From assembly GCA_945874805.1 (NCBI GenBank), contig CAMCJI010000012.1:1-35437 (forward strand): 35,437 bases of DNA. The letters run 5' to 3'. The notes under the pieces were generated by a model. The model saw only the letters and a list, made by a program, of their open reading frames with translations. It searched no databases and was not told the origin of the DNA. Made by a program: the position numbers and the translations under genes. Origin of the DNA: Asaia bogorensis. Lineage in GTDB: Bacteria; Pseudomonadota; Alphaproteobacteria; Acetobacterales; Acetobacteraceae. Shown one piece after another: positions 1 through 35,437 of this stretch (position 1 is its first letter; each line of letters starts with the position of its first letter).

Positions 1-567
<567 letters not shown>

Positions 568-571
<4 letters not shown>

Positions 572-1413
572 TTTATCGTGGCTTCGATGCTGGCGCGCAG
601 CTCGGCGGTGATCTCCGGCAGCACGCCGAACCAGGCCTGGAAGGCCGGGCGGGCCTGGTGGAGGAGCATGCCGAGGCCGCCGACCAGGGGATTGCCGCGC
701 GCGGCGGCGGCGGCGAGGAGCGGCGTGGTCAGCGGGTTGTAGACAATGTCGCAGACCAGGGCGGTTTGCGGCAGGGCGTCGAGGGCGATGTCGAGAGGCG
801 GCTGGCCGGTCATGCCCTGGTTGGTGGTGTTGACCAGCAGGGCGGCGCCGGCCAGGGCGGCGTGGCGGTCTGCCCAGTCCAGCACTTCGACCTTGGCGCC
901 GAACTCGGCACGGAGCTGTTCGGCCCGCGCCTTCGTGCGGTTGAGCAGGCGGACGATCGGCGCGCCCTCATCGAGCAGGCTGACGACAACGCTGCGCGCA
1001 CCGCCGCCGGCGCCGAGCACCACCGCCGGGCCGGCATCGCCGCGCCAGTCCGGCTTGCCGTCGCGCAGGTTCTCGATGAAGCCGTAGCCGTCCTTGTTGT
1101 AGCCGGACAGGCTGCCGTCCGGCTCCACCACGATCAGGTTGATCGCCCCCATCCGCTGGCCGACCGGATCGAGCCGGTCGACGATGCGTGCCGCCTCCTC
1201 CTTGTGGGGAATGGTGACGTTGCAGCCGGCGAAGCCGAGGGCCACGAGGCCGCGCAAAGCGGCTTCGAGGCGGCCGGGCTGCACCGGCAGCGGGATGTAG
1301 GCGCCGGGGATGCCGTATTTCGCCAGCCAGTAGCCGTGCAGCTTCGGCGAGCGGGACTGCGCGACCGGCCAGCCCATCACGCCGGCCGCGCGGAAGGGGG
1401 CGGGGGTGCTCAT
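568..1413 (-). CDS. aroE: Shikimate dehydrogenase-like enzyme
   Basis: NADP-dependent interconversion of 3-dehydroshikimate and shikimate, or a related quinate/shikimate-type reaction; 281 aa, usual AroE length. Substrate-site residues are present: S20 and S22 in QSRSPKLH, N65, T67 and catalytic K71 in NVTIPHK, N92, catalytic D108, and a Gln in the C-terminal LLHQARPAF block. The cofactor domain has GAGGGAR (134-140) and NRTKAR (158-163), the basic NADP-type patch. Two changes stand out: the usual NTDG reads NKDG (K107), and the Thr after N92 is Leu. The gene overlaps the SBP gene upstream and the SDR downstream by 4 bases each. Sitting at the end of an import operon, not with aro genes, it may be a catabolic or side-pathway paralogue instead of the biosynthetic enzyme. 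Family certain, pathway inferred. Confidence 0.9.
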
Positions 1414-2558
1414 TTGCCGAGCGGGGGCAGGATTTCGGTGATCACCTGGCGGCCGTCCTTCACTTCCACCAGATAGCTCTCGCGGTTGAGGTCGCCCTTC
1501 GCGTCGAAGGCGACGTCCATCAGGATACTGGGGTGGTCCTTGGCGGAAAGCTGGGCGGTGTGCAGGGCGGCGGCGAAGGCCTTGCGGTCGAACTTGCCGA
1601 GTTTTTCGGTGATCGCCTTGACGAAGTAGACGGCGGTGTAGCCCTTGATGCCGTTGTGGTCGCTGTTCATCTTGTATTCGGCGGCGAACTTGCGGCCGAA
1701 TTCCTGCACCAGCGGGTTCGGCGCATCGACGGACAGGCCGACATGGCCCTTCGCGCCGTTGGCCGCCGCACCGGCGAGTTCGATGACGCGCTGGCTGGTC
1801 AGCACCGTCTCGCCGAAGATCGGCTTGTCGTAGCCGAGCTTGCGCAGGGCGATCAGCAGGCGGGCGCTCTCCTCCTCGTTGGAGTAGGCGAACAGCGCGT
1901 CCGCGCCGGACTTGGCGGCGTTCACCACGGCGGCGGAGAAGTCCATCTGGCCGGGGTCGGTGGAGATGTCGGCTGCGATCTTGATGCCGCGGGCGGTCAG
2001 CTCCTTGGCCATCGTGTCCCGCCCGCCCTTGCCGAAGTCGTTGGCGACCCAGATCATCGCCACGCTGGTGATGCCGGATTTCTTCAGGTATTCGGCCAGC
2101 TTCGGCATGGCGTTAGACTGGCTGAAGGAGGTGCGGAACAGGTATTTCATGCCCTGCTGCGTCAGCGCCGCCGCCTCGCCGCCCATGATCATCGGGATTT
2201 CCGCCTCATCGGCCAGCGCCATCGCGACGTTGACGTCACCGGAGAAGATCGGGCCGAGCATCACGTAGGGATCGGCGTCGATCGCCTTCTGCGCGATGGC
2301 CTTGGCGGTTTGCGGCTGGCTCTGGTTGTCGAGGTGCTGGATGGCGATCTTGCGGCCGAGGATGCCGCCGGATGCGTTGATCTCCTTGATCGCGAGATCG
2401 ACGCCTTTCTGCCACATGCTGCCCGACGTGACGCCGGTGCCGGAGAGTTCGACGTTGTTGATGATCTTGATGTCCTGCGCCTGTGCCACAGCGGGGGCAG
2501 CCACGGGGGCGGCGGCGAGGGCGGCGGCGAGAGCGAGGGCGGTTCGGCGGTTCAGCAT
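1410..2558 (-). CDS. HAAT-family ABC transporter substrate-binding protein
   Basis: Periplasmic receptor of the adjacent branched-chain-amino-acid-type importer; 382 aa. Residues 1 to about 28 form an export signal (MLNRRTALALAAALAAAP... ending AVAQAQD) with an Arg-Arg pair. The mature part starts IKIINNVELSGTG and has the Peripla_BP_6 (LivJ-like) layout: GVDLAIKEINASGGILG, an IGPIFSGDV-type middle and a C-terminal RESYLVEVKDGR. An AGGGAGA Shine-Dalgarno-like stretch lies just before the ATG. It is encoded after the four transporter genes with a 43-base gap after livF, and its TGA overlaps the aroE-like ATG. Ligand unknown: this family binds amino acids, amides, aromatic acids and other small acids. 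The enzymes downstream favour a cyclic hydroxy-acid, which is inference. Confidence 0.92.
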   Translation of the reverse strand: MLNRRTALALAAALAAAPVAAPAVAQAQDIKIINNVELSGTGVTSGSMWQKGVDLAIKEINASGGILGRKIAIQHLDNQSQPQTAKAIAQKAIDADPYVMLGPIFSGDVNVAMALADEAEIPMIMGGEAAALTQQGMKYLFRTSFSQSNAMPKLAEYLKKSGITSVAMIWVANDFGKGGRDTMAKELTARGIKIAADISTDPGQMDFSAAVVNAAKSGADALFAYSNEEESARLLIALRKLGYDKPIFGETVLTSQRVIELAGAAANGAKGHVGLSVDAPNPLVQEFGRKFAAEYKMNSDHNGIKGYTAVYFVKAITEKLGKFDRKAFAAALHTAQLSAKDHPSILMDVAFDAKGDLNRESYLVEVKDGRQVITEILPPLGK

Positions 2559-2601
2559 GGCGGGGTCTCCCTGAAGGCGCTCTGGTGGCGCAATGAAGCG
2601 G

Positions 2602-3333
2602 TTATACAGGCGTTGCGGCGTGTTTGCCCAGGAACACGCGGTTGAGGTCGGGGCTGGCGAGGAGGTCGGCGGCGGTGCTGTCGAGCATGGTGCGGCCGGC
2701 CTCCAGCAGCAGCACGCGATCGGCGACGGTCAGCGCGCTGCGGACGTTCTGTTCGACCATCAGGATGGTCACGCCGTCATCGGCGAGCGCCCGCAGCAGG
2801 GCAAACACCTGTTTGGCGATGATGGGCGACAGGCCGATGGAGGGCTCGTCGATCAGCAGCACGCGCGGGCGCAGCAGCAGCGCGCGGGCGACTTCCAGCT
2901 GCTTCTGCTCGCCGCCCGAGAGGGTGGAGGCCTGGGCATCGATGCGGGTGCGCAGATGCGGGAAGCGGGCGACCACCTCCTCGATCCGGCCGGGGCGCTC
3001 GGCCTTGGGTAGGGTGACGGCGCCGAGTTCGAGGTTGTGGAACACCGAGAGCGAGGGGAACAGGTTGCGCCCCTGCGGCACGAAGCAGACGCCGCGCGCC
3101 AGCATCGCCGCCGGGTCGAGGCCGCCGACCGCAGCACCATCCAGCGTCATCTGGCCGGCGGTGGGTTTCAGCAGGCCGAAAAAGGCCTTGAGCGCGGTGG
3201 ATTTGCCGGCGCCGTTCGGGCCGATCAGCAGGGTGATCTCGCCTGCCCTGGCGTCGAGATCGAGGCCGTTGAGGATGGTGAGCGCGCCGTAGCCGGCGAC
3301 GACGCCCTGCATGCGGATGACGGGGTCAGGCAC
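2602..3333 (-). CDS. livF: HAAT ABC transporter ATP-binding protein, LivF type
   Basis: One of the two cytoplasmic ATPases driving the HAAT importer; 243 aa from the chosen start. Visible motifs are Walker A GPNGAGKS, signature LSGGEQKQL, Walker B LLIDEPSIGLSP and switch region ILMVEQNV, where Gln replaces the usual His as is common in LivF proteins. The longer frame upstream adds a proline/arginine-rich stretch unlike the family. I chose the GTG at 3333, which gives VPDPVIRMQGVVAGYG and overlaps the end of livG by 8 bases; an ATG at 3312 would cut into the first beta strand. It is followed after 43 bases by the binding-protein gene. Confidence is high for function and moderate for the exact start. 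Confidence 0.92.
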   Translation of the reverse strand: MPDPVIRMQGVVAGYGALTILNGLDLDARAGEITLLIGPNGAGKSTALKAFFGLLKPTAGQMTLDGAAVGGLDPAAMLARGVCFVPQGRNLFPSLSVFHNLELGAVTLPKAERPGRIEEVVARFPHLRTRIDAQASTLSGGEQKQLEVARALLLRPRVLLIDEPSIGLSPIIAKQVFALLRALADDGVTILMVEQNVRSALTVADRVLLLEAGRTMLDSTAADLLASPDLNRVFLGKHAATPV

Positions 3334-4066
3334 CGAGATAGGCCTCCAGCACGGCCGGATCGGCCTGCACGGCGGCCGGCTTGCCATCCGCCAGCACCCG
3401 GCCCTGGGCCATGCAGACGACGCGCGAGCACAGGCGCATCACGAAATCCATGTTGTGTTCGATGACGATGAAGGTGCCGCCCTGGGCGCGGTTGACGGCG
3501 CGCAGCAGCTCCATCAGCTCATCGATCACCGCGGGGTTCACGCCGGCGCAGGGCTCGTCCAGCAGCACCAGCCGCGGGCGAGACATGAAGGCCATGGCGA
3601 TATCGACGAGCTTCTGCTGGCCGTAGGAGAGGCTGCCGGCGCGCAGGGCGGCCACGCGGGTGAGGCGGAAGAGGGTGATGATCTCCTCGGCCTGGGAGGA
3701 GAGCCCGGCATCGGGGCGGGCGAACAGGCGGCTCGCTGCCGAGCCTGCGAATTCCTGGCCGGCGGCGATCAGGTTGTCGCGCACCGACAGGCCGCCGAAG
3801 ACCTGCAACGTCTGGAAGGTGCGGCCGATGCCCATGCGCGCGAGGCGCAGCGGCGGCAGGCCGGTGACGTCGGCGCCGGCGAACATCACCCGCCCGGCGG
3901 TGGGCTTCACCTGGCCGAGGATGGTGTTGAACAGCGTGGTCTTGCCGCTGCCGTTCGGGCCGATGACGCCGAGGATCTCGCCGGCCTCGACGCTGAAGCT
4001 CACGCCGTCCACCGCGCGGATGGCGCCGTAGCTTTTGGCGATGTCGTGGATGGCAAGAAGCGTCAT
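3326..4066 (-). CDS. livG: HAAT ABC transporter ATP-binding protein, LivG type
   Basis: Second ATPase of the same importer; 246 aa starting MTLLAIHDIAKSYGAIRAV. It contains Walker A GPNGSGKTT, the LivG-type signature LSYGQQKLVDIA, Walker B LVLLDEPCAGVNP and the H-loop IVIEHNMDF. The ATG at 4066 overlaps the livM stop (ATGA). An open frame continues further upstream but is only the shadow of livM in another frame and has no ABC homology. LivG proteins pair with LivF to form the ATPase heterodimer under LivH/LivM. Confidence 0.93.
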   Translation of the reverse strand: MTLLAIHDIAKSYGAIRAVDGVSFSVEAGEILGVIGPNGSGKTTLFNTILGQVKPTAGRVMFAGADVTGLPPLRLARMGIGRTFQTLQVFGGLSVRDNLIAAGQEFAGSAASRLFARPDAGLSSQAEEIITLFRLTRVAALRAGSLSYGQQKLVDIAMAFMSRPRLVLLDEPCAGVNPAVIDELMELLRAVNRAQGGTFIVIEHNMDFVMRLCSRVVCMAQGRVLADGKPAAVQADPAVLEAYLGA

Positions 4067-4983
4067 TTGCGGAAGCGCTCGGGAAGGCTCAGCAGCCCGC
4101 CGGGCAGCCAGATCATCATCGCCACGATCATCAGCCCGAAGACGGCGAGGTACCAGTCCTGGGCGAAGCGCAGCCACTCCGGCAACAACACGATGATGAC
4201 GCCGCCGAGCACCGGGCCGAAGAAGCGCCCGGCGCCGCCGGCGATGACCATCAGCAGCATCGACAGGGAGTTCGCCACGCCGAAGGGCGCGGGATCGACG
4301 AACTGGACGAGGCAGGCGAAGAAGGCGCCGGCCACCCCGGCATAAGCGCCGCCGATGGCGAAGGCCATGAGCGTGTAGAAGGTGGTGTTGATGCCCACGC
4401 TCTCGGCGCGGATCGGGTTGTCGCGCAGGGCGGCGAAGGCGCGGCCCCAGGGCGAGCGGAGCAGCCAGGCCATCAGCAAGCCCATCACCACCAGGGCGAA
4501 CAGGGTCAGGTGGTAGAAATCGAGCGCGCGGTTGAAACGCCAGCCGAGGATGGTCGGGCGGGGGATGTGGTTCAGCCCGAAGGTGCCGCCCGTGAGCCAC
4601 TCCTCGTTGCGGGCGACGAGGAAGACCAGCATGTTGAAGCCGAGGGTGGCGAAGGCGAGGTAGTGGTGCTGCACCCGCAGCGCGGGAAAGCCGAGCATGA
4701 GCCCGACGATGAAGCACAGGGCGGCGGCGGCGGGCAGCACCGTCATGAACGGCAGCCCCGCCTTCATCATGATGGCGCTGGTATAGGCGCCGATGCCCAG
4801 GAAGGCGGCCTGGCCGAGCGAGATCTGCCCGGCATAGCCCACCGTCAGGTTCAGCCCCAGCCCGGCCATCACATAGACGCACCAGAGCCCGGCCAGATAG
4901 ACGCCGTAGCTTTTCATCTGCGTGGGTGCGAAGGCAACGACCGCTATGGCGACCGCGAGGACCACCCAGCGCCAGGCGGTCAT
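4063..4983 (-). CDS. livM: HAAT ABC transporter permease, LivM type
   Basis: Inner-membrane permease subunit of the importer; 306 aa with about 8-10 hydrophobic segments, the first at residues 5-20. Family-typical stretches are LGLNLTVGYAGQISLGQAAFLGIGAY, the EAA-like coupling region SPWGRAFAALRDNPIRAESVGIN and the C-terminal GRFFGPVLGGVII block (quoted in parts). The start ATG overlaps the livH stop (ATGA) and its own stop overlaps the livG start, so the permease and ATPase genes are translationally chained. Confidence 0.94.
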   Translation of the reverse strand: MTAWRWVVLAVAIAVVAFAPTQMKSYGVYLAGLWCVYVMAGLGLNLTVGYAGQISLGQAAFLGIGAYTSAIMMKAGLPFMTVLPAAAALCFIVGLMLGFPALRVQHHYLAFATLGFNMLVFLVARNEEWLTGGTFGLNHIPRPTILGWRFNRALDFYHLTLFALVVMGLLMAWLLRSPWGRAFAALRDNPIRAESVGINTTFYTLMAFAIGGAYAGVAGAFFACLVQFVDPAPFGVANSLSMLLMVIAGGAGRFFGPVLGGVIIVLLPEWLRFAQDWYLAVFGLMIVAMMIWLPGGLLSLPERFRK

Positions 4984-5855
4984 ACCTTACGCTCCTCAAC
5001 GCGCCCCAGCAGGCCCTCCGGCTTGAACAGGATGACCAGCAGGAACAGGGCCAGCGCCACGCCCTCCTTGTAGCCGGACGAGATATAGGCGCCGACGAGG
5101 TTCTCCATGATGCCGACGATCAGCCCGCCGAGCAGCGCGCCGCGCGAATTGTTGAAGCCGCCGATGATGGCGGCATAGAAGGCCTTGGCGCCGATGGTGT
5201 CGCCCATGTCGAACTTCACGAGATACACCGGCGCGATCAGCAGCGCGGCGACGGCAGCGAGGCCCGCGTTGATCAGGAAGGCGTAGAGCACCATCCGGTC
5301 CGCATTGATGCCCAGCACCCGGGCGGCATCGCGGTTCTGCGCGACGGCCTGCATGGCGCGGCCGGTCAGGGTGCCGCCGAGGAAGCGTTGCAGGGCCAGT
5401 ACGATGAGGATGGCCACCACCACCGTGCCGATATCGGCGATGGACACCCGCAGCCCGGCGATCACCAGCAGTTCCTCGGAGAAGATGCCGGGCAGGGTGA
5501 ACACCTGGGCGCTGGCCGTGCCCTTCGTGGCGTTCTTTATCGCGATGGACAGGCCGAGCGTGGCGATCACCAGCGGGATGACGCCGTGGCCGATCATGGG
5601 ATCGACGATCGTCCGCTTGAAGCCCCAGCCGAGCGCCAGCAGCGCCACCCCCATCGCCAGCAGGAAGGCCAGCGGCAGCGGCAGGCCCATCGAGATGCCG
5701 AACAGCATGAAGAAGGCGGGCAGCATCACCATCTCGCCGAGCGCGAAGTTGATGGTGCCGGATGCCTGCCACAGCAGCGTGAAGCCGAGGGCCGCCAGGG
5801 CATAGCAGCCGCCGGTCGCGGTGCCGGCCACGACGAGTTGCAGGAAATCGGTCAC
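4980..5855 (-). CDS. livH: HAAT ABC transporter permease, LivH type
   Basis: First gene of the minus-strand operon and partner permease of LivM; 291 aa. The start codon is GTG (5855), giving MTDFLQLVVAGTATGGCYAL, a characteristic LivH N-terminus. An AGGGAC stretch about ten bases upstream is a possible ribosome-binding site. Other family features are GTINFALGEMVML, the coupling segment GRAMQAVAQNRDAARVLGIN, and GGFNNSRGALLGGLIVGIMENL near the C-terminus. It begins 161 bases from the divergently transcribed family 5 binding-protein gene, so the operon promoter probably lies in that gap. Confidence 0.94.
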   Translation of the reverse strand: MTDFLQLVVAGTATGGCYALAALGFTLLWQASGTINFALGEMVMLPAFFMLFGISMGLPLPLAFLLAMGVALLALGWGFKRTIVDPMIGHGVIPLVIATLGLSIAIKNATKGTASAQVFTLPGIFSEELLVIAGLRVSIADIGTVVVAILIVLALQRFLGGTLTGRAMQAVAQNRDAARVLGINADRMVLYAFLINAGLAAVAALLIAPVYLVKFDMGDTIGAKAFYAAIIGGFNNSRGALLGGLIVGIMENLVGAYISSGYKEGVALALFLLVILFKPEGLLGRVEERKV

Positions 5856-6016
5856 GCGTGCGGTTCTGTCCCTGGAGTTTCCCTCGGGTGCGGCCCTACA
5901 GCAGCAAGGCGCCCACGGTCAAATCGCATCGATCGCCGCTTGCGTGCCGTGTCGAGGTGACCCTAGGCTTCGACCTCAACGCCCGCATGCAGAGATGGGC
6001 GGACAAGGAGGTTCCT
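5856..6016. promoter_or_regulatory. Divergent intergenic region, likely promoters for livH operon and SBP gene
   Basis: 161-base gap between divergent starts. The right end holds a strong Shine-Dalgarno AAGGAGG at 6005-6011, five bases before the GTG at 6017. An imperfect dyad GAGGT...ACCTC flanks CCCTAGG around 5955-5980, and CGCATCGATCGCCG near 5927 is partly palindromic. I could not identify convincing -35/-10 boxes. The promoter role is inferred from the divergent layout only. Confidence 0.4.
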
Positions 6017-7624
6017 GTGCGCGATCCGTTCCGCTCCCTGCTTGCTGCTGCCCTGCTGTTGGCAGCCCCCCTGGTTGTATCTGACGCCCAGGCCCAGTCC
6101 GACCCGAAGATCCTGCGCGCCGTCATCACCGGCGAATTGCGCAGCATCGACCCCGTCTGGACCACGGCGGTGCAGACCCGCTACCACTCCTTCATGGTGT
6201 ACGACACCCTGTTCGGCCTGGATGCCGAGCAGGCGATCAAGCCGCAGATGGTCGAAAGCTGGACCGTCTCGCCCGACAATCTCGTCTATACGTTCACCTT
6301 GCGCGACGGGCTGAAGTTCAGCGACGGCGCGCCGGTGACGGCGGAGGATGTCGTCGTCTCCTGGAAGCGCTGGGCGGAGCGGGACGGGGCAGGGCAGATG
6401 ACCCTGCTGTTCCTCGCCTCGCTCGAGGCGCTCGATGCCAAGACCTTCCGCGCCAGGTTGAAGGAACCCTTCGGCCAGCTGATGTTCGCGCTTGCCAAGC
6501 CCATGGCGATGCCGCTGTTCATCATGCCCGCCCGGGTGCAGCGGGGCGTCTCCGGCAGCGAGCAGATCAAGGATGGCACCGGTTCCGGCCCCTTCATCAT
6601 GAAGACCGACGAGTGGGTGGCCGGCAGCAAGACCGTCTATGTGAAGAACCCCGGCTACGTGCCGCGCAGCGAGCCTGCCAGCGGTATCGCCGGGGGCAAG
6701 CGGGTGCTGGTCGATCGGGTGGAATGGCTGGTGATCCCCGATGCCGCCACCCAGTCCGCCGCCTTGCAGCGCGGCGAGGTGGATTTCGTCGAATCCCCCG
6801 CGGCCGACCTTGTGCCCAGCCTGCGCCGCGCCGGCGGCATCGCGGTGGAGCCGCTGTGGGGCACCGGCACCCAGGGCACGCTGCGCATCAACCACACCAA
6901 TCCGCCGTTCGACAATCCGGCCGCCCGGCTGGCGATGCACAACTTCGTGCTGCAGCCGGACATGATCCTGGCGGTCACCGGTGATGCCAAGTTCGGCCAG
7001 GTCTGCGGCGCCCTGCTGATCTGCGGCTCGCCGAACGGCAGCGAACACGGCGCCGACCTGCTCATCTCGAAAGACCCCCCCGAGGTGCGGATCAAGCGGG
7101 GCGTGGAGATGCTCAAGGCGGCGGGCTACAAGGGCGAGAAGCTGATCTTCCTTGACCCGCAGGACCAGCCGATCATGCACGGCGCCACCCAGGTGATGGT
7201 GGATGCGATGCGCAGGGGCGGGCTGAACGTCGATATGCAGACGATGGACTGGGCCACCCTGATCACCCGCCGGACCGTGAAGGGGCCGGCCGCCAATGGC
7301 TGGCACCTGTTCATGACCACCGGCGGCCCGCTCGGCCCCTCCAACCCCGCTTTCCACATCCAGATGTCCGGCGGCTGCGACAAGGCCTTCTTCGGCTGGC
7401 CTTGCGACGAGGAGATCGACCGCCTGCGCGCCGCCTGGGTGCGCGAGACCAATCCAGTGAAGGCGCGCTGGCTGGCCGAGAACATCCAGCTCCGCGGCAT
7501 GCAGATCGGCGTCTATATGCCCTTCGGCCAGTACCTCTCGCCGGCCGCCTGGCGTGACAGCCTGGCCGGGCTGCTGCGGGTGCCGGAGACCATCGTGTTC
7601 TGGAACATCGCAAAGACCAAATGA
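6017..7624 (+). CDS. Family 5 ABC transporter substrate-binding protein (peptide/opine/nickel type)
   Basis: Periplasmic binding protein of the DppA/OppA class; 535 aa. I chose the GTG at 6017 because a near-perfect Shine-Dalgarno AAGGAGG lies five bases upstream and translation from there gives a clean signal peptide (FRSLLAAALLLAAPLVVSDAQAQ, cleavage near AQA/QS). The longer frame from 5858 would bury the signal behind about 50 unrelated residues. Family 5 features are SIDPVWTTAVQTRYHSFMV, VYDTLFGLDA, YTFTLRDGLKFSDGAPVTAEDVV (quoted in parts), GTGSGPF and YMPFGQYLSP. Its stop overlaps the next start (ATGA at 7621-7624), tying it to the M81 peptidase. No permease or ATPase genes of the Dpp type are nearby, so it must use a distant transporter or act alone. 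Confidence 0.92.
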   Translation: MRDPFRSLLAAALLLAAPLVVSDAQAQSDPKILRAVITGELRSIDPVWTTAVQTRYHSFMVYDTLFGLDAEQAIKPQMVESWTVSPDNLVYTFTLRDGLKFSDGAPVTAEDVVVSWKRWAERDGAGQMTLLFLASLEALDAKTFRARLKEPFGQLMFALAKPMAMPLFIMPARVQRGVSGSEQIKDGTGSGPFIMKTDEWVAGSKTVYVKNPGYVPRSEPASGIAGGKRVLVDRVEWLVIPDAATQSAALQRGEVDFVESPAADLVPSLRRAGGIAVEPLWGTGTQGTLRINHTNPPFDNPAARLAMHNFVLQPDMILAVTGDAKFGQVCGALLICGSPNGSEHGADLLISKDPPEVRIKRGVEMLKAAGYKGEKLIFLDPQDQPIMHGATQVMVDAMRRGGLNVDMQTMDWATLITRRTVKGPAANGWHLFMTTGGPLGPSNPAFHIQMSGGCDKAFFGWPCDEEIDRLRAAWVRETNPVKARWLAENIQLRGMQIGVYMPFGQYLSPAAWRDSLAGLLRVPETIVFWNIAKTK

Positions 7625-9072
7625 CCATGCGCATCTTCGCCTGCAGCCTGGGGACGGAGACCAACACCTTCGCCCCCATCCCCACCGACCTGCGTGCCTT
7701 CAAGGTGTTTCCGCCCGGCACGCACCCGGCCACGCCGACTTTGTGCTCCGCGCCCATCGTGGCGGCGCGCGAGGCGGCGGCGGCCGAGGGGCACACGCTG
7801 ATCGAGGGCACGGCGGCCTGGGCGGAGCCGGCGGGGATCGTCGGCCGCGCGGCCTATGAGACACTGCGCGCGACGATCCTGGGGGAGCTGGCGGCGGCGA
7901 TGCCGGTCGATGTCATCCTGTTCGGCCTGCACGGCTGCATGGTGGCGCACGGCTACGACGACTGCGAGGGCGACCTGATGGCGCATGCCCGTGCCATGGC
8001 GCCAGCTGCGGTGATTGGCGCGGAGCTGGATCTGCACGCGCATCTGTCGGACGCGATGGTGGCGGCGGCGGATGTGATCGTCGCCTTCAAGGAGTTTCCG
8101 CACACCGACTTCATGGCCCGCGCCCGCGACCTCGTCTCGCTGTGCCTGCGCCAGGCGAAGGGGGAGATCCGCCTGACCGGGGCGGTGTTCGACTGCCGGG
8201 TGGTCGGCGGCTACATGACCAGCCGCGAGCCTGGCCGCAGCTTCGTGGACCGGCTGATGGCGATGGAGGAGCGGGAGGGCGTGCTCTCGGCCACCGTCAT
8301 CCACGGCTTCCAGGCAGCGGATGTGTACGACGTCGGCACGAAGGTGCTCGTCTATACCGACAACAATCCCGCCCAGGCAGCGGTGCTGGCAGAGCGGCTA
8401 GGGCGGGAGGTGCTGTCCTGGGGCAAAGGCGGCGTGCCGGTGCATCTCAAGACCGCCGAGGCGGTGGCGGATGCGATCGCGACGCCCGGCCAGCCGGTGG
8501 TGCTGGCCGACCGCTGGGACAATCCGGGCGGCGGCGTTGCTGGGGACAGCACCTTCCTGATCGCCGAGCTGCTGAAGTTCCCCGAGGTTCCCGCCGCCGT
8601 CGGCGCGCTGTGGGACCCGGTGGCGGTGGCCTTCTGTATCGCTGCCGGGCCGGGGGCGGAGATGCCGCTGCGCTTCGGCGGCAAGGCGGCGGCCACCTCC
8701 GGCCAGCCGATCGATGCCGTGGTGCAGGTGCGCGCGACCACGGATGATCTGGTGATCCCGTTCGAGCAGAGCAGCGTCTCCCTCGGGGCGGCGGCGGCGA
8801 TCAGCATCGGCACGCTGGACGTGGTGCTGGCGAGCGGTCGGGCGCAGACCTTCTCGCCGGCGGTGTTTGAATTGCTGGGGATCGCACTGGCGGAGAAGAA
8901 GATCGTGGTGGTGAAAAGCTCCAACCACTTCCACGCGGCATTTGCACCGATTGCCGCGAAGATCACCTACGTGGATTGCGGCGGCCCCTACCCGCCCGAC
9001 CCGGCGAAGATCCCCTACACCAAGATCAGGCGGCCGATCGCGCCGCTGGACGCGAACCCGCTGCTGGGGTGA
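7621..9072 (+). CDS. M81 family metallopeptidase (MlrC/microcystinase C-like)
   Basis: Zinc metallopeptidase-family protein, 483 aa, the usual length of the MlrC family (N-terminal DUF1485-type and C-terminal MlrC domains). Likely metal-site motifs are DLHAHLS (D137, H139) and KEFPHTD (H161, D163). Other family blocks are the N-terminal GTETNTFAP, LHGCM (H104), DNPGGGVAGD with DSTFL, and the C-terminal KSSNHFHAAFAP. MlrC itself degrades linearised microcystin and its tetrapeptide, but most relatives have unknown substrates. A link to cyanotoxins should not be assumed. It is co-translated with the family 5 binding protein upstream, which fits uptake then hydrolysis of a small peptide or amide. 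No signal peptide is visible, so it is probably cytoplasmic. Confidence 0.9.
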   Translation: MTMRIFACSLGTETNTFAPIPTDLRAFKVFPPGTHPATPTLCSAPIVAAREAAAAEGHTLIEGTAAWAEPAGIVGRAAYETLRATILGELAAAMPVDVILFGLHGCMVAHGYDDCEGDLMAHARAMAPAAVIGAELDLHAHLSDAMVAAADVIVAFKEFPHTDFMARARDLVSLCLRQAKGEIRLTGAVFDCRVVGGYMTSREPGRSFVDRLMAMEEREGVLSATVIHGFQAADVYDVGTKVLVYTDNNPAQAAVLAERLGREVLSWGKGGVPVHLKTAEAVADAIATPGQPVVLADRWDNPGGGVAGDSTFLIAELLKFPEVPAAVGALWDPVAVAFCIAAGPGAEMPLRFGGKAAATSGQPIDAVVQVRATTDDLVIPFEQSSVSLGAAAAISIGTLDVVLASGRAQTFSPAVFELLGIALAEKKIVVVKSSNHFHAAFAPIAAKITYVDCGGPYPPDPAKIPYTKIRRPIAPLDANPLLG

Positions 9073-9118
9073 CCAGGTGGATTCGCACATTCCGCCTCGC
9101 CTCCGCCAAAGACAGGCG

Positions 9119-9142
9119 ATCCGGATTGCGGGGCAATCCGAT
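9119..9142 (+). terminator. Stem-loop between the M81 and family 1 SBP genes
   Basis: GGATTGC (9123-9129) and GCAATCC (9133-9139) form a perfect 7-bp stem with a GGG loop, extended by ATC/GAT at the base with one bulged C. There is no T-run behind it. The rest of the 131-base gap (9073-9203) has a CCGCGG...CCGCGG dyad near 9165-9182 and an AAGGGG ribosome-binding site before 9204. It could terminate the SBP-M81 transcript or be an operator for the gene that follows. Confidence 0.4.
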
Positions 9143-9203
9143 CCCGCGTTACGCTGCCTAGCAAGCCGCGGCCGAGACCGCGGCACAGACAAGGGGAAAC
9201 ACC

Positions 9204-10436
9204 ATGCGCCTCAACCGCCGCGCCCTCCTGGGCGCCGCTGCCGGGCTCGCCGCCGCGCCGCGTGCCTACGCACAGGCCAAGCCGATCAATATCAGCACCA
9301 TCCGCACGCCCTCCTACGAGTACTACACGCAGAAGGCGACGACCGTGCTGCCTGGCGTGCGCGTCGAGCCGACGATCATGCAGATCGACAAGATGCTGGA
9401 GCTGTTCGCCATCCAGCAGTCCTCCAAGTCTGACGGATTCGACATCGTCTGGACCTCGGACGCGGTTTATGCCGGCTACGCCAAGAAGGGCTGGCTGGAG
9501 CCGCTCGACGATCTTTGGGAGAAATACAAGAACGAATACAACTTCGCCGACTTCCCCGCCTCGGTCGTGGACGGCTTCCGCTACGAGGGCAAGCTCTACG
9601 CCATCCCGACGCTGACCAACACTGAGCTGCTGTTCTACCGCACCGACCTGCTGGGCGAGAAGAACATCGCGGTGCCGAAGAGCTATGCCGACTACCGTGC
9701 CGCCGCCGCCGCCCTGCACACGCCGCGCCGCTCCGGCATCGGCATGAAGTTCAAGCCGGTCGATGCGGCGATGAACAGCCTGCACTACTTCCTCAACGTG
9801 CATGGCGATGGCTGGTTCGACAAGCAGTGGCGCCCGACCTTCAACTCGCCCAAGGGTGTTGCCGCCATCGAGGCGATCCGCGACATCGGCAAGTTCGCCG
9901 CCCCCGGCTTCACCGCCCAGGCGAACGACGAAAACACCGTGCTGATGCAGCAGGACCTGATCGCCATGCAGATCATGTGGGTCAGCCGGGCGGCGCAGAT
10001 GAACAACGCCGAACGCTCGAAGGTGGTCGGCAAGGTCGGGTTTGCTCCGGCGCCCGGCGGCGGTGCGCGCATCGGTTATGACGGCTTCGCTATCGCCAAG
10101 GGCAGCAAGGCCGACCGTGAGACGATGTTCCGGGTGATGGCGGCGACCACGTCGGCCGCCGTGGTGCGCGAGGGTTCGGCGGTGATCGTGCCGGCGCGCA
10201 ACTCGCTGCTGTCCGACCCCGAGTTGGTGGCGAAATACAACTTTTTCCCGGTCGTCCAGGAAGGGCTCAAGACCGGCAAGGTATTGCCGAACCTGCCGGA
10301 ATTCTCCGAGACCGCGGAGATCACCACGCGCTACATGAACCAGGCGATCGTCGGGCAATTGCCGGTGAAGCAGGCGCTGGACACCGCGGCCGCCGAGGTC
10401 ACGGAGTTCCTGAAGAAGCGCGGCTACAGCCTGTAG
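9204..10436 (+). CDS. Family 1 extracellular solute-binding protein, probable Tat substrate
   Basis: Periplasmic binding protein of the sugar/polyol class (SBP family 1); 410 aa. The N-terminus MRLNRRALLGAAAGLAAAPR then AYAQA is a twin-arginine-type signal. Typical features are FDIVWTSDAVYAGYAKKGWLEPLDD, GKLYAIPTLTNTELLFYRTDLL and NSPKGVAAIEAI (quoted in parts). The C-terminal half carries GYDGFAIAKGSK and ARNSLLSDPEL. AAGGGG upstream supports the ATG at 9204. No MalF/MalG-type permeases or ATPase lie next to it; the next gene is convergent. Ligand not deducible. It is an orphan receptor, or its transporter genes are elsewhere. Confidence 0.9.
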   Translation: MRLNRRALLGAAAGLAAAPRAYAQAKPINISTIRTPSYEYYTQKATTVLPGVRVEPTIMQIDKMLELFAIQQSSKSDGFDIVWTSDAVYAGYAKKGWLEPLDDLWEKYKNEYNFADFPASVVDGFRYEGKLYAIPTLTNTELLFYRTDLLGEKNIAVPKSYADYRAAAAALHTPRRSGIGMKFKPVDAAMNSLHYFLNVHGDGWFDKQWRPTFNSPKGVAAIEAIRDIGKFAAPGFTAQANDENTVLMQQDLIAMQIMWVSRAAQMNNAERSKVVGKVGFAPAPGGGARIGYDGFAIAKGSKADRETMFRVMAATTSAAVVREGSAVIVPARNSLLSDPELVAKYNFFPVVQEGLKTGKVLPNLPEFSETAEITTRYMNQAIVGQLPVKQALDTAAAEVTEFLKKRGYSL

Positions 10437-10447
10437 CGGTCATGCGG

Positions 10448-10476
10448 CCGGTTGGGGGCGTCGCGCCTCCAGCCGG
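10448..10476. terminator. Bidirectional hairpin between convergent genes
   Basis: CCGGTTGGGGGC (10448-10459) pairs with GCCTCCAGCCGG (10465-10476) over 12 bp including two G-T wobbles, with the 5-base loop GTCGC. It lies centrally in the 51-base gap between the convergent family 1 SBP gene and the RNA methyltransferase gene. No U-tract. Position and stem strength make it the likely transcription end for both genes. Confidence 0.6.
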
Positions 10477-10487
10477 ACGAAACCGCG

Positions 10488-11750
10488 CTACCGTCCGAAA
10501 ACGGTCACGCTTTCCAGCCGCGGCGACCAGAGGAACTGGTCGATCGGGGTGGCGGCCAACAGCTTGAAACCGGCGCCATGCAGCATTTTCGCATCCCGCG
10601 CCAGGGCGGCGGGGTTGCAGCTCACGTAGATAACGCGCTTGACCGCCGAGGCGGCGATCTGCGCGGTTTGGGTCGCCGCACCGTCGAAGGGCGGGTCCAG
10701 CACCACGCCGACATAGGCTGCCAGTTCCTTCGGCATCAGCGGCTGGCGGCCGAGGTCGCGGCGTTGCACGTCGATGCGCCCGGCCAGGCCGGCATTGTTG
10801 GCGCCATGCGCCAGGGCGGCGGCAGAGGCGGTATCGCCCTCGAACGCGGCGACACGGATGTGTTTGGCGAGCGCGAAGCTCAGCGTGCCGCAACCGGCGA
10901 ACAGCTCGGCCATCCGGCTCTTGGAGGTCAACTTGCCAGGAATTCCGGCGATGACGGCGGCGATGATCGCGGCCTCGCCGTCGGGCGTCGCCTGCAGGAA
11001 GGCGCCGGGCGGGATGGTGACGGCAACGCCGGACAGGCTGGTCACCGGCGGGCGCAACTGCGCGCCGGGCTCCGGCAGCCCCTTGCCGACGGCGACGGAC
11101 AGGCGCGGCAGGCCGTGTTCCGTCCCGAAGGCGGCGAGCCGGGCGCGATCCGTCGCATCCGGCGTCGCATCTAGGCGGAGCAGGATGTCCGGCCCGGAGT
11201 CGAGCAGGTTGACGATGGCCGAACCCTCGCGCTTCAGCGCATTCAGCCGCCGCAGCATCTGCCGCAGCGGTTCGATCAGGGCGGCCAATGCGGGATGCAG
11301 CACCGGGCAGACGTCGAGGTCGATGATCTCGGTCGTATGCGCGCGATGCAGGCCGAGCAGCAGCGCCGGGCCCTGGCGGCGCACGGCGAGGTCCATCCGC
11401 CGGCGGGTGCCGGGGTGGGCGACGACGAGGGGGGCGACCGGCGCATCGGCATAGCCGGCGCGGCGCAGCGCACCGGTCAGCAGGCCCGATTTCCAGGCGC
11501 GGTAGGGTGCATCCGCCCAGTGCTGCAACGCGCAGCCACCGCAGGCGCCGAAATGCGGGCAGGGCGGCGCGACGCGCTCGGCACTCGGCTCGATGATGGC
11601 GGCCTTGGCCGTCAGCCCGTCGCCGCGCTTGGTCAGCGGGCCGGCATCGACCGCCTCGCCCGGCAGGGTGAAGGGCAGATAAACCGAAGTGCCGTCGGGC
11701 AGGGTGGCGAGACCGTCGCCCTCCTGCCCGATGCGATCAATCCGGATCAG
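10488..11750 (-). CDS. [4Fe-4S] class I SAM-dependent RNA (uracil-5) methyltransferase, RumA/TrmA family
   Basis: Methylates a uridine in 23S rRNA or tRNA; cytoplasmic; about 420 aa. The first ATG/GTG/TTG in this frame (TTG at 11528) lies inside the iron-sulfur motif and cannot be the true start. Reading further upstream restores a family-like N-terminus, [19 protein letters not shown], and the cluster motif [10 protein letters not shown] (C64, C70, C73), with the fourth ligand in CPVLHP (C148). There is no ATG, GTG or TTG in frame before gcdH coding begins. The best start is CTG at 11750, overlapping the gcdH TGA as CTGA; ATC (11747) or ATT (11741) are alternatives. Catalytic features are [14 protein letters not shown] (SAM site), LDPPFDGA and the nucleophile in [12 protein letters not shown] (C377). 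RlmD, RlmC or TrmA specificity cannot be assigned. Confidence 0.85.
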
Positions 11751-12952
11751 CCGCCGAACGCCGAAATGCCGGTCTGCGCGCGGCCGAGGATCAGGGCGTG
11801 GACGTCGTGGGTGCCCTCGTAGGTGTTCACCGTCTCCAGGTTCATCACGTGGCGGATGACGTGGTACTCATCGACGATGCCGTTGCCGCCGTGCATGTCG
11901 CGCGACATGCGGGCGATATCGAGCGACTTGCCGCAGGAGTTGCGCTTGCACAGCGAGATCATCTCCGGTGCCGCGCGGCCTTCGTCCATCAGGCGGCCGA
12001 GGCGCAGGACGGATTGCAGCGCCAGCGTGATCTCCGTCTGCATGTCCGCCAGCTTCTTCTGGATCAGCTGGGTGGCGGCGAGCGGGCGGCCGAAGACGAT
12101 GCGGTCGAGCGTGTAGGTGCGCGCGGCATGCCAGCAGAACTCGGCCGCCCCGAGGGCGCCCCAGGAGATGCCGTAGCGGGCGTTGTTGAGGCAGGAGAAG
12201 GGGCCGCGCAGGCCCTTCACATGCGGCAGCATGTTCTCGGCGGGGACGAACACGTCCTGCATCATGATCATGCCGGTGCAGGAGGCGCGCAGGCTGAACT
12301 TGCCCTCGATCTTCGGGGCGGTGAGGCCCTTCATGCCCTTTTCCAGCACGTAGCCGCGGATGTCGCCCGCGTCGTCCTTGGCCCAGACGACGAAGACGTC
12401 GGCGATCGGGCTGTTGGAGATCCAGGTCTTCGAGCCGTTGAGGAGGTAGCCGCCATCGACGGTTTTGGCGCGGGTGCGCATGGAGCCGGGGTCTGAGCCG
12501 CCATCCGGCTCGGTCAGGCCGAAGCAGCCGACGAACTCGCCGGTGCGCAGCTTCGGCAGATACTTGTCCTTCGTCGCCTCCGATCCGAAGGCGTAGATCG
12601 GATACATGACGAGGCTGGACTGCACGGAGAAGGCGCTGCGGTAGCCGCTATCGACGCGCTCAACCTCGCGGGAGATCAGGCCATAGGCGACGTAGCCGAC
12701 ATCGGCGCAGCCGTGGCTGGAGAGGGTGGCGCCGAGGAAGCCCATGGCACCGAACTCGTTCATGATCTCCCGGTCGAAATGCTCGTTCCGGTTGGCCATG
12801 AGCACGCGGGGGAAGAGCTTCTCCTGGCAATACTCATGCGCCGCATCGCGGATCATGCGCTCTTCTTCGGTGAGCTGGTCTTCCAGCAGCAGGGCGTCGT
12901 CCCACTTGAACTTGCCCATCTTGCCCTTGGTGGCGGGTGCGATCGCGTCCAT
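11747..12952 (-). CDS. gcdH: Glutaryl-CoA dehydrogenase
   Basis: FAD acyl-CoA dehydrogenase, 401 aa, converting glutaryl-CoA to crotonyl-CoA in lysine/tryptophan/glutarate degradation. The N-terminal [19 protein letters not shown] block is typical of Gcd[17 protein letters not shown] carries R105 at the position of the arginine known to bind the substrate gamma-carboxylate. FAD-site motifs [15 protein letters not shown] and TWISNSP follow. The catalytic base is E379 in [26 protein letters not shown] ribosome-binding site eight bases upstream supports the ATG. It begins 2 bases after the helicase stop and overlaps the RNA methyltransferase downstream, an odd operon in which it is the only catabolic gene. 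No dedicated CoA-transferase or transporter adjoins it. Confidence 0.93.
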
Positions 12953-12954
12953 GG

Positions 12955-14904
12955 TCAGGCCTCCGTATCTTCAGTCTCGGCGGTGGTGGTGGTCGCGGGG
13001 CGGCGGCGTGCGGGGATCAGCATGAAGGCCGGCACATCGTCGCCGAAGCCACGCACGGACGGGCCGAGGTCGTCGTCACGCCGGCGGGGGCGGTCCTCGC
13101 GGGGGCGATCATCACGCGGGCGGTCATCGCGCGGCCGGTCCTCCCGGCTGCTGCGCTCCTCACGGGGGCGTTCCTCGCGCGGCCGGTCTTCGCGGCTGCT
13201 GCGCTCCTCGCGGGGACGCTCCTCCCGGGGGCGGTCTTCGCGCGGCCGTTCGTCTCGGCTGCGGCCCTCGCGGGGCGGGCGGCCCTCGCCGCGCGACGGG
13301 CGACGCTCGGCGCGGATGATCTGCGGCGGTGCGGCGTCCGGCAGGTCGGGCTGCGGCGCCAGCTCGGGCGGCAGTTCCAGTTCGAGCATGTCCGGCACGG
13401 GCTCCGGCGCATGTGCCACCACGGGCGCCACCACGGGCGCCGGTGCGGCTGCGGCGGCACGCGGTGCGCGGGGGGCGCGCGGCGGGCGGGGCGCGCGAGC
13501 CTCCGCGGCAGGCGCGTCGGCCGCAGGTTCGGCGGGCTTGGCGCTGCGGCTGCGGCCTTCGCCGCGCGCCGGCTTGGCTGCGGGCTTGCGCCCGCCGCGG
13601 CCACGCCGGCGGCCATCGCCCTCGGCCCATTCGACCGGGTCGAGGCCCGGGATTTCCACGCGCGGAATCGCATGGCCGGTCAGCTTTTCGATGGCTTCGA
13701 CGGCGAGGCGCTCATCGGCCATGGCGAGCGTGAAGGCGCGGCCCTCGCGCCCGGCGCGGCCGGTGCGGCCGATGCGGTGCACGTAGTCCTCGGCGTGGTT
13801 CGGCACGTCGAAGTTGAACACGTGGCTCAACCCGCCGATGTCGATGCCGCGGGCAGCAACGTCCGAGCAGCAGAGCAGGCGGATTTCGCCGGCCTTGAAC
13901 TTCTCCAGAGTCTGGAAGCGCATCGACTGCACCATGTCGCCATGCAGCGCGCCGACGGAGAAGCCGTGGCGGGACAGCGACTTGTAGAGGATGTCCACAT
14001 CCACTTTGCGGTTGCAGAAGATCAGCGCGTTCTGCACATCTTCCGAGCGGATAAGCCGGCGCAGCGCCTCGCGCTTGTCGAGCTCGGCCACCAGCGTCAG
14101 CCCCTCGGTGATCGTCGTCGCCACGGAAGCCGGGCGGGAGACGGTGATCTCCTTCGGGTTCTGTAGGAACGCATCAGCCAGGCGGCGGATCTCCGGCGCC
14201 ATGGTGGCGGAGAAGAACAGGGTCTGGCGGTTGGCCGGCAGCAGCGAGACGATGCGTTCCACATCAGGGATGAACCCCATGTCGAGCATGCGGTCCGCCT
14301 CGTCGATCACCAGCACGCGGCAGTCGGTCAGCAGCATCGATCCACGCTCGAACATGTCGAGCAGCCGGCCGGGCGTGGCGATCAGCACGTCCACGCCGCG
14401 CATCAGCAGTTCCTTCTGGTCGGACATGCTTTCGCCGCCGATGACCAGCGCGTGGGTCAGCTTCAGGTGCTTGCCGTATTCGACGAAGTTCTCGGCAACC
14501 TGCAGGGCCAGTTCGCGGGTCGGTTCCAGGATCAGGCTGCGCGGCATCCGCGCGCGCGCCCGGCTGCCCGAGAGGATGTCGATCATCGGCAGGGTGAAGC
14601 CGGCGGTCTTGCCGGTGCCGGTCTGGGCGCAGCCGAGGATGTCGCGGCCCATCAGCACGTAGGGGATCGCCTGCGCCTGGATCGGGGTGGGGATCAGGTA
14701 GCCCTTCTCACCGACGGCGCGGACGATCTCGGGCGATAGCCCGAGATCGGCGAAGCCGTTCGCCGGGGATTCGTCGTCTTCCGGCTCGTCGGGGATATCG
14801 TCGGTCTCGGCAGCAATTTCGGCGGCAGCCGGGGCTGCTTCATGCGGCAGGTCGGTGGCCGCCGGTGCGGCCGTCTCGTCAGGCTTGGGAGTCTTCTGGG
14901 TCAA
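12955..14904 (-). CDS. DEAD-box ATP-dependent RNA helicase with long RE/RD-rich tail
   Basis: RhlE/DeaD-type RNA helicase for ribosome assembly or RNA turnover; 649 aa from TTG 14904. From that start: acidic/Ala-rich leader (1-45), Q-motif region with [10 protein letters not shown], Walker A AQTGTGKT (93-100), PTRELA, ATPGR, DEAD (201-204), SAT (232-234), ARGIDI and [11 protein letters not shown] (376 on). From about 425 comes a disordered basic tail, first Ala/Pro/Arg-rich, then built of [10 protein letters not shown] units. The TTG start has AGGAAG ten bases upstream. An in-frame GTG at 14964 would add 20 residues unlike the family and lacks a ribosome-binding site, but cannot be excluded. 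First gene of the helicase-gcdH-methyltransferase run. Confidence 0.92.
13129..13224 (-). repeat. Two 48-bp tandem repeats inside the helicase tail
   Basis: Positions 13129-13176 and 13177-13224 are two adjacent 48-base units differing at five positions. Each encodes the 16-residue unit [16 protein letters not shown], itself made of 5-residue RPREE-like steps. Further degenerate steps ([10 protein letters not shown]) flank them from about 13075 to 13255. The number of units in phase with codons can change without a frameshift. Confidence 0.85.
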
Positions 14905-15109
14905 AATCTCGGTGCTTCCTAGTGCGTGACGACCATAGGCAGAATCGCCGAAGGACTGAATCACGCGGTCAATTCACGCAGGCGGCGCACAGGCACGCCG
15001 CAGCATCGCGCCCAGGGCGCGTCTGAGGCCTTCGTATCTGGAAATACCCTCACAAAGTCAAGGTTTCCCGGCACGCCGCGCGGGAGGCTGCCATACGGCG
15101 GTAGCACCT
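14905..15109 (-). promoter_or_regulatory. Gap between the RND operon end and the helicase start
   Basis: 205 bases upstream of the helicase TTG and downstream of the last RND gene, both on the minus strand. It contains the AGGAAG ribosome-binding site (14915-14920, minus strand) and small GC-rich dyads such as CGCCCAGGGCG near 15007. It presumably carries the RND-operon terminator and helicase promoter, but no convincing promoter boxes or strong terminator were found. Confidence 0.3.
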
Positions 15110-18100
15110 CTATTCCGCCGCAACCGGGATCGGCCGGGCACGGCGCCGCTGCAGGGCCAGATAAACCACCGGCGTGGTGTAAAGCGTGAGCACCTGCGAG
15201 ACGATCAGCCCCCCCGCGATGGACACGCCGAGCGGCTGGCGCAGCTCTGCCCCGGTGCCGAAGGCGAAGGCCAGCGGCAGCGCGCCCAGCAGGGCGGCCA
15301 ACGTTGTCATCACGATCGGGCGGAAGCGTTCCACGCAGGCGGCGCGGATCGCCTGCTCCGGCGAGCGGCCGTGCAGCCGCTCCTCCTCGAGCGCGAAATC
15401 CACCATCATGATGGCGTTTTTCTTGACGATGCCCATCAGCAGCAGGATGCCGATGATCGCCATGATCGACAGCTCCGCCCCGCTGGCGAACACCGCGAGC
15501 AGCGCCCCCAGCCCTGCCGATGGCAGCGTGGAGATGATGGTCAGCGGCTGCGTCAGGCTCTCGTAAAGCACCCCCAGCACGCCGTAGATCGCCAGGATGG
15601 CGGCGGCGATGAGCAGCGGCTGGCTCGCCAGGCTGTCGTTCAGCCAGCGGGAGTTGCCGGCGAATTCGGTGCGGATCGTCTCAGGCATCACCGCCTGGCG
15701 CGCCGCCTCGCGCACCGCATCGAGCGCGGTGGAGGCAGCGATGCCTTCGGGCAGGTTGTAGCTGATCGTCGCCGCCGGGAACTGGCCCTGATGGCGCACG
15801 GCCAGCGGGGCGCTGCCGCGCTCGACCGTCGTCACCGAGCCCAGCGGCACCTGCCGCCCGCCGGTGGCACCGACGAACACGCGATCGAGCATCGAGGGGT
15901 CGAGCTGCAAGGCGGGATCGGTCTCGACCACCACGCGATACTGGTTGCGCGGCCCGTAGATGATCGAGACCTGCCGTTGGGCGAACGCGTTGTTCAGCGC
16001 ATTGTCGATCGCCGCGACCGAGACACCCAGCCGGGCGGCCGCCGCGCGGTCGATCACCACATTGGCCTGCGGGCCGGTGCGGTCCTGATCTGAGGTGACG
16101 TCGGTCACTTCCGGCACGCTGCGCAGGCGCTCGACGAGCTGGATGGTCCAGTCCCGCAGTTCGCCGAGGTCCTCGCCCAGCAGCACGAACTGGTTGGAGG
16201 CGCCGCTGCGCCCGCCGCCGCGCAGTTCCTGCGCCGACCACAGGAAGGTCTGGATGCCCGCCATGCGGTTGAGCTGCGGGCGCAGCCGGCTGATCACCTG
16301 CTCGGCGCTCACCTTCCGCTCCGACAGCGGCTTCAGCCCGATGGTGAGCTGCCCGCGGTTCAGCGAGGCCCAGCCGGAGGTCACCCCGATCGTCGAACCC
16401 ACCGCGGCGACGGCGGGGTCGGCCAGCAGGATCTCCACCACCGCGCGCTGGCGCTGGGTCATCGCCGCGAACGATATCTCCGGCCCGGCCAGCGTCGCCC
16501 CCTGCATCAGCCCGGTATCCTGCGTCGGCAGGAAGCCTTTGGGGATGATGATGTAGAGCCACACCGTCAGCCCGGCGGCGCCTGCGGTCAGCAGCAGCAT
16601 CGCCCAGCGCCAGCGCAAGGCGACGTCCAGGGTTTCGGCATAGGCGGCCTGCAGGTTTGCGAAGCCGCGCTCGACCCAGCCGTCGATCCTCCGCCACAGC
16701 GTCGGCTTCGGGTTCACCGGCGCCGGGCGCAGGAAGCGGCCGACCAGCATTGGCGTCAGCGATAGCGAGACCACGGCGGAAATCGCGATCGCCATCGTCA
16801 GCACGGCGGCGAATTCGTGGAACATCCGCCCTAGGATGCCGCCCATGAACAGGATCGGGATGAACACCGCTACCAGCGAGATGCTGATCGACATCACCGT
16901 GAAGCCGATCTGCTTCGCCCCGTCATAGGCTGCCTGCAACGGCCGTTTGCCCATTTCCTGATGGCGGATGATGTTCTCGATCATCACGATGGCATCGTCC
17001 ACCACGAAGCCGACCGAAATGGTCAGCGCCATCAGCGAGAAGTTGTTCAGCGAGAAGCCGCACAGCCACATCCCCGCCAGCGTGCCGGCGATGGACAGCG
17101 GCACCGTCACCGCCGCGGCGATGGTCGGCACCGTGCGGCGCATGAAGATCAGCACCACCAGCAGCACCAGGGCGATGGAGATGAGCAAGGTGAGCTGCAC
17201 TTCGTCGATGCTGGCGCGGATGGTCTGCGTGCGGTCAGACAGCACCGTCAGCTTCACCTCCGCCGGCATCCAGGACAGCAGCAGCGGCAGGATCGCCTTC
17301 ACGTTGTCCACCGTCTCGATCACATTGGCGTCCGACGTCTTGGTGATGGTCAGCAGGATTGCCGGCTGGCGGCCGAACCAGGCTGCGAGGCGGGCGTTCG
17401 CCACGCCGTCGACCACCCGCGCCACGTCGCCCAGCCGCAGCACCGCGCCGCCGGACGATTTGATGACCAGCGCGCGATACTCCTCCGCCTTCGCCATCTG
17501 GCCGTTGATCGCCAGCGATTCCGCCCGCTCCGGCCCGTTGAAGCCGCCGACCGGGCCGTTGACGTTGGCGCGGCGGATGATGGTGGTGATGTCCTGGCCG
17601 GAGAGCCCGGCGGCAGCGAGCGCGGCGGGGTTGAGCTGCACCCGCACCGCCGGCTTCTCCGCGCCGTTCACCTGCACCTGGGCCACGCCGTCCACCTGGC
17701 TCAGCCGCTGGGCCAGCACCGAATCCGCCGCGTCATAGACCTGCGCCATCGACAGCGTGTCCGACGTCAGCGCCAGTGTCATCACCGGTGCCTCGGCCGG
17801 GTTGAATTTGCGGAAGAACGGGCGGGTCGGCAGGTCGGTCGGCAGGTCCGGCGTGGCCGCGTTGATTGCCGCCTGCACGTCCTTCGCCGCCCCGTTGATG
17901 TCGCGCTTGAGGTCGAACTGGATGACGATCGAAACCGACCCCACCGAACTGGTGGAGGTCAGCTCCGTCACCGCCGCGATCTCCCCCAGCCGGCGTTCCA
18001 GCGGGGCGGCGACGGAATTCGCCATCGTCTCCGGGTCCGCACCGGGGCGGCTGGCGAACACCACGATGGTGGGGATGGACACGCTGGGCAGCGGCGCCAC

Positions 18101-18199
18101 CGGCAGGAAGCGGAAGGCGACGATCCCCGATATCAGCAGCCCGATGGACAGCAGGATGGTCGCCACCGGCCGGCGGATGAAGATGGCGGAAAAGCCCAT
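15110..18199 (-). CDS. mdtC: RND efflux permease, MdtC-like (HAE1 family)
   Basis: Inner-membrane proton-driven efflux pump subunit; 1029 aa, full RND length. It starts MGFSAIFIRRPVATILLSIG with the first transmembrane helix at about 12-30, followed by the large periplasmic porter domain. TM4 carries the proton-relay pair in VGFVVDDAIVMIEN (near residue 400), and the second half has GIVKKNAIMMVDFALEEE with the relay Lys. Family blocks FLPVAPLPSVSIPTI and GVLYESLTQPLTIISTLPSAG (quoted in part) are present. It starts 4 bases after the stop of the other RND gene. In E. coli, MdtB and MdtC form a mixed trimer; two adjacent permeases with one fusion protein suggest the same here. Substrates unknown. 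Confidence 0.93.
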   Translation of the reverse strand: MGFSAIFIRRPVATILLSIGLLISGIVAFRFLPVAPLPSVSIPTIVVFASRPGADPETMANSVAAPLERRLGEIAAVTELTSTSSVGSVSIVIQFDLKRDINGAAKDVQAAINAATPDLPTDLPTRPFFRKFNPAEAPVMTLALTSDTLSMAQVYDAADSVLAQRLSQVDGVAQVQVNGAEKPAVRVQLNPAALAAAGLSGQDITTIIRRANVNGPVGGFNGPERAESLAINGQMAKAEEYRALVIKSSGGAVLRLGDVARVVDGVANARLAAWFGRQPAILLTITKTSDANVIETVDNVKAILPLLLSWMPAEVKLTVLSDRTQTIRASIDEVQLTLLISIALVLLVVLIFMRRTVPTIAAAVTVPLSIAGTLAGMWLCGFSLNNFSLMALTISVGFVVDDAIVMIENIIRHQEMGKRPLQAAYDGAKQIGFTVMSISISLVAVFIPILFMGGILGRMFHEFAAVLTMAIAISAVVSLSLTPMLVGRFLRPAPVNPKPTLWRRIDGWVERGFANLQAAYAETLDVALRWRWAMLLLTAGAAGLTVWLYIIIPKGFLPTQDTGLMQGATLAGPEISFAAMTQRQRAVVEILLADPAVAAVGSTIGVTSGWASLNRGQLTIGLKPLSERKVSAEQVISRLRPQLNRMAGIQTFLWSAQELRGGGRSGASNQFVLLGEDLGELRDWTIQLVERLRSVPEVTDVTSDQDRTGPQANVVIDRAAAARLGVSVAAIDNALNNAFAQRQVSIIYGPRNQYRVVVETDPALQLDPSMLDRVFVGATGGRQVPLGSVTTVERGSAPLAVRHQGQFPAATISYNLPEGIAASTALDAVREAARQAVMPETIRTEFAGNSRWLNDSLASQPLLIAAAILAIYGVLGVLYESLTQPLTIISTLPSAGLGALLAVFASGAELSIMAIIGILLLMGIVKKNAIMMVDFALEEERLHGRSPEQAIRAACVERFRPIVMTTLAALLGALPLAFAFGTGAELRQPLGVSIAGGLIVSQVLTLYTTPVVYLALQRRRARPIPVAAE

Positions 18200-18203
18200 C
18201 TAT

Positions 18204-21200
18204 TCAGCCGCCTGGGCGCGCGGGGCCGGCCACCCGCAGGCGCAGCCGTTCGAAGGCCAGATAGATCGCCGGGGTGGTGTACAGCGTCAGGAACTGGCTC
18301 AGCACCAGCCCGCCGGTGATCGTCACCCCCAGCGGGAACCGCAGCTCCGACCCCGTGCCGCTTTCCAGCACCAGCGGCAGTGCGCCCAGCAGCGCCGCCA
18401 TCGTCGTCATCATGATCGGGCGGAAGCGCAGCAGGCAGGCCTCCTCGATCGCCACCTCGGGCGGGATGCCGCGGGTGCGCTCGGCCTCCAACGCGAAGTC
18501 GATCATCATGATCGCGTTCTTCTTGACGATGCCCATCAGCAGCACGATGCCGACCAGCGCCACCAGCGACAGGTCGCTGCCCACCGCCATCAGCGCCAGC
18601 AGCGCGCCGATGCCCGCGGAGGGCAGGGTAGACAGGATCGTCACCGGATGGATGAAGCTCTCGTACAGCACGCCCAGCACGATGTAGATCACCACCAGGG
18701 CGGCCAGGATCAGATAGGGTTCGGCGGCCAGCGACTTCTGGAACTCGGCCGCATCGCCGGCATAGCTGCCGCTGATCGTGGCCGGCATCCCCACCGCCTC
18801 CTCGGCCGCGGCGTTCGCCGCGATGGCCTGGCCGAGCGAGGCGCCGGGAGCGAGGTTGAAGCTCACGGTGGCCGAGGGGAACTGCGCCTCCCGCGTGATC
18901 GACAGCGGCGCCGTGGTCCGCTCGATCCGGGCAATGGCGGCCAGCGGCACCTGCGCCCCGCCGGCGCCCGGCACGCGCAGGCGCTTGAGCGAGTCCGGAT
19001 CGGCCTGCCACGACGGATCGGCCTCCAGCACCACGCGATACTGGTTGGCCTGGCCGAAGATGGTTGAGATCTGCCGCTGCCCGAAGCTGTTGTACAGGAC
19101 GTCCTGGATCGCCTGCATCGTCACGCCGAGCCGCATCGCCGCGTCCCGGTCGATGCGCACGAAGCTGCGGAACCCCTCGTTCTGCTGATCGGAGGTGACG
19201 TCGCGCAGTGCCGGGATCGCCTGGAAGGCGGCCACCAGCCGCGGCGTCCAGGCCGCCAGCTCCGCCGCGTCGGTATCCACCAGCGTGTACTGGAACTGCG
19301 TGCGGCTCACGCGCGCGCCGATCTGGATGTCCTGCACCGGCTGCATGAACACGCTCAGGCCGGGAATGGCATCCATCTGCGGTTGCAGCCGGGCGGCGAT
19401 CTCCTGCGCGGTGGCGTCGCGCTCCCGCCGGGGCTTGAGTGCGAGGGTCAGCCGCCCGGCATTCGGCGTCGGGTTGATCGCCCCGGCGCCGACGAAGGCG
19501 ACCACGCCGGCCACTGCCGGATCGGCCTCGGCGATCTTCGCCGCCTGCAACTGCAATTCGCTCATCTTGGCAATCGAGATGCTCTGCTCCGCCTCCGTCA
19601 CCGCGACGATCACGCCGGTGTCCTGCAGCGGCAGGAACCCCTTCGGCACGATCAGATACAGCCCCACCGTGCCCAGCAGCGTCGCCACGGACACCAGCAG
19701 CACGAACCGCTCATGCCGCAGCGACCAGGACAGGGTGCTGCGATAGCCGGCCAGCAGCCCGTCGAACCCGGCCTCGAACAGGCGGGAGATGCGGCCCGGC
19801 TTCTCCTCGGCCGCCGGGCGCAGCAGCCGGGCGCACATCATCGGCGTCACCGTCAGCGAAACGACGGCCGAGACGATGACGGCAACCGACAGCGTCACCG
19901 CGAATTCGGAGAACAGCCGGCCGACCACCCCGGTCATGAACAGCAACGGAATGAACACCGCGATCAGCGACACGGTCAGCGATACGATGGTGAAGCCGAT
20001 CTGTTCGGCGCCCTTGTAGGCGGCCTCCAGCGGCTTCATCCCGTCCTCGATGTTGCGGACGACGTTCTCGATCATGACGATCGCGTCGTCCACCACGAAC
20101 CCCGTCGCAACCGTCAGCGCCATCAGCGACAGGTTGTCCAGCCCGTAGCCGCACAGCGCCATGATCCCGAACGTGCCGACCAGCGACAGCGGCAAGGCCA
20201 CCGCCGGGATCAGCGTCGCCCGCGCTGAGCGCAGAAACAGCCAGATCACGCCGACGACGAGGAACATCGCCAGCACCAGCGTATACTGCACATCCGCCAC
20301 GCTGGCGCGGATCGTCTCCGTCCGGTCGGTAACGATGATCATCTGCACCTGTGCCGGCAGCCCGCGCCGCAGCAGCGGCAACTGCGCGCGGATGCGCCCC
20401 ACCGTCTCGACGATGTTCGCCCCCGGCTGGCGCTGGATATCCAGCACCACCGCCGGCTGCCCCTGATACCACGCCCCGGCCCGGTTGTTCTCCAGCCCCG
20501 CCGCGATCGTCCCGACGTCGGCCAGCCGCACCGGCGCGCCGTTGCGCCAGGCGATGATCACCTGGGCGTAGGCATCCGGCGAGGTGATCTGGTCGTTCGT
20601 CGCCAGCGCCACCGCCTGGCGCGGCCCGTCGAACCCGCCCTTGGCGCCGTTGACGTTGGCGGCGACGATCGCCACCCGCGCATCCTCCATCGACAGCCCG
20701 TAGCTCGCCAGCCGCGCGGGATCGAGCCGCACCCGCACCGCCGGGCGCATGTTGCCCTGCACCGCCACCCGACCCACGCCGTCGATCTCCGACAGTTTCG
20801 GCAGCAGCAGCGTATCCGCCGCGTCGCTCACCCGGTCGAGCGTGATCGCGTCCGATACCAGAGCGATGGTCATGATCGGCGAATCCGCCGGGTTCACCTT
20901 GGCATAGACCGGCGGGTAGGGCAGGGAGGCCGGCAGCGTCCCCGCCGCCGCATTGATCGCCGCCTGCACATCCTGCGCTGCGCTGTCGATGCTGCGCGCC
21001 AGCGAGAAGCTCAGCGTGATCTGGCTGGTGCCCTCCGAACTGGTCGACGTCATCGTCGTCAGCCCCTGGATCTGCCCGAACTGGCGCTCCAGCGACGCGG
21101 TGATGAGGTTCGAGACCACCTCCGGGCTCGCCCCCGGCAACTGCGTTGTGATCTGGATCGTCGGAAAGTCCACCGACGGCAGCGCCGAGACCGGCAGGCT

Positions 21201-21290
21201 CCGATAGCCCAAAATCCCCGCCAGCAGCACCGCGATGGCCAGCAGCGAAGTGGCAATCGGCCGGGCGATGAAGGGGGCGGAGATGTTCAC
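18204..21290 (-). CDS. mdtB: RND efflux permease, MdtB-like (HAE1 family)
   Basis: Second inner-membrane RND subunit; 1028 aa. It starts MNISAPFIARPIATSLLAI with the Leu/Pro-Ser segment SLPVSALPSVDFPTIQI usual in MdtB. TM4 has VATGFVVDDAIVMIENV with both relay aspartates, and the C-terminal half has GIVKKNAIMMIDFALEAER and GVLYESFIHPVTILSTLPSAG (quoted in part). It overlaps the end of the fusion-protein gene by 4 bases (ATGA) and precedes the MdtC-like gene by 4 bases, so the pump subunits are stoichiometrically linked. Both permeases look intact with no missing relay residues. Confidence 0.93.
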   Translation of the reverse strand: MNISAPFIARPIATSLLAIAVLLAGILGYRSLPVSALPSVDFPTIQITTQLPGASPEVVSNLITASLERQFGQIQGLTTMTSTSSEGTSQITLSFSLARSIDSAAQDVQAAINAAAGTLPASLPYPPVYAKVNPADSPIMTIALVSDAITLDRVSDAADTLLLPKLSEIDGVGRVAVQGNMRPAVRVRLDPARLASYGLSMEDARVAIVAANVNGAKGGFDGPRQAVALATNDQITSPDAYAQVIIAWRNGAPVRLADVGTIAAGLENNRAGAWYQGQPAVVLDIQRQPGANIVETVGRIRAQLPLLRRGLPAQVQMIIVTDRTETIRASVADVQYTLVLAMFLVVGVIWLFLRSARATLIPAVALPLSLVGTFGIMALCGYGLDNLSLMALTVATGFVVDDAIVMIENVVRNIEDGMKPLEAAYKGAEQIGFTIVSLTVSLIAVFIPLLFMTGVVGRLFSEFAVTLSVAVIVSAVVSLTVTPMMCARLLRPAAEEKPGRISRLFEAGFDGLLAGYRSTLSWSLRHERFVLLVSVATLLGTVGLYLIVPKGFLPLQDTGVIVAVTEAEQSISIAKMSELQLQAAKIAEADPAVAGVVAFVGAGAINPTPNAGRLTLALKPRRERDATAQEIAARLQPQMDAIPGLSVFMQPVQDIQIGARVSRTQFQYTLVDTDAAELAAWTPRLVAAFQAIPALRDVTSDQQNEGFRSFVRIDRDAAMRLGVTMQAIQDVLYNSFGQRQISTIFGQANQYRVVLEADPSWQADPDSLKRLRVPGAGGAQVPLAAIARIERTTAPLSITREAQFPSATVSFNLAPGASLGQAIAANAAAEEAVGMPATISGSYAGDAAEFQKSLAAEPYLILAALVVIYIVLGVLYESFIHPVTILSTLPSAGIGALLALMAVGSDLSLVALVGIVLLMGIVKKNAIMMIDFALEAERTRGIPPEVAIEEACLLRFRPIMMTTMAALLGALPLVLESGTGSELRFPLGVTITGGLVLSQFLTLYTTPAIYLAFERLRLRVAGPARPGG

Positions 21291-22519
21291 CCCGCCCGCC
21301 CGCCCGGCCCCCCGGCCGCGGGGCGCCCGCCGCGCGGGCCGGTCGCGGGGGCAGCCGGCGTGGCCGGGGCCGCGCCCGGCGGTGTCGAGATGGTGATCTT
21401 GCCGCCATCGGTCAGGCGCGACGCGCCATCCACCACCACCCGGTCACCCGGCTTCACGCCCTCGGTCAGGATGGCGAGGCGGATATCCTCATGCCCGACG
21501 CTGACGGTCCGGCGGGTGACGGTCATGTCGTCGTTCACCACGAACACATACGGCCCGCGCGGCCCGCGCTGCACGGCCACCGGCGGCACCGTCGTCGCCT
21601 CCTTCCAGGTGCGCACCAGCACCCGCACGCTGACGAAGGCGCCGGGCCAGAGCTGCAACTGCTGGTTAGGGAAGGTCGCCTTCAGCTTGATCGTGCCGGT
21701 CGTCGCATCCACTTGGTTGTCGATCACCGTCAGCACGCCGCGATCCAGCGGTTCGCGCAGCGCCGCCGGGCCGAACTCCTGCGGCAGCGCGATCACCTCC
21801 GGCTGGCCCTGCGCCAGCGCCGAGGCAACCGAGCGCAACTCCTGCTGCGGCAGGGTAAAGACCACGCTGATCGGCTTCAGCGTGGTGATCACCAGCAGCC
21901 CGGCCGGGTCCCCCGCGCGCACGATGTTGCCGGGATCGACCAGCCGCAGGCCGATCCGCCCATCGATCGGCGCGCGGATCGTGGTGTAGGCCAGCAGCAC
22001 TGCCGCATTGTCGATCACCGCCTGATCGGAGGCGACCTGCCCCTCCAGCTGCGCCACCACCGCCCGCGCCGTATCGGCCTGCTGGGCGGAGGAATAGGCG
22101 CTGGCGGCGAGCTTGGCGTAGCGCCCGGCATCGACGCGCGCATTGGCGAGGTTCGCCTCGGTCTGCTGCTTCTTCGCCACCGCCTGATCGTACTGCGCCT
22201 TGTAGGTGCGCGGATCGATCTGCGCGAGCACCTCGCCGGCCCGCACCTCCTGCCCCTCGCGGTAGCGGATTTCCAGCAGCGGGCCATCCACCATCGGCTT
22301 GACGGTGACGTTGGCTGAGGCCTGGGCGGTGCCGAGGCCGTCGAGGAAGATCGGAACGTCCCGCCGCTCGGCGGTGGCGACAAAGACGGGCGTGCTCAGC
22401 GGCCCCCGCCGGCCGCGCGCGCCGCCTTCGGCCACCTCGACCGGGGCCTTCTTGTAGAGATACCAGTAGCCCCCGCCGGCAGCGCCGAGCAGAAGCAGCA
22501 GGACGATCAGTTTGCGCAT
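21287..22519 (-). CDS. mdtA: RND membrane fusion (periplasmic adaptor) protein, MdtA-like
   Basis: Links the RND permeases to the outer-membrane channel; 410 aa. Residues 3-22 (LIVLLLLLGAAGGGYWYLY) are an uncleaved anchor with no lipobox. The lipoyl/barrel-sandwich halves are seen in MVDGPLLEIRYREGQEVRAG and YTTIRAPIDGRIGLRLVDPG, and the alpha-helical hairpin between them in YDQAVAKKQQTEANLANARV. RTWKEATTVPPVAVQRGP is typical of MdtA. The last 35 or so residues are a Pro/Ala/Gly/Arg-rich tail that may be disordered. It starts 27 bases after the outer-membrane gene. Confidence 0.93.
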   Translation of the reverse strand: MRKLIVLLLLLGAAGGGYWYLYKKAPVEVAEGGARGRRGPLSTPVFVATAERRDVPIFLDGLGTAQASANVTVKPMVDGPLLEIRYREGQEVRAGEVLAQIDPRTYKAQYDQAVAKKQQTEANLANARVDAGRYAKLAASAYSSAQQADTARAVVAQLEGQVASDQAVIDNAAVLLAYTTIRAPIDGRIGLRLVDPGNIVRAGDPAGLLVITTLKPISVVFTLPQQELRSVASALAQGQPEVIALPQEFGPAALREPLDRGVLTVIDNQVDATTGTIKLKATFPNQQLQLWPGAFVSVRVLVRTWKEATTVPPVAVQRGPRGPYVFVVNDDMTVTRRTVSVGHEDIRLAILTEGVKPGDRVVVDGASRLTDGGKITISTPPGAAPATPAAPATGPRGGRPAAGGPGGRAG

Positions 22520-22546
22520 GGGGCGCCCGTTTGCGGTTCCTGCCTC

Positions 22547-23980
22547 TTATAGCACGCCTTGAAAGAGGCCGAATGCCGGCAAAACCATGTCTGCGCGCGA
22601 CCAGCCGCCGCCGAGCGCCTTGTAGAGGCCCAGCAACGCCTGGAAGCGCGAAAGCCGGATCTGCGCCAGCGCGTCGAGGTTGTTGAACAGCGCGTTCTGC
22701 GCCTGCAACGCCGTCACCACATCCACCGTGCCGGTGAGCAACTGTGCCCGCGCGATATCCGCGGCACGCTGGGCGGTGGCGACGGCTGCCCGCTCCAACG
22801 CCTCCTGCTCGGTGGCGAAGCGGTAGGCCTGCACGCCATTTTCCACATCCACAAAGGCTTGCAGCACGGCCTTGCGGTAATTCGCCAGCAACTCGTCCTG
22901 CCGCGCCCGCACCTGTTCCAACTGCGCGCGGCGCAAGCCGTTGTCGAACACCGTCTGGATCCCGGTCGCCGCCGCGTTGGCGAAGAACGATCCCGGCCCG
23001 AACAGCGTGCCCAGGGCCAGGCTCTGCCAGCCGAAACTGCCGGTGAGGTCCAGCGTGGGAAAGAAGTTCGCCCGCGCCGCGCGGATGTTCGCATTCGCCG
23101 CCATCAGCTGCGCCTCGGCCGACGCCACATCCGGCCGCCGCGCCAGCAGTTCGGAGGGCAGGCCCGGCGCCACCTCCGGCAGCGCCAGCGCCCCCAGCGT
23201 GCCAGGCCGCACCTCCATCGCCGCCGGCGGCCGGCCGGTGAGCAGCGCCAGCGCATTCAACTGCTGCTCCAGCTGGCTGCGCAGCCCGGGCGGGGATACC
23301 CGCAACCCGGCCACCAGCGTCTCCTGCTGCGCCACATCCAGCTGTGAGGCGGTGCCGACCGCCGCGCGGGCGCGGATCGCCGCCAATATCTGCTCGGCAT
23401 CGCCGATGTTGCGCGCTGAGACGGCCAGCCGGTCCTGCAAGGCCAAAGCCTGGAACCAGGCCGAGGCCACCGAACTCACCACCGAGAGCGCCACCGTCTG
23501 CTTGTCGAACCGGCTGGACAGCGCATTGGCGATCGCGGCATCGCGCATCGCCTCGATCCGCCCCCACAGATCGACCTCGAAACTCACCGAGGGTTGCAAC
23601 GTCGCCGTCCGCGACTCGGCGAACCGCCCGGAAAACCTCCCGGTGGTCCGGCTCTGCACGCCGGACCGTGCCCAGGCCTCGCGCCCCTGCAGGCTGACGG
23701 CCGGCAGCAGCGCGCTGCCGGATTGCCGCACCTGGGCATCCGCCTCGCGGATGCGCGCCACCGCTGCCGCAATATCCAGATTGTTGGCGATGGCCGCCTC
23801 GATCAGCCCGTCCAACTCCGGCGAGCGGAAGCCCCGCCACCACGTCTCGCCCGGCCACACCGCCGGCTGGTTACCGGCGCGCCAGATCTCCGGATCGGTC
23901 TGCTCCGGCCGCGTGAACACCGGCCCCAGGCTGCACCCCGTGATGGCCAGAGGCGCCAGCATGAGGGCGCGGCGCTTCAT
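22547..23980 (-). CDS. NodT-family outer-membrane efflux lipoprotein
   Basis: TolC-like exit channel of the tripartite pump; 477 aa from ATG 23980. The start was chosen because [16 protein letters not shown] is a lipoprotein signal with lipobox ITGC (acylated Cys16), followed by SLGPVFTRPE as in NodT proteins; the longer open frame upstream is the shadow of the lyase gene. Features are PGETWWRGFRSPELDGLIEAA, the repeated helical-hairpin blocks with NNLDIAAAVARIREADAQVR, VSFEVDLWGRIEAMRDA, and LLARRPDVASAEAQLMAAN (quoted in parts). The start overlaps the lyase stop (ATGA), so pump and CoA-enzyme genes are co-translated. Confidence 0.93.
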   Translation of the reverse strand: MKRRALMLAPLAITGCSLGPVFTRPEQTDPEIWRAGNQPAVWPGETWWRGFRSPELDGLIEAAIANNLDIAAAVARIREADAQVRQSGSALLPAVSLQGREAWARSGVQSRTTGRFSGRFAESRTATLQPSVSFEVDLWGRIEAMRDAAIANALSSRFDKQTVALSVVSSVASAWFQALALQDRLAVSARNIGDAEQILAAIRARAAVGTASQLDVAQQETLVAGLRVSPPGLRSQLEQQLNALALLTGRPPAAMEVRPGTLGALALPEVAPGLPSELLARRPDVASAEAQLMAANANIRAARANFFPTLDLTGSFGWQSLALGTLFGPGSFFANAAATGIQTVFDNGLRRAQLEQVRARQDELLANYRKAVLQAFVDVENGVQAYRFATEQEALERAAVATAQRAADIARAQLLTGTVDVVTALQAQNALFNNLDALAQIRLSRFQALLGLYKALGGGWSRADMVLPAFGLFQGVL

Positions 23981-24837
23981 CCCGCCGCCGCGATGATGCG
24001 TTCCGCGAGCTTCAGATGCGGCCGGTCGATCATCTTGCCGTCGATCGAGAACACGCCGGCATCCGGCCGCTCGGCAAACGCCGCGGCGATCGTGTGCGCC
24101 CAGGCCAGCCTGGCGGGATCCGGCGTGAAGGCGGCATTCACCGCCGCCACTTGATCGGGATGGATGCACAGCTTGCCGGCGAACCCGTCAGCCGCGGCTT
24201 CGGCGGCCTCGCGCCCCAGCCCCTCGGGGTTGCGCGGATCGGGGAAGGGGGTGTCGAGCGCCGGCACCCCCGCGGCGGCGGCGGCCATCAGCACGCTCGC
24301 GCGTGCCGCGGCCACGGCTGCGGGATAGCTCAGGTCGGGCCGGCGGGGATCGATGCCCAGATCGGCGGACAGGTCCTCCGCCCCGAAACAGAACGCCAGC
24401 ACCCGCCGCGCGCCCGCCGCCATGCCGGGCAGCGCAAGCACGGAGGCCGCCGTCTCGGTGACGATCGGCAGCACTCCGATGCCGCCCACCGGCAGCCCGG
24501 CGGCGGTCTCCAGCGCCTCCAGATGATGGTCGAGTGCGGCGAGATCATCCGCCCCGCTGCATTTCGGCAGCATCACCGCCACCGGCGCGCCCGCCACGAT
24601 CGCGGCGAGGTCGGCGAGATACCACGGCGTGCCGCGCGGATTGATCCGCACGACCACCCCCGGCCGCACCAGCCCCGGCAGCAGCGCCGCCACCATCGCC
24701 CGCGCCGCGTCCTTCGACGCCGGGGCCACCGAATCCTCAAGGTCGAGGATCACCGCGTCGGACGGCCCGGCCAGCGCCTTCTCGGCCTTGCGGGCGGAAT
24801 CGCCGGGGGCGAACAATGGGCTGCGCAGGCGGATCAT
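23977..24837 (-). CDS. HpcH/HpaI-CitE family CoA-ester lyase
   Basis: Mg-dependent C-C lyase acting on beta-hydroxyacyl-CoA such as malyl-, methylmalyl- or citramalyl-CoA; 286 aa. The start [21 protein letters not shown] is the classic CitE-type N-terminus; the frame further upstream is the shadow of the MaoC gene. Motifs are [16 protein letters not shown] (E34, D35), [15 protein letters not shown] (R64), [11 protein letters not shown], the metal ligands E128 in VTETAAS and D155 in [11 protein letters not shown], and [10 protein letters not shown]. It overlaps both neighbours by 4 bases. With the MaoC protein it could run hydration then cleavage, as for itaconyl/mesaconyl-CoA to citramalyl-CoA to acetyl-CoA plus pyruvate. 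The substrate is inferred only. Confidence 0.9.
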
Positions 24838-25298
24838 GCGGTCTCTCCAACAGGCCGGCGCAGCATCAGCGCCTGCCGCTGGCATCGCGCCACCAGCACA
24901 TTCTTCTGATTGAACGCCTCATGCAGGAACGTGACGATGCCCGCATCCGGCCGCGACCGGCTGGGGCGGGTCGCCACCACGGTGGTAAGCGTGCGGATCG
25001 TATCGCCGGCGAATACGGGGGCCGGGAACGTCGTGTCCGTCATGCCGAGATTGGCCACAGTGGTGCCCATCGTCAGATTATGCACGCTCATGCCGATCAT
25101 CAGCCCGAGGGTGAAGATCGAATTCACCAGCGGCCGCCCGAATTCGGTCGCCGCCGCGAATTCCGCATCCAGATGCAGCTTTTGCACGTTCATCGTCATC
25201 GAACAGAACAGCACGTTGTCCGCCTCGGTCACCGTGCGGGTCCATTCCGCGTCGATCACCCGGCCTTCCGTCAGCTCCTCGAACCACAGCCCGGCCAT
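24834..25298 (-). CDS. MaoC-family (R)-specific enoyl-CoA hydratase
   Basis: Hot-dog fold acyl-CoA hydratase/dehydratase; 154 aa from ATG 25298 ([19 protein letters not shown]). The longer frame upstream adds a Cys/Arg-rich stretch unlike the family. The catalytic region is [20 protein letters not shown] then HLD: H42 is present but the usual Asp of the GDxNPxH motif is N37. I recall other MaoC proteins paired with CitE-type lyases having the same Asn, so it may mark a subfamily and not a dead enzyme. First gene of the six-gene MaoC-lyase-efflux run; its TGA overlaps the lyase ATG. Candidate activities are itaconyl-CoA or mesaconyl-CoA hydration. Confidence 0.87.
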
Positions 25299-25436
25299 CG
25301 CCTGCCGCCTTGTCTGTTGAACCTCATGAGATGCTGCCAACCCGGCCAGGATGCAAGCCAAGCGATGATTCTTGCGCTGCCCTGCGCGATATGCAAAGCA
25401 GCTTCCACAAGTAACAACCAATGGGGGACGTACGGG
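25299..25436. promoter_or_regulatory. Divergent promoter region between MaoC/efflux operon and second HAAT operon
   Basis: 138 bases between divergent starts. Visible elements are the perfect palindrome CTCATGAG (25323-25330), a dyad GCAAG-N13-CTTGC (25353-25375), and GGGGGAC at 25423-25429, a Shine-Dalgarno-like stretch before the GTG at 25437. The dyads are candidate operators for a regulator not encoded in this window. No clear -35/-10 pair was found. Confidence 0.4.
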
Positions 25437-26186
25437 GTGCCAAGCGCCATCCTGGAGACATCAGGGCTGACCAAGGAATTCCGCGGCTTCATCGCCGTGG
25501 ATCAGGTGGGCTTGCGCGTCGAGGAAGGCACGATCCATGCGTTGATCGGCCCCAACGGTGCGGGCAAGACCACCTGCTTCAACCTGCTCACCAAGTTTCT
25601 CCAACCCACCCGTGGTTCGATCAAGTTCAAGGGCCAGGACATCACCGGCCTGAAGCCGGCGATGGTCGCTCGCCTCGGCCTGATCCGCAGCTTCCAGATC
25701 TCGGCCGTGTTCAGCCACCTGACGGTGCTGGAGAACGTCCGCGTCGCCCTGCAACGCGCCCGCGGCGGCAGCTTCGACTTCTGGCGCTCGGAGGAGGTGC
25801 TGCACGTTTTTGACGACCGCGCCCGCGCCCTGATCGACGATGTCGGCCTGACCGAATTCACCGACACCCAGGCCGTCCTGCTCCCTTACGGCCGCAAGCG
25901 TGCGCTGGAGATCGCCACCACCCTCGCGCTGGACCCCGAGATGATGCTGCTCGACGAGCCGACGGCGGGAATGACACATGAGGACGTGGACCGCATCGTC
26001 GCCCTCATCCGCCGCATCCGCAAAGGCCGCACGATCCTGATGGTCGAGCACAACCTCTCGGTGGTCCAGGGCCTGTGCGACACCATCACCGTGCTCACCC
26101 GCGGCAAAGTGCTCGCCGAGGGCGACTACGCCACCGTCTCCGGCAATCCCGAAGTGATGAGCGCCTATCTGGGAACCGACGCATGA
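25437..26186 (+). CDS. livG: HAAT ABC transporter ATP-binding protein, LivG type (second system)
   Basis: ATPase of the second HAAT importer; 249 aa. GTG 25437 was chosen: it gives [21 protein letters not shown] and has GGGGGAC about eight bases upstream, whereas the frame extending to 24816 is antisense to the lyase and MaoC genes. Motifs are Walker [10 protein letters not shown], LivG-type signature [15 protein letters not shown], Walker [12 protein letters not shown] and H-loop [11 protein letters not shown]. Unlike the first system the ATPase genes come first in the operon. The end overlaps the livF start (ATGA). Confidence 0.92.
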
Positions 26187-26884
26187 CCGCGATGCTGGAA
26201 GTCCGCGGCCTGAACGCCTGGTACGGCGAAAGCCACGTCCTGCACGGCATCGATTTCGACGTGCATGAGGGCGAGGTCGTCACCCTGCTCGGCCGCAACG
26301 GTGCCGGCAAAACCTCCACCATGAAGTCCATCATGGGCCTCACCCCCCGCCGCGAAGGCTCGATCAGATTCAAGGGCCAGGAGACGATCGGCCTGCGCCC
26401 CGACCTGATCGCCCGCGCCGGCATCGCTTTCTGCCCGGAGGAGCGCGGCATCTTCGCCTCGCTCGACGTCACCGAGAACCTGATGCTCCCCCTCACCGTC
26501 GCCCCCGGCGGCATGACGGTGGAGGAGATCTACACGCTGTTCCCCAACCTCAAGGAACGCGCCCGCAGCCAGGGCACCAAGCTGTCCGGCGGTGAGCAGC
26601 AGATGCTCGCCATCGGCCGCATCCTGCGCACCGGCGCCAAGCTGCTGCTGCTCGATGAACCGACGGAGGGTCTCGCCCCCGTCATCGTCCAGCAGATCGG
26701 CCGCACCATCGGCGAGCTCAAGCGGCGCGGCTTCACCGTGCTGCTGGTCGAGCAGAACTTCCGCTTCGCCGCCAAAGTGGCCGACCGCCACTACGTTGTC
26801 GATCACGGCGTGGTCGTCGACATGATCCCCAACGACCAGCTCGAAGCGAGCATGGACAAGCTGCACGACTATCTGGGCGTTTGA
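26183..26884 (+). CDS. livF: HAAT ABC transporter ATP-binding protein, LivF type (second system)
   Basis: Partner ATPase; 233 aa starting [19 protein letters not shown], a canonical LivF N-terminus at the ATGA overlap with livG. Motifs are Walker A GRNGAGKTS, CPEERGIFASLDVTENL, signature LSGGEQQMLAIGR, Walker B LLLLDEPTEGLAP and VLLVEQNFRFA. The end KLHDYLGV is typical. It is followed after 28 bases by the first of two binding-protein genes. Confidence 0.93.
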   Translation: MTAMLEVRGLNAWYGESHVLHGIDFDVHEGEVVTLLGRNGAGKTSTMKSIMGLTPRREGSIRFKGQETIGLRPDLIARAGIAFCPEERGIFASLDVTENLMLPLTVAPGGMTVEEIYTLFPNLKERARSQGTKLSGGEQQMLAIGRILRTGAKLLLLDEPTEGLAPVIVQQIGRTIGELKRRGFTVLLVEQNFRFAAKVADRHYVVDHGVVVDMIPNDQLEASMDKLHDYLGV

Positions 26885-26912
26885 CTCCAAAAAACACATA
26901 GGGATGACAACG

Positions 26913-28124
26913 ATGCGCATGAACCGCCGCTCACTGCTCGCCACCGCCGCCGCAGCCCCCCTCGTATCCGCACCCGCCCGGGCCCAGTCGGCCACGGTGA
27001 AGTTCGGCGTGCTCACCGACATGTCCGGCCCCTACCGCGACCTCGCCGGCCCCGGCTCGATCGCCGCCACCAACATGGCCATCGACGAATACGCCACCTC
27101 TAAGGGCATCAAGGCCGAGGTCGTGTTCTCCGACCACCAGAACAAGGCCGACATCGCGGTCGCCACCGCCCGCCAGTGGATCGACCGGGACAACGTCGAT
27201 GTCATCCTCGATGTTTCTAACTCCGCCGTCGCACTCGCCACCGCCGGCGTCGTGCGTGAGAAGAACAAGGTGCTGATCGCCACCGGTGCGGCCTCCTCGG
27301 ACATCACCGGCACCGCCTGCAACGCCAACACGATCCATTGGGTGTACGACACCTACATGCTCGCCAAGTCCACCGGCGGCGCGATGGTCAAGGCCGGCGG
27401 TGACAGCTGGTACTTCATGACCGCCGACTACGCCTTCGGCCATGCGCTGGAGCGCGATGTCGGCAACTTCGTCCGCAGCGCCGGCGGCCGCGTCGTCGGC
27501 TCCTCGCGCACACCCTTCCCCGGCACGACGGACTTCTCCTCCTTCCTGCTGCAGGCCCAGGCCAGTGGCGCCAAAGTGCTCGGCCTCGCCAATGCCGGCA
27601 CCGACACCATCAACTCCATCAAGCAGGCCCGCGAGTTCGGCATCAAGCTGCGCTTGGCCGGTCTGCTCGTGTTCCTGTCCGACGTGCATTCCCTCGGCCT
27701 CGAAGTCGCCCAGGGCCTGCTGCTCAGCGAGAGCTTCTACTGGGACCTCAGTGATCGCACCCGCGCCTTCTCCGACCGCTACAGCCCAAGGATGGCAGGT
27801 GCCCGCCCGTCGATGGTCCAGGCCGGCAACTATGCCTCGGCCCTGCACTACCTCAAGGCGATCGCCGAGACCGGCGGCAAGCTGAAGGCCGACGGTGCCG
27901 CCATGGTCGCCCAGATGAAGGCGATGCCCGCCAGCGACGACTGCTTCGGCGAAGGCATCATCCGCGCCGACGGCCGCAAGATCCATCCCAGCTACCTGTT
28001 CGAGGTCAAGAAGCCGTCAGAGAGCAAGAGCCGCTACGACTACTACAAGCTGCTCGCCACCACCCCGGCCGATGAGGCATTCCGCCCGCTGAACGCCGGC
28101 CTTTGCCCGCTCGTCAAAGCCTGA
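26913..28124 (+). CDS. HAAT substrate-binding protein 1 of a tandem pair, Tat-type signal
   Basis: Periplasmic receptor of the second HAAT system; 403 aa from ATG 26913. This ATG has AGGG nine bases upstream; the ATG at 26904 directly abuts that site and is less likely, though in frame. The N-terminus MRMNRRSLLATAAAAPLVSA, ending APARAQ, is a twin-arginine-like signal. The mature part begins ATVKFGVLTDMSGPYRDLAG (Peripla_BP_6). Shared with the next gene are LAKSTGGA, GGDSWYF, TADYAFG, PFPGTTDFSSFLLQAQ, EFGIK and SYLFEVKKPSESK. More than half of aligned residues match by eye, so the pair arose by duplication. Ligand unknown. Confidence 0.92.
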   Translation: MRMNRRSLLATAAAAPLVSAPARAQSATVKFGVLTDMSGPYRDLAGPGSIAATNMAIDEYATSKGIKAEVVFSDHQNKADIAVATARQWIDRDNVDVILDVSNSAVALATAGVVREKNKVLIATGAASSDITGTACNANTIHWVYDTYMLAKSTGGAMVKAGGDSWYFMTADYAFGHALERDVGNFVRSAGGRVVGSSRTPFPGTTDFSSFLLQAQASGAKVLGLANAGTDTINSIKQAREFGIKLRLAGLLVFLSDVHSLGLEVAQGLLLSESFYWDLSDRTRAFSDRYSPRMAGARPSMVQAGNYASALHYLKAIAETGGKLKADGAAMVAQMKAMPASDDCFGEGIIRADGRKIHPSYLFEVKKPSESKSRYDYYKLLATTPADEAFRPLNAGLCPLVKA

Positions 28125-28151
28125 TCTTTTCGAACTAACGGAGTCTCCTGC

Positions 28152-29375
28152 ATGTCTCTCTCTCGCCGTGCCCTCCTGGGCACCGCCGCGGCCGTTCCGG
28201 CCGCGGCGGGCTTCTCGCGCCGTGCCCGCGCGCAAACCCCGACGGTCAAGATCGGCGTACTCAACGACCAGTCCGGTCCCTATCGCGACACCGGCGGCGT
28301 CACCTCCGTTGCCTGCGCCCGCCTCGCCGCTGAGGAATTCGCCGGCAAGGGCTTCAATGTCGAGATCATCTCCGCCGACCACCAGAACAAGCCAGACGTC
28401 GGCGCCGGCATCGCCCGCCAGTGGTACGACCGTGACGGCGTGGACATGATCATCGATGTCCCCACCTCGTCGGTCGCGCTTGCCGTCGCCGGGGTCGCCA
28501 AGGAGAAGAACAAGCTGCACGTCAACGTCGGTGCGGCCACCGTCGATCTCTCCGGCAAGTCCTGCGCCCCCAGCGTCATCCACTACACCTACGACACCTG
28601 GATGCTCGCCAAGTCCACCGGCGGCGCCACCGTGAAGTCCGGCGGCGACAGCTGGTACTTCATCACCGCCGACTACGCCTTCGGCCAGCAGCTCCAGAAG
28701 GACACCTCCAACCTCGTCCTCGCCTCCGGCGGCAAGGTGATGGGCAGCTCCGCCTATCCCTTCCCCGGCACGACCGACTTCTCCTCCTTCCTGCTGCAGG
28801 CCCAGTCCTCTGGTGCGAAGATCCTCGGCCTCGCCAACGCCGGCGCGGACACGGTGAACTCCATCAAGCAGGCGAAGGAATTCGGCATCAAGATGAAGAT
28901 CGCCTCGATGCTGATGTTCCTCACCGACGTGAACGCGCTCGGCCTGGATGTCGCCCAGGGCCTGACCCTGACCGAAACCTTCTACTGGGACCTCAACGAC
29001 AGCACCCGCGCCTTCACCGAGCGGGTGAAGAAGGTCTCGCCGAACAACTACCCGAACATGATCCACGCCGGTAACTACTCCGGCACCCTGCACTTCCTCA
29101 AAGCTGTCGCGGACCTTGGTGCTGCCAAGATCAAGAGCCTCGACGGCACCGCCATCGCCGAACGCATGAAGGCGATGCCGACCGACGACCAGGCCTTCGG
29201 CAAGCACTCCATCCGCGCCGACGGCCGCGGCCTCTTCCCCAGCTACCTGTTCGAGGTGAAGAAGCCCTCCGAGAGCAAGGGCAAGTGGGACTACTACAAG
29301 CAGATCGCCACCACCCCCGGGCCGGAAGCCTTCCGCCCGATGGCCGAAGGCGGCTGCTACTATCTGAAGGCCTGA
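28152..29375 (+). CDS. HAAT substrate-binding protein 2 of a tandem pair, Tat-type signal
   Basis: Paralogue of the preceding receptor; 407 aa, start MSLSRRALLGTAAAVPAAAG with a twin-arginine-type signal ending RARAQ. The mature part begins PTVKIGVLNDQSGPYRDTGG. GGAG lies just upstream of the ATG and the gap to the first receptor is 27 bases. Differences cluster in the region after the first strand (the GGVTSVACARLAAEEF segment) and in loops such as SVIHYTYDTWM, so the two may differ in ligand range while sharing one LivHMGF core. A strong stem-loop follows the stop before the permease genes. Confidence 0.92.
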   Translation: MSLSRRALLGTAAAVPAAAGFSRRARAQTPTVKIGVLNDQSGPYRDTGGVTSVACARLAAEEFAGKGFNVEIISADHQNKPDVGAGIARQWYDRDGVDMIIDVPTSSVALAVAGVAKEKNKLHVNVGAATVDLSGKSCAPSVIHYTYDTWMLAKSTGGATVKSGGDSWYFITADYAFGQQLQKDTSNLVLASGGKVMGSSAYPFPGTTDFSSFLLQAQSSGAKILGLANAGADTVNSIKQAKEFGIKMKIASMLMFLTDVNALGLDVAQGLTLTETFYWDLNDSTRAFTERVKKVSPNNYPNMIHAGNYSGTLHFLKAVADLGAAKIKSLDGTAIAERMKAMPTDDQAFGKHSIRADGRGLFPSYLFEVKKPSESKGKWDYYKQIATTPGPEAFRPMAEGGCYYLKA

Positions 29376-29387
29376 TCGCCGACAGGG

Positions 29388-29426
29388 GAGGGGGTCTGCC
29401 TGCTGTCCGCAGATGGCAGCCCCCTC
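29388..29426 (+). terminator. Intercistronic stem-loop between SBP and permease genes
   Basis: GAGGGGGTCTGCC (29388-29400) pairs with GGCAGCCCCCTC (29415-29426): a 12-bp perfect stem with one bulged T and a 14-base loop, 12 bases after the stop of the second receptor. No T-run follows and livH starts 39 bases later. Such structures after binding-protein genes usually stabilise the upstream message and let only part of the transcription continue into the permeases. I therefore read it as a partial terminator or 3' stabiliser and not an operon end. Confidence 0.65.
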
Positions 29427-29465
29427 ACCCACGCCCGACAGCACACCACCCGGAACCGCCCCCCG

Positions 29466-30353
29466 ATGATGATGATTCTCGGCTACCCCGCCCCCCTGAT
29501 GTTCGGCCAGCTCCTGCTCGGCCTCATCAACGGCGCCTTTTATGCGCTGCTCTCTTTGGGGCTGGCCGTGATCTTCGGCATGCTCAACATCGTCAACTTC
29601 GCCCATGGCGCGCTGTTCATGCTCGGCGCGTTCGTCGCCTGGGGGATGCTGGAATATCTCGGCATCGGCTATTGGTGGGCGCTGCTGCTGGCGCCCATCG
29701 TCGTCGGCGCCTTCGGCCTGCTCCTTGAAAGGACCCTGATCAGCCGCCTCTACAAACTCGACCATCTCTACGGCCTGCTGCTCACCTTCGGCCTCGCGCT
29801 GATCATCGAAGGCGTCGCCCGCAACGAGTTCGGCTCGTCGGGCATGCCCTACCGCATCCCCGCCGCCCTCCAGGGTGCCACCGATGTCGGCTTCATGTTC
29901 TTGCCGAACTACCGCGCCTGGGTCGTCGTCGCGGCCGCCGCCATGTGCCTCTTCACCTGGCTCATCATCGAGAAGACCTCGCTCGGCGCCACGCTCCGCG
30001 CCGCCACCGAAAACGCCCCCCTCGTGCAGGCCTTCGGCATCAACGTGCCGCTGATGATCTCGCTGACCTACGCCGGCGGCGTGGCGCTTGCCGCCTTCGC
30101 CGGCGTGCTCGCCGCTCCCATCTATTCGGTGAACCCCAACATGGGGGCGAACTTCATCATCACCGTCTTTGCGGTGGTCGTTATCGGCGGCATGGGCTCC
30201 ATCCTCGGCTCCATCGTCACCGGTTTCGGCCTCGGCCTCGTCGAGGGCATGACCAAGGTGTTCTACCCCCAGGCCTCCTCCACCGTGATCTTCGTCGTCA
30301 TGGTCATCGTGCTGCTCGCCCGCCCCGCCGGCCTGTTCGGAAAGAACGCCTGA
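29466..30353 (+). CDS. livH: HAAT ABC transporter permease, LivH type (second system)
   Basis: Inner-membrane permease; 295 aa. Three consecutive ATGs (29466, 29469, 29472) are possible starts and no clear ribosome-binding site is visible. Family features are LLGLINGAFYALLSLGLAVI, FGMLNIVNFAHGALFMLGAF, the coupling segment GATLRAATENAPLVQAFGIN and GGMGSILGSIVTGFGLGLVE (each quoted in part). About eight membrane segments. The stop TGA is one base before the livM ATG. Confidence 0.93.
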   Translation: MMMILGYPAPLMFGQLLLGLINGAFYALLSLGLAVIFGMLNIVNFAHGALFMLGAFVAWGMLEYLGIGYWWALLLAPIVVGAFGLLLERTLISRLYKLDHLYGLLLTFGLALIIEGVARNEFGSSGMPYRIPAALQGATDVGFMFLPNYRAWVVVAAAAMCLFTWLIIEKTSLGATLRAATENAPLVQAFGINVPLMISLTYAGGVALAAFAGVLAAPIYSVNPNMGANFIITVFAVVVIGGMGSILGSIVTGFGLGLVEGMTKVFYPQASSTVIFVVMVIVLLARPAGLFGKNA

Positions 30354-30354
30354 C

Positions 30355-31287
30355 ATGATGGGCTTCTCCCGCCACCAGACCATCGCCTTCGGCATCCTGC
30401 TCGCCGCCATCGTCGTCGCCCCGATGGTCCTCTACCCGATCTACCTGATGAAGGTGCTCTGCTTCGCCCTGTTCGCCTGCGCCTTCAACCTGCTGATCGG
30501 CTATGTCGGCCTGATGAGCTTCGGCCACGCCGCCTATTTCGGCATGGGCGGCTACATCGCCGCCCACTCCGCCAAGGTCTGGGGCCTCACGCCCGAACTC
30601 GCCATCATCGCCGGCGGCCTCGGCGGGGCAGCCCTGGGTGCGGTCTTCGGCTGGCTCGCCATCCGCCGCCAGGGCATCTACTTCGCCATGATCACCCTTG
30701 CTCTTGCCCAGATGAGCTACTTCTTCTGCCTCCAGGCCCCCTTCACCCACGGTGAGGACGGCATCCAGCAAGTCCCCCGCGGCGCCCTGTTCGGCCTGAT
30801 CTCCCTCAAAGACGACATGACGATGTACATCCTCGTCTCCGTCATCTTCCTCGCCGTCTTCCTCCTCATCCACCGCATCATCCACTCCCCCTTCGGCCAG
30901 GTCCTCAAAGCCATCCGCGAAAACGAACCCCGCGCGACGTCGCTGGGCTACCGCACGGACGACTACAAACTCGTCGCCTTCATCCTCTCCGCCGGCATCG
31001 CCGGTATCGCCGGTGGCACGAAATCCCTCGTCTTCGGCATCGCGACCCTCACCGACGTCCACTTCGCCATGTCCGGCGAAGTCGTCCTGATGACCCTGCT
31101 CGGTGGCATGGGAACCATCTTCGGCCCCGTCATGGGCTCGATCGTCATGATCACCATGGAAAGCTACCTGGCCCAGTTCGGCTCCCTGGTGACAATCATG
31201 CAAGGCATCATCTTCGTCACCTGCGTCCTCCTCTTCCGCCGCGGCATCATCGGCGAAATCGCCGCGAAGCTGCGGATCACGCTGTAG
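30355..31287 (+). CDS. livM: HAAT ABC transporter permease, LivM type (second system)
   Basis: Partner permease; 310 aa, start MMGFSRHQTIAFGILLAAI (ATG 30355 or 30358). LivM features are CAFNLLIGYVGLMSFGHAAY, the GMGGYIAAHSAKVWG region, HSPFGQVLKAIRENEPRATS and GGMGTIFGPVMGSIVMI (quoted in parts). Last gene of the second HAAT operon. Its TAG stop lies at the outer edge of the inverted-repeat element that fills the space to the convergent esterase gene. Confidence 0.93.
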   Translation: MMGFSRHQTIAFGILLAAIVVAPMVLYPIYLMKVLCFALFACAFNLLIGYVGLMSFGHAAYFGMGGYIAAHSAKVWGLTPELAIIAGGLGGAALGAVFGWLAIRRQGIYFAMITLALAQMSYFFCLQAPFTHGEDGIQQVPRGALFGLISLKDDMTMYILVSVIFLAVFLLIHRIIHSPFGQVLKAIRENEPRATSLGYRTDDYKLVAFILSAGIAGIAGGTKSLVFGIATLTDVHFAMSGEVVLMTLLGGMGTIFGPVMGSIVMITMESYLAQFGSLVTIMQGIIFVTCVLLFRRGIIGEIAAKLRITL

Positions 31288-31292
31288 CAGGA

Positions 31293-31525
31293 AGGCAAGG
31301 CGAGGGGCTCCGCCCCCTCGACCCCCGCCAGGTCCGGAGCGCGCCTTCGCGCGACGGGCAGTGGCCCCTGGACCCATGACTTTAAGAACAGGCCTTTGAG
31401 AGAGGGGGCCGGCCGCACTTCTCCACGAGCCGGATGGCCCCCTCTCTCAAAGACCTGCCTAATGGTCGCCGGTCCAGGGTCGCTGACCCTGGTGGGGTCT
31501 AGGGGCAAAGCCCCTGGCCTTGCCT
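31293..31525. repeat. Non-coding element with nested inverted repeats between convergent genes
   Basis: The outer arms, 31293-31325 and 31494-31525, are near-complementary, both opening AGGCAAGG and ending GACCCC, with a GGGGC...GCCCC hairpin inside each. Between them are GCGCG-CCTT-CGCGC (31339-31352), the large central palindrome described separately, and CCAGGGTC-GCT-GACCCTGG (31474-31492). Complementarity continues weakly outward as GTAGCA to the two facing TAG stops. There is no open frame of note. It could be a composite bidirectional terminator, or a small mobile palindromic (MITE/REP-like) element that inserted between genes. GC-rich GGGGC/GCCCC hairpins of this style are, as I recall, frequent between genes in Acetobacteraceae. 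A clear target-site duplication was not seen. Confidence 0.7.
31389..31457. terminator. 22-bp-stem palindrome at the centre of the intergenic element
   Basis: The left arm 31389-31410 starts CAGGCCTTTGAG and the right arm 31436-31457 ends CTCAAAGACCTG. The inner 17 bp (CTTTGAGAGAGGGGGCC) are perfectly complementary and there is one mismatch over all 22. The 25-base loop adds a CCGGC/GCCGG pairing. It is symmetric, so it would act on transcripts from both convergent genes. Confidence 0.75.
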
Positions 31526-31528
31526 GTG

Positions 31529-32461
31529 CTACCGCAGCGCGAGCCATGCACTCGCGTCGGCGACCGCGTGGCGGGCGGTGGTGACGGTGGAGGTCAGGCG
31601 CAGGAACCCGTGCAGCATGCCGCTATAGGTTTGCAGGGTCGCTGACGCCATTTTCTGTGCCAGCCGTTCGCCGTCCGAGTAGAGCACGTCGAGTTCCGCC
31701 AGTTGGATCAGGGTCGGCGGCATGCCGGTCAGATCGGCTTTCAGCGGGCAGGCCAGCGGGTTCTGCCGGTCGCTCGCCTCGCGCAGATACAGGTCCCAGT
31801 ACGCCATCATCGCCGCCCGCGTCAGCCCGTAGCCCTCGGCGAATTCAAGATAGCTAGGGGATTCGAAATCGGTGTCGGTGACGGGATAGGCCAGATGCAA
31901 CCCGGCCAGCTTCGGCCCCCCCTCGGCCCGCAGCGCCAGCGCGACCCCCAGCGCCAGATTGCCCCCGGCGGAGTCTCCGCCCAGCACGATCCGCGCCGGA
32001 TCGATCCCCCAGTCCTCTGCGGCCGCGGCGAGGGCGCGCACCACGGCCGCGCCCTCCTGCACCGCGAAGGGAAAGCGCGCTTCCGGGGAGAGGCTGTAAT
32101 CCACGCTCACCGCCGCCATCCCGCTCCCGGCGGCGAGTTCGCGCACCAGCCGATCATGCGTGTCGATCGTCTGCCACACCCATCCGCCGCCGTGGAACCA
32201 CACCAGCAGTGGCAGAGCCTCCCCCGCCACCGGCCGGTGCATCCGGCACAGGATGCGCCGCCCCCTTGCGGCCACCCACCGCTCGGCGGTGCTGAGCATC
32301 ACCGGCCCGCCCTCGCACCACGGCAGGGTCAGGATCTCGTTGATCCGCCGCTGTGCCTCGAACGGCTCGCGCGGCACCACCGGCGGATACTTCGCCGCCT
32401 CCGCGTCCATGCGTGCGCGGGCGGCAGCCATCTCGGGATCCATGCGGGCTGTGGCAGTCAT
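31529..32461 (-). CDS. Alpha/beta hydrolase, hormone-sensitive-lipase (class IV) esterase type
   Basis: Carboxylesterase-like enzyme, 310 aa, usual HSL-family length, no signal peptide, probably cytoplasmic. Oxyanion-hole motif HGGGW starts at H90. The nucleophile is S164 in GGDSAGGNLALG, and the triad is completed by D258 in LAELDVLYSDGE and H284 in GMLHGF. DYSLSPEARFPFAVQE is the family's post-strand block. The N-terminal cap region (MDPEMAAARARMDAEAAKYP) is typical. Transcribed toward the palindromic element and divergent from the acetyltransferase gene. The substrate is probably a short acyl ester; nothing nearby defines it. Confidence 0.91.
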   Translation of the reverse strand: MTATARMDPEMAAARARMDAEAAKYPPVVPREPFEAQRRINEILTLPWCEGGPVMLSTAERWVAARGRRILCRMHRPVAGEALPLLVWFHGGGWVWQTIDTHDRLVRELAAGSGMAAVSVDYSLSPEARFPFAVQEGAAVVRALAAAAEDWGIDPARIVLGGDSAGGNLALGVALALRAEGGPKLAGLHLAYPVTDTDFESPSYLEFAEGYGLTRAAMMAYWDLYLREASDRQNPLACPLKADLTGMPPTLIQLAELDVLYSDGERLAQKMASATLQTYSGMLHGFLRLTSTVTTARHAVADASAWLALR

Positions 32462-32561
32462 GGCGTCTCTCCATGCGGGATAGCGTAGTCTGCCGCCTGC
32501 GATGGCGCACGCAAGTCCGCCGGGCTATGCTGCGCTGCAACATCACCGACGAGGGGTCTCC
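32462..32561. promoter_or_regulatory. Divergent gap between esterase and acetyltransferase genes
   Basis: 100 bases. GAGGGG at 32551-32556 is the ribosome-binding site for the plus-strand ATG at 32562. On the minus strand TTGCGT with AGACTA 17 bases on is a possible but weak promoter for the esterase. Nothing else stands out. Confidence 0.3.
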
Positions 32562-34772
32562 ATGCCCGCTCTCCCGCGCCTGTCCGTCTCGCATTTCCGA
32601 CCGGAGCCGCTCTTCGTCCCCCGCAGCGTCGCGGTCATCGGCGCCGACACCCCGGCCGGCCAGCGTGTGCTGGCCAACCTGCATCAAGGCGGCTTCCCCG
32701 GCGCGATCCTGCCGGCCGCCGACGCCGCCACCCTGCCTGAAGCCCCCGACCTCGCGGTCATCTGCCTCGCCGACGCCCCGCTCGCCCCCACCTTCGCCGC
32801 TCTCGCTGCCCGCGGCTGCTTCGCCGCCATCGTCACCGGCCCGCAAACCGGCTTGCGCGACCTGGCGATCGCCCACGGCGTCCGCTCCCTCGGCCCCGGC
32901 TCCTTCGGCCTCGCGATCCCCGGCCTCCGCCTGAACGCCACCCTCTCCCACCTCCCGCCACCCCCCGGCCGGCTTGCCGTCGTCTCCCAATCCGCCGCCC
33001 TCTGCCGCGCTTTGATCGACTGGGCGGAGCCGAACGGCGTCGGTTTCAGCTACATCGTCGGCATCGGCGGCAATGACGAGATGGGGTTCGCCCTCGTGCT
33101 CGACTGGCTGTCCCAGGACCGCACCACCGGTGCCATCCTGCTGGACATCCGCCGCATCCGCGACCCCCGCGCCTTCCTCTCCGCCGCCCGCACCCGCCCC
33201 GTCGTCGCCATCCGCGCCGGCTCGCGCCTGTTCGACCCCGACGGCAGCGCCGACGCGGCGTTCGAAGCCGCCTTGCGCCGCGCCGGAGTCCTCTGCGTGG
33301 CCACCCTGGAGGACCTGCTCGCCGCCGCCGAAACCCTCACCCGCGCCCCGCCGCCGCGCACCGAGGCGCTGGCCATCGCCACCAACGCCATCGGCCCCGC
33401 CCAGCTCGCCGCCGATGCCGCCCTGCGCCAGGGCCTGGCGCTGGCCGCCCTCGCACCCGAAACCCGCGACGTCCTGCGCCTGGCCATCCCCCGCGCCTTC
33501 GTCAGCCACGGCGGGGCCGAGGTGCCGCGCGGCGTCGGCGACATCGTCTATGCCGGCATGGAGCAGCCGGCCAAGCTCGCCGAGGCCTGCGCCCTGCTGG
33601 CCGGCGCCCGCGAGGCCGGCGGCGTGCTCGTCGTCCACGCCCCAACCGGCGAGGGCGACGCCATCGCCATCGCCGCCCTGGCCGCCGGCGCCGTCGGCCT
33701 GCGCGTGCCTGTGCTCGCCTGCGTCATGGGCGAGACGACCGGTGCTGCGCATCGCCGCCTGCTCGCCGACGCCGGCGTGCCCGTCTTCGCCACCCCCGAG
33801 CAGGCCGTCCGCGCCTTCTGGCACCTCGTCCAGCACCGCCGCAACCGCGCCGCCGCCGCCGAACTGCCGCCCCGCCACGTCCTCAGCCTGCGGCCCGACC
33901 GCGCCCGCGTCGAAGCCGCCCTGGCTGCCGCCGACGGCCCGGCTTTGGCCGCCGCCTACGGCATCGCCGTCCCCCCGCCGCTCCACCTCACCCTCAGCCA
34001 GGACGCGATGTTCGGCCCGATCATCGGTATAGCCGGTGCCATCGACCTCCCCCCCCTCAACCTCCCCCTCGCCCGCGCAATGCTCGCCCGCGCCGAAATC
34101 GCCGACCCCGAGGACACCGCCGCCGACGCCCTCGTCCGCCTGAGCCAACTCGCGATCGACTGCCCCAGCGTCGCCAGCCTCACCACCGACGGCGCCCTCA
34201 CGCTCTTTCCCCCCAACACCCCGCCGCCGCGCCTGGCCCTGCCGCCCTATCCCGCCGACCTCACCGAGCATTTCAACCAGGCCGGCACCACCTTCACCCT
34301 GCGCCCGATCCGCCCGGAGGACGCCGAGGCGCACGGCGCCTTCTTCGCCCGCCTCTCCCCCGAAGACATCCGCCGCCGCTTCTTCTCCAGCCTGCGCGAG
34401 CTCTCCCGCGAACAGACCGCCCGGATGACCCAGATCGACTACGACCGCGAGATGGCCTTCATCGCCGTGCGCGACGACACCGCCGAGACCGTCGGCGTCG
34501 CCCGCCTCGTCCGCGACACGCTCACCGGCGAGGGCGAATTCGCCGTGATCGTCCAGGCCGACATGAAGGGCCGCGGCATCGCCGGCCGCCTCATGCGCGC
34601 CCTCATCGCCTGGGCCCGCACCATCGGCCTGCACGCCATCGTCGGCCAGATCCTGGCGGACAACCAGCCGATGCTGCGCTTCATCCGCCACCTCGGCTTC
34701 ACCCTCCAGCGCGTGGCGGACGAGCCGGACGTGATGGAGGCACGGCTGGAACTTGCCGCCGAACCGTCCTGA
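32562..34772 (+). CDS. PatZ/Pat-like protein acetyltransferase with a collapsed ATP-grasp domain
   Basis: Related to the large bacterial protein lysine acetyltransferases (acyl-CoA synthetase NDP-forming-like region plus GNAT); 736 aa, against nearly 900 for E. coli PatZ. The start MPALPRLSVSHFRPEPLFVP has GAGGGG five bases upstream; an ATG at 32502 is in frame but adds an atypical leader. Order: CoA-binding Rossmann part (VPRSVAVIGAD, 19-29), flavodoxin-like ligase parts (LAVVSQSAALCRALIDWA, about 138-155; GIGGNDEMG), then an ATP-grasp remnant at about 440-560, and a C-terminal GNAT from 577 (FTLRPIRPEDAEAH) with the acetyl-CoA loop MKGRGIAGRLM. At 466-505 the sequence jumps from AYGIAVP to DAMFGPIIGIAG and IDLPPLNLPLARAM; the stretch normally carrying the VLK and HKSD-type ATP-site residues is absent. 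The reading frame is intact. Targets and cofactor use unknown. Confidence 0.85.
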   Translation: MPALPRLSVSHFRPEPLFVPRSVAVIGADTPAGQRVLANLHQGGFPGAILPAADAATLPEAPDLAVICLADAPLAPTFAALAARGCFAAIVTGPQTGLRDLAIAHGVRSLGPGSFGLAIPGLRLNATLSHLPPPPGRLAVVSQSAALCRALIDWAEPNGVGFSYIVGIGGNDEMGFALVLDWLSQDRTTGAILLDIRRIRDPRAFLSAARTRPVVAIRAGSRLFDPDGSADAAFEAALRRAGVLCVATLEDLLAAAETLTRAPPPRTEALAIATNAIGPAQLAADAALRQGLALAALAPETRDVLRLAIPRAFVSHGGAEVPRGVGDIVYAGMEQPAKLAEACALLAGAREAGGVLVVHAPTGEGDAIAIAALAAGAVGLRVPVLACVMGETTGAAHRRLLADAGVPVFATPEQAVRAFWHLVQHRRNRAAAAELPPRHVLSLRPDRARVEAALAAADGPALAAAYGIAVPPPLHLTLSQDAMFGPIIGIAGAIDLPPLNLPLARAMLARAEIADPEDTAADALVRLSQLAIDCPSVASLTTDGALTLFPPNTPPPRLALPPYPADLTEHFNQAGTTFTLRPIRPEDAEAHGAFFARLSPEDIRRRFFSSLRELSREQTARMTQIDYDREMAFIAVRDDTAETVGVARLVRDTLTGEGEFAVIVQADMKGRGIAGRLMRALIAWARTIGLHAIVGQILADNQPMLRFIRHLGFTLQRVADEPDVMEARLELAAEPS

Positions 34773-34871
34773 TCACGCGTACGTGCCGTTGCGACCCGAC
34801 GAGATAGTATAGTAGAACCAAGTATTCCGCGAATAATGAACAGCGGGAAACGACTGTTCAGGAGGGACCCC
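34773..34871 (+). promoter_or_regulatory. AT-richer leader with palindrome and strong ribosome-binding site
   Basis: 99 bases clearly richer in A/T than the surroundings. Visible are TATAGT (34808-34813) as a possible -10 box, the perfect dyad TATTC-CGC-GAATA (34823-34835), and AGGAGG (34860-34865) six bases before ATG 34872. No -35 at the right spacing was found. The dyad overlaps the probable transcription start region and could be a repressor site. Confidence 0.45.
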
Positions 34872-35297
34872 ATGCCGGGTGATGACGACGACGATATCGA
34901 CGAGCACATCAGCGGAGCCTGGACCAACGTCAAAAGCGCCTTCAGCTGGGACGGCAGCCTGCTGCGCGGCGGCGGCGTCGGCAAGACCGTCGCCACCGTC
35001 GGCAACACCGTCGGCTCCGTCGGCGTCACCGCGGCGCAGCTTGGCACCCAAACCTCCTCGCTGGCGGTCGTCGGCGCCATTGCCGCCGGGGCGGCAGTCT
35101 CGGCCACCGGCGTCGGTCTCGTCGTGGTCGGCGGCGTGCTGACCCTGGGCGCGATGGCGACCAACACCGTCTCGATGGTGAAGACCTCCGCCCACGTCAT
35201 CCACCTCAAGCGCATCCGCGACAACCCGGGCAAGTTCAAAGGCTGCAAGTGCATGGCCGCCAGGCTCGGGTCCGACATGGCGCACGACCATGAATAG
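34872..35297 (+). CDS. Unrecognised glycine-rich small membrane protein
   Basis: 141 aa; I do not recognise the family. ATG 34872 is preferred over ATG 34836 because AGGAGG lies six bases upstream. The protein has an acidic head (MPGDDDDDIDEH), a glycine/threonine/valine stretch at about 33-60 with a small residue every few positions (GGGVGKTVATVGNTVGSVGV), a long hydrophobic segment at about 64-98 rich in Gly/Ala/Val, able to form one long or two short membrane helices, and a basic tail with a CKC motif (125-127) and the end AHDHE. No cleavable signal peptide is apparent. The glycine-zipper look could suit a membrane-inserting or pore-like protein; that is speculation. The gene has its own AT-rich leader and stands alone. 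Its TAG stop lies exactly at a possible insertion-sequence end, so the C-terminus may be truncated. Confidence 0.75.
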   Translation: MPGDDDDDIDEHISGAWTNVKSAFSWDGSLLRGGGVGKTVATVGNTVGSVGVTAAQLGTQTSSLAVVGAIAAGAAVSATGVGLVVVGGVLTLGAMATNTVSMVKTSAHVIHLKRIRDNPGKFKGCKCMAARLGSDMAHDHE

Positions 35298-35437
35298 ACT
35301 TGTTGCGAAAGTCTGCGGCCTATTTCGACCACCAGTTCGTGGCACCGGGCCAATCTGTCGGGCTTTTCAGAATGGCATGAACCCCGCTTCGATGTTCACC
35401 AGCCCCGCGATGATCGACGTTTTGGTGTGATGGGTGT
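35296..35437 (-). mobile_element. Possible insertion-sequence end with transposase-like C-terminus (tentative)
   Basis: The sequence GACTTGTTGCGAAAGTC (35297-35313) resembles the ends of some IS families (GTTGCRAA cores). It also contains a small hairpin, AGACTT...AAGTCT, overlapping the stop of the preceding gene. About 55-70 bases inward, a minus-strand frame enters from the right edge and ends at TGA 35367-35369, encoding TKTSIIAGLVNIEAGFMPF at its C-terminus. A frame ending that close to a terminal repeat is the usual layout of a transposase gene. Only one end is in the window and I cannot name the family, so this could also be an ordinary convergent gene. Confidence 0.3.

What the first reader, a model, noticed from the sequence alone, without database searches (positions are those of the whole stretch)
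32562..34772. PatZ-like acetyltransferase that has lost the core of its ATP-grasp domain
The CoA-binding and ligase-like domains and the GNAT acetyltransferase are intact. Between AYGIAVP (about 466) and FGPIIGIAG (about 484), roughly the stretch holding the nucleotide-binding lobe of the family is missing, along with the glycine loop after FGP. The frame is open and codon use is normal, so this looks like a stable variant, not decay. It suggests an acetyltransferase whose regulatory half binds CoA-type ligands without ATP.
Basis: partly seen in the sequence, partly recalled or inferred. Interest (0 to 1): 0.55.

Follow-up and report, generated by a model that had tools for sequence, protein, structure and literature searches.

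The report
Acetyltransferase without its ATP-clamping lobe
This is a bacterial protein-acetylating enzyme of the PatZ type that has lost exactly the half of its ATP-binding domain that clamps ATP; related bacteria have made the same cut many times independently, which suggests the ATP site is optional and gives a natural test of what it does.

Summary
The 736-residue protein at 32562-34772 (+) is a PatZ-type acetyltransferase. Only 16 residues lie between AYG and FGP, against 98 or 100 in 100 of 137 full-length rows. The missing block is the whole N-terminal (RAGNYA) lobe of the ATP-grasp domain; the second lobe and the GNAT domain remain. Among 187 aligned rows the spacing is 16-57 (50 short) or 87-121 (137 full), nothing between, so this is no assembly error. 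On a tree built without these columns the state changes nine times; a single origin is rejected (AU p 4e-16 for 14 short forms of the window's family, 5e-10 for all 28). Full forms keep the ATP-site residues; short forms keep the scaffold (FGP, PPLN) while the leftover ATP-site residues drift in many. The protein is predicted to fold (AF2 pLDDT 92.8), keeps the GNAT glutamate (187 of 187 rows), and shares a genome with an Acs bearing PKTRSGK. Best reading: an acetyl-CoA-dependent acetyltransferase uncoupled from nucleotide. It is a new variant of a known kind; the recurrence is the interesting part. Function is inferred, not shown.

The parts
32562..34772 (+). Whole gene: 736-aa PatZ-type acetyltransferase lacking the RAGNYA lobe of ATP-grasp (77.1 kDa)
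   Evidence: Open frame and translation; PDB sequence match to E. coli PatZ 9it0/9isq in two blocks, 331 and 327 bits; mass
32604..32957 (+). N-terminal CoA-binding-type Rossmann domain, shortened (residues 15-132)
   Evidence: Alignment gap of 13 residues; CoA_binding_2 not listed at E up to 1 or 0.01
32964..33338 (+). Succinyl-CoA-ligase-like flavodoxin domain (residues 135-259); no phosphohistidine motif
   Evidence: PF13607 E 4.5e-26; segment RAGSRLFDPDGSADAAFEAA without HTG
33345..33851 (+). Ligase_CoA-like domain (residues 262-430)
   Evidence: PF00549 E 1e-4, below its cut-off; the body, residues 13-436, aligns to ACD1 alpha with Z 32.6
33963..34010 (+). Junction between AYG and FGP (residues 468-483) where the RAGNYA lobe is missing
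   Evidence: 16 residues here against 87-121 in 137 full rows
33987..34217 (+). Remnant C-terminal (kinase-like) lobe of ATP-grasp (residues 476-552); glycine loop and DxN motif lost, FGP and PPLN kept
   Evidence: blocks of ten residues at pLDDT 81-95
34278..34751 (+). GNAT acetyltransferase domain (residues 573-730), E659 = PatZ E809 equivalent, motif A KGRGIA
   Evidence: PF13302 E 1.4e-14, PF00583 E 2.5e-11; E659 in 187 of 187 rows; 4u5y Z 25.5

Best explanation
The gene encodes an acetyl-CoA-dependent protein lysine acetyltransferase of the PatZ kind whose ATP-grasp domain has lost its whole N-terminal RAGNYA lobe. SHOWN (by sequence, tree and model): the lobe is missing as one unit; the second lobe stays, predicted to fold, as a connector between the ligase-like body and the GNAT domain; across short forms the leftover ATP-site residues are much less conserved than the scaffold residues; the same excision is placed about nine times on the tree; the GNAT domain is conserved. 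INFERRED: the protein cannot bind ATP in the ATP-grasp manner and has no ligase activity; acetyl transfer is done by the GNAT domain; the likely targets are AMP-forming acyl-CoA synthetases, such as the Acs in the same genome with a PKTRSGK motif; whatever nucleotide input full-length PatZ receives through its ATP-grasp domain has been discarded. In this lineage loss looks stepwise: phosphohistidine first, then the ATP phosphate loop, then the lobe, then the leftover residues.
For: Spacing 16-57 in 50 rows and 87-121 in 137 rows, none between; 3 pairs of rows are duplicates. Of six short proteins given to Pfam, three match only the second half of ATP-grasp_5 (L005 108-221, L006 112-203, L044 103-202) and three match none of it at E 0.01 (window, L012, L056). 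Nine changes on a tree without these columns, with starred branches forcing 5 (short forms of the window's family) and 4 (other short); one clade rejected, p 4e-16, 3e-6 and 5e-10. ATP-site residues in full rows: Lys 131 of 137, hinge Gln 131 of 137, FGxGG glycines 134, 128 and 135 of 137; in short rows Lys and Gln are 0 of 50 and the glycines 18, 14 and 22 of 50, while FGP stays at 49-50 and PPLN at 47-50 of 50. Window-side full-length relatives have already scrambled the phosphate loop: Ser526 is Arg in 22 of 28, against Ser in 34 of 44 and 62 of 65 of two other sets, and 23 of these 28 have a spacing below 98, against 2 of the other 109 full rows. HTG phosphohistidine motif: 0 of 16 family short, 0 of 72 family full, 48 of 65 other full, 1 of 34 other short rows. 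AF2 model pLDDT 92.8, pTM 0.90; best Foldseek match liganded E. coli PatZ. dN/dS 0.14-0.49 in six short pairs. Acs with PKTRSGK in the genome.
Against: No enzyme assay; acetyltransferase activity, target and ligand are inferred. In the literature the N-terminal region is needed for E. coli PatZ and S. enterica Pat activity (PMC8556138, passages), so a truncated version might be inactive. Decay of the leftover ATP site is not uniform: L008-L010 keep all three glycines, and four of five delta/Competibacter short forms keep them too. dN/dS between this gene and its nearest relative L005 is 0.49 against 0.14 and 0.18 in two full-length pairs, which fits some relaxation. No SIR2 deacetylase was found in the genome, so Acs control would need another deacetylase (three Hist_deacetyl matches). 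A single AF2 model from 63 sequences says nothing about ligands. One same-genus genome (about 90% complete) has no close homologue, best E 8e-12, so the gene is dispensable or missing from that assembly.
Confidence: 0.75

Rival explanations
1. A gene in decay: the acetyltransferase has lost function and the deletion is one step of pseudogene formation.
For: dN/dS 0.49 with L005, higher than in the two full-length pairs; against L005 the second lobe is 55% identical and the linker 53%, the four other domains 65-82%; CoA-binding domain also shortened; no close homologue found in the one other genome of the genus in the sample.
Confidence: 0.1
2. One ancient deletion inherited or passed on by gene transfer, not repeated excision.
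For: The boundaries look alike in the lineages compared, as one origin would give.
Against: The tree is a gene tree, so transfer of the whole gene is already allowed for; one clade is rejected for the 14 short forms of the window's family, for 9 of them in the window's own clade, and for all 28; short Vibrio breoganii pairs with full Vibrio hepatarius and short Erwiniaceae sit among full Enterobacterales. Spread of the deleted segment alone by homologous recombination within the family is not excluded.
Confidence: 0.05
3. The lobe is supplied in trans by another protein, or nucleotide still binds to the remaining lobe.
For: In ADP-forming synthetases the parts can be separate chains (separate ACD1 chains appear).
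Against: In the own genome the strong ATP-grasp_5 matches lie in three frames of 726, 711 and 708 aa, with one weaker match (32 bits) in a 428-aa frame; no stand-alone first lobe was seen (genome about 91% complete). The window protein has lost all of the leftover site residues that were tabulated, and other short forms many of them.
Confidence: 0.05
4. Assembly error that removed part of the gene in this assembly of 401 contigs.
For: The assembly is fragmented.
Against: Frame kept; same state in L005, L122 and other independent assemblies, and in named isolates outside the family, among them a chromosome of Vibrio breoganii titled complete.
Confidence: 0.01

Closest known systems
E. coli PatZ / S. 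enterica Pat (type I, class I-alpha GNAT lysine acetyltransferase; PDB 9it0, 9isq)
   Same: Order of domains (ligase-like body, ATP-grasp second lobe, C-terminal GNAT), GNAT glutamate, no HTG phosphohistidine motif; best Foldseek match to the model (TM 0.86 by model length); Z 28.1 over 707 residues
   Different: PatZ has a complete ATP-grasp domain; that domain alone was deposited as 'Ligand bound AGD of enzyme' (9isb; ligand not seen here). The window protein lacks the first lobe, the glycine loop and the DxN motif, and has a shortened CoA-binding domain
ADP-forming acetyl-CoA synthetase ACD1 (Ca. Korarchaeum; 4xz3, 4ybz) and PH0766
   Same: Body fold, residues 13-436, Z 32.6, the highest Z
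   Different: No ATP-grasp first lobe, no phosphohistidine motif, GNAT domain added; ligase activity is not expected
S. lividans Pat GNAT domain (4nxy, 4u5y)
   Same: GNAT domain fold, Z 25.0-25.5, 29% identity
   Different: S. lividans PatA is type II, with the ligase-like domain at the other end (PMC8556138, passages)
Type III and IV acetyltransferases (cAMP-GNAT Rv0998, AcuA-like single GNAT)
   Same: GNAT domain; acts, like these, without an ATP-grasp site (inference)
   Different: Keeps the ligase-like body and the second ATP-grasp lobe

Membership tests
Type I (class I-alpha) GNAT lysine acetyltransferase, PatZ/Pat | N-terminal domain homologous to NDP-forming acyl-CoA synthetase | tested here: met
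   TIGR02717 alpha-subunit model matches residues 16-425 at 186 bits (below its 567 cut-off); PF13607 E 4.5e-26; fold Z 32.6. The first Rossmann part is shortened
Type I (class I-alpha) GNAT lysine acetyltransferase, PatZ/Pat | C-terminal GNAT domain with motif A and the E809-equivalent glutamate | tested here: met
Type I (class I-alpha) GNAT lysine acetyltransferase, PatZ/Pat | Complete ATP-grasp domain, as in E. coli PatZ | tested here: not met
   First lobe absent
Type I (class I-alpha) GNAT lysine acetyltransferase, PatZ/Pat | Mass above 80 kDa, as reviews state for this class | tested here: not met
   77.1 kDa; criterion from passages of PMC8556138 and PMC11254643
Type I (class I-alpha) GNAT lysine acetyltransferase, PatZ/Pat | Acetyl-CoA binding by the N-terminal domain, cooperativity, oligomers | not testable with these tools
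   Needs purified protein
ATP-grasp superfamily | RAGNYA domain followed by kinase-like domain, with Lys in RAGNYA strand 2 and DxN in the second | tested here: not met
   RAGNYA lobe and Lys absent, DxN lost; definition from passages of PMC4431377
ADP-forming acyl-CoA synthetase | Phosphohistidine (HTG) loop | tested here: not met
   Segment RAGSRLFDPDGSADAAFEAA
Short-form group described here | AYG-FGP spacing under 60 with FGP, PPLN and GNAT kept | tested here: met
   Spacing 16; FGP, PPLN and GNAT glutamate present

The most novel reading that the evidence does not exclude
In full-length Pat enzymes the ATP-grasp domain is a working nucleotide sensor that gates acetyl transfer (the lysine, the hinge glutamine and the glycine loop are kept in 93-99% of full-length rows, and a structure titled ligand-bound exists for it). 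Repeated excision of its clamping lobe is then convergent rewiring: nine or so lineages turned an energy-and-acetyl-CoA sensor into an acetyl-CoA-only acetyltransferase. The window model sits nearer the liganded PatZ arrangement (TM 0.86 against 0.81 for apo), while the model of its full-length relative L016 sits nearer the apo one (0.82 against 0.79), as if excision fixed the 'on' shape.
Probability: 0.25. Interest if true: 0.72.

Novelty: new variant of a known kind. Interest (0 to 1): 0.5.

Why it matters
The exact role of the large ligase-like half of Pat enzymes is said to be 'not completely understood' (PMC8556138, passage). A lobe that has been cut out cleanly about nine times separates what the enzyme seems to need (the body, the FGP/PPLN connector, the GNAT domain) from what it does not (the ATP clamp). 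Matched pairs exist, for example Vibrio breoganii (short) with Vibrio hepatarius (full), and L006 (short) with L017 (full), in which a nucleotide effect on acetylation can be tested directly.

Tried and rejected
Assembly error and pseudogene: rejected or marked unlikely, see rivals. Single origin of the deletion: rejected by the AU tests. Lobe supplied in trans: no stand-alone first lobe seen in the own genome. A link between short Pat and loss of SIR2 sirtuin: of the 15 family genomes that I classed as short, 5 are's list of genomes with a SIR2 match; over all 200 genomes 110 have one. Relatedness confounds this, and I make no claim. Genomic context gave no lead: the neighbours are a branched-chain-type ABC transporter, an alpha/beta hydrolase and a frame without a Pfam match. 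In the listings of the paper searches (open-access full text only) I saw no title or abstract start about a Pat without an ATP-grasp lobe; the paper behind 9it0, 9isq and 9isb was not among them, so its ligand and conclusions are unknown to me. I first assumed that all type I Pat proteins lack the phosphohistidine; one search corrected this (48 of 65 full rows outside the family set keep HTG). L057 (very long branch in the quick tree) was left out of the careful tree. The careful tree used 64 of 187 rows, chosen by hand to cover short lineages and their nearest full relatives; the quick tree used 83 of 107. The sets 'family near', 'family other' and 'other' were also drawn by hand; L102, titled Roseomonas but placed with Azospirillaceae in the quick tree, is in 'other' and has HTG. 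Neither fold search shows any ligand. In the VIA-align list the rows mostly test residues 9-430, so the second lobe on its own is barely tested.

Full report
WHAT IS THERE. The frame 32562-34772 on the + strand encodes 736 residues. Pfam finds a succinyl-CoA-ligase-like flavodoxin domain (135-259), a weak Ligase_CoA match (297-418) and a GNAT domain (about 579-714). By sequence, E. coli PatZ (9it0) aligns in two blocks, 15-437 and 474-721, which skip residues 455-584 of that chain. The only trace of ATP-grasp_5 is a 48-residue stretch at E 0.019.

WHAT IS MISSING. In relatives I counted residues between AYG (465-467 here) and FGP (from 484 here). Of 187 aligned rows, 50 have 16-57 and 137 have 87-121; no row lies between (three duplicate pairs). 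Of the 137 full rows 100 have exactly 98 or 100. In the AF2 model of the full-length relative L016 the corresponding stretch holds strands 508-511, 528-532, 546-550 and 576-580 with helices 514-524 and 553-566, and what follows has counterparts in the window model (strands 476-481, 485-490; helices 501-510, 518-533). ATP-grasp modules consist of an N-terminal RAGNYA domain and a C-terminal kinase-like domain, with a lysine in RAGNYA strand 2 (PMC4431377, passages). The loss is therefore the RAGNYA lobe as a unit. Of six short proteins given to Pfam, three still match the second half of the model (L005 108-221, L006 112-203, L044 103-202 of 221) and three show no match at E 0.01 (window, L012, L056); the four full ones match from position 1, 2 or 3 to 221.

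HOW OFTEN. The window's family is taken to be Acetobacteraceae in the GTDB sense, by inference: family-sample loci and named Acetobacteraceae records share contigs and place on the tree. Short forms occur in that family (window, L005-L015, L035, L122, L128), Burkholderiaceae, Macromonas, Erwiniaceae, Vibrio breoganii, Competibacteraceae and deltaproteobacterial genomes. In the family sample 105 of 200 genomes have a match at E 1e-60; I class 15 of these as short, from complete genes and, for G006, from a piece that spans the junction at a contig end; a number of the 105 are fragments and were not classed. In a phylum sample 110 of 398 genomes matched at 1e-40. Of 32 loci that I looked at from it, 4 are short (L174 and L222-L224); nearly all the other frames printed are of 883 aa or more, but they were not fetched. 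The state is a minority one in that sample, although the short query favours short forms.

INDEPENDENT LOSSES. A careful tree of 64 of the 187 rows, built from the N-terminal body and the GNAT domain only, needs nine changes between the two states. Well-supported branches force five for the family's short group and four for the others, and neither group is one clade in any of 200 bootstrap trees. Holding short forms together is rejected for the 14 of the family (p 4.0e-16), for the nine in the window's own 17-row clade (p 3.1e-6) and for all 28 (p 4.9e-10); these groups follow the trait but were tested after the tree had been seen. Vibrio breoganii (short) pairs with Vibrio hepatarius (full), and L006 (short) with L017 (full), both at 100/99 support. 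Counts on a tree cannot tell gain from loss; that the lobe was present at first follows from its homology to ADP-forming synthetases.

DECAY BEFORE AND AFTER. In full rows the ATP-site positions are kept: Lys 131 of 137, hinge Gln 131 of 137, glycines of FGxGG 134, 128 and 135 of 137, the Asn of DxN 104 and the Pro after it 135 of 137. In short rows these glycines are kept in 18, 14 and 22 of 50, the Asn in 5 and the Pro in 11, while FGP (49-50), PPLN (47-50) and a following Leu (50 of 50) stay. Many of the 50 short rows are Burkholderiaceae. By lineage the picture is mixed: L008-L010 keep the three glycines in 3 of 3, the delta/Competibacter group in 4 of 5, others only some or none. Among full-length proteins the window-side set (28 rows) has scrambled the phosphate-binding loop (Ser526 is Arg in 22 of 28; the Lys at 532 is not among its four commonest letters), while two other sets keep it (Ser 34 of 44 and 62 of 65; Lys 40 of 44 and 60 of 65). 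In the same 28 rows 23 have a spacing below 98, against 2 of the other 109 full rows. The HTG phosphohistidine motif is absent from 16 of 16 family short rows, 28 of 28 and 44 of 44 family full rows, and 33 of 34 other short rows, but present in 48 of 65 other full rows. The order read from this, for the window's lineage, is: phosphohistidine, then phosphate loop, then lobe, then leftover residues. In other lineages the order is not resolved, and L047 is short with HTG kept.

IS IT A WORKING PROTEIN. The model is confident (pLDDT 92.8, pTM 0.90), with the remnant lobe folded. Its best Foldseek match is liganded E. coli PatZ (TM 0.86 by model length; apo 0.81); VIA-align ranks the ACD1 body first (Z 32.6) and gives liganded PatZ Z 28.1 over 707 residues. 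The L016 model is closer to apo (0.82 against 0.79). These are single models, so I use this only for the speculative reading. dN/dS by a simple counting method is 0.14-0.35 in five short pairs, 0.49 for the window gene with L005, 0.16 for the mixed pair L006 with L017, and 0.14 and 0.18 in two full pairs. The GNAT glutamate is in 187 of 187 rows. The genome holds an Acs over the NCBIfam cut-off with PKTRSGK, three matches to Hist_deacetyl, and no SIR2 match (about 91% complete).

The CoA-binding domain is not intact. Thirteen residues are missing in it, and CoA_binding_2 is not listed up to E 1. At the 0.01 cut it is also missing in L005 but present in L006 and L012 (33-34 bits), L016 and L017 (42-46 bits) and the four proteins from outside the family (73-83 bits). 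A 13-residue gap at nearly the same place occurs in the full-length relative L020, so it is not tied to the lobe loss. Whether the protein still binds CoA there is open.

WHAT IS KNOWN. [quoted passage not shown]). None of the passages that I saw mentions a form without part of the ATP-grasp domain. PDB entry 9isb holds the ATP-grasp domain of PatZ alone, titled 'Ligand bound AGD of enzyme' (that AGD stands for ATP-grasp domain is my reading); I have not seen its ligand or paper. The window protein fails two descriptive features of the class (complete ATP-grasp, mass), so I call it a lobe-less variant of type I Pat, not a plain member.

VERDICT. The enzyme is of a known kind, and the surprise lies in the recurrent excision and in how well full-length relatives keep the ATP site.

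Noticed in passing
L074-L083, L085, L088-L091, L093 and others: 48 of 65 full-length Pat-like rows from outside the window's family keep an HTG phosphohistidine motif in the ligase-like half, whereas a review says the domain of type I enzymes is inactive for lack of the histidine. Some may be working ligase-acetyltransferase fusions.
   Followed up: partly
L047: A short form without the RAGNYA lobe that still has the HTG motif, so phosphohistidine loss does not always come first.
   Followed up: no
window 32604-32957; L005, L007, L020, L035: Ten to thirteen residues of the N-terminal CoA-binding Rossmann domain are missing in both short and full family members; CoA_binding_2 scores fall from 73-83 bits outside the family to no match here.
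   Followed up: partly
own genome G000: No SIR2 sirtuin was found, although the family sample has one in 110 of 200 genomes; three Hist_deacetyl matches may take its place.
   Followed up: partly
G004 (same genus): The one other genome of the genus in the sample has no close homologue (best E 8e-12), so the gene may have been lost there or lie in a gap.
   Followed up: no
window 24816-31287: A branched-chain-type ABC transporter cluster with two tandem Peripla_BP_6 binding proteins (26904-28124 and 28152-29375), two permeases and an ATPase.
   Followed up: no
L026, L028, L029, L125, L017, L116, L119 and others: Full-length window-side relatives show shrunken spacings (87-97 in 23 of 28) where other full rows are almost fixed at 98 or more (2 of 109 below), a sign of relaxed constraint before excision.
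   Followed up: partly
L224 (G340): A further short form in another family code (f65) of the phylum sample, found only when the report was being checked; it is not in the trees and may be one more independent loss.
   Followed up: no
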